64,000 nt of DNA, from contig NC_008610.1 in assembly GCF_000015105.1 (NCBI RefSeq), positions 682,001 to 746,000 of the forward strand, given 5' to 3'. Below the pieces are notes generated by a model that had not been told where the DNA came from, did not search any database, and saw only the letters and a program-made list of their open reading frames with translations. How positions within the stretch are numbered: the stretch's first letter is position 1; each line of letters opens with the position of its first letter. A program made the position numbers and the translations under genes. This stretch comes from Candidatus Ruthia magnifica str. Cm (Calyptogena magnifica). Its GTDB lineage: Bacteria; Pseudomonadota; Gammaproteobacteria; PS1; Pseudothioglobaceae. Shown here in pieces: positions 1 to 64,000 of the stretch.

Positions 1-938
1 GCTCTTGGCATTGACGCTTCTGGAAAATTCACCGAGTTGAGAATATTACCATTTTCCAAATAATCTCTTACTTGATTTATTACCATAATAGCACAGTTAT
101 CTTCAGCCTCTACTGTTGACGCACCTAGGTGTGGCAAGGCAATCACTCTGTCATGATTTTTTTTATCATCAATCGGAAAATCAGTCACGTAATACTTAAC
201 TTTACCACTATCAAGTACAATCATTAAAGCCTCCTCATCAACAATACCATCACGGGCAAAATTAAGAATTGTTGCATCTTTTGGCAATAAAGCGATACGC
301 TCTTTATTTAATAAGTTTTTAGTACCTTCAAGTAATGGTATGTGGAATGAAACAAAATCACTGCGTAAAAACAACTCATCAACACTTAACACTTGCTCTA
401 CACCTGCAGATAACTTCCATGCACTTTTAATAGTTATATTTGGATCAAAACCAATAACGTCCATCCCCAAAGCATATGCTGCATTAGCAATTTGTACGCC
501 AATCGAACCCAAACCAACAATCCCTAAAGTTTTACCTGGTAATTCAGAGCCAGTATAATTTTTCTTGCCTTCTTCAATAGCAGTTTTTAAATTATCAAGT
601 GGCAAACTGTTAACATAATTCCAAGCTTGGCAAATATTACGACTTGCCAAAAGCATAGAACTAATGACCAATTCTTTTACTGCATTAGCATTCGCACCCG
701 GTGCATTAAAAACCACCACACCCTTGTCGCTCATTTTATCCAGTGGAATGTTATTAACGCCTGCACCAGCACGACCAACAGCTTTAAGGTTGTCATTAAT
801 TTCTATATCATGCATTTTTGCACTACGCACTAAAATTGCATCAGGATTACTCATTTCTGCAGCAATTTCATAATCCTTCCTTGGTAATTTTTCCAAGCCA
901 ATTAGTGAAATGTTATTAAGCGTAAGAATCTTAATCAT
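1..938 (-). CDS. serA: D-3-phosphoglycerate dehydrogenase, C-terminus off the left edge
   Basis: Catalyses the NAD-dependent oxidation of 3-phosphoglycerate, the first step of serine synthesis, in the cytosol. About 312 codons are visible; the C-terminal part, and any ACT domain, lies outside the window. From the ATG at 938 the reading frame shows the Rossmann motif GIVGLGSIG (about residues 139-147), the 2-hydroxyacid dehydrogenase segment NFARDGIVDE (about 226-235) and PHLGAST with the catalytic His (about 269-275). The start codon shares one base with the stop of serC (TAATG), and a GGAAAA-type ribosome site lies inside serC, so the two genes are probably one serC-serA operon. The family assignment is secure; allosteric control cannot be judged from the visible part. 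Confidence 0.93.
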   Translation of the reverse strand, partial: MIKILTLNNISLIGLEKLPRKDYEIAAEMSNPDAILVRSAKMHDIEINDNLKAVGRAGAGVNNIPLDKMSDKGVVVFNAPGANANAVKELVISSMLLASRNICQAWNYVNSLPLDNLKTAIEEGKKNYTGSELPGKTLGIVGLGSIGVQIANAAYALGMDVIGFDPNITIKSAWKLSAGVEQVLSVDELFLRSDFVSFHIPLLEGTKNLLNKERIALLPKDATILNFARDGIVDEEALMIVLDSGKVKYYVTDFPIDDKKNHDRVIALPHLGASTVEAEDNCAIMVINQVRDYLENGNILNSVNFPEASMPR

Positions 939-2017
939 TAGGTATTTTCCTTTTCAAATACTTTCATAAAATTCACCAATTCATTAATCCCATCTTGTGG
1001 CATAGCATTATAAATACTAGCACGCATACCACCTACACTACGATGGCCTTTTAAGGTGATTAAATTATTAGCAATTGCTTTTTCCAAAAAAAAGCCATTG
1101 AGGCTTTCATCAGCTAGCAAAAATGGCACATTCATCCAAGAACGATATTTTATTGCTACAGGATTTGAATAAAAATCAGAACCATTAATAGCATCATAAA
1201 GGGTTTTTGCCTTAGTTTGGTTAATCTTGGCCATAGCGCTCAATCCGCCTTGTTGTTTAAGCCATTCAAACACGCGAGAAGCCGCGTACCAAGAATACGT
1301 TGACGGTGTGTTATACATCGAATCATTATTCGCTTGAGTTGTATAGTCAAACAATACAGGTTGATTAGCCAGCACATTACCCATCAAATTCTCTCTAACA
1401 ATTACAATGGTAAGTCCTGCAATACCAATATTTTTTTGCGCACTTGCATAAATAACACCATACTTTGACACATCAACCTCACGCGACAAAATACTTGATG
1501 ACATATCAGCCACAAGCGGCATGTCTACCTCTGGCACATAGTCAAACTCTAAACCTGCAATGGTTTCATTAGGTGTATAGTGCAAATAAGCGCCATCAGG
1601 ATCAATATTCCAATTTTCAAAGACATCGATATCGGTGTATTTATTGTCTGAACTATCGGTGCAAATATTTACCTCGCAATAACGCTTACCTTCAGTAATT
1701 GCCTTTTTAGACCAATGACCAGTATGTGCATAATTAGCCTTAGTTTTTCCCTGAAGTAAATTAATCGGTACCATTGAAAATTGAGCCGATGCACCACCTT
1801 GCAAAAACAAAACTTTATAATGGTTGGGAATGCCCATTAAGTCTCTTAAATCTTGTTCTAATTTTTGCGCCATTGCTATAAAATAAGGATCACGATGCGA
1901 AATTTCCATCACTGATGCTTTAGTATTGCCATATTCTAATAACTCATCTTGCATTTGTTTTAGTACCTGTGTTGGCAACATAGCAGGGCCAGCACTAAAG
2001 TTATAAACTTGGCTCAT
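938..2017 (-). CDS. serC: Phosphoserine aminotransferase
   Basis: A PLP enzyme that transaminates 3-phosphohydroxypyruvate to phosphoserine and also acts in pyridoxal phosphate synthesis (pdxB is at 53.5 kb). The 359-residue length is normal for the family. The N-terminus MSQVYNFSAGPAMLP is the family signature. ASAQKNIG near residue 195 holds the PLP-binding Lys, and the C-terminal GHRSVGGMRASIYNA is the conserved substrate-binding end. The ATG at 2017 is preceded by an AAGGAG site. The gene is followed directly by serA with a one-base overlap. Upstream lies a 1.4 kb stretch without intact genes, so the promoter is probably within the first 100 bases before the start. Confidence 0.96.
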   Translation of the reverse strand: MSQVYNFSAGPAMLPTQVLKQMQDELLEYGNTKASVMEISHRDPYFIAMAQKLEQDLRDLMGIPNHYKVLFLQGGASAQFSMVPINLLQGKTKANYAHTGHWSKKAITEGKRYCEVNICTDSSDNKYTDIDVFENWNIDPDGAYLHYTPNETIAGLEFDYVPEVDMPLVADMSSSILSREVDVSKYGVIYASAQKNIGIAGLTIVIVRENLMGNVLANQPVLFDYTTQANNDSMYNTPSTYSWYAASRVFEWLKQQGGLSAMAKINQTKAKTLYDAINGSDFYSNPVAIKYRSWMNVPFLLADESLNGFFLEKAIANNLITLKGHRSVGGMRASIYNAMPQDGINELVNFMKVFEKENT

Positions 2018-2723
2018 TTTTACGAACTCCTTGTTTAATAAAATTAAAAGCTTAGATGATTTTATCAGAACTCAGATATTTAAGCATATTTAAGCATATT
2101 TAAATTTGCACTTTTTTAGTTATATGGAAGTAGGTAAAAATCTTACCCATAATATAATGTTTACCGCTAGTCTTAATGCAAATATAGTTTTAAGATCTAT
2201 TCCTATTTATCTTAACACCGAATATCATACTGACAGCCAAGTTATTAGTTCGATTTCTTCGACACTTACTTTAATGCAAGTAATATTAAAGCAACAGACA
2301 TTTCTAATAACTATACCAAGCGTTGGTTTACACCAAGTAGTGCGCCTACTATCTTTATGCGTAGACTATTCAGTCCATACTTTAGTTTTTTTGTTGATTG
2401 TGAGTATTAAAGCACTGCATTAATAAATGACGCAGTGAAATACGGATCAACAAGTATTACGCTTAAACAATATTAAGATTAAAATCATCAAAGACTCTAG
2501 TTCTATTTTATATAACTCTAGCATTAGTATTATCACTAAAAAAAGGTGCTAATAGCGAAAGCGTACACTAACACTAAATTTGACACGCAACTCTAAAACT
2601 TACACACTATCAACAAGTAGTGTCAATAAAAATAGCTTTGTGAAATTTACTCATAATAAATACACAACTGATGGTATTGATACGCGCAATAGTGACACAA
2701 TTAATGACAAAAACGCTACTGTT
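2018..2723. other. Gene desert, part of a decayed 1.4 kb stretch
   Basis: No intact gene is recognisable. A plus-strand open frame of 105 codons at 2106-2423 has no ribosome site and no recognisable domain. Plus-strand translation of 2430-2750 is rich in Ser, Thr and Asn with repeated stops, which could be an outer-membrane or surface-protein fossil, but I cannot name it. At about 2080-2103 a short unit (TTTAAGCATA) is repeated in tandem. The stretch continues into the radA fossil at 2724. Confidence 0.5.
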
Positions 2724-3195
2724 ATTAACTGGAAGTACTTCACCTGTTAAATCCACTTCACCAAAAACAACCTAATCTTTAGGAATAACCCTATCCCGCA
2801 AACTAGACATAATTGCCAGCATGACTACCAAATCTGATACAGTTTCATTCATCTTAACCACCAAACACATTAACAAATACATCATTAAAGTTGATTTACA
2901 AAACACTACCATTATTAATGAGTTACTCTGACTCAGAAAATACTAGGGTCACCACCAATCAACAACCTAAAGTACGATTAAGCTCACTTAGCCCTATTTT
3001 CTGATTTGATATCTGATAAATTTTTGATTTTAGAGGTAGACAGGTCTTTAAAAATTGTATATTTTGATGGCGTAATTTGTAACAATACAATCTCTTTTAG
3101 CGTATTCCAAGATTTATAATCTAGGTACTCTTACCCATTGATAACGCGAAGAATCACATTCACAAAAGACAAATTCAATTTTTGTTTTTTGTCAT
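2724..3195 (-). pseudogene. radA: radA fossil (DNA repair ATPase RadA/Sms), heavily deleted
   Basis: Three separated pieces of RadA can be read in order on the minus strand. Next to an ATG at 3195 is the N-terminal zinc-finger region (FVFCECDSSRYQW, then WNTLKEI). It is followed by the segment before Walker A (LSELNRTLG, LIGGDP). Finally comes the C-terminal Lon-like region (DVFVNVFGG, then SDLVVMLAIMSSLRDR and VVFGEVDLTGEVLP). The pieces are split by stops and frameshifts. The whole spans about 470 bp where an intact gene needs about 1.37 kb, so most of the ATPase core is deleted. In intact bacteria RadA helps process recombination intermediates; here it cannot be made. The assignment rests on family motifs known to me; a translated search would settle it. 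Confidence 0.8.
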
Positions 3196-3447
3196 TGTTC
3201 CAACACACCCTTGTCAAATAATAATTGATAAAAGCGTCTTAGTTGTTTCGCCAGATATGTCCGCATTAATAATCTTATAACGGGTTAATTTTGATAAAAC
3301 TACAGGATAACTTTTATTTTTAATAACGTCTTTACCAAAAGTTAAACTATCGCCAAACGCTAAAATAACACTTTGAGGTAGTATTAGCTTAAATGTTTTT
3401 CACCACAAGCGCTTAATAATAAAAAACACAGACCTTAAAAAACGCAT
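3196..3447 (-). pseudogene. GDSL-family lipoprotein esterase fossil (TesA/arylesterase-like)
   Basis: From an ATG at 3447 a hydrophobic signal start (MRFLRSVFF) is followed, after a frameshift, by a lipobox LLSACG. Another shift leads into [12 protein letters not shown] with the block I GDSL nucleophile at 3334-3354. The next part reads [22 protein letters not shown], as in the family (INAGVSGET). The catalytic domain then stops; the blocks with the catalytic Asp/His are missing. An intact member would be about 200 residues. It lies just upstream of the radA fossil and just downstream of nrdR. What is seen is a remnant; the family call comes from the GDSL block and the INA..SGET motif. Confidence 0.75.
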
Positions 3448-3450
3448 AAA

Positions 3451-3900
3451 TTATCTCATTAATCTATCAATTTCTTTTTTAAACGCCTCAATATCTTGAA
3501 ACTGACGATAAACTGACATAAAACGAATATATGCTACCTTATCCAACGCTTTAAGCTCTTCCATTACCCACTCGCCAATCTTAATACAAGACACTTCACG
3601 ATCAGCTTGAGTCATTAATTTTAGCTCAATGCGTGCAATGGAGGTTTCAATTTGCGAGGTTTTAACAGGGCGTTTTTCTAAGGCTTTTAATAAGCCAGAA
3701 CGCAGCTTGTCTTCACTAAACGCTTCTCTAGAATCGTCACTTTTAATCAAGTGTGGCAAATTAAGATCAACCGTCTCACGCGTTGAATAACGCTCACCAC
3801 AAGAAACGCATTCACGACGACGACGCACTTGAGAACCATCATCAATTAAACGTGTGTCTAATACTTTAGTATCATCAGATTGACAAAATGGACAACGCAT
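3451..3900 (-). CDS. nrdR: Transcriptional repressor NrdR
   Basis: ATP/dATP-responsive repressor of ribonucleotide reductase genes, 149 residues, the usual length. The N-terminal zinc ribbon shows CPFC at residues 3-6 and the second cysteine pair in RRRECVSCGERYSTRE (about 29-44). It is followed by the ATP-cone region (PHLIKSDDSREAFSEDKLRSG and onward). The gene lies 11 bp downstream of glyA on the same strand, the glyA-nrdR order common in gammaproteobacteria, so they are probably co-transcribed. No NrdR box is evident nearby, and its targets would lie elsewhere. Confidence 0.96.
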   Translation of the reverse strand: MRCPFCQSDDTKVLDTRLIDDGSQVRRRRECVSCGERYSTRETVDLNLPHLIKSDDSREAFSEDKLRSGLLKALEKRPVKTSQIETSIARIELKLMTQADREVSCIKIGEWVMEELKALDKVAYIRFMSVYRQFQDIEAFKKEIDRLMR

Positions 3901-3911
3901 ATAGGCTTAAT

Positions 3912-5165
3912 TTAATTATAAACTGGGTGCTTAACACAAAGACTAGTGACTTTTTCTCTAACCTGGTCAATCATAGCCTCATTCTCTAAATCTGCACAAA
4001 TATCACACATCCACATGGCTAAATCGGCACAATCAGCTTCATTAAAACCACGCGTTGTCACCGCTGGCGTACCCACACGAATACCACTAGTTACAAAAGG
4101 AGACTGTGGATCATTAGGTACAACATTCATATTAACTGTAATATACGCACTATCTAAGGCAGCATCTACTGCTTTACCTGTTAGCCTTTGGTCAATAAAA
4201 CTTACTAAAAACAAATGGTCATCCGTACCACCAGACACCACATCAAAACCGCGTTCAATAAATATATTAGCCATCACTTGTGCATTAATCTTTACTTGCT
4301 TTTGATAAACTTTATATTCATCACTCATTGCCTCTTTAAAACTCACCGCTTTAGCAGCAATAACATGCATCAGTGGCCCACCTTGAATACCAGGGAAAAT
4401 AGCAGAATTAAGTTTCTTCTCAATTGCCTCATTGGCCTTAGCCAAAATTAAACCACCGCGAGGGCCACGAAGTGTTTTATGCGTAGTTGTTGTAGTCACA
4501 TCTGCAATTGCCACTGGAGATGGATACTCACCCGTTACCACCAAACCCGCAACATGTGCCATATCAACCATTAAATAAGCGCCAGCAGTATCTGCAATTT
4601 CTCTAAAATATTGCCAATCAACTACACGTGAATACGCTGAAAAACCAGCAATAATCATTTTGGGCTTATGCTTCTTTACCAAAGCTTCAACTTGCTCATA
4701 ATTAATCTCACCTGTTTTCTCGTTCAAACCGTACTGAATGGCATTAAAATTTTTACCCGAAAACGAAGGTGCAGCACCATGCGTTAAATGCCCGCCATGC
4801 ACCAAACTCATACCTAAAATTGTATCTCCAGGTACTAACAATGCCTGAAAAACCGCAGCATTCGCTTGAGAACCAGAATGCGGTTGAACATTCGCATAAT
4901 CTGCACCAAATAATACCTTAGCACGATCAATCGCCAATTGTTCAACTGTATCAACATATTCACACCCACCATAATAGCGCTTACGAGGATAACCCTCAGC
5001 ATACTTATTCGTCAATTGCGAGCCTTGCGCCTCCATCACTGCAGGTGAGGTGTAGTTTTCACTAGCAATTAACTCAATATGTGCCTCTTGGCGAACCTTT
5101 TCTTGTGTAATCGCCTGATGGATTTCAATATCTACTTTAGCTAACGTTTGAGATTTATTGAACAT
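3912..5165 (-). CDS. glyA: Serine hydroxymethyltransferase
   Basis: Interconverts serine and glycine, charging tetrahydrofolate with a one-carbon unit; PLP-dependent and cytosolic. The ATG at 5165 gives 417 residues, the same length as the Escherichia coli enzyme, and has a GAGG ribosome site (GCGAGGAAAATT). The frame stays open further upstream to 5219, but that extension has no family similarity. Visible motifs are [21 protein letters not shown] near the N-terminus, [11 protein letters not shown], and the PLP-lysine segment [14 protein letters not shown] in mid-protein. It uses serine from the serC/serA pathway and precedes nrdR in the same operon. Confidence 0.97.
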
Positions 5166-5639
5166 AATTTTCCTCGCAATATAATGTTTAAAATTTAAAC
5201 AATCAATTTTAACGTACAAATATAAATAAAGAATAAATTATCGCTCAAATATTAACAACCTTTAGCTGTTGAATTTAAAAATAGTCAAAGTATAATATTA
5301 TACTTTACCAAAAAATGGACACTATGAAGATAAAGTCTCACTTTCGTATTTCTTGCATATGAGATGTATATCATTACTTATTAGTGGCTGTTGGAGAAAA
5401 TTACAAAAATAGCCCCATCTTTTACTATTGTAACGACACGAACTGCATATACCAAAAGTTTTCATATTATTTGCTTGTAATAAAATCTTGAGTGAGTCTA
5501 TTATTTTTGATTGCTATTCATCAGACAATACCTCATACGCTTTAACAAACATAACAGTTAAGGTTATTTTATTAAATATCTGTTACCATTTAAGAGATAT
5601 TTTTAAATGATAAATACATTTATCACTATTATCAACCTG
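5166..5639. other. Gene desert upstream of glyA
   Basis: AT-rich DNA with no supported gene. The part next to glyA should hold its promoter, but I could not pick a convincing -35/-10 pair. The remainder trails the 3' end of the MNT-HEPN fossil and contains many stops in every frame. Confidence 0.4.
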
Positions 5640-6336
5640 CTTAAATAATAACCTTTTCTTAAAAACTTTCAAAGTTTGAGAAATAGTATAGTACCATTGG
5701 CTTACTATCTTGTGGAAAAACATCTATTAATATTTAATTTAAAAAATTACCATCGAATTAAGTTGTTGTAAATTATGGGTATAGGATTTATATTGAGTCA
5801 ATACTAAAGACAAAATATGAATAGTAATATTCTGTGGTTTGATGAAGTTCAAAGACTATTATTTTATATTTCTTCTTCTTAACAGTGTATTTGTGCTATC
5901 TGAAAAACCATTGACACTATTAAACCATTTATCATACCCAATAATCGCTATTTTCTTACACTTTCCCTGAATCAAATTCCCTGCTGCAGCCAACTCTTTC
6001 CTATCGAACCCATACAATAAAATTCTCTAATCTTCAATATTGGTAAAAAAATATTGTCCTTTTTTAAGTGCATTGTTAACTTCATCCAAGGCGTATACAA
6101 TTAAGTTACCTTCTGGCTTAGCTTAAAAAGCGGTAGCAAAAAATTCTAATTCTATCTTCAATAGTATTCCACAAATCAAGTTTTACTACTAAGATATATT
6201 GATTTACAATCACTAAAATATAATAATTATTGATATAGTTTATTCACCAACTTGCCTGTAGCATGGAGACCATAAAAAATAATCTTAATCAACTTACTCG
6301 TTTTTCTTTTATTCAAAGTTGCACTCACAACTGCAT
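5640..6336 (-). pseudogene. Fossil of a two-domain nucleotidyltransferase (MNT) plus HEPN protein
   Basis: From an ATG at 6336 with a strong GAGGAG site, the minus strand can be followed through several frames. First is LIKIIFYGLHATG, which matches the nucleotidyltransferase start (I-I-L-F-G-S-x-A-R-G). Next come YYILVIVNQYILVVKLDLW (the D-x-L-V-V-x strand region) and LIVYALDEVNNALKKGQYF with ILLYG. The HEPN part follows, with FELHQTTEYYYS and CLVLTQYKSYTHNLQQL and then VFPQDSKP. This is the usual order in MNT-HEPN proteins, which are related to toxin/antitoxin-type nucleotidyltransferase systems. Internal stops at several points show it is dead. The two catalytic Asp of the MNT motif cannot be found in one frame. 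The call is from remembered family motifs. Confidence 0.72.
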
Positions 6337-6966
6337 AAACTCCTCAGGAATAACTTGTAGAATTCACCTTATGTGGGTGTGAGATAGAGAATGGATTTTG
6401 TGGTTTCATAGTTTTTAATGTTAAGATAGTAACTTAATACTTAAATTTTAGACGCTGTGTTTAGCGATCGAATGGAATGATTTATTACAATTGACACTCA
6501 CTACGCATAGTTTCTAAGATTTTTTTGCTTCTTTTACTTTATTTCCCATCATATTTTTTTAAAATATTTTAAATTTATTTCATTACAAAAATATATAGAA
6601 ACTAGATTTTTTTATTTTTAAAATCTTACATTGAGTTCAAATATTTTTATAACATGATTCAATTGTCTTTCCACGCACTTTTACTGTAATACAAAAATTA
6701 TCAATTGCTTGAATTACTGCTATTTGAAAATATGCTACTCTTAAAATCCTATTAATTTTTGGAACAAAGTAGAAAATTTTTGCAGACTTAGAAAAAAATA
6801 AACTTAGTATAGAGATAGAATACGAAAAGCCACAGTGATTAATCATGTTGCTATGTTATCGCCATAATTAATAAACACATCTAAATCAAGCATTGTGGCA
6901 AATATGTCAGCTATGATGATTTTAGGTTAATCGCCAACCAAACACTTTATTCACATCGCTTTTAAT
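6337..6966. other. Gene desert between the MNT-HEPN fossil and tRNA-Pro
   Basis: Very AT-rich, with no supported gene. A 69-codon minus-strand frame at 6637-6846 ends in a segment (AYFQIAVIQAIDNFC and following) that vaguely resembles one tetratricopeptide repeat. It lacks a ribosome site and a full repeat, so I treat it at most as a fossil. Confidence 0.35.
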
Positions 6967-7043
6967 TGGTCGGGACGACAGGATTTGAACCTGTGACCAC
7001 CACACCCCCAGTGTGATGCGCTACCAGACTGCGCTACGCCCCG
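6967..7043 (-). tRNA. tRNA-Pro (anticodon GGG)
   Basis: A complete 77-nt cloverleaf on the minus strand. The acceptor arm CGGGGCG pairs with CGTCCCG (one G-T pair). The D arm is GCGC...GCGC, the anticodon arm TCACA/TGTGG with loop CTGGGGG (GGG at 34-36), and the T arm ACAGG/CCTGT with loop TTCGAAT. The discriminator base is A and the CCA end is encoded. Its first ten bases are also the last codons and stop of the upstream moeB-like gene on the same strand, so the two are likely co-transcribed and separated by RNase P. Confidence 0.96.
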
Positions 7044-7780
7044 TTAGCACAGATTTTACAAGATTCATCTTTATTTATTTTAATTTTTCTAAAAGAAAGA
7101 TCTAACGCATCAATTAGCATTAATTTTCCTACTAATTTCTCGCCCAAATTTAAAAGGACTTTAATGGCTTGCAAGGCTTGCAACGAACCCATTATACCTG
7201 CAACGGGTGACAATATACCATTGTCAACACAATTCTCATCAAAATTTCCCTTTACTGAATACAAACATTGATAGCAGGGCTGTGTTTGCTCGTAACCTTT
7301 AAATACAGATAATTGTCCTTCAAAACGGATAACTGCTGCTGATACTAGAGGTATTTTTTGCATAACACAAGCCTTATTAACTTTAAAACGAGTGTCAAAA
7401 TTATCAGTGCCATCTAAAACCACATCAGCTTTAGCCACCCAATCATTTAGATTATTTTGATGAAGTGCTGTAATCGTCGTGACTTTGATATTAGGGTTAA
7501 TAGCAAGCATTTTATCTTTAGCAGAGTCAACTTTTTTTCTACCAATATCATCTATAAAGTGGATAATTTGCCGTTGTAGATTTGACAATTCAACTTCATC
7601 AAAATCAGCAATGATTAAATTCCCAATTCCGGTAGAGGCTAAATACAAAGCACTGGGTGAGCCCAAACCGCCCATGCCAATTAAAAGTAAAGTAGAATTT
7701 TTAAGGGTTTGTTGCCCTTTTACTCCAATCTGGGGTAAAAGTATCTGACGAGCGTATCTGATTAGTTCTTGGTCGTTCAT
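7034..7780 (-). CDS. moeB: MoeB/ThiF-family adenylyltransferase (probable molybdopterin synthase adenylyltransferase)
   Basis: An E1-like enzyme that adenylates the C-terminal Gly-Gly of a sulfur-carrier protein: MoaD in molybdopterin synthesis, or ThiS in thiazole synthesis. It has 248 residues. GMGGLGSP (about 35-42) is the nucleotide-binding loop, DFDEVELSNLQRQI follows, and two zinc-binding CxxC pairs are visible (CYQC near 180 and CKIC near the end). MoaE, MobA and MoeA at 61.8-64 kb favour the MoeB role, but a thiO-like gene at 20.5 kb means a ThiF role, or both, is possible. The start overlaps the msrA stop (ATGA). The TAG stop lies inside tRNA-Pro (see findings). Confidence 0.85.
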   Translation of the reverse strand: MNDQELIRYARQILLPQIGVKGQQTLKNSTLLLIGMGGLGSPSALYLASTGIGNLIIADFDEVELSNLQRQIIHFIDDIGRKKVDSAKDKMLAINPNIKVTTITALHQNNLNDWVAKADVVLDGTDNFDTRFKVNKACVMQKIPLVSAAVIRFEGQLSVFKGYEQTQPCYQCLYSVKGNFDENCVDNGILSPVAGIMGSLQALQAIKVLLNLGEKLVGKLMLIDALDLSFRKIKINKDESCKICANGA

Positions 7781-8268
7781 TGATTAAAGTACTTGTTTAG
7801 TTTTGGTGCAATTAGCATTTGGCAATAAGGTTGTGATGAGTTGTTATTAAAATAGTTTTGATGATAATTTTCAGCAGGATAAAACACATCTAGTTTTATA
7901 ATCTGCGTTACAATTTTATCACTCATTTGATTAACCATATCAATTGCTTGGGATTGTTGCTCGTCATTAGTATAAAAAATGGCAGAACGATACTGCGTGC
8001 CACGGTCATTACCTTGTTGATTTTTTGTGGTCGGATTATGTATTTCAAAAAAAATGTTTAGTAACGTCTTGAAAGATACTTTTAACTCATAAAATTCAAC
8101 TTTAACTACCTCAGCATGTCCAGTTGTACCTGTACAAATATCTTGATAAGTAGGGTCAACAGTGTTGCCATTACAATAACCAGAAGTGAGCTTAACAACC
8201 CCTTCAATGCGCTGAAAAATTGCCTCAACACACCAAAAACATCCACCAGCAAAGTAGGTTATTTGCAT
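7777..8268 (-). CDS. msrA: Peptide methionine sulfoxide reductase MsrA
   Basis: Reduces methionine-S-sulfoxide in proteins, an oxidative damage repair enzyme of the cytosol. It has 163 residues, typical of short MsrA forms. The catalytic motif GGCFWCVEA starts at residue 8 with the nucleophilic Cys at 10. Downstream are YCNGNTVDPTYQDICTGTTGHAEVV and FFEIHNPTT, both family hallmarks, and a C-terminal CQM that may carry the resolving Cys. It overlaps the moeB-like gene by 3 nt, implying translational coupling, and is divergent from the AlkD-type gene at 8310. Confidence 0.95.
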   Translation of the reverse strand: MQITYFAGGCFWCVEAIFQRIEGVVKLTSGYCNGNTVDPTYQDICTGTTGHAEVVKVEFYELKVSFKTLLNIFFEIHNPTTKNQQGNDRGTQYRSAIFYTNDEQQSQAIDMVNQMSDKIVTQIIKLDVFYPAENYHQNYFNNNSSQPYCQMLIAPKLNKYFNQ

Positions 8269-8309
8269 GTATGATTGTCCACTAATAAATTAAAGTATTA
8301 GTATAACTG

Positions 8310-9014
8310 ATGAGCAGTGATAAGATTATCTTGCAACTAAAATATTTTACAACCGAGCAAAGACGGCAAACCAATGAGTGGTTTTTTAAAACTGGTAAGG
8401 GTGAGTATTCTGAGTTTGATCAATTTATGAATGTACGTATGCCTCAAATTAGGCAAGTTGCTAAACAGTATTTTAAGGATATTGTTTATGATGAAATAGA
8501 CAAACTTATTCACCACCCCATTCATGAAATACGCCACTGTGGTTTGATTATATTAGTGAATAAATATCAATCGGGTGATGAGGCGTCTGTTTTTAAGTAT
8601 TATCTAAAAAATATCAACTCAGTTAATAATTGGGATTTAGTTGATACCACCACGCCTCATATTATGGGGGATTATATTTATCATCATCAAGACCAATTAC
8701 CATTGTTGTTCGAGTTTTCAAAATCTAATGATTTATGGAAAAAACGCATTGCTATTGTCGCTACCTTTGTGTTTATTAAGCAAGGTGAATTTAAGCCAAC
8801 TTTTAAAATTGCCAAAACCTTATTGATTGATACTCATGATTTAATTCACAAAGCCACTGGTTGGATGCTCAGAGAAGTGTACAAAAAAGACCATCAAGCA
8901 ATGCAGCTATTTTTGCAAGAAAACTATAAGCAACTATCCAGAATAACTTTAAGATACGCCATAGAGCTCATGGTCGAAAACCAAAGATTACTCTATTTAA
9001 AAGGTAAATTTTAA
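8310..9014 (+). CDS. DNA alkylation repair protein, AlkD-type glycosylase
   Basis: A 234-residue HEAT-like repeat protein of the AlkD family, which excises bulky or cationic alkylated bases such as 3-methyladenine and 7-methylguanine. The active-site segment NNWDLVD (about residues 109-115) has the Trp and Asp that correspond to W109 and D113 of Bacillus cereus AlkD. WKKRIAIVATF (about 142-152) supplies the conserved Arg, and ATGWMLREV a second aromatic. It is divergent from msrA and overlaps a broken NIF3-like gene by one base. In a genome that has lost radA, this is a retained single-enzyme repair route. The substrate range is inferred from the family. Confidence 0.9.
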   Translation: MSSDKIILQLKYFTTEQRRQTNEWFFKTGKGEYSEFDQFMNVRMPQIRQVAKQYFKDIVYDEIDKLIHHPIHEIRHCGLIILVNKYQSGDEASVFKYYLKNINSVNNWDLVDTTTPHIMGDYIYHHQDQLPLLFEFSKSNDLWKKRIAIVATFVFIKQGEFKPTFKIAKTLLIDTHDLIHKATGWMLREVYKKDHQAMQLFLQENYKQLSRITLRYAIELMVENQRLLYLKGKF

Positions 9015-9326
9015 TGTTTCAAATCAGTTTTTATATTCCTGAAACAAAACTAGAAGTTGTAAAAAATACTATATTTAAAGCGGGCGATGATAGGGTTGAT
9101 GATTATTAAAATTGCGATTAAAAAACGATTGGAATGGGTCAATTTAGATTCATTAAAAATTCCAACTCAGAGATTGGACACTTTGGATAAACTTGAAACT
9201 GTAAAAAAATACAAAGTAGAAATGGTATGTACAAATAATCATCTTAACTCGGTTATCAGTGTCATAAAATTTACACACCCTTACGAACAAGTGGCTTATT
9301 TTATTATTAAAATGGAGAACCAATGA
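9014..9326 (+). pseudogene. Broken NIF3/YqfO-like C-terminal domain protein (about 103 residues)
   Basis: The ATG at 9014 overlaps the stop of the AlkD-type gene. The frame reads MFQISFYIPETKLEVVKNTIF and AGDDRVDDY, then hits two TAA codons around NCD. It continues through KTIGMGQFRFIKNSNSEIGHFG, and a +1 shift is needed to enter KLETVKKYKVEMVC and THPYEQVAYFIIKMEN. This is the well-known small stand-alone protein related to the inserted PII/CutA-like domain of NIF3 proteins; an intact copy would be about 104 residues. Two stops plus one frameshift make it a recent pseudogene, because nearly the whole sequence is still readable. Confidence 0.88.
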
Positions 9327-10405
9327 ATACTAATACGCAAAAACCTTTTGAACATGGATTTATGTTAAGCTTATTATTCTTGGCTATTGGCGGATTAATT
9401 TGGCTATTCACCCCTTTTATCTCGGCCTTATTTTTATCACTCATGATTGCTATTACAACTTTTTCAAAATATGAACAATTACAAAATAGATTCTCATCCA
9501 ATAACTCAGCATTACTAACAACACTACTGGTAACGATTGTTTTAATTTTACCACTAGGTTATATTTTATTAATAAGCACGTTGGAAATTTCCACTTTAAT
9601 ACAAACAATCAATCATGATTTAAACTTTGATAAAATTACTCAAATTTTAAATCAAACTGTTACTAAACTCCCCTTATCAGACTTCATTAAAAACACTTTA
9701 AGCAGTACATTAAATAACAATTTAGAAGCCTTGTTCATTGGTGTTAAAGATTTCTCAATTGTCATACTTAAAAGTATTGTATCACTATCGTCACATTTTA
9801 TATTATTTTTAATCATTGTTATTTTTACACTTTATTACTTTTATATCGATGGTAAAAAAATTGTAACACGTATAAAAAGCTTATCGCCACTTGAAGCACA
9901 TTTAAACAATATTTTACTAAATCAATTTAAAAATTTATCCATTACACTAGTAGGTAGTGTGTTTTTAATTGCACTATTACAAGGCATGATATTCTCAATC
10001 ACGATTATAATTATTGGATTACCTGCTTTATATTTTGGTATTGCGATGGCGATGGCTAGTTTTATACCCTTATTGGGTGGTTTAATTATTTGGCTACCAT
10101 TGAGTTTGTATTTATATGCCCAAGGTCAAATCACTGATGCGCTAATTGTTGCACTCTCTGGAGCTGTTGTAATTGGTTTTATTGTTGATAATTTAGCTCG
10201 ACCTAGCATCATCAAATTCTTATCTAAAAAATCCAATGGTACAAATACACTAGACCACACTCTAATCACGGTATTATCTACCCTATCTGGCATTATACAA
10301 TTTGGTATTTTAGGTTTGTTTATTGGTCCTATTATTGCTGCAATGGCAATTAGTATTTTTGATATTTATAGCATTAGATATAATAAAGATAGATTTGGCT
10401 TATAG
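9323..10405 (+). CDS. AI-2E family (PerM-type) permease
   Basis: An inner-membrane protein of 360 residues with about seven to eight hydrophobic segments: two near the N-terminus (about 14-50), one near 60-85, one near 150-175, and a cluster from 205 to 345. PALYFGIAMAMASFIPLLGGLIIWLP (about residues 228-253, quoted across the motif) is the family signature in which F-I-P-x-x-G stands out. Family members export or import small molecules, and TqsA exports autoinducer-2; the substrate here is unknown. The ATG overlaps the stop of the broken NIF3-like gene. It is the likely last gene of that unit. Confidence 0.85.
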   Translation: MNTNTQKPFEHGFMLSLLFLAIGGLIWLFTPFISALFLSLMIAITTFSKYEQLQNRFSSNNSALLTTLLVTIVLILPLGYILLISTLEISTLIQTINHDLNFDKITQILNQTVTKLPLSDFIKNTLSSTLNNNLEALFIGVKDFSIVILKSIVSLSSHFILFLIIVIFTLYYFYIDGKKIVTRIKSLSPLEAHLNNILLNQFKNLSITLVGSVFLIALLQGMIFSITIIIIGLPALYFGIAMAMASFIPLLGGLIIWLPLSLYLYAQGQITDALIVALSGAVVIGFIVDNLARPSIIKFLSKKSNGTNTLDHTLITVLSTLSGIIQFGILGLFIGPIIAAMAISIFDIYSIRYNKDRFGL

Positions 10406-10471
10406 TATGCTTACCAAAAATTGCTTATTATATTTGACTATAATAGTGAATTTTAACCAAGCGTTATAACC

Positions 10472-10942
10472 ATGCTCAAAAGACTTGTTGAATTTTTAAA
10501 AAATAATTATCCTAATTATAATATTAAAGAATATTTAGATGCAAAATATATCCAACTTAACAACCCTCAACTTAAACAAATTGCTAATGCACTTCAAAGT
10601 GGCGAGTTAAATACAAAGCCTGCATCAAATTGCAGTGCAAGTCACTTTATTTTTCATTTTGGCTCAACCCTTGTTTTGCTACAAAAATATACAGCAAATT
10701 CAGACGCTATCTATCAAGCAGAACTCGCCTGGGAAACTGACTTTATATCAGTTAGATCTGTTAGAAATAAAGTCAAAGGCTTTTATTTTATTAATTTTGA
10801 ATTTGATGATGATTACAACACAACCTTGCAAGAGACAAAAAAAACTATCGAAGGTCATGTGAACAATACTGATAAAAATCAAGAAATTATTAACAAGATA
10901 ATGCCAGTATTAAAAGGTTTTATGTCGGCTATAAGTGATTGA
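10472..10942 (+). CDS. Hypothetical protein, 156 residues
   Basis: I do not recognise this protein. It is soluble, with no signal peptide or membrane segment, and mixed alpha/beta in appearance. It starts with a basic helix (MLKRLVEFLKNNY) and has a central hydrophobic strand region ASHFIFHFGSTLVLLQ followed by FYFINFEFDDDY. An uninterrupted 156-codon frame in DNA this AT-rich, with sensible composition, supports a real gene. It is separated from the permease by 66 bp containing a TATAATAG-like sequence that could be its -10 element. Its 3' neighbour ihfA converges on it. Confidence 0.65.
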   Translation: MLKRLVEFLKNNYPNYNIKEYLDAKYIQLNNPQLKQIANALQSGELNTKPASNCSASHFIFHFGSTLVLLQKYTANSDAIYQAELAWETDFISVRSVRNKVKGFYFINFEFDDDYNTTLQETKKTIEGHVNNTDKNQEIINKIMPVLKGFMSAISD

Positions 10943-11041
10943 CATATAGTTTATAAATATCACTTATAGATTAACAAGCAATTCTAAAATATTGGTAAAA
11001 TTTTAGCACTGTAACTTACACTTTTTAAGATACGTTTACGA

Positions 11042-11328
11042 TTATTCTCCTTTTTGAGTAGCTGATTTAAGCTTTAATCCTGATTTAAATACTACTACTT
11101 TCCTGGCTAAAATTTCAACCAATTCGCCAGTTTTAGGATTCCTGCCTGGTCTGGAAGATTTCTCTCTAATAACAAAGTTACCAAAACTAGATAGCTTTAC
11201 TGACTCTCCAGAGGCTAGAGTTTGTTTGATTTGATCAAAAAAATCATGCGTAATTGCCAATGCTTGAACATGGGTTATGTCCATACTTTTTACCAATGCA
11301 CTGGCAATATCTTTTTTAGTAATTGACA

Positions 11329-11329
<1 letters not shown>
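11042..11329 (-). CDS. ihfA: Integration host factor alpha subunit
   Basis: A DNA-bending nucleoid protein that pairs with IhfB. It has 95 residues. SFGNFVIREKSSRPGRNPKTGE (about 46-67) is the beta-arm region with the conserved R-x-G-R-N-P-K-T-G motif and the tip Pro that intercalates into DNA. The start overlaps the pheT stop by one base (TAATG), the classic pheS-pheT-ihfA order of gammaproteobacteria. The HU gene at 26.6 kb is broken, so IHF may be one of few remaining HU/IHF-family proteins. That last point is inference. Confidence 0.95.
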
Positions 11330-15172
<3,843 letters not shown>

Positions 15173-15194
15173 ATTTAGCTCCTATTATTATTTA

Positions 15195-15554
15195 TTATAC
15201 AACTAAAGCCTGTTTTGCTTGATCTGCAATTTTTGCAAATGCCGTTTTATCAAAAATAGCAATGTCTGATAAAACTTTACGATCAATTTCAATATCTGCT
15301 TTGCTTATACCATCAATCATTCTTGAATAACTTAAACCGTTATTACGTGCCTCAGCATTAATACGCACAATCCAAAGTCTGCGAAATTTACGACGTCTTT
15401 GACGACGATCACGATACGCATATTGTCCTGCTTTAATAACCGCTTGTTTAGCGACGCGATATACTTTAGATCTTGCGCCATAATAACCTTTAGCTTTCTT
15501 TAAAATTTTCTTATGTTTAGCGTGCGCTTGCACACCTCTTGATACTCTTGCCAT
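15195..15554 (-). CDS. rplT: 50S ribosomal protein L20
   Basis: 23S rRNA-binding protein needed early in 50S assembly, and the translational repressor of its own operon in many bacteria. It has 119 residues and starts [20 protein letters not shown], the invariant L20 N-terminus. The basic stretch [20 protein letters not shown] (about 46-65) and [11 protein letters not shown] are also diagnostic. It follows rpmI by 17 bp in the thrS-infC-rpmI-rplT operon. Confidence 0.98.
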
Positions 15555-15571
15555 TTTCTTATGCTCCCAAA

Positions 15572-15769
15572 TTAACTATAGGGTAACATTTTACGAACCA
15601 TTGCTACATCGGCTTTCTCAACCATGTCTGGTGCGCGTAAATTACGTTTTCTAGAAGAACTCTTCTTGGTCAAAATATGACGTAGGTGAGAGTGTTTACA
15701 TTTATAACCACCACTGGCAGTTTTTTTAAAGCGTTTTGCAGCTCCTTTATTGGTTTTTAACTTTGGCAT
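15572..15769 (-). CDS. rpmI: 50S ribosomal protein L35
   Basis: Small ribosomal protein of the 50S subunit. Two ATG codons stand in tandem at 15772 and 15769. The second is 6 nt after the AGGAG site and yields 65 residues, the normal length, so I place the start there. The sequence begins [20 protein letters not shown], the universal L35 start, and continues basic throughout ([15 protein letters not shown]). It lies 42 bp downstream of infC. Confidence 0.97.
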
Positions 15770-15811
15770 CATTTACTCCTTTTATTGTCCACCCTATCAA
15801 ACTTTTAAGTC

Positions 15812-16345
15812 TTACTTTTTCTTTGATTTAGGCGCCAGCATCATGCCCAGCTGACGACCCTCTAATTTTGCCTTTTGTTCTACATTGGCAAATTCTTCTG
15901 TATCCTTTTCAATTCTGTCTAACATTTCCATGCCCAGCTCTTTGTGTTGTATTTCGCGACCACGAAACCAAATACTAACTTTAACTTTGTCACCATTGTC
16001 TAAAAATTTCACCAAATTCTTAAATTTAATTTGATAATCGCTCTCTTCAGTACCTGGACGATACTTAATGGTTTTAACTGTGTTTCTTTTTTGTTTCTTT
16101 TTAGCTTCCTTCTTTTGTTGCTTTAATTCATAAAGAAATTTACCAAAATCCATAATTTTGCAAACAGGTGGCTGAGCATTCGGGGAAACCTCTACTAAAT
16201 CTAATTCAGCCTGCGTTGCTTTTTGCTTCGCAATATCGATATTAACAATACCAAGCTGCTCACCTTTGGCGTCAATCAATCGAATTTCTGCTACTCTAAT
16301 GGCATCATTAATTCGAGTTTTTATTTTATTTGTTTTTTTTATAAT
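15812..16345 (-). CDS. infC: Translation initiation factor IF-3, non-AUG start
   Basis: IF-3 binds the 30S subunit and rejects non-AUG or mismatched initiation. No ATG, GTG or TTG lies at the conserved N-terminus. In frame are ATT at 16345 and ATA at 16342, directly after the sequence CCAGGAG, giving about 177 residues (Escherichia coli has 180) and the family start with [18 protein letters not shown] downstream ATG at 16279 would remove this conserved N-domain strand. An AUU start that makes the gene autoregulated is known for E. coli infC. The AGGAG-to-ATT gap is only 2 nt and to ATA 5 nt, so which of the two is used is open. The first codons overlap the end of thrS. Confidence 0.93.
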
Positions 16346-18237
16346 ATCTCCTGGTTTATCTTTTCTACAAAAGCTTCAATACTCATTACACCTAAATCTT
16401 TACCACCACGTTGTCGCACTGAAATTTGATCTTTTTCCATCTCACGATCACCAACTATTAAAATATAAGGATAACGTTGTAATGAATGCTCGCGTATTTT
16501 AAAGCCTATCTTCTCATTTCGCAAGTCCGAAATGACTCTAAGTCCTTGTTTTTTTAACTTTTTAGTTATATCAATAACAAAATCTGCCTGTTTTCCAGAA
16601 ATATTAATAACAACTGCTTGGATAGGCGTCAACCAACAAGGGTACGCGCCCTCATAATGTTCAATCAAAATACCCACAAATCGCTCTAGAGAACCTAAAA
16701 TTGCACGATGTAAGACAACAGGGGTTTGTTTTATATTATTTTCATCAATAAACTGTGCATCCAAGCGTTCTGGCATAGAAAAATCTACTTGCAAAGTACC
16801 ACACTGCCACTGTCGTTCTAGGCAATCTTTTAATACAAACTCAATTTTAGGTCCATAAAATGCACCTTCGCCTTTTTGAAATTCCCATTTAATGACTTTG
16901 GCATCAAGTGCTTCTGCTAACGCTGCTTCAGCCTTATCCCATACCTCATCTGAACCCACATGATTTTCTGGACGAGTTGAAAGTTTGATATCAACTTTAT
17001 CAAAACCAAAATGCTTATACACAGCAAAAGTCAAATCAATAAAGGTTGAAACCTCAACTTGAATTTGCTCAGGCGTACAAAAAATATGGCCATCATCTTG
17101 TACAAAATTACGTACACGCATAATACCATGCAACGTACCTGAAGGCTCATTACGATGGCACGAACCAAACTCTGCCAAGCGTAGTGGTAAATCACGATAA
17201 GATTTTAAGCCTTGATTATAAATTTGGATATGTGCAGGACAATTCATGGGTTTCACTGCATAATCACGATTTTCAGAGCTAGTAGTAAACATAGTATCGC
17301 CAAATTTTTCCCAATGACCTGACTTTTCCCAAAGGCTTTTATCAATTAATTGTGGTGTATGCACTTCTTGATAGTCATTGTCTTTGAAAATACCACGCAT
17401 ATATTGCTCAATCAATTGGCATAATGTCCAGCCTTTAGCGTGCCAAAATATCATGCCAGGTGCTTCTTCTTGTATGTGAAATAAATCTTGAATTTTACCA
17501 ATTTTACGATGGTCGCGTCTTGAGGCTTCTTCCAATCTGTGTAAGTGTTCTTCTAAATCTTGCTTGGTAGCCCAAGCTGTACCATACACACGTTGTAACA
17601 TTTCATTATTAGAGTCGCCACGCCAGTAAGCACCTGCTAATTTCATTAATTTAAAAGCTTTTAACTTAGCAGTCAAAGGCACATGTGGCCCACGACAAAG
17701 GTCAATAAAATTCCCTTGCTTGTACAAAGACAGTGTTTGGCCCGCAGGAATTGATTCAATAATTTCAGTCTTATAGTACTCGCCCTTATCTTTAAAAAAT
17801 TGTATCGCCTCATTACGACTCATTTCAAATCTTTCAATTTTAAGATTTTGTTTAACCAGTTTGTGCATATTTTTTTCAATTTTAGCTAAATCACTCTCTG
17901 AAAAACCATCTTTATATACAAAATCATAATAAAAACCATTGTCAATCACAGGTCCAATTGTCACTTGCGCCTTTGGGTAAAGCATTTGCGTGGCTTGTGC
18001 CAATAAGTGCGCTGTAGAGTGGCGAATAATCTCAAGCCCTTTGTCATCATTCGCTGTAATAATCGCAAGATTAGCATCTGTTTTGATTAAAAACGAAGTA
18101 TCAACCAACTGGCCATCAACCTCACCAGCCAATGCAGCTTTAGCCAGGCTCAAACCAATAGACTTTGCTACTTGTGTCACGCTAACTACTTGCTCAAATA
18201 TTTTTTGAGTCCCGTCTGGAAGAGTAATAATTGGCAT
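16339..18237 (-). CDS. thrS: Threonyl-tRNA synthetase
   Basis: Charges tRNA-Thr. It has 632 residues, standard length. The N-terminal TGS domain starts [14 protein letters not shown]. The editing domain follows with [10 protein letters not shown] (about 72-81, metal-binding HxxxH). Class II motif 2 is visible around [15 protein letters not shown], and zinc ligands around KPMNCPAHI (Cys near 334) and [12 protein letters not shown], with [16 protein letters not shown] as motif 3. It heads the thrS-infC-rpmI-rplT operon, and its last codons contain the infC ribosome site and start. Confidence 0.97.
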
Positions 18238-18268
18238 TACAAGAATATGAAAATAAAAAGGCTGTATT

Positions 18269-19990
18269 TTACCTTGATAATATGTTTATTTGCTCAATCA
18301 TTAGTTGTAATGAAATACTACCTCGCCAACTATTAATGGATAATTTATAAGCCACTAAAGCTTGCATGGATAACAATGGTGGTTGAAAAAATGCAATAGC
18401 GTCAAATACTTGAGTATTACCTTTAAGTTTCAAGAGAAATTTTAGGTGTTTTTCGCCAACTATTTTTTGCTCAATAATTTCAAACTCACCATAAAAAATT
18501 GGTTCGTCAAACCCTTGACCCCAAGGTCCAGCATCGACTAATAATTGTGCATTGTCTAAAGACAAGTCAAATGCTTCTAATTCGCCATCAGTTAGTAACT
18601 CAACTTTAGGCATTCGATTATCTAGATGAGTTTGAATAACATTTTCAAAAGCTTGCTTAAAATCAGTGAAATTTTCAGGTTTGATACTCAATCCTGCTGC
18701 CATGGCATGGCCACCAAATTTTAAAATTAAATCAGGGTTTTGCCTATCTAATAAATCTAATAAATCTTTAATATGTACACTTGGAATAGAGCGAATAGAG
18801 CCTTTTAAGTCACTATCAGACTGGGCAAATATCGCAACTGGACAATGATAATCCTCTTTAAGTTTACCAGCTACAATACCGATAATACCCTCATGCCAAG
18901 AGGGATCAAATAAACTAATGGCAAACCTATCACTACTCATATTTTCTTGTGTAATAGATAATTCTTGCGCATCAACAATAGCTTGTGCTTGGTCTTGCAT
19001 GCGAGCTTGTTCTTGTTTGCGCTGTTGATTGAACGCTTCTAACTCTTGAGCATAGCGCCTAGCATCATTAATATCTTCAGTTAGCAAGCATTTAATACCA
19101 CGAGAAATATCATTCAAACGCCCAGCTGCATTTAGGCGTGGTGCGACTGAAAAACCTAAATCACTAGCACGTAAGGTTGCACTTGGTCGATTTGAGATTT
19201 CCAGTAGTGCCAAAATACCTGGAGCGCATTTTTTTTGTTGAATGCGTTTAACGCCTTGGTTGACCAAAATTCTATTATTTTGGTCAAGTTTTACCACATC
19301 AGCTACTGTACCAAGTGCAACTAAATCCAACATATTTCGCAAATCTGGCGGGGTAATTTTATAATTGGTAAAATAATTACACTTAATCAAATGAGTTTTA
19401 AAAGCTGAAAACAAGTAAAAACACACGCCAACACCTGCTAAATTTTTGCTTAAAAACTCACAGCCTTTAAGATTGGGATTGATAATGATATCTGCTTGTG
19501 GCAGAGTCTTACTGGGTAAGTGATGATCAGTGATAATCACCTGAATATTTGATGATTTTGCCAGTTTTACTCCGTCAAAACTTGAAATTCCATTGTCAAC
19601 TGTGATGATCAAATCTGGTTGTTTTTCTTGAATGGCTAATTTTACAATCTCTTCACTCAAGCCATAACCATGTTCAAAACGATTAGGCACTAAGAAATCA
19701 ACAAACTTTGCTCCCATCATACGTAATGACTTAACTGCTACAACAGATGCAGTTGCCCCATCACAATCAAAATCGCCAACAATTAAAATACGTTTTTGAT
19801 TAAGTAGGGCTTGCTCAAGTAAAACAAGTGCAACATCTAGTTGGAGAAAATTAGGTTTTAAAAGATGGATAAGATTCAAAGACAAATGCGACTCATTAAT
19901 ACCACGAGCGGCGTAAATTTTCTTTAAAAAAGTGGGAATGTCATCTGAATATGAATCAAGTAAATTTTGATCTATTATTCTAGTAAGCAT
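18269..19990 (-). CDS. recJ: Single-stranded-DNA-specific exonuclease RecJ
   Basis: A 5'-3' ssDNA exonuclease used in recombination and mismatch repair. It has 573 residues from the ATG at 19990; a GTG one codon earlier is the alternative start. DHH-family motifs are clear: [12 protein letters not shown] (about 75-86, motif I), ITVDNGIS (motif II) and VIITDHHLP (motif III). The DHHA1 domain is marked by [11 protein letters not shown] (about 423-433). The start overlaps the end of the DUF1566 gene by 11 nt. RecJ is retained although the radA copy in this window is destroyed. Confidence 0.95.
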
Positions 19991-20531
19991 CACTCACTGC
20001 TCGAATATGAGCATCAAAAGATTTGTCAGAACTTTTACTACCACCATAAAAAAATGGTAAATCAATCGCAATATTAACATCTTGCTCGTCCGCGCTCCAA
20101 TAAGATTTGCGTTTGGTGTTTGGAAAAAAATCTGGATTGATAAGCAAGTCATTATCACCATAAATCAATAAAGTTCTCAATTCTGACTCACTGGGTAAAC
20201 GCCAAGCACTTTGTTTACATAACTTAACTGTATTTAACGCATTAATAAACGCCTGAGTATTGCAGTTTTTACCCCAGTGGCAATGATGGCTATAATCGCC
20301 ATTATCAACCCCTGATTTACCATCAAACCAAGTATAAGTGTTATTCGTATCTTGTAATCCTTTATCGCTTAATTTGACCTCCCATACCAATTTAGAATGC
20401 TGGTCAAGTACACACCGATGATTTTTAAATTCGTTTTCAAGAATATTCCCTTGCGCTGAAACCCTAATTAACTGCGCATTCACAATTGAAACACAAGCAA
20501 AGAATGACAAAAAAGCGATTATTTTATGCAT
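19980..20531 (-). CDS. Exported DUF1566 (Lcl_C) domain protein
   Basis: A 183-residue protein with a signal peptide (about residues 1-19, ending VNA|Q), so periplasmic or outer-membrane associated. The mature part has the DUF1566 pattern: LVWEVK (about 48-53), a WRLPSESELRTLL segment (about 126-138) and YWSADEQD (about 159-166). This fold resembles lectin-like FGE domains and occurs in surface proteins of many proteobacteria; its function is unknown. Four cysteines in the middle could form disulfides. It overlaps thiO by 8 nt and recJ by 11 nt, so it is translated within that operon. Confidence 0.75.
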   Translation of the reverse strand: MHKIIAFLSFFACVSIVNAQLIRVSAQGNILENEFKNHRCVLDQHSKLVWEVKLSDKGLQDTNNTYTWFDGKSGVDNGDYSHHCHWGKNCNTQAFINALNTVKLCKQSAWRLPSESELRTLLIYGDNDLLINPDFFPNTKRKSYWSADEQDVNIAIDLPFFYGGSKSSDKSFDAHIRAVSDAY

Positions 20532-21510
20532 TGATAATCAGCTGTTTAATTTTATCTGCACTGGCAGGTGCCATATTTAAGCCATTACTAAAATGCCCAG
20601 TATTTATTAATAAATGCTCAAATTGCTCATGCTTACCTAGTATAACTTTACCAGAAAGGCTTGCCGGTCTAAAGCCAGACCACTGATATTCAATTTTCGC
20701 ATTAAGTAAAGCTGGAAACCTTTGATAGGCGAATTCATGAAGTAATTTTTGCACACCAATATCAATACGACCATCAAAACCAACATTTTCCATAGTGGAA
20801 CCCACCAGTATTCGCCCATCTGCCCTTGGGATAATGTACCTACCTTGATCTAGCACAATATTTTCTACCACGTCCTTAGTTGATTTTAGAACAATCATTT
20901 GTCCTTTCATCGGAAAAACCTCATCAGTAAGTCTCAGCAACTTTGAGCTCCATGCACCAGAACAAACAATAACGTCCTGTGCAAAATAATCTTTATTTTT
21001 GGTTTTCACACCAATCACTTGATTGTCTTTTATCAATAAATCATTTGCTTGAATATGTTCAATGATATTCACCCCTTTATTCAAAATATCAACCTTTAAG
21101 GCTTTTAATAATCTTGGATTTCGAACCTGGGCGATATTAGCAAACAATACACCATCAGCATGATGTTGGTAATAAATATTGTATTTATTTATCCATTGTA
21201 TTGCCAGAGGCAAATCATATTCATCCATCATCAGCAAGCCAGATTTTAGATATTGAGCGTCAATGCCTGTGTCTTCAAAAATTTGCAAACATAAGTCTGC
21301 ATAAACCAATTGTGAAGCAAAACTTAATTCATTGGTCAAATCATCATAATGCCAAGGGTACAATGGACTAATAATACCACCACCCGCCCAAGATGATTCT
21401 TTACCACACTCACGTTGGTCTAACAAGGTAACACTAGCACCTGCCATTACTAGCGTTCTTGCACTCATCATACCAATAACACCGCCACCAATCACTAAAC
21501 AATCACTCAT
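20524..21510 (-). CDS. thiO: FAD-dependent glycine oxidase-like protein (ThiO type)
   Basis: A flavoprotein of 328 residues. GGGVIGMMSARTL (about 8-20) is the dinucleotide-binding loop, followed by LLDQ and the SSWAGGGIISPLYPW segment typical of ThiO and related D-amino-acid oxidases. VCSGAWSSKLL and the C-terminal GHFSNGLNMAPASA are the family's later FAD contacts. ThiO makes iminoglycine for the thiamine thiazole ring. No other thi gene is in the window, so the role is inferred. The ATG at 21510 overlaps the lspA stop (ATGA), with GGAAAA as ribosome site; an upstream in-frame TTG is less likely. Confidence 0.8.
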   Translation of the reverse strand: MSDCLVIGGGVIGMMSARTLVMAGASVTLLDQRECGKESSWAGGGIISPLYPWHYDDLTNELSFASQLVYADLCLQIFEDTGIDAQYLKSGLLMMDEYDLPLAIQWINKYNIYYQHHADGVLFANIAQVRNPRLLKALKVDILNKGVNIIEHIQANDLLIKDNQVIGVKTKNKDYFAQDVIVCSGAWSSKLLRLTDEVFPMKGQMIVLKSTKDVVENIVLDQGRYIIPRADGRILVGSTMENVGFDGRIDIGVQKLLHEFAYQRFPALLNAKIEYQWSGFRPASLSGKVILGKHEQFEHLLINTGHFSNGLNMAPASADKIKQLIINA

Positions 21511-21965
21511 TTTTTCCAATCCACTATAATCAACACCACCACGCCAACACTGATAAAAATATCAGCAAAATTAAAAATTGGGTAATTAAATCCAGCATAG
21601 TAAAGATCAATAAAATCAACAACAAAGCTATTGGCAATTCGGTCAATCATATTGCCAATCGCACCTGACAAAATCAACACCAAACTGACAAGTTTTAACT
21701 GATGCTTTAAAGATGTTTTTAATATCAAAACACTAATAACAATACTGGCAATCGCAGAAACACTTGATAAAAAATAACGCTGCCAACCGCCACTGTCAGC
21801 CAAAAAACTAAATGATGCACCGTAATTACGAGTAAAAGTAAGCGACAAAAATTCATTAATGGCAATTGAGTTGCCAATGCTTAAATATTCACAAGCCAAT
21901 AATTTTGTTAACTGGTCAAAGACAACTAGTAGTGCAACTAATAAAAAATAATGTTTTATTTTCAC
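21507..21965 (-). CDS. lspA: Lipoprotein signal peptidase (signal peptidase II)
   Basis: An inner-membrane aspartyl protease that cleaves prolipoproteins at the lipobox. It has 152 residues and four membrane segments (about 7-23, 67-82, 92-110, 130-148). The catalytic pair is visible: NMIDRIANSFVVDFIDLY (about 107-124, first Asp region) and FNFADIFIS (second Asp). The N-terminal TRNYGASFSFL matches the conserved N-x-G-A-A/S-F motif. It would process the SlyB-like lipoprotein at 14.7 kb and the transglycosylase at 51 kb. It lies between a dead transporter and thiO. Confidence 0.96.
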   Translation of the reverse strand: MKIKHYFLLVALLVVFDQLTKLLACEYLSIGNSIAINEFLSLTFTRNYGASFSFLADSGGWQRYFLSSVSAIASIVISVLILKTSLKHQLKLVSLVLILSGAIGNMIDRIANSFVVDFIDLYYAGFNYPIFNFADIFISVGVVVLIIVDWKK

Positions 21966-22758
21966 GCTTTATTTGGGTTAAATTTTAATATAACAGCAAT
22001 GGGTATCACAAACCATACACCAATAACAATCCAAAGTAAACTACCGAGCTTTCTGTAATTTTGTACACTAGTTATAACACCGTTTGTAATAATTTCTTTA
22101 CTAACAACAAAAAATTTGTTTAAATATTTAGTGAGTAAACCACCAGCGGTAAGTGCAATATTCATCAAACTTGTCATCAAGGCAAACCAAGTGCCTTTTC
22201 TCCTTCTGGAGCATGAATAGCCACTAACGTTAACATAAACACTTGGGATATATAATTAAAAGGTGAAGAGATGGCCACACCTAATGAAAATCTTGCGAAA
22301 ACCTGAATAGTAGCAAGTTCTTGATTGATTTTATCCTGACTTTGAGATTTATCAGCAGCCACATCTTATATAATAAATCCTACTATAGTGATGATACTGG
22401 CAACCACATAAATAAACTTTTTACCCTGCACAATAACGTAATCACCGACAACAGCAATCATAAGTACAGAACTCAGTGTAATTAGAATAGCACCTATATA
22501 AACATAAGACTTTCGATTAGATCCAAAAATTTTAATACTATCAACCATCTGTCCAAAAATCATCTTAACAGTCCATGGAACCGTCAGTCCATACAACAAG
22601 CTCGGCCAAGTCAAATGCTGACATGTCTAAAGCATTCTTCACCCAAAATTCTCAGCAATGGCAGTAAAAACACTACTACCATAAGAAAAATAAATCAATA
22701 ATAGCAGGATATAGCCCATTCTAAGCATTCGAATGGGCGTTAAGAAAATATCTAACAT
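21962..22758 (-). pseudogene. Broken MFS transporter, folate/biopterin (BT1)-like
   Basis: From an ATG at 22758 the frame reads a membrane start (MLDIFLTPIRMLRMGYILLL) and SVFTAIAENFG. A frameshift then leads to VKNALDMSAFDLAEL and another to LTVPWTVKMIFGQMVDS with FGSNRKSYVYIGA. Further shifts separate the remaining parts (FARFSLGVAISSPFNYISQVF; TAGGLLTKYLNKFF; SLLWIVIGVWFVIPIAVIL). LTVPWTVKMIFGQMVDS and the G-x-x-R-x-S-Y motif resemble BT1 folate/biopterin carriers. The total length is about 265 codons, short for an intact carrier, so deletions accompany the shifts. It is adjacent to lspA and divergent from fabI. Confidence 0.78.
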
Positions 22759-22849
22759 TTGTAAAATAATAATAGTAAGAAACAGTTAGGTATTATAGGT
22801 GTTGTGTAGGTTATAATTTATTTTTTATCAAAAACAAAATTGGAGATTT

Positions 22850-23632
22850 ATGGGCTTCTTAACTGGGAAAAAAGCACTTATTGTTGGTGTTGCATCAAAT
22901 CGCTCTATTGCTTGGGGAATTGCACAAGCAATGGCTAATCAAGGCTGTGAAATCGCACTTACTTATCAAAACGAAAAGCTTAAAAAACGGGTTGATAAAT
23001 GCGCTATAGCTTGCCAATCAACCATTGTTATTGAATGTGATGTTGCTAGTGATGAAGGTATTGAAAAAACCCTTAAAAGATTAAAAACTCATTGGGATAA
23101 TTTTGATATCATCATTCATTCAGTTGCATTTGTACCGCGTAAAGCGTTAGATGGTAACTACATCCAAGCAACTACTCGTGAAAATTTTGCCACGGCACAT
23201 GATATTAGTTCATACAGCTTTACTGCACTTGCAAAAGCCGCTTATTCCATGCTTAATGACAATGGCGCTTTATTAACAGTCAGTTATTTAGGTAGTATCC
23301 GCGCCATTCCAAATTATAATGTAATGGGTGTGGCAAAGGCTTCACTTGAAGCTAATGTTCGTTATATGGCGGCAGCCTTAGGGCCTGAAAGAGGCATTCG
23401 CGTTAATGCAGTCTCATCAGGGCCAATTAAAACTTTAGCGGCATCTAGCATTAAGGATTTTGGCAAACTGCTTGATTATGCTGCAGATAGTTCCGCACTT
23501 AAACGCAACGTAACCACTGAAGAAGTGGGCAATGCTGCTGCATTCTTGTGTTCTGATTTAGCCTCAGGCATCACTGGCGAAATAACTTATGTTGATTCTG
23601 GTTATAACTTTTATGACAAAGGCCCAAACTAA
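22850..23632 (+). CDS. fabI: Enoyl-ACP reductase (NADH)
   Basis: Last reductive step of fatty acid elongation. It has 260 residues. [20 protein letters not shown] (about 13-32) is the FabI-type nucleotide loop. SYLGS then [19 protein letters not shown] (about 157-175) holds the Tyr-x6-Lys catalytic pair spaced as in FabI rather than in Fab[23 protein letters not shown] completes the signature. A GGAG ribosome site precedes the ATG, and a TATAAT hexamer at 22812-22817 may be its -10 element. It is the triclosan-target type enzyme. It stands alone, convergent with a decayed stretch. Confidence 0.97.
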
Positions 23633-24426
23633 TAAATAAAAACAACCACTAATCAAATAAACCCTGCCTCTAAAAACCTATAGAGACTAACAAAGGATTG
23701 TTTTTAAAGGTACTCTATGATATTGACTTTTACTTGTTTTAAAATACTTTTTATGCCTTCTTGCCAACGAAAAATAGCCATACGTTTTTCATTCGTTTAA
23801 ACCAATGATAAGAGTCTAATTGGTGACATGGTAATCATTAAAGTATATGTGCCCCTTCTATTACTGTAATCCTTAATAGAAAAATGGCATAATTTAAAAA
23901 AATTTATCGGATTTATAATAACATTCATTAAGCGCAAAATAACAATGCTGTAAGTAAGCTGGCTTGTAATGATAGACTCTGGTTCTAATAGTTTTATCAA
24001 AACTAACCAAACATATGAAAATTTCGCATTAACACGTTCAATTAAAAGCTCTTCATGTCCTGTAAATACTGAATCAGATAACAATATCATGTGCAATATT
24101 AATTTAATCATTTGGTCTTTTGCTAAATATAAAAGTCCTAATTTAGCAAATATTGATGACAAGCCACCTATTCTTTTACCAAGAAAAAAAATTTCCAATA
24201 CCTTTAACCCGTGACATCTTTGATAATACTGTTCATAAGAGTATATTATTTAGTTTCAATATTACCTGTCGTATTGTAAACATCTATCAGAATAGTTTTG
24301 GCAATGCTTGAACTGTATAATGGCAAAAGCCTAAAAACCTTGACAATTTTCACAAAATTCGCTATAAATTATTTTTTAAATTAAAGGAATACTATATTTT
24401 AATAGTTAAAAATAAATAATTCTAGA
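23633..24426. other. Gene desert between fabI and ppiD
   Basis: No gene can be supported with confidence. A 133-codon minus-strand frame (23797-24198) and an overlapping 81-codon plus-strand frame (23969-24214) are both open; neither shows a family motif I recognise. The minus frame is hydrophobic and somewhat protein-like (KLILHMILLSDSV, LRLMNVIINPINFF) and could be the end of a decayed membrane protein. A long-range inverted repeat (AAAAACAA at about 23637 and TTGTTTTT near 23699) downstream of fabI is too loose to call a terminator. Confidence 0.35.
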
Positions 24427-26274
24427 TTATAAATTTCTACTAAAAATTTTAATTTTTGCTTGAGATTTAAGCGTTTCAAGGATATTTGCAAATATCTCAT
24501 TTGATTCAAAAATTAATAAAGACCTTTCAAGAGTGGTATTAACTGTCTTTGTATCTGTCGTTTTAACACCTAATAATTTAATTATAACCACATTACTTTC
24601 ATCCAAATCTTGAGCGCTATAGCTAAAATTACCATTAGTTGACTTAGCCAATGCAAACACTTTATTGATAATGGCCATCTTAACTTTGCTGGAATCTCGT
24701 TTCACCCAATCAACATGATTCCATTTAAGTTTATTCTTATTCATTAATTTTTTAAGTGTATCTTTATCATTATGAACCAATAAATCAACAACATTCTTGG
24801 CAAGATTATCAACAAAAATTTTAGCCAGTAGTGTCATTAAATGTGCATTAATTTCATCTTTAACTTCAATAAAGGATTTTTGTCTTTGTGCTAATTTTTC
24901 TCGTACACGAATAACCATTAATTTATTTTTTGATAATTCTAAAATTTCTGAGTTTTCACCTTTGTTAAGAACCGTATCACTAAATGCAGTAACAACAATT
25001 TTTTGGTTTAATTGAGTATTCTTCCTGTCAAAAAAATCACTCACTTGAAGCTTTAAATTCATTTGATCAACAATTTCCTCTAAATTTACCTCGTAAGCCA
25101 AGTGGGTTAATTGTTCAGTTAAACTGTAAAACACTTTTTGTGCTTGTGTTTGAGTGTATAAATCAAGTAATTCTGATTTAACCGCATCAAATGGTTTAAG
25201 TGTTTTGACTTTAATATTGTTAAGTTTAATAATATGATAACCGAACTCAGATTTAACTAAATCACTAACCTCGTTAAGTTTCATTGCAAATACTTTTTTC
25301 TCAAATTCTGGCAACATAACACCACGAGTAAAAAAGCCTAAATCTCCTGCGTTAGCTTTAGAAGCCGTATCTTGAGAGTATTGCTCAGCAAGTTTAGCAA
25401 ATTTACCACCATTGTTTAATAGGGCAATAACTTTTTGTGCAGTTGATTTATCTTCAAGCAAAATATGTTGCGCTTGTCTTTCTTCCTCTCTAGTAAAACG
25501 CTCTTGCTCATCTTTATAAAAATTAAACAATTCATCATCACTTACTTTAATATTTTTTGAAATTTTATTTAATGACAACTCAACAAATTCTATTTTTACT
25601 TGCTCTGGTGCGAAAAATAACGCTTTTTTATTATTATAAAAATTTTTGACACTTTGCACATCAACCTTAACTTCTTTAACGTAATCATCAGCGTGAATAG
25701 CAATATAACTGAATTGTCGTTGTTGATCATTCAACTTTTGTAATTTCGCAAGTTCTGTTGGTATTACGAAAGCAGAATCTAATAAATTGTATTTAATTTG
25801 AGTTTCGGTTAATTCTTGTAACTTTATCGCCTCATATTTTATTGTTGTATAACCATTGAGTCTTAATAATTGCTTATATTTTTCTAATGAAAATCGCCCT
25901 TTTTTTTTGAATAAATTATTGGCTTGAATAATAGTATTAAGTTCATTGGCAGTTGTTTCATACGACAATTCGTTAGATAATTGCTCAAGCAAATATTTAT
26001 CAATCATTTGATTAAGAATGGATTGCTTTAACATGGCATCAAATTCTGTGTCATATTTTTTGTCCAGCTCTTGTTGTAAGCGTCTTTTTTGCGGATTAAA
26101 TTTTGCAAGAAATTCTGCTTTTGAGATGTCAACACCATCAACAGAAGCAATAACAATATTTGAAACACCAGTGAAGTATTCACTAATACCGAATAAAACA
26201 AAAGGAATGGTAATTAAACCAACAATTAAATAAGCGACCCAGCCCTTGGTTTTGTTTCTAATTGAACCTAGCAT
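24427..26274 (-). CDS. ppiD: Periplasmic folding chaperone/peptidyl-prolyl isomerase PpiD
   Basis: Inner-membrane-anchored periplasmic chaperone that assists outer-membrane and secreted protein folding near the Sec translocon. It has 615 residues. A single membrane segment lies at about 10-30 (GWVAYLIVGLITIPFVLFGI), followed by a SurA_N-like chaperone region. A parvulin domain sits around 265-355 (RQAQHILLEDKSTAQKVIALL, KFAKLAEQYSQD, GDLGFFTRGVMLPEFEKKVF, FGYHIIKL). The C-terminal chaperone lobe is divergent. It is transcribed towards the fabI desert, with the tRNA-Asp/tRNA-Val pair upstream on the same strand. Confidence 0.92.
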   Translation of the reverse strand: MLGSIRNKTKGWVAYLIVGLITIPFVLFGISEYFTGVSNIVIASVDGVDISKAEFLAKFNPQKRRLQQELDKKYDTEFDAMLKQSILNQMIDKYLLEQLSNELSYETTANELNTIIQANNLFKKKGRFSLEKYKQLLRLNGYTTIKYEAIKLQELTETQIKYNLLDSAFVIPTELAKLQKLNDQQRQFSYIAIHADDYVKEVKVDVQSVKNFYNNKKALFFAPEQVKIEFVELSLNKISKNIKVSDDELFNFYKDEQERFTREEERQAQHILLEDKSTAQKVIALLNNGGKFAKLAEQYSQDTASKANAGDLGFFTRGVMLPEFEKKVFAMKLNEVSDLVKSEFGYHIIKLNNIKVKTLKPFDAVKSELLDLYTQTQAQKVFYSLTEQLTHLAYEVNLEEIVDQMNLKLQVSDFFDRKNTQLNQKIVVTAFSDTVLNKGENSEILELSKNKLMVIRVREKLAQRQKSFIEVKDEINAHLMTLLAKIFVDNLAKNVVDLLVHNDKDTLKKLMNKNKLKWNHVDWVKRDSSKVKMAIINKVFALAKSTNGNFSYSAQDLDESNVVIIKLLGVKTTDTKTVNTTLERSLLIFESNEIFANILETLKSQAKIKIFSRNL

Positions 26275-26433
26275 AATGATGTGTGTTAACGGTTAATTGA
26301 TTAATAATCTAAAAACCGTTTATTTAATAAAAAACGAGAATTATAAACGAAAATATTTGTATTCTACATGGGTTTGTTATGTTTTTAAAATTCGGATGTT
26401 GGACAAATCGGAAACCATAACAAAGAAAAATTA

Positions 26434-26510
<77 letters not shown>

Positions 26511-26520
26511 GAAATTTTTT

Positions 26521-26596
26521 TGGTGGGCGCTACAAGATTTGAACTTGTGACCCTCGCCTTGTAAGAGCGATGCTCTACCAACTGAGCTAAGCGCCC
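26521..26596 (-). tRNA. tRNA-Val (anticodon TAC)
   Basis: A complete 76-nt cloverleaf. Acceptor GGGCGCT/AGCGCCC, D arm GCTC/GAGC, anticodon arm TCGCT/GGCGA with loop CTTACAA (TAC at 34-36; one T-A/G-T variation in the stem), T arm ACAAG/CTTGT with TTCAAAT, and an encoded CCA. It is first in a Val-Asp pair located immediately downstream of the HU fossil, where hupB-tRNA-ppiD neighbours are also found in other gammaproteobacteria. Confidence 0.97.
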
Positions 26597-26648
26597 AAAA
26601 AATATATCCATTATACGAAGTACCGAACGAATTATACTTAAAAAAATT

Positions 26649-26919
26649 CTAAGAATTAACCGATTCTTTAAGTAATTTATCTGTTTTAAATGCAGACTTA
26701 GAAGTCTCAATTTGGATTACTTCGCCTGTTTAAGAATTACGAGTAGTATACGTTGTATGATCACGAATAACAAAACTGCCAAAATCTGTAATAGCTATAT
26801 TATCGCTACTGGCTAATACTGAGGTAATTACGTCTATCATTGCATTCAATACATAAGCTTGCATCTACTTTTGTTAAATTGAAAATTTGTGCAATTTCTA
26901 CAACTAAATCTGATTTATT
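26649..26919 (-). pseudogene. hupB: HU-family histone-like protein fossil
   Basis: The minus strand reads NKSDLVVEIAQIFNLTKVDA, then a frameshift, then MIDVITSVLASSDNIAITDFGSFVIRDHTT (quoted in parts), RNS, a TAA, and TGEVIQIETSKSAFKTDKLLKE. This is HU from residue 2 to near the end. The expected ATG just before NKS is absent (AAG stands there). The DNA-binding arm tip R-N-P-Q-T-G is damaged by the in-frame stop. The position upstream of tRNA-Val/Asp and ppiD matches the usual hupB-ppiD neighbourhood. It is a clear pseudogene of recent age, since about 80 of 90 codons are recognisable. Confidence 0.9.
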
Positions 26920-27034
26920 CTTTTGTATATGAACCTTATTTTTATTTAAAAAACATCAAGCTTTAAATTAAACTTAAATTATTTATTAAATATCAGAACT
27001 GTCAATGGATCTTGATAAAAAATATACTAAATTT
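26920..27034. other. Short spacer between the HU fossil and ccmG
   Basis: 115 bp of AT-rich DNA with no recognised signal. Together with the HU fossil it makes a stretch of more than 400 bp between tRNA-Val and ccmG without an intact gene. Confidence 0.4.
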
Positions 27035-27564
27035 TTATCTTGTACTATTTTTTAGTTGGCTAATTAGTGGCAAGATCTGCCTTTCCCAAATTCGTGGCGT
27101 TAATTCACCAACACACTTAAAACGAATAATACCTTGCTGGTCGATAATAAAAGTTTCAGGTGTGGCATAGACGCCTAACTCAAGGCTAAGTTTACCTAAT
27201 TGGTCAAATACAATCGAATCATACGGATTGCCAAGTCTAGTTAAAAAGATATTGCCATCATTTTTGGTGTCTTTGTAATTGATTCCCAATATTTGCAATG
27301 AATTAGTTTTGGCTATTTGCATGAGCATTTCATGTTCTACTCTACAAGTAACACACCAAGAAGCCCAAATATTAACTAAAGATATTTTTTTTTTAATTTA
27401 TCTTGAATAGCATAAATTTCAGCAGTATTAAAGTCTTCAACTTGTAAATTTGGAAATGTTTTACCAATCAAAGGCGAAGGCAATTTTTTAGGATTAAGTC
27501 CAAGACCTATATATAAAAATACAGCTAATACAACAAATAAAACTAAAGGTAGAAATTTTTTCAT
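27035..27564 (-). pseudogene. ccmG: Cytochrome c biogenesis thioredoxin CcmG (DsbE), frameshifted in an A10 run
   Basis: CcmG is a membrane-anchored periplasmic thioredoxin that keeps apocytochrome c haem-binding cysteines reduced. The N-terminal part from 27564 (MKKFLPLVLFVVLAVFLYIG; LPSPLIGKTFPNL) runs into a stop after KLKKKYL. One base away in frame the protein continues as ISLVNIWASWCVTCRVEHEML with the redox motif WCVTC, then GVYATPETFIID with the cis-Pro, to 27035. The break falls exactly in ten consecutive A on the coding strand (27385-27394); an eleventh A in the mRNA would restore a full protein of about 176 residues. All other domains are undamaged and the gene sits in its usual place after ccmE. 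It may be a very young pseudogene or a gene rescued by transcriptional slippage. Confidence 0.85.
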
Positions 27565-27983
27565 TATTTATTTTTAGCTTTTTCTAATGCATCGGCCACT
27601 TCTGGTGGCATGTAGCTCTCATCATGCTTGGCGAGCACTTCAGTTGCTATGAAAATACCATTAATTAAAGAACCAGTTGTAATAATACCCTGACCTTCTT
27701 TAAATAAATCAGGCAAAATTCCTGAATAATTAACACGAAAGGTGTTGACATAATCGGTGACATCAAACGTAACTTTAACACCGTCACGCTTAACACTATT
27801 TTTAGCGACCATACCACCTAAACGAAAACTCTTACCTTTTGGGGCTTTGCCTTCGGTAACATCAGTAGGAGAAAAAAAGTACAATAAATTTTCGTTAAAG
27901 GCTTTTAAGCCTAAATAACCTGTCAAACTCACACCTATTACCAATAAAGCAACCAATGTCATTCTATTTTGTCGTTTTGTCAT
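27564..27983 (-). CDS. ccmE: Cytochrome c-type biogenesis protein CcmE (haem chaperone)
   Basis: Periplasmic haem chaperone anchored by one membrane segment (about 9-26); it receives haem from CcmC and hands it to the ligase. It has 139 residues. The OB-fold shows KSFRLGGMVAKNSV and FRVNYSGILPDLFKEGQGII. The covalent haem-binding His is in VLAKHDESYMPP (about residue 120), followed by the conserved Tyr. The ATG overlaps the ccmD stop (ATGA), and the stop is adjacent to the ccmG start. Confidence 0.95.
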   Translation of the reverse strand: MTKRQNRMTLVALLVIGVSLTGYLGLKAFNENLLYFFSPTDVTEGKAPKGKSFRLGGMVAKNSVKRDGVKVTFDVTDYVNTFRVNYSGILPDLFKEGQGIITTGSLINGIFIATEVLAKHDESYMPPEVADALEKAKNK

Positions 27984-28156
27984 GATTGCCTCTCTCTTAA
28001 ATATTTAATACGTAACTGTTTGATTGCATTTTTGTGAATAGAGTGCGTGCGTATAAATAAAGTTGCAATCACAATCAAGGTTGTCAAATAAGAAAACCAA
28101 ATATAAAAAGCGTACTTTCCATACGGAAGAAAAGAAAAATATTCTGCTAAGATCAC
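27980..28156 (-). CDS. ccmD: Haem exporter protein CcmD
   Basis: A 58-residue membrane protein that stabilises the CcmABC-CcmE haem loading complex. The start is GTG at 28156, sharing its first base with the ccmC stop (TAGTG), and the stop overlaps the ccmE ATG. The sequence has the expected short N-terminus EYFSFLPYGKYAFYIWFSY, one membrane helix (about 15-34) and a basic cytoplasmic tail (HKNAIKQLRIKYLRER). Position between ccmC and ccmE plus this topology make the call safe despite the small size. Confidence 0.92.
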   Translation of the reverse strand: MILAEYFSFLPYGKYAFYIWFSYLTTLIVIATLFIRTHSIHKNAIKQLRIKYLRERQS

Positions 28157-28896
28157 TATCTATGCTCCATAATTATTTTTTTAACCCAACTAGAGTTTTG
28201 CTCTGTCACCAATACCTCGTCTCTAGCCCTCATCAACATAAGCGTGCCATATAAAAACTTAAATGCTACGCCCATTAATAATAATGCAATCAACATATTA
28301 GCATCTTGAATAGCCACTTTATTAATACTGACTGATGCACCTTGGTGTAATGTATTCCACCACTTAACCGAATAATGAATAATAGGTAAATTAATCAAGC
28401 CCACAAGGGCCAATACTGAAGAGGCCTTAGATGCGGTTTTAGGATTGTCAAATGCATTATTAAGTGACATATAAGCCAAATATAAAAACAGCAAAATCAA
28501 CTCTGAAGTTAGGCGTGCATCCCACACCCACCAAGCACCCCACATCGGCTTACCCCAAACTGCACCAGTAATCAAAGCTAAAAAAGTAAACGCCGTCCCA
28601 ATGGGTGCTGACACTTTAGCAATTACATATGCTAATTTAATTTGCCAAATTAAGCCAATACCGCCAGAAATCACCAATACCAAATAAATAAACATACTCA
28701 TCCATGCAACAGGCACATGAATAAACATAATACGATAAATCTCACCTTGCTGGTAATCAATAGGTGCAACAATCAATCCCCAGTACAAACCAATCAGTGT
28801 TAAAACAATGAAAGGAAATAAAAACCAAGGGATGATTTTTTGACTAATTTGATAAAAGTTTTTAGGCGAAGCAAACGCTTTAATCCATTTCCACAT
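28156..28896 (-). CDS. ccmC: Haem exporter protein CcmC
   Basis: Six-helix inner-membrane protein that loads haem onto CcmE. It has 246 residues. The tryptophan-rich WWD signature WGAWWVWDARLTSEL is at about 122-136. Haem-ligand histidines are visible in FIHVPVAWMS (about 60) and IIHYSVKWWNTLHQG (about 177-191). It is first of the local ccmC-D-E-G unit; ccmA, ccmB, ccmF and ccmH are not in the window. Retention of this system implies c-type cytochromes in respiration. Confidence 0.96.
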   Translation of the reverse strand: MWKWIKAFASPKNFYQISQKIIPWFLFPFIVLTLIGLYWGLIVAPIDYQQGEIYRIMFIHVPVAWMSMFIYLVLVISGGIGLIWQIKLAYVIAKVSAPIGTAFTFLALITGAVWGKPMWGAWWVWDARLTSELILLFLYLAYMSLNNAFDNPKTASKASSVLALVGLINLPIIHYSVKWWNTLHQGASVSINKVAIQDANMLIALLLMGVAFKFLYGTLMLMRARDEVLVTEQNSSWVKKIIMEHR

Positions 28897-28943
28897 AAAC
28901 CAATCCTGTTAGTTATTTAAACTTGAGACCTTTGATAAACACA

Positions 28944-29603
28944 TTATTTTAGCGACTTATGCGCAACATTATTACGTAAATAAGTTGGCAATGCTAACTT
29001 ATTGCTAAAATTAATGTTGTTGTTAATATGGACTAAGTAAAGTGCTATAAGGTTTTCAGCTTTTGGATAAAAATCGGCAATATAAGTACTAATGCCTGTT
29101 TGTTGAATAAGCTCATTTTCATAAGCACCCCATCCACTACCCACGCCAATAAAATCTTTTCCAAGTATGTCCACCTCATTAGGCTTTTGTAAACTTTCCT
29201 TAGATAAAACTTGGTTTTGATAAATACCCCAATATATCTCATTCATACGCGCATCAAATGCAATGGCAATCTTGTTAGTATTGTATTTTTTAAACGCACC
29301 AAATCCAAGTAACTCAAGTGTTGAAAACCCTATTGTAGGAATATCATGTGCCAATGATATACCCTGAACTACACTAACGCACATCCTAACTCCTGTAAAA
29401 GAACCAGGGCCTTTGGTGTAAATAATACCACCCAAGGCAGATGGTGATAATTGGCCCGCTTTAAAAACCTCATCACAAAGTGATAATATTAGACTTGAAC
29501 TTTTCTCCACACCTTGAACAAAACGAGAAAATATTTTATCTTGAGTGTGCAGACTCACTGAACACGTATCAGTACATGTATCAATTGCCAATAAATTCAT
29601 CAT
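28944..29603 (-). CDS. tsaB: tRNA threonylcarbamoyladenosine biosynthesis protein TsaB
   Basis: Scaffold partner of TsaD in making t6A37 on ANN-decoding tRNAs. It has 219 residues. The ASKHA-fold N-terminus MNLLAIDTCTDTCSVSL and the motif GPGSFTGVRMCVSVVQGIS (about 66-84) are typical of TsaB/YeaZ. Two ATG codons are in tandem at the start (29603 and 29600). The gene begins 4 bp after mtgA, so they are co-transcribed. The C-terminus ends in a typical LPTYLRN stretch. Confidence 0.94.
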   Translation of the reverse strand: MMNLLAIDTCTDTCSVSLHTQDKIFSRFVQGVEKSSSLILSLCDEVFKAGQLSPSALGGIIYTKGPGSFTGVRMCVSVVQGISLAHDIPTIGFSTLELLGFGAFKKYNTNKIAIAFDARMNEIYWGIYQNQVLSKESLQKPNEVDILGKDFIGVGSGWGAYENELIQQTGISTYIADFYPKAENLIALYLVHINNNINFSNKLALPTYLRNNVAHKSLK

Positions 29604-29607
29604 TTTG

Positions 29608-30264
29608 CTATTTTACAATTTTCTCAAACTTCTGATAGATAGATAAAACCAATTGCTTACGTTTAAGTAATCTTAACGAATGTCTAACTGGATGATAATA
29701 ATCAGGACCTTTAACCAAAGCCACGAGCATAGCCATTTCTTCTAAGGATAACAATGCCAATTTTTTATTAAAATAAAACCGAGTAGCATTGGTAAAACCA
29801 TTAATACTTATATTGCCTTTTTGACCTAAATATACAGTATTTATATAACGATTGAGTATGAATTTTTTATCAAACGAATGTTCTAATAATAATGCCATCA
29901 ATGCTTCTTTAACTTTTCGCCCTAAACTTCGTTCTCTATTTAACAAGGTATTTTTGATTAACTGCATCGTTATGGTGCTCGCACCGCGAAGTGGCTTGTC
30001 ATAAAATATATAGTCACGAACAACTCTAATAATTTCTTTAAAATCTACACCAGGATGTTTAAAAAATGATTGGTCTTCCACCAGTAAAAGCATATTAATC
30101 ATCGATTTTGGTTGTTGCTCAAAACTCAAAGCATTTGTGCTTGTATTATAAGAGAACGCATCATAAAGCAACTGGCTTAAATGGTTTAAATACACGACAA
30201 AAATCACTGCACTTAGTAAAATTAGAGTGATGAAAAATTTTGTAATAGTTAATTGTTTAAACAA
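29608..30264 (-). CDS. mtgA: Monofunctional peptidoglycan transglycosylase
   Basis: A GT51 glycosyltransferase that polymerises lipid II into glycan chains at the outer face of the inner membrane. It has 218 residues. One N-terminal membrane anchor (about 8-27) is followed by the family motifs EDQSFFKHPGVD (about 62-73, catalytic Glu), RGASTITMQL (about 93-102), RKVKEALMALLLE and ILNRYINTVYLG. Presence with alr shows that peptidoglycan synthesis is kept. It is divergent from rpsF. Confidence 0.94.
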   Translation of the reverse strand: MFKQLTITKFFITLILLSAVIFVVYLNHLSQLLYDAFSYNTSTNALSFEQQPKSMINMLLLVEDQSFFKHPGVDFKEIIRVVRDYIFYDKPLRGASTITMQLIKNTLLNRERSLGRKVKEALMALLLEHSFDKKFILNRYINTVYLGQKGNISINGFTNATRFYFNKKLALLSLEEMAMLVALVKGPDYYHPVRHSLRLLKRKQLVLSIYQKFEKIVK

Positions 30265-30320
30265 AATAGTAAAATTAGCTGAATTTTAACAAAATTCACT
30301 CAATATACATCGTTAAACGA

Positions 30321-30349
30321 TTGTTAAAAACAAATAACTAGTATAAAAT
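30321..30349 (+). promoter_or_regulatory. Probable sigma-70 promoter of the rpsF operon
   Basis: TTGTTA at 30321-30326 and TAAAAT at 30344-30349 are separated by 17 bp, in the gap between the divergent mtgA and rpsF genes and about 65 bp before the rpsF start. Transcription would begin near 30357, leaving a leader of roughly 58 nt. Predicted from sequence only. Confidence 0.5.
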
Positions 30350-30414
30350 TCCCCCTTCCTTGCTTGAGAGCGCAGTGTTCCAAGTTACTATATAACCATA
30401 AGGAGACACAACTC

Positions 30415-30756
30415 ATGAGACATTATGAGATTACACTTATTGTCCACCCTGATCAATCAGCTCAGGTAGGCACAATGATGGAGAAGTACAAAGAAATCAT
30501 CACTACTGGTGGTGGTAAAATTCACAGAAAAGAAGACTGGGGGCGTAAACATTTAGCATACCCAATCAAAAAAATTTATAAAGCACATTACTTAATGATG
30601 AACATTGAATGCGATCAAGAGGTACTTGATAAGCTTAATTATAATTTTCGTTTTAACGATGCTATTCTTCGAAATTTAATCATTTCTGAAGATGGAGTAA
30701 TCACCACACCTTCGATAATGATGGCTAATAAAGACAAAGAAAAGGGGAGATCATAA
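30415..30756 (+). CDS. rpsF: 30S ribosomal protein S6
   Basis: Binds 16S rRNA with S18 in the platform of the 30S subunit. It has 113 residues from the ATG at 30415, which follows an AAGGAG site by 8 nt; the open frame extends upstream to 30364 but that part is leader. [15 protein letters not shown] at the start and [20 protein letters not shown] (about 42-61) are S6 hallmarks. First gene of rpsF-rpsR-rplI-dnaB-alr. Confidence 0.97.
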
Positions 30757-31010
30757 TGGCCAAGCAAGTAAAAAGAAAACGCAGACCTCAAATTAAAATT
30801 AACACTTTTTGCCGTTTTACGGCAGCAGGTATTACAAGAATTGATTATAAAGATGTTGATACACTGCTTAAAAACATTAATGAAAGTGGAAAAATTACAC
30901 CATCAAGAATGACAGGCACCAGTGCCAAATTTCAACGTCAACTAACAACTGCCATTAAAAGAGCTAGATTTTTAGCCCTTATTCCTTATACTGACAAACA
31001 CAAAAAGTAG
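30756..31010 (+). CDS. rpsR: 30S ribosomal protein S18
   Basis: Partner of S6 on the 30S platform. It has 84 residues with a basic N-terminus (KRKRRPQIK), [19 protein letters not shown] and [20 protein letters not shown], all standard S18 segments. The start shares one base with the rpsF stop, so S6 and S18 are translated as a coupled pair. Confidence 0.97.
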
Positions 31011-31019
31011 GAGTCTATC

Positions 31020-31472
31020 ATGCAAGTAATTTTATTAGAAAAAATTCAAAAATTAGGCGACTTAGGCGATTTAGCCAATGTTAAGGCGGGCTATGCTCGT
31101 AACTTTTTAATTCCTCGAAGTAAAGTTAAGCCCGCAACTAAAACAAACTTGGCTAAATTTAAATTAATTAAAGCCGAACTACAGGCTAGCGAAGCTAAAA
31201 TACTTAAAAATGCACAAGTGATTGAGAGTAAGATGACAGGTACTGTTTGTACCATTCAAGCCAATGCAGGGGAAGAGGGCAAATTGTTTGGTTCTATCAA
31301 TACCAGTGATATTCAAATAAGCCTTGCAGCAAGCGGTTTTGAAGTTGAAAAGCGTAATATTAACATGCCCGAGACAATTCACCATACAGGTAAATATGAA
31401 ATCAGTGTTGATTTACATACAGATATTACGGTGAGTATTAAAGTTGTTATTGAGGGCTTTCAAGAAGCATAA
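31020..31472 (+). CDS. rplI: 50S ribosomal protein L9
   Basis: Two-domain elongated protein of the 50S subunit that limits frameshifting and controls ribosome spacing. It has 150 residues. MQVILLEKIQKLGDLGDLANVKAGYARNFLIP (quoted over the rRNA-binding N-domain, residues 1-32) is diagnostic. A long central helix and a C-domain with GKLFGSINTSDIQ follow. It lies 9 bp after rpsR. Confidence 0.97.
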   Translation: MQVILLEKIQKLGDLGDLANVKAGYARNFLIPRSKVKPATKTNLAKFKLIKAELQASEAKILKNAQVIESKMTGTVCTIQANAGEEGKLFGSINTSDIQISLAASGFEVEKRNINMPETIHHTGKYEISVDLHTDITVSIKVVIEGFQEA

Positions 31473-31502
31473 AAAGCCAACTAAAAGGTACTTTAAAAGC
31501 CA

Positions 31503-32948
31503 ATGAATACCAAAAACGTCAAAATACCACCCAATTCAATTGAATCAGAACAATCTGTTTTAGGTGGCTTATTGCTACACAATGAAGCATGGGATCGTGT
31601 CGCAGATATTTTGACCGAGGCAGATTTTTACAATGCCTCGCATAGAATTATTTTTAATGCCATTACCATTCTATTACAACACGAGCAACCTGCTGACATT
31701 CTCACAGTTAAAGAACAAGTTAAAAAAATAGGCTCTGAAGAAACCATTGGTGGCTTTGTCTATTTAGCTCAAATTGCTGAAAATACCCCTAGTATTTCTA
31801 ACATTGAAGCATATGCTAAACACGTACGCGAATTATCCGTTTATCGTCAACTGATTGTTGTTAGTCACGAAATTGCTGACACTGCCTATCATCCAAAAGA
31901 AATTGAAGTTCAGGAGCTTATTGATTTTTCTGAGAAAAAAATATTTGAAATTGCTGAACAAGTGACTCGTGGAAAACAAAACATTACTAATGTAAGAGAC
32001 ATTATTAAAGATGTTGTCAATCACGTACACGAAATGCAAGAATCTAGCAGCATAAGTGGTTTAGAAACTGGTTTTAGTGAATTAGATAAATTAACTTCTG
32101 GCTTACAAAATGGCGATTTAATTATCATTGCTGGACGCCCTTCTATGGGTAAAACTGCTCTTTCAATGAACATTATTGAGCACGTTGCTATTACTGCTAA
32201 AGAACCTAAACCAGTCGTAGTATTTAGTTTAGAGATGCCAACTGAACAGTTAGTAATGCGTATGATTTCATCATTTGGTCACATTGAAGGCTCAAAATTA
32301 CGCAATACTATGACTGAAACTGACTGGAATAGCTTTAATCATGCCGTATTAGCCTTGGAAAAATCTACAGTTCTTATTGATGAAACCCCTTCCATTACAC
32401 CAACAGAAATTCGCGCAAAATGTCGGCGACTAAAACGCCAATATCCTGACTTGGCACTAATTATGGTAGATTACTTACAACTGATGACCGTACATGGAAA
32501 AAATGAAAATAGGGTACAAGAAATCTCTGAAATTTCCCGTTCTCTTAAAGCCTTAGCCAAAGAAATTAACATACCCGTACTTGCTTTGTCACAACTTAAC
32601 CGTGCTGTTGAATCACGCCCCAAGGCTGGTAAAGGTCGTATACCACAAATGTCTGATTTACGCGAATCAGGTTCAATTGAACAAGATGCTGATATTATTG
32701 GTTTTATTTATCGCGACCAACAATATCATGATGACACCTATTCAAATCCAGAAGAGGTAGGTAAGGCAGATTTAAAAATTGCCAAGCATAGGAACGGCGC
32801 TACTGGACTAATCAAACTAGCTTTTATTGGCGAATATGCACGATTTGAAAATTTAGCCAACGAAGAGCAATTTCACGACATAACTGATGAACAAATAGAC
32901 ACAGTTTATGCACATAATATGGCTAATTTTGACCAAGAGCCTTTTTAA
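31503..32948 (+). CDS. dnaB: Replicative DNA helicase DnaB
   Basis: Hexameric 5'-3' helicase of the replication fork. It has 481 residues. The N-terminal collar domain begins with IPPNSIESEQSVLGGLL. The RecA-like motor shows Walker A GRPSMGKTALSMN (about 213-225), Walker B LIMVDYLQLM (about 320-329) and the sensor/arginine region LSQLNRAVESRPKAGKGR with SDLRESGSIEQDAD. It is 30 bp after rplI in the common rplI-dnaB order, followed by alr. No intein or frame problem is seen. Confidence 0.97.
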   Translation: MNTKNVKIPPNSIESEQSVLGGLLLHNEAWDRVADILTEADFYNASHRIIFNAITILLQHEQPADILTVKEQVKKIGSEETIGGFVYLAQIAENTPSISNIEAYAKHVRELSVYRQLIVVSHEIADTAYHPKEIEVQELIDFSEKKIFEIAEQVTRGKQNITNVRDIIKDVVNHVHEMQESSSISGLETGFSELDKLTSGLQNGDLIIIAGRPSMGKTALSMNIIEHVAITAKEPKPVVVFSLEMPTEQLVMRMISSFGHIEGSKLRNTMTETDWNSFNHAVLALEKSTVLIDETPSITPTEIRAKCRRLKRQYPDLALIMVDYLQLMTVHGKNENRVQEISEISRSLKALAKEINIPVLALSQLNRAVESRPKAGKGRIPQMSDLRESGSIEQDADIIGFIYRDQQYHDDTYSNPEEVGKADLKIAKHRNGATGLIKLAFIGEYARFENLANEEQFHDITDEQIDTVYAHNMANFDQEPF

Positions 32949-32962
32949 TAAAAACTTTACCC

Positions 32963-34015
32963 ATGCGCGCCATTGCCTCAATTTCGCAATCAGCATTAAA
33001 ACACAATCTTTCAGTTGTAAAAAAAAATTCACTCAATACTAGAATAGTTTCCATGGTGAAAGCCAATGCTTATGGCCACCATATTGATTTAATTGACCCA
33101 ATTATTAATCATTCTGATTTGTTAGGTGTTAGTGAAATCCTGGAAGCAGAAAAATTACGCAAAACTACAAATCAGCCAATTTTACTTCTATCAGGCGTCA
33201 TTAAAGACCAAGAACTACAACAAGCCATTAAACTAAATTGCCAAATTGTTGTACACGATAAAACTCAACTATCCGTTGTTAATAACACCAAACAAGCTAT
33301 AGATATTTGGATAAAAATTAACACAGGTATGAATCGACTGGGCTTGTCTACCAATGAATATAATCACTGTATAAAGTTACTAGGAAATAATCCACTGATT
33401 AATATCCAATGTATCATGAGTCATTTCGCTTGTGCTGATGAAATTAACCACCCAATGAATCAATCCCAACTCTTTGAATTTAAAAAATTAACAGATCCTG
33501 TTGTTGCCAAACGCTCAATGGCAAATTCTGCTGCAATTTTGTCAAATTCAGCCTCACACTTTGATTATGTTCGCCCTGGAATTATGTTGTATGGCGTTTC
33601 TCCTTTTAACATTATTAATCACAATCTTAAACCAGTTATGCAACTATCGGCACCAATTATGTCAATTAAAACCATCAAAGCTGATGATTCAGTTGGCTAT
33701 GGCGTTACTTGGACAGCCGACAAATCAACAGCCATAGCAACTATCGGCATTGGCTATGGTGATGGTTACCCACGCCATGCTAAAAATGGCACACCTGTAC
33801 TAATTAATAACACCTTATGTCCACTTGTTGGTCGCGTATCAATGGATTTAATTTGTGTTGATATAAGTAACATTAATGCTAGTGTTGGAGATAATGCAAT
33901 TCTTTGGGGTAATAAGCAATTACGCATCGAAACCATTGCAAAACATAGTGCTACTATTGCTTATGAACTACTAGCAGGTATTAGCTCTCGAGTTACCTTC
34001 ATCAATGCTATATGA
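32963..34015 (+). CDS. alr: Alanine racemase
   Basis: PLP enzyme making D-alanine for peptidoglycan. It has 350 residues. The PLP-lysine segment MVKANAYGHH (about 30-39) and the second catalytic Tyr region GIGYGDGYPRHAKNGTPVLIN (about 253-273, quoted across) are both present, as is the C-terminal GRVSMDLICVD. The start lies 14 bp after dnaB. The stop overlaps the cpdA-like start by 4 nt, indicating one operon. Confidence 0.96.
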   Translation: MRAIASISQSALKHNLSVVKKNSLNTRIVSMVKANAYGHHIDLIDPIINHSDLLGVSEILEAEKLRKTTNQPILLLSGVIKDQELQQAIKLNCQIVVHDKTQLSVVNNTKQAIDIWIKINTGMNRLGLSTNEYNHCIKLLGNNPLINIQCIMSHFACADEINHPMNQSQLFEFKKLTDPVVAKRSMANSAAILSNSASHFDYVRPGIMLYGVSPFNIINHNLKPVMQLSAPIMSIKTIKADDSVGYGVTWTADKSTAIATIGIGYGDGYPRHAKNGTPVLINNTLCPLVGRVSMDLICVDISNINASVGDNAILWGNKQLRIETIAKHSATIAYELLAGISSRVTFINAI

Positions 34016-34716
34016 TGAGCCATAGTTTTGTTCAAATTAGTGATTGTCATATTGATAATGTTGAATACGCTATGGGTGTTAATACCCATGTCAATTTAAA
34101 AAAAATCATCAATAAAATCATCAATATCGATACTGATGCCTTATTAATTAGTGGCGATCTTACCCACAATGGTACAATCACCTCTTATAAAACTTTACAA
34201 CAAATACTTTTTCCTGTTCAAATAAAGCTATTAGTAATATCTGGCAATCATGATATTGATAACAATCTGAATACTATTTTTTCTAAAAATTTATTCAGCC
34301 AATTCACACTTAGAAAATGGGAAATTATCAGTACAAATTCAGTGCAAACATCAAAAACCAGTGGATTTTTAACAAAAAATGAACTTAAAAAACTAAACTT
34401 TAATTTAACACAATCAATTGCCAAATATATACTCATTGTCTTACATCACCCTATCGTACCAATGAACAGTACTTGGGATGATTCACTGTCTTTAGAAAAT
34501 CCAAAAGCATTGTTTAATGTGCTTGATAAATACCCTAAAATACAAGCCATACTGTTTGGCCATGCACATCAAGCTGCTGAATTTAGCAGATTAGGGGTAA
34601 AAATTATTTCATGTCCATCAACTGCCTTACAATTTAACAATGAAACTAGAATTGGCTTTAATCATTACACGCTATATGATAATGGACAACTAACAATTGA
34701 CACACAATGGATATGA
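34012..34716 (+). CDS. cpdA: CpdA-type class III cyclic nucleotide phosphodiesterase
   Basis: A metallophosphoesterase of 234 residues. All metal-binding motifs of the family can be read in order: QISDCHID (about 8-15), LLISGDLTHNGT (about 44-55), VISGNHDIDN (about 76-85), VLHHPIVPMNS (about 143-153) and ILFGHAHQAAEF (about 181-192). CpdA in Escherichia coli hydrolyses 3',5'-cAMP. No cAMP regulator is visible in this window, so the substrate is inferred. As in E. coli, the next gene was yqiB, now a fossil starting inside the cpdA stop codon. Confidence 0.88.
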   Translation: MMSHSFVQISDCHIDNVEYAMGVNTHVNLKKIINKIINIDTDALLISGDLTHNGTITSYKTLQQILFPVQIKLLVISGNHDIDNNLNTIFSKNLFSQFTLRKWEIISTNSVQTSKTSGFLTKNELKKLNFNLTQSIAKYILIVLHHPIVPMNSTWDDSLSLENPKALFNVLDKYPKIQAILFGHAHQAAEFSRLGVKIISCPSTALQFNNETRIGFNHYTLYDNGQLTIDTQWI

Positions 34717-34980
34717 AACAACATTTTTTAAAATCTTTACACAGTCAATAAAAGCCAAAAATTTACGCCTAAGTTTCGCAGTTGTTTGAATTGAACTATC
34801 AAAAAATTTTAAAGCTTATTCCATCATTAAAACAAACCACTCATGATCGTATCAATTAAGCACAATAGCGAAAATGACTTACACTTTCCAAACATCAAAT
34901 TTAAAATCTATTTTGACGCAAAATTATTAGAAGTCATCTCTGTACACAATCAAACTACACTTAATCGCACCCATATTTAG
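34713..34980 (+). pseudogene. yqiB: yqiB (DUF1249) fossil
   Basis: An ATG at 34713 overlaps the cpdA stop (ATGA). The following DNA reads, with stops and shifts, LFELNYQKILKLIPSLKQ and then NDLHFPNIKFKIYFDAKLLEVISV. These match the DUF1249 pattern (E-x-N-Y-x-x-L-x-x-L-L-P, and V/I-x-Y-x-D-A-x-x-x-E-V). cpdA-yqiB adjacency is the Escherichia coli arrangement and supports the call. About 25-30 middle codons seem deleted. The remaining 70 bp up to 35050 show nothing further. Confidence 0.75.
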
Positions 34981-35050
34981 CACAATGTCCTGATATACAT
35001 ATATAATAAGAAAAAAAATTTGAAAAATAGTTGAATTTTTGTTTTAAAAA

Positions 35051-35956
35051 ATGCCAAGAAAAACCATGAGAAACACTACAAAAAATAAATTGGTCATTGC
35101 AATTTCATCAAGGGCCTTATTTAATCTTGATGAATCGCACAAAATCTTTAAAGAACATGGGGTTGAGGCTTACGCCAAACATCAAGAAAAAAACGAAAAA
35201 GTTGTTTTGCAACCTGGAGTTGGTTTTTCACTGGTTAAAAAATTATTAGCACTCAACACCACAAAAAACCCCATTGATGTCATCCTACTTTCACGTAATA
35301 GCGCTGACACAGGCTTACGTATTTTTAACTCCATTGAACATTTCGGCTTAAATATTTCAAAAGCAGCCTTTACCTGTGGTGAAAGTACGCACAATCTTGT
35401 AAGTGCATTTAAAGCAGATTTGTTCTTATCAAGTAACTACCAAGATGTGCAAAAAGCTTTAGAATCAGGTTTTGCAGCAGCATCAATCGTCGGTTCTAGC
35501 TCACAAAAACCACATGAAACTCAATTGCGTATTGCCTTTGATGGCGATGCAGTTATTTTCTCAAACGAATCAGAACGAATTTTTCAAGAAAAAGGATTAA
35601 GAGCCTTTGTAGAAAACGAAAAAAATTCAGCCAATATTGTACTCAAAGCTGGACCATTTAAGTGCTTTTTAATGTCATTACAAAAAATACAATCTGCCTT
35701 CCCAGTAACAAACAACCCAATCAGAACTGCTTTAGTAACCGCACGCTCAGCGCCATCACACAAACGCGTTATTCACACCATGCGTAAATGGGGTATTCGT
35801 ATTGACGAATCTTTTTTTCTAGGTGGACTAGACAAAGGCATATTTTTAAAAGAATTTGGCGCTGATATCTTTTTTGATGATCAACATCAACACTGCCAAT
35901 CAGCCTCCAAATACGTACCAACAGGACACGTCCCTAACGGTATTAGTAATCAATAA
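35051..35956 (+). CDS. 5'-nucleotidase (pfam06189 family)
   Basis: A 301-residue cytosolic protein of the bacterial 5'-nucleotidase family related to vertebrate NT5C1. Family segments visible are VIAISSRALFNLDESHKIF (about 15-33), VILLSRNSADTGLRIFNSIEHFGL (about 77-100, quoted across), IAFDGDAVIFSNESERIF (about 160-177, HAD-like Asp motif), TALVTARSAPSHKRVI and FFLGGLDKGIFLKEFGADIFFDDQ. It probably dephosphorylates nucleoside monophosphates, with substrate preference unknown. The first residues (MPRKTMRN) allow a second in-frame ATG at residue 6. It stands between two decayed stretches. Confidence 0.85.
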   Translation: MPRKTMRNTTKNKLVIAISSRALFNLDESHKIFKEHGVEAYAKHQEKNEKVVLQPGVGFSLVKKLLALNTTKNPIDVILLSRNSADTGLRIFNSIEHFGLNISKAAFTCGESTHNLVSAFKADLFLSSNYQDVQKALESGFAAASIVGSSSQKPHETQLRIAFDGDAVIFSNESERIFQEKGLRAFVENEKNSANIVLKAGPFKCFLMSLQKIQSAFPVTNNPIRTALVTARSAPSHKRVIHTMRKWGIRIDESFFLGGLDKGIFLKEFGADIFFDDQHQHCQSASKYVPTGHVPNGISNQ

Positions 35957-37553
35957 AAGATTTATGTCTATCATTAAAAAACAGTAGCACTAAATTTATT
36001 AATGCAAAAAAGTATGAATGTATTCTTTGGTTAGGGTGATTTGACTGATATAATGACAAGCTTTGTTTATATTCAGTATGAGTGAGTTTATTTGATTGTT
36101 CATAAAAAGATTAAATCTAAGCGAAATCTAAATTATCATGACCTTGTAGATTAGCCTTTACTACTTTCGTCGTAAGTAATAGTGTTATTGGTTGTAACGT
36201 TGGATACAACTTAACCGAGATCATGTATGTTTGATATTGGGATCAGCGCCAAGAATACCTCTAATGTAAACGGATGAGTCGTTCTCAATGATTTGTAATT
36301 TAGCTCTTGGTAACAATAGATTTCTAATCTAATTAAACCTACAGTTTGGTTTAATTAAACATAGAATCATTGTTGCTCGTTATCTAGATTTCTATCAAAC
36401 ACTCGATCAGGTAAGTCATTGTCATTCATATCAATTAACATAGAATATCTATCATTTTTGTGGATTAGGCAGTTTTTTCAATCAGCATCTAAATTGCTTT
36501 ACCATTGTTTACCTGAATAAAGCCTTGAAATATTTTTTTTTCAGCATTTAATCCCTCTTAATATACTTTTTCGTAAACACTTACTTTTATTAGGCAAACA
36601 TTCTTGTATGCTAAAAACCCTATGTCATTATTTATATTATAACAAAAATTATTTATTCTAAGATAGTCAATTTTATAAGTGAGCATGTTTGTTTCCTACT
36701 TAACGTATCCTTATATATCGTAATAATAATTTTTTATAGAGTAAGAGGAACTTTTCTAAATTTTTATAAACACTACTATTTGATCTATCCAAATTATAAT
36801 TAAACGACACTCTATTATCTTCATAATTAATGTGAAAAATTATTGGACACAAACTAAAATATTTACTCCTACATAACCGATTTTTATAGAATTTTATGCT
36901 ATTTATCTGTAATCAATAATTTTATTAACCACTCAAACCATAACAATATTGCCTTGAGTTTCAATCTTTGAATCTATGGTATTACCATATTCAAAGGTTT
37001 GTAGTAATTTGGTTTGTACTATCCAGTAGTTGCCATTATATTTAATTTTTCTGAAGTTGTTAATTTCGGTGCAATATTCTGAACTAGCTTGTCCATTGTT
37101 ACCTAATATTGCTATGAGTCGTTGATATCATTGGTAACAATGATTTTTGAACAGCGGTTGATTGTGGATAAATCAAGTGTTGTAATCAGATCGTTCATCT
37201 CAGTAACGATGGTAATCTCCTTTAGAAATTAGGCCATTGATTTATTTGAGTTGGTCTTAGTTTAGTGAGGGCAGAAAGCCCAAGAGTAGTATTTAGATTA
37301 TATTCATCACCAACAGCATTAATGAGATTGTTACTATTGAAAGTGTTTTTGGATTGATTGGATAAAGATTGACGGAGATATTATTACTAAGTTCAAGAAA
37401 AAGATGATAAGAGCAAAAACAACAATACCAAAAGATAGATAGCGGTAATTAATAGACATGAATACTCTTAAATGTTTGAGGAAATTTATAGGAATCCTAT
37501 CATATAAATATATACTTAATTTATTTTTTATTTTTCTAATCTACAAGATAGAA
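35957..37553. other. Long gene desert with unidentified minus-strand gene fossils
   Basis: No intact gene in about 1.6 kb. On the minus strand an ATG near 37460 starts a membrane-type N-terminus (MSINYRYLSFGIVVFALIIF). It is followed, through several shifts, by NNLINAVGDEYNLNTTLGLSALTKL, then LDLSTINRCSKIIVTNDI and EYCTEINNFRKIKYNGNYWI. This looks like a former exported or pilin-like protein that I cannot name. Further on (36.2-36.5 kb) MLIDMNDNDLPDRVFDRNLDNEQ resembles an FG-GAP/VCBS-type or PilY1-like segment. Both are only suggestive. Stops occur in all frames. Confidence 0.45.
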
Positions 37554-37590
37554 ATTGGTAAAATATTAAGAACTTATAATACTTACCAAT
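37554..37590 (+). promoter_or_regulatory. Interrupted palindrome around the hisS promoter
   Basis: ATTGGTAAAATATTA (37554-37568) and TAATACTTACCAAT (37577-37590) are inverted repeats with 13 matched pairs and a small bulge, ending 2 bp before the hisS ATG. A TATAAT hexamer lies at 37575-37580, so the element spans the probable -10 box. It could be an operator or, if transcribed, a hairpin covering the start region. No terminator U-run follows it. Confidence 0.45.
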
Positions 37591-37592
37591 AG

Positions 37593-38861
37593 ATGAGTAA
37601 AAAAATCCAAGCCATTCGTGGCATGAGTGACTTATTACCTAAAGATTCTGCGTTTTGGCTATCCTTAGAAAGGACAATATTTGATTTGTTTATTAGTTAT
37701 GGTTATCAAAATATTCGCACGCCGATTGTTGAAAAGACGGATACTTTTTGTCGTGCGATTGGCGGGGCTACGGATATTGTTGAAAAGGAAATGTATTCGT
37801 GGATAGAGTCAGGTGGTGAGTCATTAAGCTTAAATCCTGAAGGAACAGCCGGTTGTGTGCGTATGATGATTGAACATAATTTACCCAGAGAAGGGATTCA
37901 AAAAGTCTTTTATCAAGGGGCGATGTTTCGACGTGAACGACCACAAAAGGGGCGCTATCGACAGTTCCATCAAGTAGGGCTTGAGGTATTTGGCGCAACT
38001 AATGCCAAAGTAGATGCTGAACTTATGATGATTACACATACTTTGTGGCAAGTTTTAGGTTTGAAAAATATTGTATTGGAGATTAACACTTTAGGCTCTA
38101 GTGAGACCAGGGTTGCTTATAGAAAAATATTGATTGCGTATTTTAATCAGTATAAAGACCAGCTTGATGAGAATAGTTTAAAACGATTAAAAACCAATCC
38201 TTTACGAATCTTAGATAGTAAGAATAAAGCAATGCGCTCTTTAATTAACAATGCACCTAAATTAATGGATTATTTAGACAAAGAATCAGCACAACATTTT
38301 GAGCAATTTAAGACTTATTTAGATGCCTTGAACGTCACTTATATAATTAATACCTGCTTGGTTCGCGGATTGGATTATTATAACCGCACTGTGTTTGAGT
38401 GGACGACAACTAATTTAGGTGCACAAGGTACAATTTGCGCTGGTGGACGATATGACGGTTTAGTTGAAAAAATGGGTGGCATACCCACACCAGCAGTTGG
38501 CTTGGCGATTGGTTTAGAGCGTTTGATATTGCTATTAGAAGTACAAAACTTAATGGCAATTGAGCCCACTTTGTCTATTTATTTAGTTGCATTAGGTGAA
38601 AAAGCACAAATTAAATCGATGCAAATAGCCAGTACTTTGCATGATGCATTGCCTAATGTAATCCTTTATAATGACCTCACTTTGGGTAGTTTTAAAAGTC
38701 AGTTAAAAAAAGCAAATAAGATCAAAGCATATTTTGCATTAATCTTGGGTGAACAAGAGTTAAACAATAATCAAGTTAGTATCAAACCTCTAAAAGGTCA
38801 AGGAACGCAACAAACCATGGATTTAGAAGAAGCGATTAAATATTTAAAGGAAAACAAATGA
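37593..38861 (+). CDS. hisS: Histidyl-tRNA synthetase
   Basis: Charges tRNA-His. It has 422 residues. Class II motif 1 region is IQAIRGMSDLLP at the start. Motif 2 is FYQGAMFRRERPQKGRYRQFHQVGLE (about 107-132, quoted across). HisA motifs LVRGLDYYNRTVFEW and GTICAGGRYDGLVE follow, with motif 3 as AVGLAIGLERLILLLE. The C-terminal anticodon domain is complete. The stop overlaps yfgM by 4 nt. See the palindrome at its start for possible control. Confidence 0.97.
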   Translation: MSKKIQAIRGMSDLLPKDSAFWLSLERTIFDLFISYGYQNIRTPIVEKTDTFCRAIGGATDIVEKEMYSWIESGGESLSLNPEGTAGCVRMMIEHNLPREGIQKVFYQGAMFRRERPQKGRYRQFHQVGLEVFGATNAKVDAELMMITHTLWQVLGLKNIVLEINTLGSSETRVAYRKILIAYFNQYKDQLDENSLKRLKTNPLRILDSKNKAMRSLINNAPKLMDYLDKESAQHFEQFKTYLDALNVTYIINTCLVRGLDYYNRTVFEWTTTNLGAQGTICAGGRYDGLVEKMGGIPTPAVGLAIGLERLILLLEVQNLMAIEPTLSIYLVALGEKAQIKSMQIASTLHDALPNVILYNDLTLGSFKSQLKKANKIKAYFALILGEQELNNNQVSIKPLKGQGTQQTMDLEEAIKYLKENK

Positions 38862-39466
38862 AAAATTTTATTAAAGCAGACAAGACTGAAGAAGAACAAA
38901 TTAAACGATGGATTAAAGAAAATACGTTACAAATTGTTGTTGGTGTTGCCTTAGGTTTGGGCGGCATTTTTGGCTTTGATGCTTATAAAAATTATCAACA
39001 CTCTCAATTGATTAAAGCACGAAGTATTTACTTAACACTTGTCTCTAATCCTAACGACACACAAGCCTACGAACAACTAAAAAACAACCATGCAAGTAGT
39101 GGCTATCTTGATCAGGCGACATTAATTTTAGCTAAAAATGCAGTGGCTAATAAAAATTATATGCAGGCACTTGAATACCTTGCTCCGTTGAGTGATACAA
39201 GTAATATTTCTATTGCTAAAGTTGTCAATATGAGAATAGCCAGCTTATATTTAGAAATGGGCCATTATAAACAAGCACTTGGTGCGCTAAACACTGTACC
39301 TAATAGCGCATTTGATGGCTTGTATAATCAACTTAAAGGAGATATTTATTTAGCTGATAAGCAAATTGACAATGCTAAAAAACATTATAAATTAGCTCTA
39401 AATCAAATTTCTAAAGACTCTAAATTGCAAAATTTGATTAAAATTAAGTTAAACGACCTTAACTAA
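38858..39466 (+). CDS. yfgM: YfgM-like ancillary SecYEG translocon subunit (TPR protein)
   Basis: An inner-membrane protein with one membrane helix (about 27-45, IVVGVALGLGGIFGFDAYKN) and a periplasmic region of tetratricopeptide-like repeats (about 70-200: YMQALEYLAPL, HYKQALGALNTV, QIDNAKKHYKLALNQI). It has 202 residues, matching YfgM (206 in Escherichia coli), which works with PpiD at the translocon; ppiD is also retained (24.4 kb). It overlaps hisS by 4 nt. In most relatives bamB follows, but here der starts 5 bp later. Confidence 0.88.
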   Translation: MKNFIKADKTEEEQIKRWIKENTLQIVVGVALGLGGIFGFDAYKNYQHSQLIKARSIYLTLVSNPNDTQAYEQLKNNHASSGYLDQATLILAKNAVANKNYMQALEYLAPLSDTSNISIAKVVNMRIASLYLEMGHYKQALGALNTVPNSAFDGLYNQLKGDIYLADKQIDNAKKHYKLALNQISKDSKLQNLIKIKLNDLN

Positions 39467-39471
39467 TTCCT

Positions 39472-40869
39472 ATGGGTTTGCCTATTATTTGCCTTGTTGG
39501 ACGACCTAATGTTGGTAAATCCACGCTGTTTAACCGCCTAAGCCATTCACGCCAAGCATTGGTATCTGATTTTGAAGGGTTAACTCGCGATCGTCAATAT
39601 GCAGAAGTGCTTTTGGATAATGATACGCAAACTTTTGCCACAATTATTGATACAGGTGGGCTTACCAATAAAAACAATCTAGTTGATAGTAGTATCCAAG
39701 GTCAAGTACTGAATGCGTTAGAAGAGTCAGACATTATTTATTTTATAGTTAGTAGTCGAGATGGTGTGATTGGTCTTGATTTAGAAATCGTATCACGCCT
39801 TAGAAAGCTAAAAAAAAATATCATCTTAGTCTGTAATAAAGCTGAAGGTTTAAATCCAGCCTTAGCTGCTGAATTCTTTGAGCTTGGACTGGGCGAACCT
39901 ATGTTGATTTCAGCCGAGCATGGTCAAGGTATTGCTGATTTAATTGACACTACTCTGCCCCTACTACCTAAAGTCACCATTGATGAAATAGTGGAGGTAG
40001 AAGGTATTACTGTAGCCGTACTTGGTAGGCCTAATGTGGGCAAATCAACATTAATTAACCGTATTTTAGGGCAAGAACGCGTACTGGTAATGGATTTTCC
40101 AGGCACTACACATGATAGTATTTATATCCCTTTTGAACATGAAGGACAAAAATATACATTCATTGACACAGCAGGCATTCGTCGTAAACGTTCAACCCAC
40201 GAAAAAGTTGAAATATTCTCCATTATTAAAGCCATTGATGCCTTAGAAAGGGCTCATGTTGTTATTCTTGTATTAGATGCACAAGTTGGAGTGATTGAAC
40301 AAGACGCAACCCTATTAGGTATGATTATAGATAAAGGGAAAGCGCTACTTATTGTCATTAACAAATGGGATGGTTTGGATGATTATCAAAAGCAAGAAGT
40401 TAAACGCAAATTGGAAATTAAACTTTCTTTTATAAATTATGCTAGCGTGCATTACATTTCTGCTCTACACGCCTTTGGTGTGGGTAAATTATTTACACCC
40501 ATCAACCAGTCTTATCAAAACGCTGGTGAACAACATTCAACCTCAGTATTGAATAAAATTTTAGAAAAAGCCAATCAGGATCATCAACCACCACCTGTTA
40601 AAGGCAGAAGGCTAAAAATTAAATACGTTAATCAAACCGATGTATTTCCACCTACATTTACTTTTCATGGTAATCACTTACAAAATGTGCCAAATGCCTA
40701 TGAGCGTTATTTAAAGAATTTTTTTATTAATGCCCTACAGTTGACCAACACCCCTATCAAGATTAAATACAAAAGTAGTGACAACCCTTTTAGAGATAGA
40801 AAAAATATATTGAATGCCAGACAAATTGGCAAAAAACGTCGTCTCATGAAATTTGTTAAAAAACGTTAA
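39472..40869 (+). CDS. der: Ribosome-associated GTPase Der (EngA)
   Basis: Tandem-GTPase needed for 50S assembly. It has 465 residues. Two complete G domains are seen: GRPNVGKSTLFNRL with DTGGL and NKAEG (about 9-125), then GRPNVGKSTLINRI with DFPGTTHDS, DTAGIRRK and NKWDG (about 184-300). The KH-like C-domain has HGNHLQNVPNAYERYLKNFF. The weak upstream ribosome site suggests translation by coupling to yfgM, only 5 bp before. Confidence 0.97.
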   Translation: MGLPIICLVGRPNVGKSTLFNRLSHSRQALVSDFEGLTRDRQYAEVLLDNDTQTFATIIDTGGLTNKNNLVDSSIQGQVLNALEESDIIYFIVSSRDGVIGLDLEIVSRLRKLKKNIILVCNKAEGLNPALAAEFFELGLGEPMLISAEHGQGIADLIDTTLPLLPKVTIDEIVEVEGITVAVLGRPNVGKSTLINRILGQERVLVMDFPGTTHDSIYIPFEHEGQKYTFIDTAGIRRKRSTHEKVEIFSIIKAIDALERAHVVILVLDAQVGVIEQDATLLGMIIDKGKALLIVINKWDGLDDYQKQEVKRKLEIKLSFINYASVHYISALHAFGVGKLFTPINQSYQNAGEQHSTSVLNKILEKANQDHQPPPVKGRRLKIKYVNQTDVFPPTFTFHGNHLQNVPNAYERYLKNFFINALQLTNTPIKIKYKSSDNPFRDRKNILNARQIGKKRRLMKFVKKR

Positions 40870-41516
40870 GATGTCTTAAAATTAGCATGTACTAAAGAGC
40901 ACGCTTACGTTGGCTTTTTTCTGCCTCAATTACTCAAAGTTTCACCACGTTTTGATAAAAACACAGCATTATTCGTTAGCAGTGTTTTATAATTTTTATT
41001 CATTTTAAAGACAAAAACAACTCTAAATAGTCGCTATGATAACTCAGACTCGGCTAGCTTTTGCGTAACATGTAAGGCTTTCCTATCAGCGTTAAGTGGT
41101 CATGCACAATCTTGTCTTTTGAATCACTTACCTAATTTACTTGTATGCACGTCCATCAACGATAAAAGCATTCCATTGATGGTTGTCAATTAAGCGCACT
41201 TACAAAGGTGAATCTGTTCTACACGTGGCTTTTTAAGCAGATTCAACATATGTTGAATACTAAAAAATATTTATTTTGACTATCAATTTTTATTTTTTTT
41301 ACCTAAAATCAACAATAATTTTTTTTACTTTATTCATTTGCACGTTTAATCTCTTGTGTTTTAGATTTAAAGTTTATTTCATATTTACCTGTTACTGGAT
41401 CAACAAAACTAATGGTATTGCTGGATAACATAAGTACCATGTCAATCGTTGATAAGCACAAAGATAATAAATAACGCGTAAAAAGAGCAGTCGAGTCAAT
41501 ATTTTTATAAATTGGT
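40870..41516. other. Gene desert between der and pyrG (convergent ends)
   Basis: Around 650 bp without a supported gene. The minus strand just after the pyrG stop keeps an open frame to 41330 (ending NFKSKTQEIKRANE) that could be a small gene or a remnant. It has no start of its own and no recognisable family. A second minus-strand patch (QKLAESELS, LLTNNAVFLSKRGET around 40.92-41.06 kb) suggests another fossil. Neither could be named. Confidence 0.35.
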
Positions 41517-44990
<3,474 letters not shown>

Positions 44991-44999
44991 TTTATTTTC

Positions 45000-46130
45000 G
45001 TCAGAAATAGTATCAGTTTTATAAAATTTTTTACACTTTTAGCGTGATATAAATCTTATATAATCCGTTTAATACACCCATAAGTAACCTGATCACAAAT
45101 ATCATTTTCATTGTTAATAAAAAGAATAAATAAAAGATTAAGCTTTCTATCTTAGGGTATTCAAATGCCTTTTGTTCATCAATAATATCAAGTAAGGCAT
45201 TACTACCTCTTTCACTTGTTCCAATAACATTAGAAAATCTTGAAACCACACAAAATTTATTTTAGTAATTCTTTAGAAGTTTTTCCATCATTATAAATCT
45301 CATGAATAGTAAATCCATCACTCTTAATCTAAAAAATTGTGCCTTTTCTATTTCTTCATTAACTGTTTTTGCGACTATCTAAAATTAAAATGATTTTTAA
45401 CTTTCACATGATTGAGTGGCGTATTTTTGTATTTATAATTTTTAACATTAAAATATACACTTCCATTGAAGAATGTTAGAGAATTTAACGGATTAAAAGC
45501 GTCATATAAGTAGCCTCATGCTCTTTTTTTAAATTTTTTTGTATAAGAAAAAATATAACCTACATTTAAATAAAAATTAACTTTTTTACCTTCTAAGGTG
45601 TTGGATTTTTCCTATATATATTTTATAAAAAAATTTTTCTCTCAAAAAATATTGTCACAAAACAGTCTTAACTGAGCTTGCTCATTATCGTCAATGAAGA
45701 TAAAAATCATTCCATCATCAAGCAAATATTTATCAAGTATAAGGTGTTTTGCCATAAAACTTAGCTATTTAGAATGGCTAAAACTATTCTCTTTGTCTGC
45801 AAATCTGTTGTTATATTTAAAATCTTTATTATTTGTGTGTAGGGTGGATCGATATAGGTGACATTGATTTTATTTTTATAAATGTAACTTAAAATAAATA
45901 AGAAATGATAATTCACCCTCAATTAGAATATGTTATTTTTTAACAGACAAATCTACCTCATCATTCACAATATTCACATTTATATCTGAATATGAATTAT
46001 CATTTTTGACTTTTTAAATAGGAAAAGTATTTTTTTCTATGGTTTCAGGATAAACTGCATCTCTCGCGTGATTGAAGGTGTTTAATTTTATTTTCAAATT
46101 TTTCAATCTTTTGTTTCAACTTATTTTCTT
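45000..46130 (-). pseudogene. Fossil of type III DNA methyltransferase (Mod)
   Basis: The minus strand reads HILIEGE, INVTYIDPPYTQNNKDFKYNN (catalytic DPPY at 45839-45850), ADKENSFSHSK*LSFMAKHLIL, LLDDGMIFIFIDDNEQAQLRL and, near 45.2 kb, RFSNVIGTSERGSNALLDII with KAFEYPKIESLI. This is the Mod order: target segment, motif IV, the S-x-W-L-x-F-M region, D-D-x-E-x-A, and the G-S-x-x-L...F-x-Y-P-K-P motif before motif I. Multiple stops and shifts show it is dead. An intact Mod needs about 600 codons. The N-terminal coiled region (ENKLKQKIEKFENKIKHL) is also visible near 46.1 kb. Confidence 0.82.
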
Positions 46131-46198
46131 GTATGTTTATTGTCTATCAAGGATTGATAAAACTAAAGTCGCTATAATACCTTAATCCAAAATTAATA

Positions 46199-47926
46199 AT
46201 GCCCATGCAATACAAACAATTCATCTACCATCTATTTATTTATTTAAAACCGCACGTTGGTAAACTGGTCTTTACCTCAGTCATGATAATGCTGGCAACA
46301 GTGCTTGAGAGTTCGGTGCCAGAAATCACAGGTAGAATTGTTGATGAGTTATTTGCAACTCAACGTGAATCAAGAACTGCGTTTATTTATGCTTTTGCTT
46401 TGTTTGGTATTGTTGTTCTTAGTTCATTGTTTGCACTTACTTCTACTGCGGTTAGTTCTTGGGTATCTAATAAAGTGATTATGGATTTACGCGTTACCAT
46501 GTTTGCTAAATTACTGAAATTACCTAAGTCGTATTTTGATCAACACCCTACGGGAAAAACATTATCTAAACTAACTTTTGATGTTGAGCAAATTGCAGAC
46601 AGTGCTTCAACTATTTGGCTAGATTTTATTAAATCATCAATGACTGTCGTTATTCTAATTAGTTATTTATTTTATAAAAACTGGCAGCTAAGTTTAACGC
46701 TTTTAGTGCTTCTACCACTGATGTATTTAGCTGTTAAACTGTCTTCTAATCGTATGCGTCGTTCAAGTATCAAGGTGCAGAAATCAATGGGTGATATGAC
46801 ACATTTACTTAATGAAAATATTTCTGGCAACACCTTGGTTAAAATTTATCACGCTCAATCTCAAATAAGTGAAAAATTTAACAGCCTGATTAAAAATATT
46901 CGTCAACAACATTTTAAAGTTGATATGAGTAGTAGCTTTAATACCGCTTTCGTTAATATTTTAATTGGCTTATCTTTAAGTAGCGTGGTGTATTTTTCCT
47001 CCACTTCACTACAAATGAGCGCAGGTGAATTTTTGTCTTTTTTTACTGCAATGGGTATGCTACTTAAGCCTGCTAAAAGTTTAGTTAATATCAACAAACC
47101 TTTACAAAATGCAATGGCAGCGGGTGAAAGTGTATTTGGACTTATTAACGAAAAAAAAGAATCTAATGTTGGCACTAAAAAACTAAAAAAACCTAAAGGC
47201 GCTATTCAATTTAACGACGTATCATTTGGTTATAACCATAATACAATCGTTCTTAAACGTATCAATCTAGACATCAAATCAGGTGAAACAATTGCATTTA
47301 TTGGCGCAACAGGTAGTGGTAAAACTACTATTATTAAATTATTGATGCGCTTTTATTCACCAAAACAAGGTTCTATTACTGTTGATGGTATAGATATTAA
47401 TCAGTTTGAAATTGATTCATTTCGCTCAAATATTGCCTTTGTTGATCAAAATGTGCAATTATTTAATGATTCTATTAGAGGCAATATTGCTTTAGGACAA
47501 CTAGGAACCATGTCAGATAAACAAATCAAACTCTCAGCAATTGCTGCCAATGCTGATGAATTTATTCAACAACTAGAACATGGGTTTGATACGCAAATTG
47601 GTGAAAATGGCGTGTCACTTTCAGGCGGACAACGCCAACGACTTGCTATTGCAAGGGCAATTGCTAAAGACAGCCCTATCTTAATTTTAGACGAAGCGAC
47701 CTCAGCATTAGATAACGTTACTGAAAAACAAGTACAAAATGCGATTCATGAAATGCAAAAAGACAGAACTACTATTATTATCGCCCATCGGCTAAGCACC
47801 ATTCAAAAGGCCGACCGTATTATTGTACTGCGTCATGGTAGTATCATTGAACAAGGAACTCATCAAGAGCTATTAGAGCATCGAGGTGAATATACTCAAC
47901 TGTATAAACACCAATTTGAAAATTAA
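46199..47926 (+). CDS. msbA: ABC exporter, MsbA type (lipid A/phospholipid flippase)
   Basis: Half-transporter of 575 residues with a six-helix membrane domain (about 20-300) and a C-terminal ATPase. Walker A is GATGSGKTTI (about 368-377), the Q-loop FVDQNVQLF, the signature LSGGQRQRLAIARA (about 476-489) and Walker B ILILDEATSALD, followed by IIIAHRLSTI. The length and the IRGNIALG segment fit MsbA, which flips lipid A-core, but other exporters of this group cannot be excluded. A second in-frame ATG lies at codon 3. No lpxK follows it. Confidence 0.82.
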   Translation: MPMQYKQFIYHLFIYLKPHVGKLVFTSVMIMLATVLESSVPEITGRIVDELFATQRESRTAFIYAFALFGIVVLSSLFALTSTAVSSWVSNKVIMDLRVTMFAKLLKLPKSYFDQHPTGKTLSKLTFDVEQIADSASTIWLDFIKSSMTVVILISYLFYKNWQLSLTLLVLLPLMYLAVKLSSNRMRRSSIKVQKSMGDMTHLLNENISGNTLVKIYHAQSQISEKFNSLIKNIRQQHFKVDMSSSFNTAFVNILIGLSLSSVVYFSSTSLQMSAGEFLSFFTAMGMLLKPAKSLVNINKPLQNAMAAGESVFGLINEKKESNVGTKKLKKPKGAIQFNDVSFGYNHNTIVLKRINLDIKSGETIAFIGATGSGKTTIIKLLMRFYSPKQGSITVDGIDINQFEIDSFRSNIAFVDQNVQLFNDSIRGNIALGQLGTMSDKQIKLSAIAANADEFIQQLEHGFDTQIGENGVSLSGGQRQRLAIARAIAKDSPILILDEATSALDNVTEKQVQNAIHEMQKDRTTIIIAHRLSTIQKADRIIVLRHGSIIEQGTHQELLEHRGEYTQLYKHQFEN

Positions 47927-49474
47927 TGTTTAATAACAATTATTTTACACTCATGTATATCGTACATAATATGGTTAATACCGCAATGCCATAGTTTGAA
48001 TGTTTGCATTCTAAAAATAGCATCTAATCGACCGTAATCATTAATTGAAATAATCTCTACATGTCGATTGAACGAAATAGAATCCTCAGCCGTGCTAATC
48101 ACGAATTTCAGAAATTTACTTAGTTACTTTTTATTTTGTAAAAATACCGCACTTATCTAGTTTAGCTCCTTGATTCATCTTAATTTCAAGCAATTTTTCA
48201 TCACAAAACACCATATTTAGACACATCAATTTGAAAAACAATATCTACACCACTTTCGTCATTGTATTACATAAATTAGGTAATTTTTCCATTTTCTCCC
48301 ATTAGTATTAAAAAATCTAACTGACTTATTTTATTAACCACGACTTCTAAATTTCTCTTGACTATTAAAAGATACTGCGCTTGTTCTGCAAGGTTTAAAC
48401 CTTTGCTACTTTCATTTAATTGTCAAATATATACAATTGGATAAATAGAATGTATTAAAAATTGGTTATCCCACTCAATTTGGGTTGAATTATGATTTTT
48501 TGGTACAAGCCCCACCACACCTGATCACTCACTTTAGAACCGTAATCGTCAATATAGAATCGCCCTTCTTATAAGCGTTCATCGTATACCCTACTTAGAT
48601 GCATCTCAGCCACATACTTCACTATTAATGACATTTAAGTAATATCAAATACATCACAATCAAAATTTTAACAATTAATAGTAATTCTCAACCCTATCAT
48701 AAATACTTGTTTGGTATAAAATTTATAATTCAAAAAACACCTTAAACTATCAACACGACGATCACATTGCAATGAAACAATACCTAAATTAACACCATTA
48801 TCTCTACCATCTTCATAAGTGCACGAATAAATACTGATGGTTTAATAAAAGTAAATAAGGGTTTTTGATTAAACAGTTCTTACTTTTTTATCTCCTTCAA
48901 TACTGATTACGCGCAAACATATTGGTATTACTCAATTCTATTACCATCTGCCTCTCGCAGTTTTTAAAACCTACTATGTCAAGCATATACTTAATCATGT
49001 ATTTTTTCATTAACGTCACAACAGATGCAGATTCAAAAGTGTAGTTTGAAGTATTACTTAACGCAGTCACAATTTCACCCATAATAAAAAAGGTTGATTA
49101 GATTTAAAAAAATTTTAAGTGATTAAAATCTGGCTATTTTTTTGTAAAATATTCTGATCTTACATCAATTATGCTCGTCTATTCAGAATAATCATGACAA
49201 TATCTAGATCTAAAATAGACAAAGTTGTACTTACTAAATCTGAGTTAGTTTATATTTGTCCATTCTCACTTAACCACACAGCAACTCAACGGAGTAAAAA
49301 AATGAAAAAATACTACACTCGCCAATACAATGTAATTTTCCTCTTCGACGTCACAAAATTTATACGGTAATGAGCTTAAAAAAATACGATACCCATAAAT
49401 TAATTAACAACAATTTTAATATTATTATTCATTTTTTCTACTTTTTTTGTTTTATGATGCTTTTTAAAGTTTAG
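47927..49474. other. Long gene desert with unidentified fossils
   Basis: About 1.5 kb without an intact gene. Minus-strand remains include VEIISINDYGRLDAIFRMQ (about 48.0 kb), LNLAEQAQYLLIVKRNLEVV with ISQLDFLILMGENGKI (about 48.3-48.4 kb), YEDGRDNGVNLGIVSLQCDR (about 48.8 kb) and a 61-codon frame at 48897-49082 starting MGEIVTALSNTSNYTFESA. I cannot assign a family. On the plus strand at 49303 a perfect GGAG site precedes MKKYYTRQYNVIFLFDV and a stop, with QNLYGNELKK in another frame. This could be the start of a dead porin-like gene. Confidence 0.4.
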
Positions 49475-50539
49475 TCATAAACGATTCAATGCTTTACCAG
49501 AGTCTAAGACTACTCTTGTTATATGAGCAGCTTCAACTAATGAACTAACTTTTTTAGTATGCCAAAGAATCAAACTAGCAGCCAAAACTAAACCATCATA
49601 AAACAGCCCTTTTTCACCTGAAAGGGCATATTTTCCTAATTTAACTGTGTAATCTGCCAAGGCTTTAATGTCATTATATACATCTAATTCACTAGGAAAT
49701 GAAATAGTGCGCATGTCTTGATTAATACCCAACGACTTGGGGTCAATATCTACTCTGTCTTGCTCAACCAAACCTTGATAAGAAATCATTAAACCTTTTT
49801 GACGAAGTGAGGGAATTACGCCACCTTCAACGCCACGAATTAGCAACGATGTATCCATGCCTGAAGCAGTTACTAAGTGTGCATAAATAGGGGGATAAGG
49901 CTTATGCACATAACCCAAAATAGAATGCGTTTTTTTACCACGCAATGGTCCAATTAAGGTTTCTACTGTATTAATTACACTGCGTTTAATAATTTTATTA
50001 CGCAAAGGAACAAGGTTGTGTAAACCTTGGCAGTAATTTTCTTGATCAATATATGACCAACCAATATTATCATCTTCAAGTCGAGCTTTTGCTTGTATAG
50101 TTGAATGTTCAACCTCTAAACCCAAAGCCTCATTAATATGTCGATGAGTAAGTCCATATTTTGGTGATACACTATTCAAACCATGAATAACGGTGGGTAA
50201 ACCAAGCTCAGCCAATAATGCTGGTAAAAATGATGAAATTGGGATGGATCGATTATAACCACTATAGGGATCACCTAAATCTACCAAATCATTAACCATT
50301 ACCTGTTGCTGATCAGATTCGTTAAGAATAGCAGCAAGAATACCTTCATTCTCTTCACGTGTTTCATGTTTCATACGAAGTGCAATTAAAAAGATAGCTG
50401 ATTGAACGTCATTAATCTCACCACACAATATACCTTGCATGCCTGCTTTAGCTTCTTCAAAATCAATATTTTTACTCAAATCAGGACCTGTTGCTATCCG
50501 TTGAATAATTGAGTGTATCAGTGTTTTGGACGTTTTCAT
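49475..50539 (-). CDS. Anthranilate phosphoribosyltransferase-like protein (TrpD2/YbiB type)
   Basis: A 354-residue member of the nucleoside phosphorylase/TrpD fold. The start ATG at 50539 follows the Rieske gene stop by 4 bp; the frame is open further upstream but that overlaps the Rieske gene. Segments such as FEEAKAGMQGILCGEINDVQSAIFLIALRMK (N-terminal helical domain, about 28-58, quoted across), DLGDPYSGYNRSIPIS and GLTHRHINEALGL are TrpD2-like, while the strict GTGGD anthranilate loop of TrpD is replaced. TrpD2/YbiB proteins bind nucleic acid and have unclear function, so tryptophan synthesis should not be assumed. Confidence 0.8.
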   Translation of the reverse strand: MKTSKTLIHSIIQRIATGPDLSKNIDFEEAKAGMQGILCGEINDVQSAIFLIALRMKHETREENEGILAAILNESDQQQVMVNDLVDLGDPYSGYNRSIPISSFLPALLAELGLPTVIHGLNSVSPKYGLTHRHINEALGLEVEHSTIQAKARLEDDNIGWSYIDQENYCQGLHNLVPLRNKIIKRSVINTVETLIGPLRGKKTHSILGYVHKPYPPIYAHLVTASGMDTSLLIRGVEGGVIPSLRQKGLMISYQGLVEQDRVDIDPKSLGINQDMRTISFPSELDVYNDIKALADYTVKLGKYALSGEKGLFYDGLVLAASLILWHTKKVSSLVEAAHITRVVLDSGKALNRL

Positions 50540-50543
50540 AATT

Positions 50544-50840
50544 TTAAATATTAATAAAAATTTTATTATTTTCTTGTTTAGCAGGATAGACGCGTAAATT
50601 ATCAACATCTACCTGTGCACTATCCCCTGTACTCAAATCAAAGCTAAATCCATGTAATGAACATTTGATTCGATTGCCTTTTAAACAACCTAGCGTTAAT
50701 TTAATATCTTCATGTGGACAGCGATTATCTACACAATACAACTCACCTTGATTAAGTGTAATCAATAAATTCCTATTTTCTACGATAACTTCAATCATTG
50801 TGCCTTCTTTTGGTGCCTGGTCTAAAATTTTTACCCACAT
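50544..50840 (-). CDS. Rieske-type [2Fe-2S] ferredoxin
   Basis: A 98-residue soluble Rieske protein from ATG at 50840 (an earlier in-frame start at 50861 would overlap the transglycosylase gene). The two cluster motifs are intact: CPHED (Cys and His, about 40-44) and CSLHGFSF (Cys and His, about 60-67). Such small proteins donate electrons to oxygenases, or resemble NirD, the small subunit of assimilatory nitrite reductase. nirB at 59.2 kb has no neighbouring nirD, so a NirD-like job is conceivable. However, this gene sits 8 kb away between a transglycosylase and a TrpD2-like gene. Confidence 0.82.
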   Translation of the reverse strand: MWVKILDQAPKEGTMIEVIVENRNLLITLNQGELYCVDNRCPHEDIKLTLGCLKGNRIKCSLHGFSFDLSTGDSAQVDVDNLRVYPAKQENNKIFINI

Positions 50841-50845
50841 AAAAT

Positions 50846-51454
50846 CTAGAAGAGTCTCCAAACATTATTACCATCTAATTGCAAGGCACATTGTTTAAGT
50901 TGGTGTTTATAACGCTGTGCATTGTCATCAACACTGCGTGCTATTTTTAGCAGCCATGGTTTAGCAGAATAAGTTTGTTTATTAAAACCAGCATGTCCTT
51001 CATGATAAGCAAGATACTGATTGTAAGTATCTGATTTATCAATGTTAGAACGCTCACTGGACTGATCAATATACCAACCAATAAAGTCTATAGCATCATC
51101 AAAATTATCACGATTAGCATTTTTATTGTTCGTTTTTAGCTGATACCATTCCCAGGTCGTGTCTTTAACTTGTGCAAAACCATAGGCACTACTTACTCTA
51201 AACCATGGTAAGACACCAAATAGCTTATTTCTTGGTGGTTTTGCATCAGATGCAAAATGAGATTCTTGATACATAATGGCCAACTGAACATGTATAGGCG
51301 AACCATACCTTCTCTCGCTAGCTTTAACTGCTTGATACCAACTCACTTGCTCATCCATTAAATGGCAAATATTGTTCACTTGTATGGCAGGCGTTGAAAA
51401 ACATCCGTTAAGTGTTAGTGAAATTAACACAATGAGTAAATATTTTTTTATCAT
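50846..51454 (-). CDS. Lytic transglycosylase-like lipoprotein
   Basis: A 202-residue predicted lipoprotein: signal peptide and lipobox LNGC with Cys at 18. The SLT-type fold shows the catalytic Glu in AIMYQESHFASDAKPP (about 59-74), SSAYGFAQVKDTTWEWYQ (about 88-105) and YLAYHEGHAGF (about 148-158). These enzymes cut glycan strands with formation of anhydro-muramic ends. It overlaps the cold-shock/TM gene by 4 nt upstream and is followed by the Rieske gene. Enzyme type is inferred from motifs. Confidence 0.83.
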   Translation of the reverse strand: MIKKYLLIVLISLTLNGCFSTPAIQVNNICHLMDEQVSWYQAVKASERRYGSPIHVQLAIMYQESHFASDAKPPRNKLFGVLPWFRVSSAYGFAQVKDTTWEWYQLKTNNKNANRDNFDDAIDFIGWYIDQSSERSNIDKSDTYNQYLAYHEGHAGFNKQTYSAKPWLLKIARSVDDNAQRYKHQLKQCALQLDGNNVWRLF

Positions 51455-51765
51455 ACAAATATTTTATAAACAACAATCGCTTGAATTATAAATAAAATGA
51501 AAAACATACCTTTAACAGAAACATTTGATAACGGCTTAGACTCAGAACTAGGCATCTTAGCACCTTTTTCTAGATTAACATCCATTGCCACCCAGCCCTT
51601 CTCAGAGTTTTGTGCGCTAAACACAACGTGTGTATTAACTTTTAGACGAGATTTGTTAAAAACATTTTTTTGATGAATGAAATATTTTTCACCATCATCA
51701 CCCGTAATAAAACCATATCCTTTAGTGCCAAATTGCGCCACTATTCCTTTTATTTTCTTTGTCAT
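51451..51765 (-). CDS. Cold-shock domain protein with C-terminal membrane helix
   Basis: A 104-residue protein. Residues 3-65 form a cold-shock domain with the RNP-like motifs KGYGFIT (about 15-21) and YFIHQKNV (about 28-35). After a short linker, a hydrophobic stretch (GMFFILFIIQAIVVYKIFV, about 86-104) is a likely membrane anchor. Similar CSD-plus-membrane architectures exist (CSD-DUF1294), but this one has only one helix. It may bind RNA or single-stranded DNA at the membrane. It overlaps the transglycosylase gene by 4 nt. Confidence 0.8.
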   Translation of the reverse strand: MTKKIKGIVAQFGTKGYGFITGDDGEKYFIHQKNVFNKSRLKVNTHVVFSAQNSEKGWVAMDVNLEKGAKMPSSESKPLSNVSVKGMFFILFIIQAIVVYKIFV

Positions 51766-52056
51766 TTTTCCTCTTATTTTTTACGCAAATAATATGTTTC
51801 TTTTTCAAAAAAATCAACATTTTTAATGTCATTAAAACATTGTAACTGCTAACACTAAACCCTTTAAAACGCAACCACCTCCACTTTATTAACCGCATAA
51901 AGTGGCCCACTTACTTGTGATTGAGGATAATTTAAGGTTAATAATAACGTCCACAATCAATGGGCATTATAGCGTATAAGTGGAATGCATATTTCGCTCT
52001 TAAAATTAAAGACAATGCGATTAAAAACGTCCTATCATACACAACACTAACATGAT
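51766..52056. other. AT-rich spacer, no supported gene
   Basis: About 290 bp upstream of the cold-shock gene. A 62-codon frame at 51722-51910 largely overlaps the cold-shock gene in another frame and is basic without domain features; I treat it as chance. The region probably holds the promoter of the cold-shock/transglycosylase/Rieske/TrpD2-like unit. Confidence 0.4.
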
Positions 52057-52242
52057 TCAAAACATTAGCATCAAGGTTAAAATAATTACCACAATAAATA
52101 TCAATATTTTTGAAGAAAAAACCACAAATTTATCACTTTTCTTAGTTGAAAAAAGCTTATTCTCTACAAAAAACTGTTGAGCAATAAACTCATTTAATTC
52201 AACACTCAACACTTTAAAACTTTTTTCTAAAAAATACAACAT
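52057..52242 (-). CDS. Possible small membrane protein, 61 residues
   Basis: An open frame with an amphipathic first part (MLYFLEKSFKVLSVELNEF) and one C-terminal membrane helix (ILIFIVVIILTLMLMF). A GGGAAAAG sequence lies about 8 nt before the ATG. No family is recognised. In DNA this AT-rich such a frame can arise by chance, so it is a candidate only. The gap from here to the thioredoxin-like gene at 52378 has no other feature. Confidence 0.3.
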   Translation of the reverse strand: MLYFLEKSFKVLSVELNEFIAQQFFVENKLFSTKKSDKFVVFSSKILIFIVVIILTLMLMF

Positions 52243-52377
52243 ATTAACGCTTTTCCCACATAATGGTACAAATACACAAACATTAATACTTAGTTTTAAG
52301 CTAGATTAATTTTTATATTAACCTATTTTTTCTTCTTGTTAGCATGCAATCCAATCGGTCATATATAATAATAATCC

Positions 52378-52860
52378 ATGAAAAAAAGAAAAATAATTTT
52401 ACAATGGCTACTGGTTATTATTGCTATTTTTAGTTTTCGTGCTTATCAGCAACGTAATTTGAATAGTGGAATTGTACCAAGCTTTAATAGCAAAACTTTA
52501 AACGGAGTGATTGTTTCATCACACTCAAATGAGACGACTTTGATACATTTTTGGGCCACTTGGTGTAGCATTTGCCAACTTGAAAATGACAATATTCAAA
52601 CCATAAGTCGTGACTATAGAGTGCTTAACATTGCCATGCAATCTGGCTCTGATACTGACTTAAAAGCATATACACAAGAACACAACATGAAAATAGACAA
52701 TATCATTAATGATAATTCTGGCTCTTTGTCAAAATTACTTGGCGTTAAAGCAACACCAACGAATTTTTTCATCTCGAAAGATAACCAAATTAAATTTAGC
52801 GAAATAGGTTATGTGAGTACGCTTGGTTATCGCTTAAGGTTATGGTGGACAAGTTTATGA
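52378..52860 (+). CDS. Membrane-anchored TlpA/DsbE-like thioredoxin
   Basis: A 160-residue periplasmic thioredoxin-fold protein with an N-terminal anchor (about 8-21). The redox motif is in HFWATWCSICQLEN (about 58-71, Cys-Ser-Ile-Cys) and the cis-Pro region is GVKATPTNFFIS (about 123-134). It resembles ScsD/TlpA reductases. Because ccmG in this window is frameshifted, this protein might supply thiol-reducing power to cytochrome c maturation; that is inference. Its stop overlaps the ung start by 3 bases (ATGA). Confidence 0.85.
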   Translation: MKKRKIILQWLLVIIAIFSFRAYQQRNLNSGIVPSFNSKTLNGVIVSSHSNETTLIHFWATWCSICQLENDNIQTISRDYRVLNIAMQSGSDTDLKAYTQEHNMKIDNIINDNSGSLSKLLGVKATPTNFFISKDNQIKFSEIGYVSTLGYRLRLWWTSL

Positions 52861-53516
52861 ATATACAAAACTGGCATCCAAGCATCAAAACATTGCTTGA
52901 AACACAATCAATGATTGATTTAAAGCGATTTTTACAACAGCAAAAACAAGCCAAAAAAGTCATTTTACCCTATTCCAAAAATTGGTTTAAAGCGTTTGAG
53001 TTAACTGCATTTTATAAAGTTAAGATCATTATTCTTGGACAAGACCCTTATCATGGATTGGAACAAGCTCATGGTTTGAGTTTTTCAGTCGTCCAAGGCG
53101 TAAAAAAGCCACCATCACTTGACAATATCTTTAAAGAATTATATAGTGATTTAAATATTGAGCCTAACCAAAGTAGCGATTTAACGCATTGGGCAACACA
53201 AGGTGTTTTACTGCTTAATAGTGTTTTAACTGTTGAAGCTCACAAGGCAGCTTCTCATGCTAACCAAGGTTGGGAGGTATTTACTGATAGCATTATTAAA
53301 ACCCTAAGTGAAGAAAGGCAACATTTAGTATTCATACTTTGGGGCGCTTATGCACAGAAAAAAGCAATATTTATTGATAAAGATAAGCACTTAATCCTTA
53401 CTACCACACACCCCTCTCCTTTATCAGCGTATCGTGGTTTTTTAGGATGTCGGCATTTTTCAAAAGCCAATGATTATCTTAAAATGCATAATCAACAAGT
53501 GATTAGTTGGTCATAA
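52857..53516 (+). CDS. ung: Uracil-DNA glycosylase
   Basis: Removes uracil from DNA. It has 219 residues from ATG at 52857, which overlaps the previous stop; an in-frame ATG 15 bp earlier is possible but adds only five residues inside the upstream gene. The water-activating loop [10 protein letters not shown] (about 54-63) and the Leu-intercalation loop [17 protein letters not shown] (about 182-198) are exact UNG motifs, with [10 protein letters not shown] between them. It is followed by pdxB with one-base overlap. Retention fits an AT-biased genome that still repairs cytosine deamination. Confidence 0.97.
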
Positions 53517-54553
53517 TGAAACTGGTTATTGACGATGCTTGCTATGCTTATAGGGAAATTTTTGACCATTTTGGTGAAATTACAGCTATTTCTGGTAGCG
53601 ATATTAATGCCAACTCAGTTAAAGATGCAGATGTATTGATTATACGTTCACGCACCAAAGTTAATCAAGAATTATTGAGCGGTAGTCAGGTGAAGTTTAT
53701 CGGCTCAACAGTTGTTGGGTTGGATCATATTGATCAAAACTATTTAAAGACTAAGGGTACTCAATTTTTCTCAGCTCAAAGTTGTAACTCAATGGCAGTG
53801 GCAGAATTTGTGATAAGTACTATTGTTAATTTAGTAGATGAATTGAATTTTGATTATCAAAAAAAAACTTTAGGCATTATTGGTGTCGGCAATGTGGGCA
53901 CAAAATTAGCAGAAAAAGCCAAATTAATGGGTATTAAAACTTTGTTGAATGATCCACCACGCCAAATACGTGAAAATCTAGACAACTTTGTTGATTTAAA
54001 TACAGCATTAAGCGCTGATATTGTCACCTTCCATACACCATTAACCGTTAATGGTGAACATCCATCCTATCAACTGCTTAATGAAAATAATTTTCATCAC
54101 ATTACAAACAAAACTATTCTTTTTAATGCAGCACGTGGTGGTGTAATAAAAGAAACAATATGGAAAAAACATAAAACACTTGCTAATATTATTGACTGCT
54201 GGGAAGATGAGCCCAACATTAATCCGAGTTTACAAAATACTGCCTATTTAGCCACGCCACATATCGCTGGACACTCAGTTGATGCAAAATTTATGGGTAG
54301 CTTTATGGTATATGAAGCATTATGTACTTTCTTAGGTAAAAAACAAGATAAAAATATCAGAAATTTAATTAATCTTAGTGAGTTATCCATCGATAAGAGC
54401 AATTTAAAAGATACTTTAAATGAAATTTATGATTTTCAACAAGATGCAAACGCCATTAAGGATGTCAACAACTTTGAAGACTATCGTAGAAACTATCCCA
54501 TTCGTTATGAATGGCATCATTTTAAAAGCAAAACCGTCCTTCCCATTGCTTAA
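53516..54553 (+). CDS. pdxB: Erythronate-4-phosphate dehydrogenase
   Basis: Oxidises 4-phosphoerythronate in the DXP-dependent pyridoxal phosphate pathway; the next step is done by SerC (938-2017). It has 345 residues from ATG at 53516 (TAATG overlap with ung). 2-Hydroxyacid dehydrogenase motifs are [17 protein letters not shown] (about 121-137), [10 protein letters not shown] (Arg, about 205-214), CWEDEPNI (Asp/Glu) and [12 protein letters not shown] (His, about 248-259). The C-terminal dimerisation segment is PdxB-specific. It converges on nasA with a 4-bp tail overlap. Confidence 0.93.
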
Positions 54554-56007
54554 CCTTTAAAACAAGGTTGTTTAGAATATTTATCCAATTCAACGGTTTT
54601 GTTTTTAAACAATTCAGAGTTGGTTACATGATGCATAGAAATAACTTCATTAGAAACCTTTGTCATTTTATTAAGAGTTTTGCTTTTTCCTGTCCGTGAC
54701 ATTGAGTGCCACTGGGTTAAAAGTCTAACATTGTTAATTGAATCATTATCGGTACGGTTAGTGACTTTAATATCTACCAATTCTTCTTTAACTTTAATTC
54801 TAGGCTGCCAAGACTCATCAATATGCATTTGTTGCCAAATATCATCTGCTGATTGATAATCAAATCCATCAAGCCCTAATTCTTTAGCAAGTAAACAAAT
54901 AATCTCCCAATCAGGTTTTGAGTAACCAGCTGGCGGTAAAAAGGCATTTTGCTTTAAGTATCTGCGTTCTGAGTTTTTTATGTGCCCTATTTTTTCTGAC
55001 CAACTACATGCTGGCAAAACAATATCTGCATCGTCAGTGGTTAAGGTTCTTGTAAAATCAGACACAATTAATGTCTCAAATTGTCGATAGTTAATCATAC
55101 TATGTGCAGGATTTGTTGCCATTACCCATAAGGTTTTAATTTGATTATTGGAAAAAAATTCAGTTGCGGTTAAATCATTTGTTCGTATGCCAATTTCACG
55201 ACCACCCATGGCATTACATTGCCCTGTTAAAGACAACACGCCACAGCCAGGTTTATTGATATTTCCAGTGATAATATGTGCATTAATTAAGGCATTGACC
55301 TTATCAGTTGCATCGGTTGATTGGGTTAATCCTTGAGAGTAAACACTAAGTACTTTTTTCTCTTTAAACCAAAACTGGTGTGGCAGGTTATTAATAATGT
55401 CCATGTCTTTACCAGGTTCAACTTGAATAAATAAATCAGATTTTTTAGCTGTGGTACTTTCATAGACATCAACACAAACCACAAAAGCCTTGGATTTTTT
55501 AATATGATTAAACACAATAGGGTGACAATCCGCAGTATTACTGCCAATAATAAAAATAGTTTGTGCCTGATAAATATCATCAAATGACACAGGTACAATA
55601 TCAGCACCATAGGCTCTTTTATTGGCTTCAACAGTAGAGTACATGCACAACCTTGAATTACTTTCAATATTGTCAATGCCGTAAGCCTCTGAAAATTGTT
55701 TAGCAACATAAAAATCTTCCATTAACATTTGCCCAGACAAGTACAAAGCTATTTGATGTTTTGGTGTTGATTCAAACGCTTTGGCTATGGCTTTAATGGC
55801 CTTATTCCAACTGCCTAATGATGGATTGATTAATCTCATATTATCCGTACCTACTGTTTCTAATAAAGTCTGCCCTTTAATACAAAGCATACCTTGATTA
55901 ACAGGAGAGTCTTTATCTCCTGTTAATTTTAATACAGACCCAGTTCGGGTAATTTCAATGCCGCATCCCACACCACAGTAAGGACAAGTTGTCTTAAAAT
56001 TCATCAT
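54550..56007 (-). CDS. nasA: Assimilatory nitrate reductase-like molybdopterin enzyme, unusually short
   Basis: Mo-bis-MGD enzyme reducing nitrate to nitrite. The N-terminal [4Fe-4S] motif is CPYCGVGC...GMLCIKG (about 9-44). NSRLCMYS (about 117-124) has the Mo-ligating Cys. Later family blocks are present in order: [70 protein letters not shown] and YSKQP. Yet the total is 485 residues, against about 730 in cyanobacterial NarB and more in other NasA. The missing parts are blocks between motifs (near residues 215, 280, 425 and 445), each removed without breaking the frame. Operon position last after nirB, narK and the kinase. Activity is uncertain. Confidence 0.85.
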
Positions 56008-56016
56008 TCTTCTCTT

Positions 56017-57717
56017 TTACTTAATAGCTAACATTAACAACAAAATAAAATTTAATGCAAACGATAACACACTTAATAGTCGATATTTTGTTAACTTTAA
56101 TTTTGGTTGTTTATTCTTTTGAGGTGATAAAAATACTGAATTTGGATGTTCTAAGTCATATAAAAATTCTGACAAAGTCTCATACCTTTCCGCATAATCT
56201 AGGCAACACGCCTTGCGTATAGCGCCATCAATCCACACAGGTAAATTTGGATTGTATATCAACACTGGCTCATAAATTAATTTAGATAATTTTTTAAAAC
56301 TCAAACTCTTATCTAATTTATTTTGATAAGGCAGATGAGATGAAAACATCTCATACACAATCACACCTAAACTAAATTGATCAGAGGCTTGTGAAACACT
56401 TTCATTTAAAATTACCTCTGGCGCAGTATAACCCTGCGTACCCTGATTGCCTATGAAATTAATAGGATTAACTAATTCTGCCACACCTGCAATTCTGGCT
56501 GAACCAAAATCAATAATCTTAATTTGACCAATTTCATCAATCATGATATTTTCTGGTTTTAAATCACAATGCAACATTTCTTGACGATGAAACGCTCGAA
56601 GTCCTTGAATAATTTGCTTCACAAAACCAACTACCACTTCAATATCAGAATGTTTATTTTTATCCATCCACGCTCGTAAAGTTTGTCCCTTAACATACAC
56701 CATAGCATAAGCCAAAAAGTTAGCCTTTTTATGACTGTTATAAATTTTAACAACATTGGGGCTTTGCACTCGTTGCCCTACCCACTTTTCATACATAAAA
56801 TGTTGTAAGTATTCTGGCTCATCTTCAAAATTAATAGAAGGGGTTTTAAGGGCAACTAACTGCTCAGTACTAATATCTTTAGCTAGATACAGTTGCATTT
56901 TTGCACTTGAAATAATTAAAGATTTTATCTCAAAGCCATTAATTTTCATTCCCTTGGTTAATTCAGGTGGTACAGGTTTTTGGGTTAACTCATCAAATAC
57001 TTCATCTAAATTTTTCTTTGGCAATTGCTTAATCGTTATGATCATAGCCGAAGCATTATCTTGAGAGTCTTGCTTAATTGCTCGCTCAACAATCTTATCA
57101 ACAGACGAGGCTTTGTTCATTAATGTTTCTAGTAATGTATGTTGCAAATAATCATGCACACCATCAGTTGTCATTAAAAATTGATCACCCAATTCAAGAT
57201 TAAAAGTTTGGTAGTCAACATTAATGCTTAAATCAAAACCCATCGCTCTTGTTAAATAGGTTTTTTCCTTGTTAAGGCTTAAAATATGATCTTTAGTCAG
57301 TTGTATTAACACTCCTTTTCTATAACGATAGATTCGTGAATCTCCTACATGAAAAATATGTGCGATATTTGATTTAATAATAACCACACTAAGTGTACAT
57401 AACATGGATGAAATTTCACCAAAACGCATTGATTGGGAGTACAGCCAATTATTAAGTGCTGAGATTACTTGACCAGCTGAATGTTCAACACTCCAAGATT
57501 CAGGGGTTGAATAATAATCACTTAAGAATCCTTTAACACAACAACCGCTTGCTTCTTTAGCTCGCTCACAAGCACTCACACCATCAGCAATAGCGCCTAC
57601 AATCCCTTTGTATTCTAGCGCTTTAGGGTTGGGTACATAGTAAGCGCAGGCATCTTGATTTTCCTCCTTAACACCTGCAATGCAATGCGAATTAACAATG
57701 ACTTTTAATTGTTTCAT
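56017..57717 (-). CDS. Bifunctional PP2C-type phosphatase/serine-threonine kinase, membrane-anchored
   Basis: A 566-residue fusion. The N-terminal PP2C-like phosphatase (about 1-240) shows GVKEENQDA, GAIADGVSACERAKEA, FHVGDSRIYRY, FLMTTDGVHDYL and DNASAMII. The kinase (about 260-530) has the ATP Lys in LVALKTP, catalytic loop HCDLKPEN (Cys replaces the usual Arg of HRD), DFGSAR and GTQGYTAPEV. A membrane helix ends the protein (about 546-564). The same fusion occurs in nitrate assimilation clusters of Pseudomonas and relatives, next to nirB and the nitrate transporter, suggesting control of uptake or reduction. It starts 2 bp after the transporter gene. Targets are unknown. Confidence 0.88.
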   Translation of the reverse strand: MKQLKVIVNSHCIAGVKEENQDACAYYVPNPKALEYKGIVGAIADGVSACERAKEASGCCVKGFLSDYYSTPESWSVEHSAGQVISALNNWLYSQSMRFGEISSMLCTLSVVIIKSNIAHIFHVGDSRIYRYRKGVLIQLTKDHILSLNKEKTYLTRAMGFDLSINVDYQTFNLELGDQFLMTTDGVHDYLQHTLLETLMNKASSVDKIVERAIKQDSQDNASAMIITIKQLPKKNLDEVFDELTQKPVPPELTKGMKINGFEIKSLIISSAKMQLYLAKDISTEQLVALKTPSINFEDEPEYLQHFMYEKWVGQRVQSPNVVKIYNSHKKANFLAYAMVYVKGQTLRAWMDKNKHSDIEVVVGFVKQIIQGLRAFHRQEMLHCDLKPENIMIDEIGQIKIIDFGSARIAGVAELVNPINFIGNQGTQGYTAPEVILNESVSQASDQFSLGVIVYEMFSSHLPYQNKLDKSLSFKKLSKLIYEPVLIYNPNLPVWIDGAIRKACCLDYAERYETLSEFLYDLEHPNSVFLSPQKNKQPKLKLTKYRLLSVLSFALNFILLLMLAIK

Positions 57718-57719
57718 AA

Positions 57720-59186
57720 TTAATTTAGCTTGATTATTTCAACCGTTCCATCGTCTAAAATCTCAGTCATGTGCCCTTTTGGCTCTTCTAAAAAGATAAT
57801 AATCAGTGCTAATACTAGCGAACTAACCATGCCAATTAGCATAAAAAACTCATCATAATCTACCAAAGAATTTGCAGTTAAGAACAATACTGCGCCCACA
57901 TTACCAAATGCACCAGCCATGCCTGCAATCTGACCTGTTAGCCTTCTTTGAATCAGTGGCACCATGGCAAATACTGCACCTGAACCTGCTTTGGAAAAAA
58001 TACCACCAACAATTGTCAACACTACCACTAAATGGATAGACCAGCTTTTATCCACATTACTTAACGTTAAAAAACTTAAAGTAATACCAAAGAAAAGGAC
58101 AACTAATGTTATCTTTCGACCGTATTTATCACTCAAATAACCACCACCCGGTCTAGCAAATAAATTAATAAATGGATACACACCCGCCAACAATGCAGCT
58201 GTAATTTTTGGCAATTCAAACCAATCAACATAAAACATGGCTAGAACTGAAACCACAGCCAATTCAGTACCAAAAGTAACCAAATAAGCCCAATCTAAAA
58301 TCGCCACCTGTTTAAATTTATATTGATATTGCTTAGGTATAGAATTCTTTAAATGTTGCGCATTAACAGTCCAAGTTTTAAACACTTGAAAAACAAACAC
58401 AAATGCAAAAACAATATACACACTAAATTCCATATTTGATGAAATTATATTCATTTTTTCAGGTGATAATTTCCAAGTGAGCAGCGACAAAGAAAGATAT
58501 AAGGGTATGTTCATTAAAATATACAACACTAAATCCGAGTAGCTACTCACTTCCATTGCGCCTATTTTTTTAGGTTTAAAATAAGTTGATCCTTTGGGCG
58601 TATTAGTGACATTAAAGTAATAAAAAATACCATAACCTATTGCCAATACACTAGCAATGATAATCGCATAACGCCAACCATCAATCTCGCCAAAACTACT
58701 TGCGATAAAAGGTAACAACATGGCCGCACCTGCTGAACCAAAATTACCCCAACCACCATAAATACCTTGTGCAGCACCCGTTTGTTTTGCTGGAAACCAC
58801 TCAGAAATCATACGAATACCGACTACAAATCCAGCACCAATAAAACCTGATAAGAATCTAAGCAAAGCAAGTTGTTCATAAGACTGCATCCAACTAAATG
58901 CAATTGAAACAAGCCCACCTAAAACTAAAATAGAGGAGAACATAATTTTAGGCCCGAATTTATCAACCAGCATACCAACCACAATTCTTGCTGGAATAGT
59001 CATGGCAACATTAAGAATCAGTAGCACTTTTGCCTGTTGCTCACTCAATGATAAGGCTTGTTGTATAAATGGCATCATTGGTCCAAGGCTAAGCCATACA
59101 ACAAAGGTCATAAAAAAAGCAAACCAAGTTAAATGCAAAATGCGATATTTGCCCTTAAATGAAAATAAATTTAATTTATCTTTCAT
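57720..59186 (-). CDS. Nitrate/nitrite MFS transporter (NarK/NasA type)
   Basis: A 488-residue, 12-helix inner-membrane carrier. The nitrate-porter signature is seen in GFVVGIRMISEWFPAKQTGAAQGIYGGWGNFGSAGA (about 119-154, quoted across; the Arg, and the Gly-rich G-x-x-G-x-x-G-N-x-G pattern) and again in the second half (RLTGQIAGMAGAFGNVGAV). MFS loop motifs LVDKFGPK and LSDKYGRK are present. It lies 15 bp after nirB and is followed at 2 bp by the kinase gene. It should import nitrate for the downstream reductase. Confidence 0.92.
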   Translation of the reverse strand: MKDKLNLFSFKGKYRILHLTWFAFFMTFVVWLSLGPMMPFIQQALSLSEQQAKVLLILNVAMTIPARIVVGMLVDKFGPKIMFSSILVLGGLVSIAFSWMQSYEQLALLRFLSGFIGAGFVVGIRMISEWFPAKQTGAAQGIYGGWGNFGSAGAAMLLPFIASSFGEIDGWRYAIIIASVLAIGYGIFYYFNVTNTPKGSTYFKPKKIGAMEVSSYSDLVLYILMNIPLYLSLSLLTWKLSPEKMNIISSNMEFSVYIVFAFVFVFQVFKTWTVNAQHLKNSIPKQYQYKFKQVAILDWAYLVTFGTELAVVSVLAMFYVDWFELPKITAALLAGVYPFINLFARPGGGYLSDKYGRKITLVVLFFGITLSFLTLSNVDKSWSIHLVVVLTIVGGIFSKAGSGAVFAMVPLIQRRLTGQIAGMAGAFGNVGAVLFLTANSLVDYDEFFMLIGMVSSLVLALIIIFLEEPKGHMTEILDDGTVEIIKLN

Positions 59187-59201
59187 GATTAACTCCTTAT
59201 A

Positions 59202-61577
59202 TCATGCTGAACGCCTATGGTCTATTGTTTCCCATGGATTTTTAATGGTTTTAGGTAGTAAGTCTGCGTAGTGTTTGATCATTGAAGGTGTCTTTAGTTT
59301 GGATTGAATATAGTCTAGACCCACACGTTCTTCAAAATGTATCACACGTTCAAGATAATTAGCCTCAATACGATATAACTGCACAAAAGCCTTAAGATAT
59401 TCAATCACCTCTTCTTCAGTTTCAAAAAATCTGTCTTTCAAACAAGCCTTAGTTCGAATCCCGCAAGCTCCTGCCACATGAATTTCATAACCTTTTTCAG
59501 TACAAATCACACCAAAATCTTTAATCGTAACTTCGGCACAATTACGCGGGCAACCGCTCACACCCATTTTAAATTTGTGTGGCATAAAGTGTGACCAAAC
59601 AGCATCTTCCATTTTAATAGAAAGCCCCATAGAATTTTGTGTACCCATCATACAATGATCTGTGCCAACACAAGATTTACACGTTCTAGTAGCCTTTCCA
59701 TAAGCATAACCAGCTTTCATGCCTGCCTCAGTCATTTTGTCCCATATATCATTTAAGTTCTCCTTAGGAATACCTAATAAATCAATACGCTGCCCACCAG
59801 TTACTTTAATCGTTGGAACTTCATATTTAACAGCAATATCAGCCAATGCTTTAAGTTCTTTAGGTGTTGTCAATCCACCCTGCATTTGTGGCACAATGGA
59901 ATAAGTGCCATCTCTTTGTTTATTGGCATGCATTTTTTCATTGTGCGGTCGTTCATCATCATTATGAATATACGCTTCATTAAACTGTGAAGATAAATAA
60001 TAATTAATGGCCGCACCACAAGCCTCACAAATATCGTCAAAATCAAGTGCATTTCGAACGTCATTAACACTAACAACTTTATCTAAAACTCTAATATATT
60101 GACGCACTTCTTCTGTTGAATATTTTGTACAATCACACAAGACATCTTTGCTTAATATTTCAGCACTAGCAACAAAGCTAAATACTTGTTTAGCCACTGA
60201 AGTACAGCCACCACAACCTGTTGCACAACCTGTTTCTTCTTGTAATGCCTTAAAAGTATCACAACCACCTGCCACTGCACTTACAATGTCACCTTTAGTA
60301 ACACCTATGCAACCACATACTTGTTCATCTTCAGACATCTTTTCAACACCTTTGGCACCTGTGCTTGAATCGTCAATATTAATATCACCAAATAGTAAAG
60401 TTTTGCGAATACTGGCAATGTCTGTTTCTTTTTTAATTAAGTCAAAATAAAACAACCCATCTGTTGAATCACCAAATAAAACTGCACCAACCAATTTGTT
60501 ATCTCTAATAGACAATCTTTTACGAGTGTTAAGTGCATGATCCTTGGAACACATAACCTCATCTTCAAGATTATCAAACTCTCCTGCTGAGAAGACATCC
60601 ACACCTGAAATTTTTAGCTTGGTAGAAATATCTGAACCTGTGTACATATGATGAGACACCTCACATATCTGCTCAGCACACACACGTGCCTGTTCAAACA
60701 GTGGTGCTACCAAACCATACGACATACCTCGGTGCTTAATACACTCACCCACTGAGTAAATAGCAGGGTCAGAAGTCATCATTGTGTCACCCACAATAAT
60801 ACCTCTGTCTGTCTGTAACCCTGCAGCTTTTGCTAAAGAATCTTCAGGAATAATGCCTACCGACATAACAACCATATCAACATCCATTGTCGTTCCATCC
60901 TCAAATTCCAGGGCTTTAACTGTATTTGTTCCAATAATTTTATTGGTTATCGTACCTAACTTGAATTTAATATTTTTCTGTTCTAATACTTTTTGCAATA
61001 AGACACCAGATGAAGTATCTAATTGCATATTCATAATAGAATCCATGTTGCCAATCACAGTAACATCAAACTCTAACTCATTAAGTCCATTAGCAGCCTC
61101 AAGCCCTAATAAACCCGTACCAATTATTGCTACTTTTTTAGCTTGACCAGATTTTGATTGCATATACTCAACATCATAAATATCTCTAAACGACACCACG
61201 CCCTCTAACGTTTTACCTGGCAATGGTAAAATAAAAGGCCTTGACCCCGTGCAAATCACTAATCGATCGTATACCACTGAATATGATATCTTCCCATTGG
61301 TTAATAAAATACTTTTATTAAATCTATCAATAAACGACACCAAGCAACCTGGCTTAAAGGTAATGTTATTTTGAGAGAAATAAGACTCATCATGCGTCTT
61401 TATATCTTCAAAATCTTTCTCTCCTGCTAAAACAGATGAGAGCATAATTCTGTTATATGGTAACACCTTCTCCTCACCAATAATAGTGATTTGATACATC
61501 AGTGGGTCAATTTTTAACACCTCATCAACCACCTTCATGGCACTCATTCCAGATCCAACTATGACTAAATTTTTCAT
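59202..61577 (-). CDS. nirB: Assimilatory nitrite reductase large subunit NirB
   Basis: Reduces nitrite to ammonium with NAD(P)H in the cytosol. It has 791 residues. The FAD domain begins VIVGSGMSAMKVVDE and the NADH motif is IIGTGLLGLEAANGL (about 150-164). A BFD-like [2Fe-2S] domain has CGCIGVTKGDI with CATGCGGC (about 413-460). The sirohaem/[4Fe-4S] half carries CVGTDHC (about 647-653) and SGCPRNCAE (about 687-695), so all cluster Cys are present. It is first in the operon, preceded by a leader of about 220 nt with two hairpins. The usual partner gene nirD is missing next to it. Confidence 0.94.
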   Translation of the reverse strand: MKNLVIVGSGMSAMKVVDEVLKIDPLMYQITIIGEEKVLPYNRIMLSSVLAGEKDFEDIKTHDESYFSQNNITFKPGCLVSFIDRFNKSILLTNGKISYSVVYDRLVICTGSRPFILPLPGKTLEGVVSFRDIYDVEYMQSKSGQAKKVAIIGTGLLGLEAANGLNELEFDVTVIGNMDSIMNMQLDTSSGVLLQKVLEQKNIKFKLGTITNKIIGTNTVKALEFEDGTTMDVDMVVMSVGIIPEDSLAKAAGLQTDRGIIVGDTMMTSDPAIYSVGECIKHRGMSYGLVAPLFEQARVCAEQICEVSHHMYTGSDISTKLKISGVDVFSAGEFDNLEDEVMCSKDHALNTRKRLSIRDNKLVGAVLFGDSTDGLFYFDLIKKETDIASIRKTLLFGDINIDDSSTGAKGVEKMSEDEQVCGCIGVTKGDIVSAVAGGCDTFKALQEETGCATGCGGCTSVAKQVFSFVASAEILSKDVLCDCTKYSTEEVRQYIRVLDKVVSVNDVRNALDFDDICEACGAAINYYLSSQFNEAYIHNDDERPHNEKMHANKQRDGTYSIVPQMQGGLTTPKELKALADIAVKYEVPTIKVTGGQRIDLLGIPKENLNDIWDKMTEAGMKAGYAYGKATRTCKSCVGTDHCMMGTQNSMGLSIKMEDAVWSHFMPHKFKMGVSGCPRNCAEVTIKDFGVICTEKGYEIHVAGACGIRTKACLKDRFFETEEEVIEYLKAFVQLYRIEANYLERVIHFEERVGLDYIQSKLKTPSMIKHYADLLPKTIKNPWETIDHRRSA

Positions 61578-61625
61578 GCTATTTTCCTGCCTTGTTTTAA
61601 TGTTTTATACTTTTTATAAAGCAAA

Positions 61626-61677
61626 AAGCCAGTTATCGCATTTATATACATAAACATAAAAATACAATAACTGGCTT
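61626..61677 (-). terminator. Second leader hairpin before nirB, terminator-like
   Basis: On the minus strand an 11-bp perfect inverted repeat (AAGCCAGTTAT / ATAACTGGCTT, arms 61667-61677 and 61626-61636) closes a 30-nt loop and is followed by TTTGC and TTTATA. With the terminal A-T pairs counted as tail, the U-run is five. It lies about 50 bp before the nirB start and inside the predicted leader, so it may act as an attenuator rather than an end-of-gene terminator. Confidence 0.55.
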
Positions 61678-61720
61678 CAATACCTATTTGCCAACTCTAC
61701 TTTGAAATTGACGAAAAAAA

Positions 61721-61762
61721 ACGTTTACTTAATAATCTCATTAAGAAAAATTAAGTAAACGT
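61721..61762 (-). terminator. First leader hairpin before nirB, terminator-like
   Basis: A 13-bp perfect inverted repeat (ACGTTTACTTAAT / ATTAAGTAAACGT, arms 61750-61762 and 61721-61733) with a 16-nt loop is followed on the minus strand by seven T. On the plus strand no T-run follows, so its direction is that of nirB. The loop contains another CTTAAT that can pair with ATTAAG in an alternative shorter hairpin, allowing mutually exclusive folds. No minus-strand gene ends upstream, which argues for an attenuator in the nirB leader. Confidence 0.65.
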
Positions 61763-61801
61763 CTGTGTTTGTTGTTGCCCTTCATTAGGTAACTGTGTTA
61801 A

Positions 61802-61810
61802 ATTATATCA
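61802..61810 (-). promoter_or_regulatory. Extended -10 promoter for the nirB operon
   Basis: TGATATAAT on the minus strand is a consensus extended -10 element (TGnTATAAT). No good -35 is needed for such promoters and none is seen at 17 bp. Transcription would start near 61795, leaving about 218 nt before the nirB ATG that contain both hairpins. No NtrC/sigma-54 (GG-N10-GC) element was found. Confidence 0.5.
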
Positions 61811-61856
61811 AAAAATTAAGTTAAAATGTACCAATTTATTGTAAAGGTTTTTTAAC

Positions 61857-62306
61857 ATAGACAAAATAATTATACAGCAACAAGATTTTGACTTATCAAC
61901 AGAGATAGTACTGATCAAAAATAACCATTCTGATATTGGCGCAGTGGTCAGTTTTGTTGGCTTTGTACGTGATTTAGATGATAGCCAAATTCAAAAAATG
62001 ACGTTAGAGCATTATCCTGAGATGACTGAAAAAGCACTAAAATCTATTATTGATGAAGCCAAAAAACGTTGGTCTATTGGTAATATAACTCTTATTCATC
62101 GCGTGGGTGATTTAAATATTAATGATCAAATTGTATTGGTGATTACAAGTAGCAAACATCGTCAATCTGCTTTTGCATCTTGCGAATTTATTATGGACTA
62201 TTTAAAAACTCAAGCACCATTTTGGAAAAAAGAATACGCTCAAAATAAAAGCAAATGGGTTAAAGCAAAAAGTAGCGATAAAAACCAAAAAAATCGTTGG
62301 GAGTAG
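61857..62306 (+). CDS. moaE: Molybdopterin synthase catalytic subunit MoaE
   Basis: Transfers sulfur from MoaD to precursor Z in molybdopterin synthesis. The conserved N-terminal strand (KIIIQQQDFDLSTE) is present in frame but there is no ATG, GTG or TTG before it. An ATA at 61857, nine bases after an AAAGG site, is where the start should be and gives 149 residues. The first canonical start is a GTG at 61944, inside the conserved GAVVSFVGFVRD block, and would yield only 120 residues. Other family motifs are TLEHYPEMTEKAL, IHRVGDL, MDYLKTQAPFWKKE (active-site Lys) and KWVKAKSSD. MoaD is not in the window. Confidence 0.85.
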   Translation: MDKIIIQQQDFDLSTEIVLIKNNHSDIGAVVSFVGFVRDLDDSQIQKMTLEHYPEMTEKALKSIIDEAKKRWSIGNITLIHRVGDLNINDQIVLVITSSKHRQSAFASCEFIMDYLKTQAPFWKKEYAQNKSKWVKAKSSDKNQKNRWE

Positions 62307-62311
62307 TAACC

Positions 62312-62896
62312 TTACTGTTTAATTTTAAAATCTTCAGGTGAGTTTAGATTAATAAACATGTCTGCTTGATCTAAAAAATCAACTTTTTGTGCATGATTAC
62401 TCTTAAACCACATACCAGTCTTGCGATTACCTTGTGTTAAAAATTCACTCAAATTATCTTTTAAATTAGTCTTAATTAATGAAAAAGTAGGATGCATTTT
62501 TTGCCCCTGCATTGCCACACAAATGTTGACATCAGATTTTTGCATATTTTCCAATAATCTAGCCACAAGACTTTGATTAATAAACGGCCCATCACATGGC
62601 ACAACCAATAAATATTTTGTCTTGACTTTAATCAAAGCCGACAAAATACCAGCAAGTGGCCCTTGAAACCCAGGCAAACTATCAGTAACAACTTCACCAA
62701 ATTTTTGATATGCAAAAAGGTTTCTATTGGCACTCACTAATATATTATGGACATCTTGATGGATAATATCGACCACATAACTAATCAAAGGCTTATCATT
62801 AAATAAAATTAAACCCTTATCTTGAACGTTCATACGTGTAGCTCGACCACCTGAAAGTATGACAGCAGTGATGTCACTTTTAACGATGTTTTTCAT
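62312..62896 (-). CDS. mobA: Molybdenum cofactor guanylyltransferase MobA
   Basis: Attaches GMP to molybdopterin to make the MGD form used by nitrate reductase. It has 194 residues from ATG at 62896; 14 more open codons upstream are not conserved. The nucleotide-binding signature AVILSGGRATRMNVQDKGLI (about 11-30), DSLPGFQGPLAGI (about 79-91) and VPCDGPFI (about 106-113, metal Asp) are typical. It converges on moaE (5 bp apart) and is divergent from moeA, so the three Moco genes are clustered but not one operon. Confidence 0.92.
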   Translation of the reverse strand: MKNIVKSDITAVILSGGRATRMNVQDKGLILFNDKPLISYVVDIIHQDVHNILVSANRNLFAYQKFGEVVTDSLPGFQGPLAGILSALIKVKTKYLLVVPCDGPFINQSLVARLLENMQKSDVNICVAMQGQKMHPTFSLIKTNLKDNLSEFLTQGNRKTGMWFKSNHAQKVDFLDQADMFINLNSPEDFKIKQ

Positions 62897-62978
62897 ATGG
62901 GTATGTTGTTTGTCAAATGTATAGGCTGTATGATACAATCAAACAATTAACTTAAATTATAAATCAAAAAAAATTATC

Positions 62979-64000
62979 ATGAACAACCAACAAGTTGATT
63001 GTGGTTGTGACACAATGTCACAACCTTTACTTTCTATTGATGAGGCTTTAGAAAAATTAACAAATTCTGTTAAAGTTACCAATAGCACTCAATTAATAAG
63101 GCTTGATGATGCATTAAACAGAATTCTAGTTATTGATGTACATGCCAATATTTCTACCCCTAGTTTTGATAATTCTGCCATGGATGGCTATGCTATTAAT
63201 CTTAAAATAAATCAAATAAACACGCCTGGTGGATTTACATTTGAAATTACCGGTCGTATTCTTGCAGGTAGTATTGGAAATGCACTAGCACCAGGTTGTG
63301 CAGCACGTATATTTACAGGTGCGCCCATACCAAAAGATGCTAATACAGTGCTTATGCAAGAGGAATGCGAGTTGATTGAAAATAAATCAAAAATTAAAGT
63401 TTATCGACCCATTTCACTGGGTGAAAACATCAGGCCTATGGGCAATGATATCCAATCAGGTAATATAATCTTATCTAAAGGAACACAACTACAACCACAA
63501 GATATTGCACTAGCTGCTTCTGTGGGTATAGACAAACTTGAAGTGTTTCATAAAATTAAAGTCGGTGTTTTTTTTACAGGTTATGAGCTAGTCAACCCTG
63601 GAGATACATTACAACAAGGGAAAATTTTTAACTCTAATCGCTATTTATTAGTGGCACTACTAAACAAACTTGGTTGTAAAATTACCAACTTGGGTAGTAT
63701 TAAAGATACTTTTAATGCCACTTGTAATGCGCTAAAGGCATTAAAATCTGATTGTGATTTAATCATAACCACAGGTGGTGTGTCTGTTGGTGAGGAAGAT
63801 TATATTAAACCTGCTATAGAACAATTAGGTCAATTAAACCTATGGCGTATTAAGATAAAACCAGGCAAGCCAATTGTTTTTGGCAGTCTAGGGCATTGTG
63901 CTTTTATTGGACTACCAGGAAATCCAGTTTCTGCCATGGTCACTTTCTTACTCTTTGCTCGACCTTTTATTAAAAAAATGCAAGGTGCAAGTCACTATCT
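62979..64000 (+). CDS. moeA: Molybdopterin molybdenumtransferase MoeA, C-terminus off the right edge
   Basis: Inserts molybdate into adenylated molybdopterin. About 340 codons are visible of the usual 400 or so. NSAMDGYAI (near residue 69), the PIPKDANTVLMQEE segment and SLGENIRPMGNDI are domain I/II motifs. The MPT-binding domain III shows ITTGGVSVGEEDYIKP and KIKPGKPIVFG followed by IGLPGNPVSA. The N-terminus carries an extra VDCGCDTM stretch with two Cys. The stop lies outside the window. Confidence 0.95.
   Translation, partial: MNNQQVDCGCDTMSQPLLSIDEALEKLTNSVKVTNSTQLIRLDDALNRILVIDVHANISTPSFDNSAMDGYAINLKINQINTPGGFTFEITGRILAGSIGNALAPGCAARIFTGAPIPKDANTVLMQEECELIENKSKIKVYRPISLGENIRPMGNDIQSGNIILSKGTQLQPQDIALAASVGIDKLEVFHKIKVGVFFTGYELVNPGDTLQQGKIFNSNRYLLVALLNKLGCKITNLGSIKDTFNATCNALKALKSDCDLIITTGGVSVGEEDYIKPAIEQLGQLNLWRIKIKPGKPIVFGSLGHCAFIGLPGNPVSAMVTFLLFARPFIKKMQGASHY

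Follow-up and report, generated by a model that had tools for sequence, protein, structure and literature searches.

Attenuation by ANTAR proteins is already known, as is the control of nitrate genes by the ANTAR proteins NasR and NasT. PMC3369931 describes ANTAR leaders as two small hairpins with hexanucleotide loops that carry A1 and G4, where the second hairpin shares bases with a terminator and the two structures are mutually exclusive. The nirB operon leader in our window (the whole stretch of DNA analysed, 64,000 nucleotides of the clam symbiont Candidatus Ruthia magnifica) resembles the EutV/eut leaders of Enterococcus faecalis in its dual A1/G4 hexaloops, in the exclusivity of the second hexaloop hairpin (P2) and the terminator, and in a receiver-ANTAR (REC-ANTAR) protein with matching RNA contacts (PMC3369931, PMC8934654). 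Unlike in EutV/eut, a single gene is preceded by two complete modules in series, the symbiont REC domain lacks the phospho-Asp, and the controlled function is nitrate assimilation instead of ethanolamine use. With the NasS-NasT/nasA leader of Azotobacter and Paracoccus and the NasR/nasF leader of Klebsiella, the locus shares a nitrate assimilation operon and an ANTAR protein at leader RNA, and NasT has the REC-ANTAR architecture of the symbiont protein (PMC3795266). However, unlike for NasS-NasT, no NasS-type protein was found here with PF13379 or PF09084; unlike NasR, the symbiont ANTAR protein has no NIT domain; and unlike both, the modules are in tandem and the ANTAR gene lies with glnK, plus amtB in relatives. 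The sensor features of NasS-NasT and NasR were looked for and not found here, and we classed the locus as a tandem ANTAR-target RNA instead of assigning it to either system. Like this locus, Desulfotomaculum acetoxidans combines several ANTAR attenuators in its transcription units, with 13 attenuators in six units; section 10 of PMC3369931 does not state that two modules lie in series within one leader, but because of these numbers stacked modules may exist there. Tandem ANTAR modules in one leader were not described in the open-licence literature that we searched, and a report elsewhere is possible. The E. coli bgl operon likewise has a pair of terminators, and one antiterminator protein, BglG, relieves both, but the protein family and the RNA motif differ from ANTAR, and the terminators flank a gene and are not consecutive in one leader. 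What is new here is the double module in series, its family-wide use and a NasS-less pseudo-receiver.

The analysis shows the elements themselves, sequences that make them mutually exclusive, their conservation and covariation, and a single ANTAR protein that carries the residues for RNA contact; from these we conclude that the nirB operon leader is very probably a tandem ANTAR-dependent transcription attenuator, with protein binding and termination as predicted events. The putative promoter is an extended -10 element, TGATATAATT, read directly at 61801-61810 on the minus strand, and TATAAT is found at the corresponding position in all 31 family leaders used. The NirB ATG lies at 61577 on the same strand. 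Between the promoter and nirB, as an earlier note on this DNA had read, are two perfect inverted repeats: hairpin 1, ACGTTTACTTAAT / ATTAAGTAAACGT, with 13 bp followed by T8 at 61721-61714 (minus), and hairpin 2, AAGCCAGTTAT / ATAACTGGCTT, with 11 bp followed by T5 at 61627-61623 (minus) and a stem that can be lengthened to 22 nt at 86%. Both T-runs occur on the minus strand only. Upstream, a divergent plus-strand ORF at 61944, which by our reading of its sequence would be MoaE, is read away from the hairpins, and the interval up to them therefore contains no end of a minus-strand gene; here, too, the earlier note was right. Folding and covariation support predicted intrinsic terminators at both places on the minus strand, namely T1 (hairpin and U8 tract, 61714-61763) and T2 (hairpin and U5 tract, 61623-61677). 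Folding of the leader RNA, which had been proposed as a check, found the hairpins far more stable than shuffled sequences, with z-scores of -6.15 for hairpin 1, -9.10 for hairpin 2 and -5.71 for the whole leader, and with none of 200 shuffles equally stable in each case; the two hairpins are not due to chance. A simple terminator scan reported neither of them, since it allowed only loops of 3-8 nt. Rfam at its gathering threshold returned only three tRNAs over the window, and when the limit was relaxed to E 10 for the leader, none of the 20 matches reached the gathering score or belonged to an ANTAR family.

The first gene of the controlled operon is nirB, encoding the nitrite reductase large subunit (59202-61577; TIGR02374 above cut-off). 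It is followed on the minus strand by a NarK-type nitrate/nitrite transporter (57720-59186; TIGR00886 at 297.7 bits, just under the cut-off of 311.7), a PP2C phosphatase-Ser/Thr kinase fusion (56017-57717; PF13672 and PF00069) and a short, assimilatory nitrate reductase-like molybdopterin oxidoreductase of 485 aa (54550-56007; PF00384 and PF04879). We infer that these four genes form one transcript. For the last protein, the best NCBIfam match is Fdh-alpha at 228 bits, with NasC at 185.5 bits, both below cut-off. Its 485 residues match the 708-position NasC profile in three stretches, and the product is either internally reduced or a different enzyme.

The earlier note found that the loops did not clearly match the ANTAR two-hexaloop consensus, a point that we correct: the A1/G4 hexaloops lie outside the terminator loops, in two pairs of small hairpins, P1/P2 and P3/P4, which sit just upstream of each terminator, overlap its 5' arm and had been missed. 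The order along the leader is P1 P2 T1 P3 P4 T2, all on the minus strand. P1, GUUaCCU[AAUGAA]GGGcAAC (61774-61793, loop 61786-61781), has the core CCU[AAUGAA]GGG, and its full stem carries an A-C mismatch in this genome; P2 is AAAC[ACAGAC]GUUU (61757-61770, loop 61766-61761). P3, GUCAAUUuC[AAAGUA]GAGUUGGC (61690-61712, loop 61703-61698), consists of C[AAAGUA]G atop an 8-pair stem with a bulged U, although for this leader the fold programme favours a 7-nt loop over the hexaloop. P4 is GGU[AUUGAA]GCC (61673-61684, loop 61681-61676). The 3' arm of P2 (GUUU, 61760-61757) falls within the 5' arm of T1 (61763-61750), and the 3' arm of P4 (GCC, 61675-61673) falls within that of T2. Since P2 and P4 thus each share an arm with a terminator, the leader holds two complete modules in series. 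Its four A1/G4 hexaloop hairpins compare with 0.67 expected in dinucleotide shuffles, of which 0.44% of 5000 reached four, and over the 31 family leaders the mean is 3.68 against 0.73 expected. The linker is 5 nt between P3 and P4; between P1 and P2 it is 7 nt from the 3-bp P1 core and 3 nt from the full P1 stem. Linkers between ANTAR hexaloop hairpins span about 5-12 nt, and a 3-nt linker impaired eutP in E. faecalis, according to PMC3369931. Taken alone, P1 and P2 are no more stable than shuffles, as expected if the protein must hold both, and the 60-nt stretch with T1 folds at -18.1 kcal/mol compared to -4.5 for P1-P2.

A different switch had been proposed within hairpin 1, by alternative pairing of CTTAAT with ATTAAG. 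This pairing is present in the symbiont's own genome, but the inner helix varies among relatives (79.6% paired) and is poorly kept, so the proposal is not supported; the conserved alternative to T1 is P2.

In the mechanism that we infer, from binding and termination to the order of events, the steepness and the benefit of doubling, nascent RNA would fold T1 when no active ANTAR protein is present, and RNA polymerase would stop about 80 nt from the promoter; polymerases slipping past T1 would then meet T2. An active dimer of the single REC-ANTAR protein would bind P1/P2, hold P2 and take GUUU from the 5' arm of T1, and a second binding event at P3/P4 would hold P4 and take GCC from the 5' arm of T2. 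Because both locks must open, read-through would be roughly the product of two antitermination events, and two modules would make a tighter switch, with lower leak, and a steeper one than a single module.

It is also conceivable, though very unlikely, that the TGATATAAT promoter gives rise to a separate small RNA terminated by the hairpins, with nirB transcribed from another promoter or by read-through. The promoter-like element does lie directly upstream, a transcript terminated at T1 would be about 80 nt long, and short leader-derived RNAs would fit, though attenuation predicts these too. On the other hand, a simple scan lists no minus-strand promoter site between T2 and nirB, and both the exclusivity of hexaloop hairpins and terminators and the recurrence of the same layout before glnK fit attenuation.

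Conservation of the tandem leader was followed across the family. A NirB search gave matches in 78 of 83 genomes at E 0.001, many of them of weak similarity only, and an order-level search covered the same 83 genomes. We read 41 nirB upstream regions (L002-L031 and L062-L072); 31 have this leader type and were aligned as alignment A1, leaving out L062-L065, which have another kind of leader, and L066-L071, where nirB lies directly behind a kinase-like coding sequence. Alignment A2 and the covariance model R1 omit L013 (30 of the 31 leaders), and alignment A3 omits L014 and L021. Where named, the genomes with the tandem leader include Ca. Ruthia, Ruthturnera, Vesicomyosocius, Thiodubiliella, Thioglobus and SUP05. 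Among the 31 aligned leaders, loop positions A1/G4 are kept in 30 for P1, 29 for P2, 19 for P3 and all 31 for P4, and a listing of hexaloop hairpins with at least 3 contiguous pairs gave 28, 29, 24 and 28, respectively. An automatic annotator, which anchors on P2 and under-counts, gave 26, 29, 20 and 26 of 31 for the nirB leaders and 34, 36, 18 and 33 of 39 for the glnK leaders described below. L014 has lost the stem of P4 together with T2's 5' arm, L010-L013 are without the canonical P3 loop, and A1 has changed to G in P2 of L013 and in P1 of L004.

Both forms of the nirB leader are supported by covariation. In the terminator form, 94.6% of alignment cells are paired, with covariation of 0.320 against 0.194 in shuffled alignments, and in the antiterminator form 88.5% are paired, with covariation of 0.308 against 0.254; none of 500 shuffles reached either value, while the number of further pair types in the antiterminator form was reached by 22 of 500. 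Slid controls paired at 25-56%. The outer helix of T1 (97.7% of cells paired) and T2 (95.9%) both show compensatory changes, and pairing is 98.4% for P2, 81.4% for P3 and 96.8% for P4. RNAalifold on alignment A1 found P1, T1 and T2 independently, with double changes at 21 of 35 pairs, and did not predict P3, even though P3 competes with neither terminator. P3 is the weak element of the tandem leader. A lack of conservation in close relatives would, according to the earlier note, have spoken against attenuation; the comparison revealed a conserved layout of terminators and hexaloops, with covariation.

The weakness of P3 bears on whether both modules respond to the protein. If only module 1 were an ANTAR switch, T2 would be a plain fail-safe terminator, passed with the help of another factor or through leakiness, and the resemblance of P3/P4 to hexaloop hairpins would be incidental. 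The poor conservation of the P3 hexaloop is consistent with this, with A1/G4 in 19 of 31 leaders, pairing of 81.4% before nirB and 73.9% before glnK, and its absence from the RNAalifold consensus. However, P4 keeps A1/G4 in 31 of 31 nirB leaders and is paired in 96.8% of cells there and in 97.0% before glnK, the overlap of its 3' arm with T2 mirrors that of P2 with T1, the module-2 layout recurs before glnK, and a constant terminator ahead of a used operon would silence it. We therefore regard a single responsive module as unlikely and retain the tandem attenuator.

A second predicted site for the same protein emerged from R1, which was built on P1-P2. The nirB leader, itself part of the training set, ranks first in the genome (E 1.8e-15), followed by 307517-307558 (E 7e-4), and the other 13 matches listed have E of at least 0.28. 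The ANTAR gene lies about 2.5 kb downstream of this second site, which is, from the sequence context, taken as the glnK leader. In relatives, glnK is followed by amtB and the ANTAR gene, with a CBS-domain gene between them in some; the names glnK, amtB and CBS were assigned from sequence, and Amt was confirmed with PF00909 in the genus. The glnK leaders of relatives share the layout P1 P2 T1 P3 P4 T2. Of 39 leaders gathered, 33 were aligned (alignment A5), leaving out L088, L112, L129 and L133, which are damaged, truncated or gapped, and L134 and L135, whose end was not located by the script and which both show the hexaloops of both modules; the glnK leaders of L138-L141 fall outside the 39. 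Over the 33 leaders, the antiterminator form is 88.9% paired, with covariation of 0.287 against 0.198 shuffled, although its number of pairs with a double change was reached by 105 of 500 shuffles, and the terminator form is 94.8% paired, with covariation of 0.356 against 0.239. P3 (73.9% of cells paired, compared to 97.0% for P4) is again the weak element, and by eye its loop looks one base shorter in several leaders.

The genome (one contig, 1,160,782 bases) encodes one ANTAR protein, found by the genome search that the earlier note had suggested (E 8.2e-20; locus L001:1102-1680), and an ANTAR match is present in 68 of the 83 family genomes. Together with the hexaloops and their conservation, this gene strongly supports the idea, first raised in that note, that the nitrate operon would be attenuated through an ANTAR protein. 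The product, P0002, is a 192-aa REC-ANTAR protein with PF03861 above cut-off and PF00072 at 29.6 bits, slightly below the cut-off of 30.2, and it matches the solved chains 6wsh, 1s8n, 4akk (NasR) and 1qo0 (AmiR). We take 6wsh to be of the EutV type and 1s8n to be Rv1626. Eleven EutV residues contact RNA according to PMC8934654; P0002 is identical to 6wsh at 10 of these 11, with Asn for Arg175, in an alignment read by hand and with an inferred offset, since the chain is numbered two higher than in that paper. In all 11 family proteins aligned, the receiver has Asn in place of the phospho-acceptor Asp, and the conserved Lys is replaced by Asp in 10 of them and by Asn in one, which makes ordinary phosphorylation unlikely. 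Searches of the symbiont genome for a NasS-type protein gave no hits with PF13379 or PF09084, which we take to be the Pfam families of NasS, and controls were positive in 12 of 14 for each. PF13379 matched none of the 12 genomes of the genus and 11 of the 83 family genomes, with just 4 over cut-off, and P0002 gave no match to a NIT domain. The symbiont ANTAR protein thus seems to need neither phosphorylation nor NasS. Since it is encoded with glnK/amtB, and its predicted sites precede nitrate and ammonium genes, it probably responds to nitrogen status and not to nitrate by way of NasS.

One partner may lie next to the gene. The ORF L001:650-1105 overlaps the ANTAR gene start by 4 bp, an overlap also seen in L040 and L051, and appears by its sequence to be CBS-domain-like, which makes it a possible ANTAR partner or sensor. 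As a universal partner, a CBS-domain protein was rejected, as no such ORF was seen in L090 and L095, where the ANTAR gene follows amtB. More tentatively, we can picture an AND-like two-stage switch in which an unphosphorylatable pseudo-receiver ANTAR protein would sense nitrogen status without NasS, possibly through the GlnK/PII of the ANTAR operon or, in the genus, through the overlapping CBS-domain protein, and would unlock two terminators. Such a switch would regulate nitrate assimilation and, in relatives, glnK-amtB, as a compact DNA-free regulon surviving genome reduction in vertically inherited clam symbionts. This broader picture is possible, though less likely to be right than wrong.

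Obligate endosymbionts tend to lose regulation, and the hairpins could be a decaying relic in a reduced genome from which regulation has gone, an option that the earlier note had raised. The A-C mismatch in P1 and the bulge in P3, the T2 U-tract of only 5 and a glnK leader without the P2 closing pair in this genome would all fit decay. However, the terminator stems are perfect over 13 and 11 bp, and the 31 family leaders keep the layout, partly lost in L014, with compensatory changes. A comparison within the genus, which involves small numbers and related genomes, also argues against decay at nirB. The glnK-linked amtB (about 406 residues) is intact in 3 of 12 genus genomes (G039, G040 and G043), where the glnK leaders keep P1, P2 and P4. 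Nine genomes are without an intact linked amtB; G038 and G041 still keep the three elements, the leader of G044 was not seen, leaving 11 glnK leaders, and the other six are each without at least one element. In the symbiont's own genome (G000, L088), the P2 closing pair is lost and T1 still pairs; G034 has lost P2 and P4; G035 and G042 have lost P4, and their P2 stem has changed and still pairs; G036 has lost the whole of module 1; and G037 has lost P1, P2 and P4. Given the compensation in P2, module 1 of the glnK leader may still be in use in G035 and G042. At nirB, on the other hand, all three elements persist as hexaloop hairpins with at least 3 pairs in 10 of the 12 genus leaders, and the two exceptions, L004 and L013, have one A1 to G change each. 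Because 34 of 36 elements are kept before nirB (2 lost) compared to 23 of 33 before glnK (10 lost), the nirB switch looks selected, with the glnK leader eroding, and we consider a relic very unlikely. A second amt gene (about 444 residues), about 4.5 kb upstream in the symbiont's own genome, remains in 10 of the 12 genomes. Near 307517-308300 (L088), the amtB next to glnK is by reading a remnant, and one intact amt of this genome is at 302022-303212.

A shrinking clam-symbiont genome has thus kept, and seems still to select for, doubled nitrogen control. Since the nirB switch is kept with compensatory mutations while the glnK leader erodes where the linked amtB is gone, selection for conditional nitrate assimilation in the host may be readable from sequence. 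A natural two-stage ANTAR attenuator would allow the reasons for stacked terminators to be tested. SUP05-type bacteria matter for nitrogen cycling in oxygen-minimum zones, and the signal for ANTAR is a testable question in them.

Outside the family, R1, which is tuned to the family, matched 2 of 365 class genomes, and by eye neither match falls in a leader with a terminator. Among the upstream regions of 26 distant nirB genes (24 parsed) from a class NirB search cut at E 1e-100, those of L214 and L215 have a spaced hexaloop pair without an overlapping terminator, and the rest have no pair; tandem ANTAR leaders elsewhere are possible given the reach of these searches. Within the family, the leaders of L062-L065, whose nirB genes are 63-65% identical, show by eye hexaloop-like hairpins such as GAC[AAAGAU]GUC and, behind them, a hairpin without a U-tract in which the Shine-Dalgarno sequence AAGGA is paired with UCCUU, which suggests that ANTAR may control translation rather than termination there. 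ANTAR-like modules also precede a narK operon in L094 and L104. In genus g5 (L093, L097, L098 and L100), which has no close nirB, R1 matches with ANTAR-like modules lie before other genes, a serC-like ORF by reading in L098 and L100 and an ORF that could not be surely named in L093 and L097, suggesting a rewiring of the ANTAR regulon in genomes that lack nirB. In L099 (G057:C339), a second nirB-type module 1 stands before an aminotransferase-like ORF, with module 2 truncated, and is a rearranged or captured leader. Finally, a repeat-like TTTGCATAAATAGGGATGATTAGCAAAAT or a close variant, in either orientation, was seen by eye between T2 and nirB in L031 and upstream of the promoter in L015 and L024, and resembles a small mobile element that may have inserted beside or into the leader.
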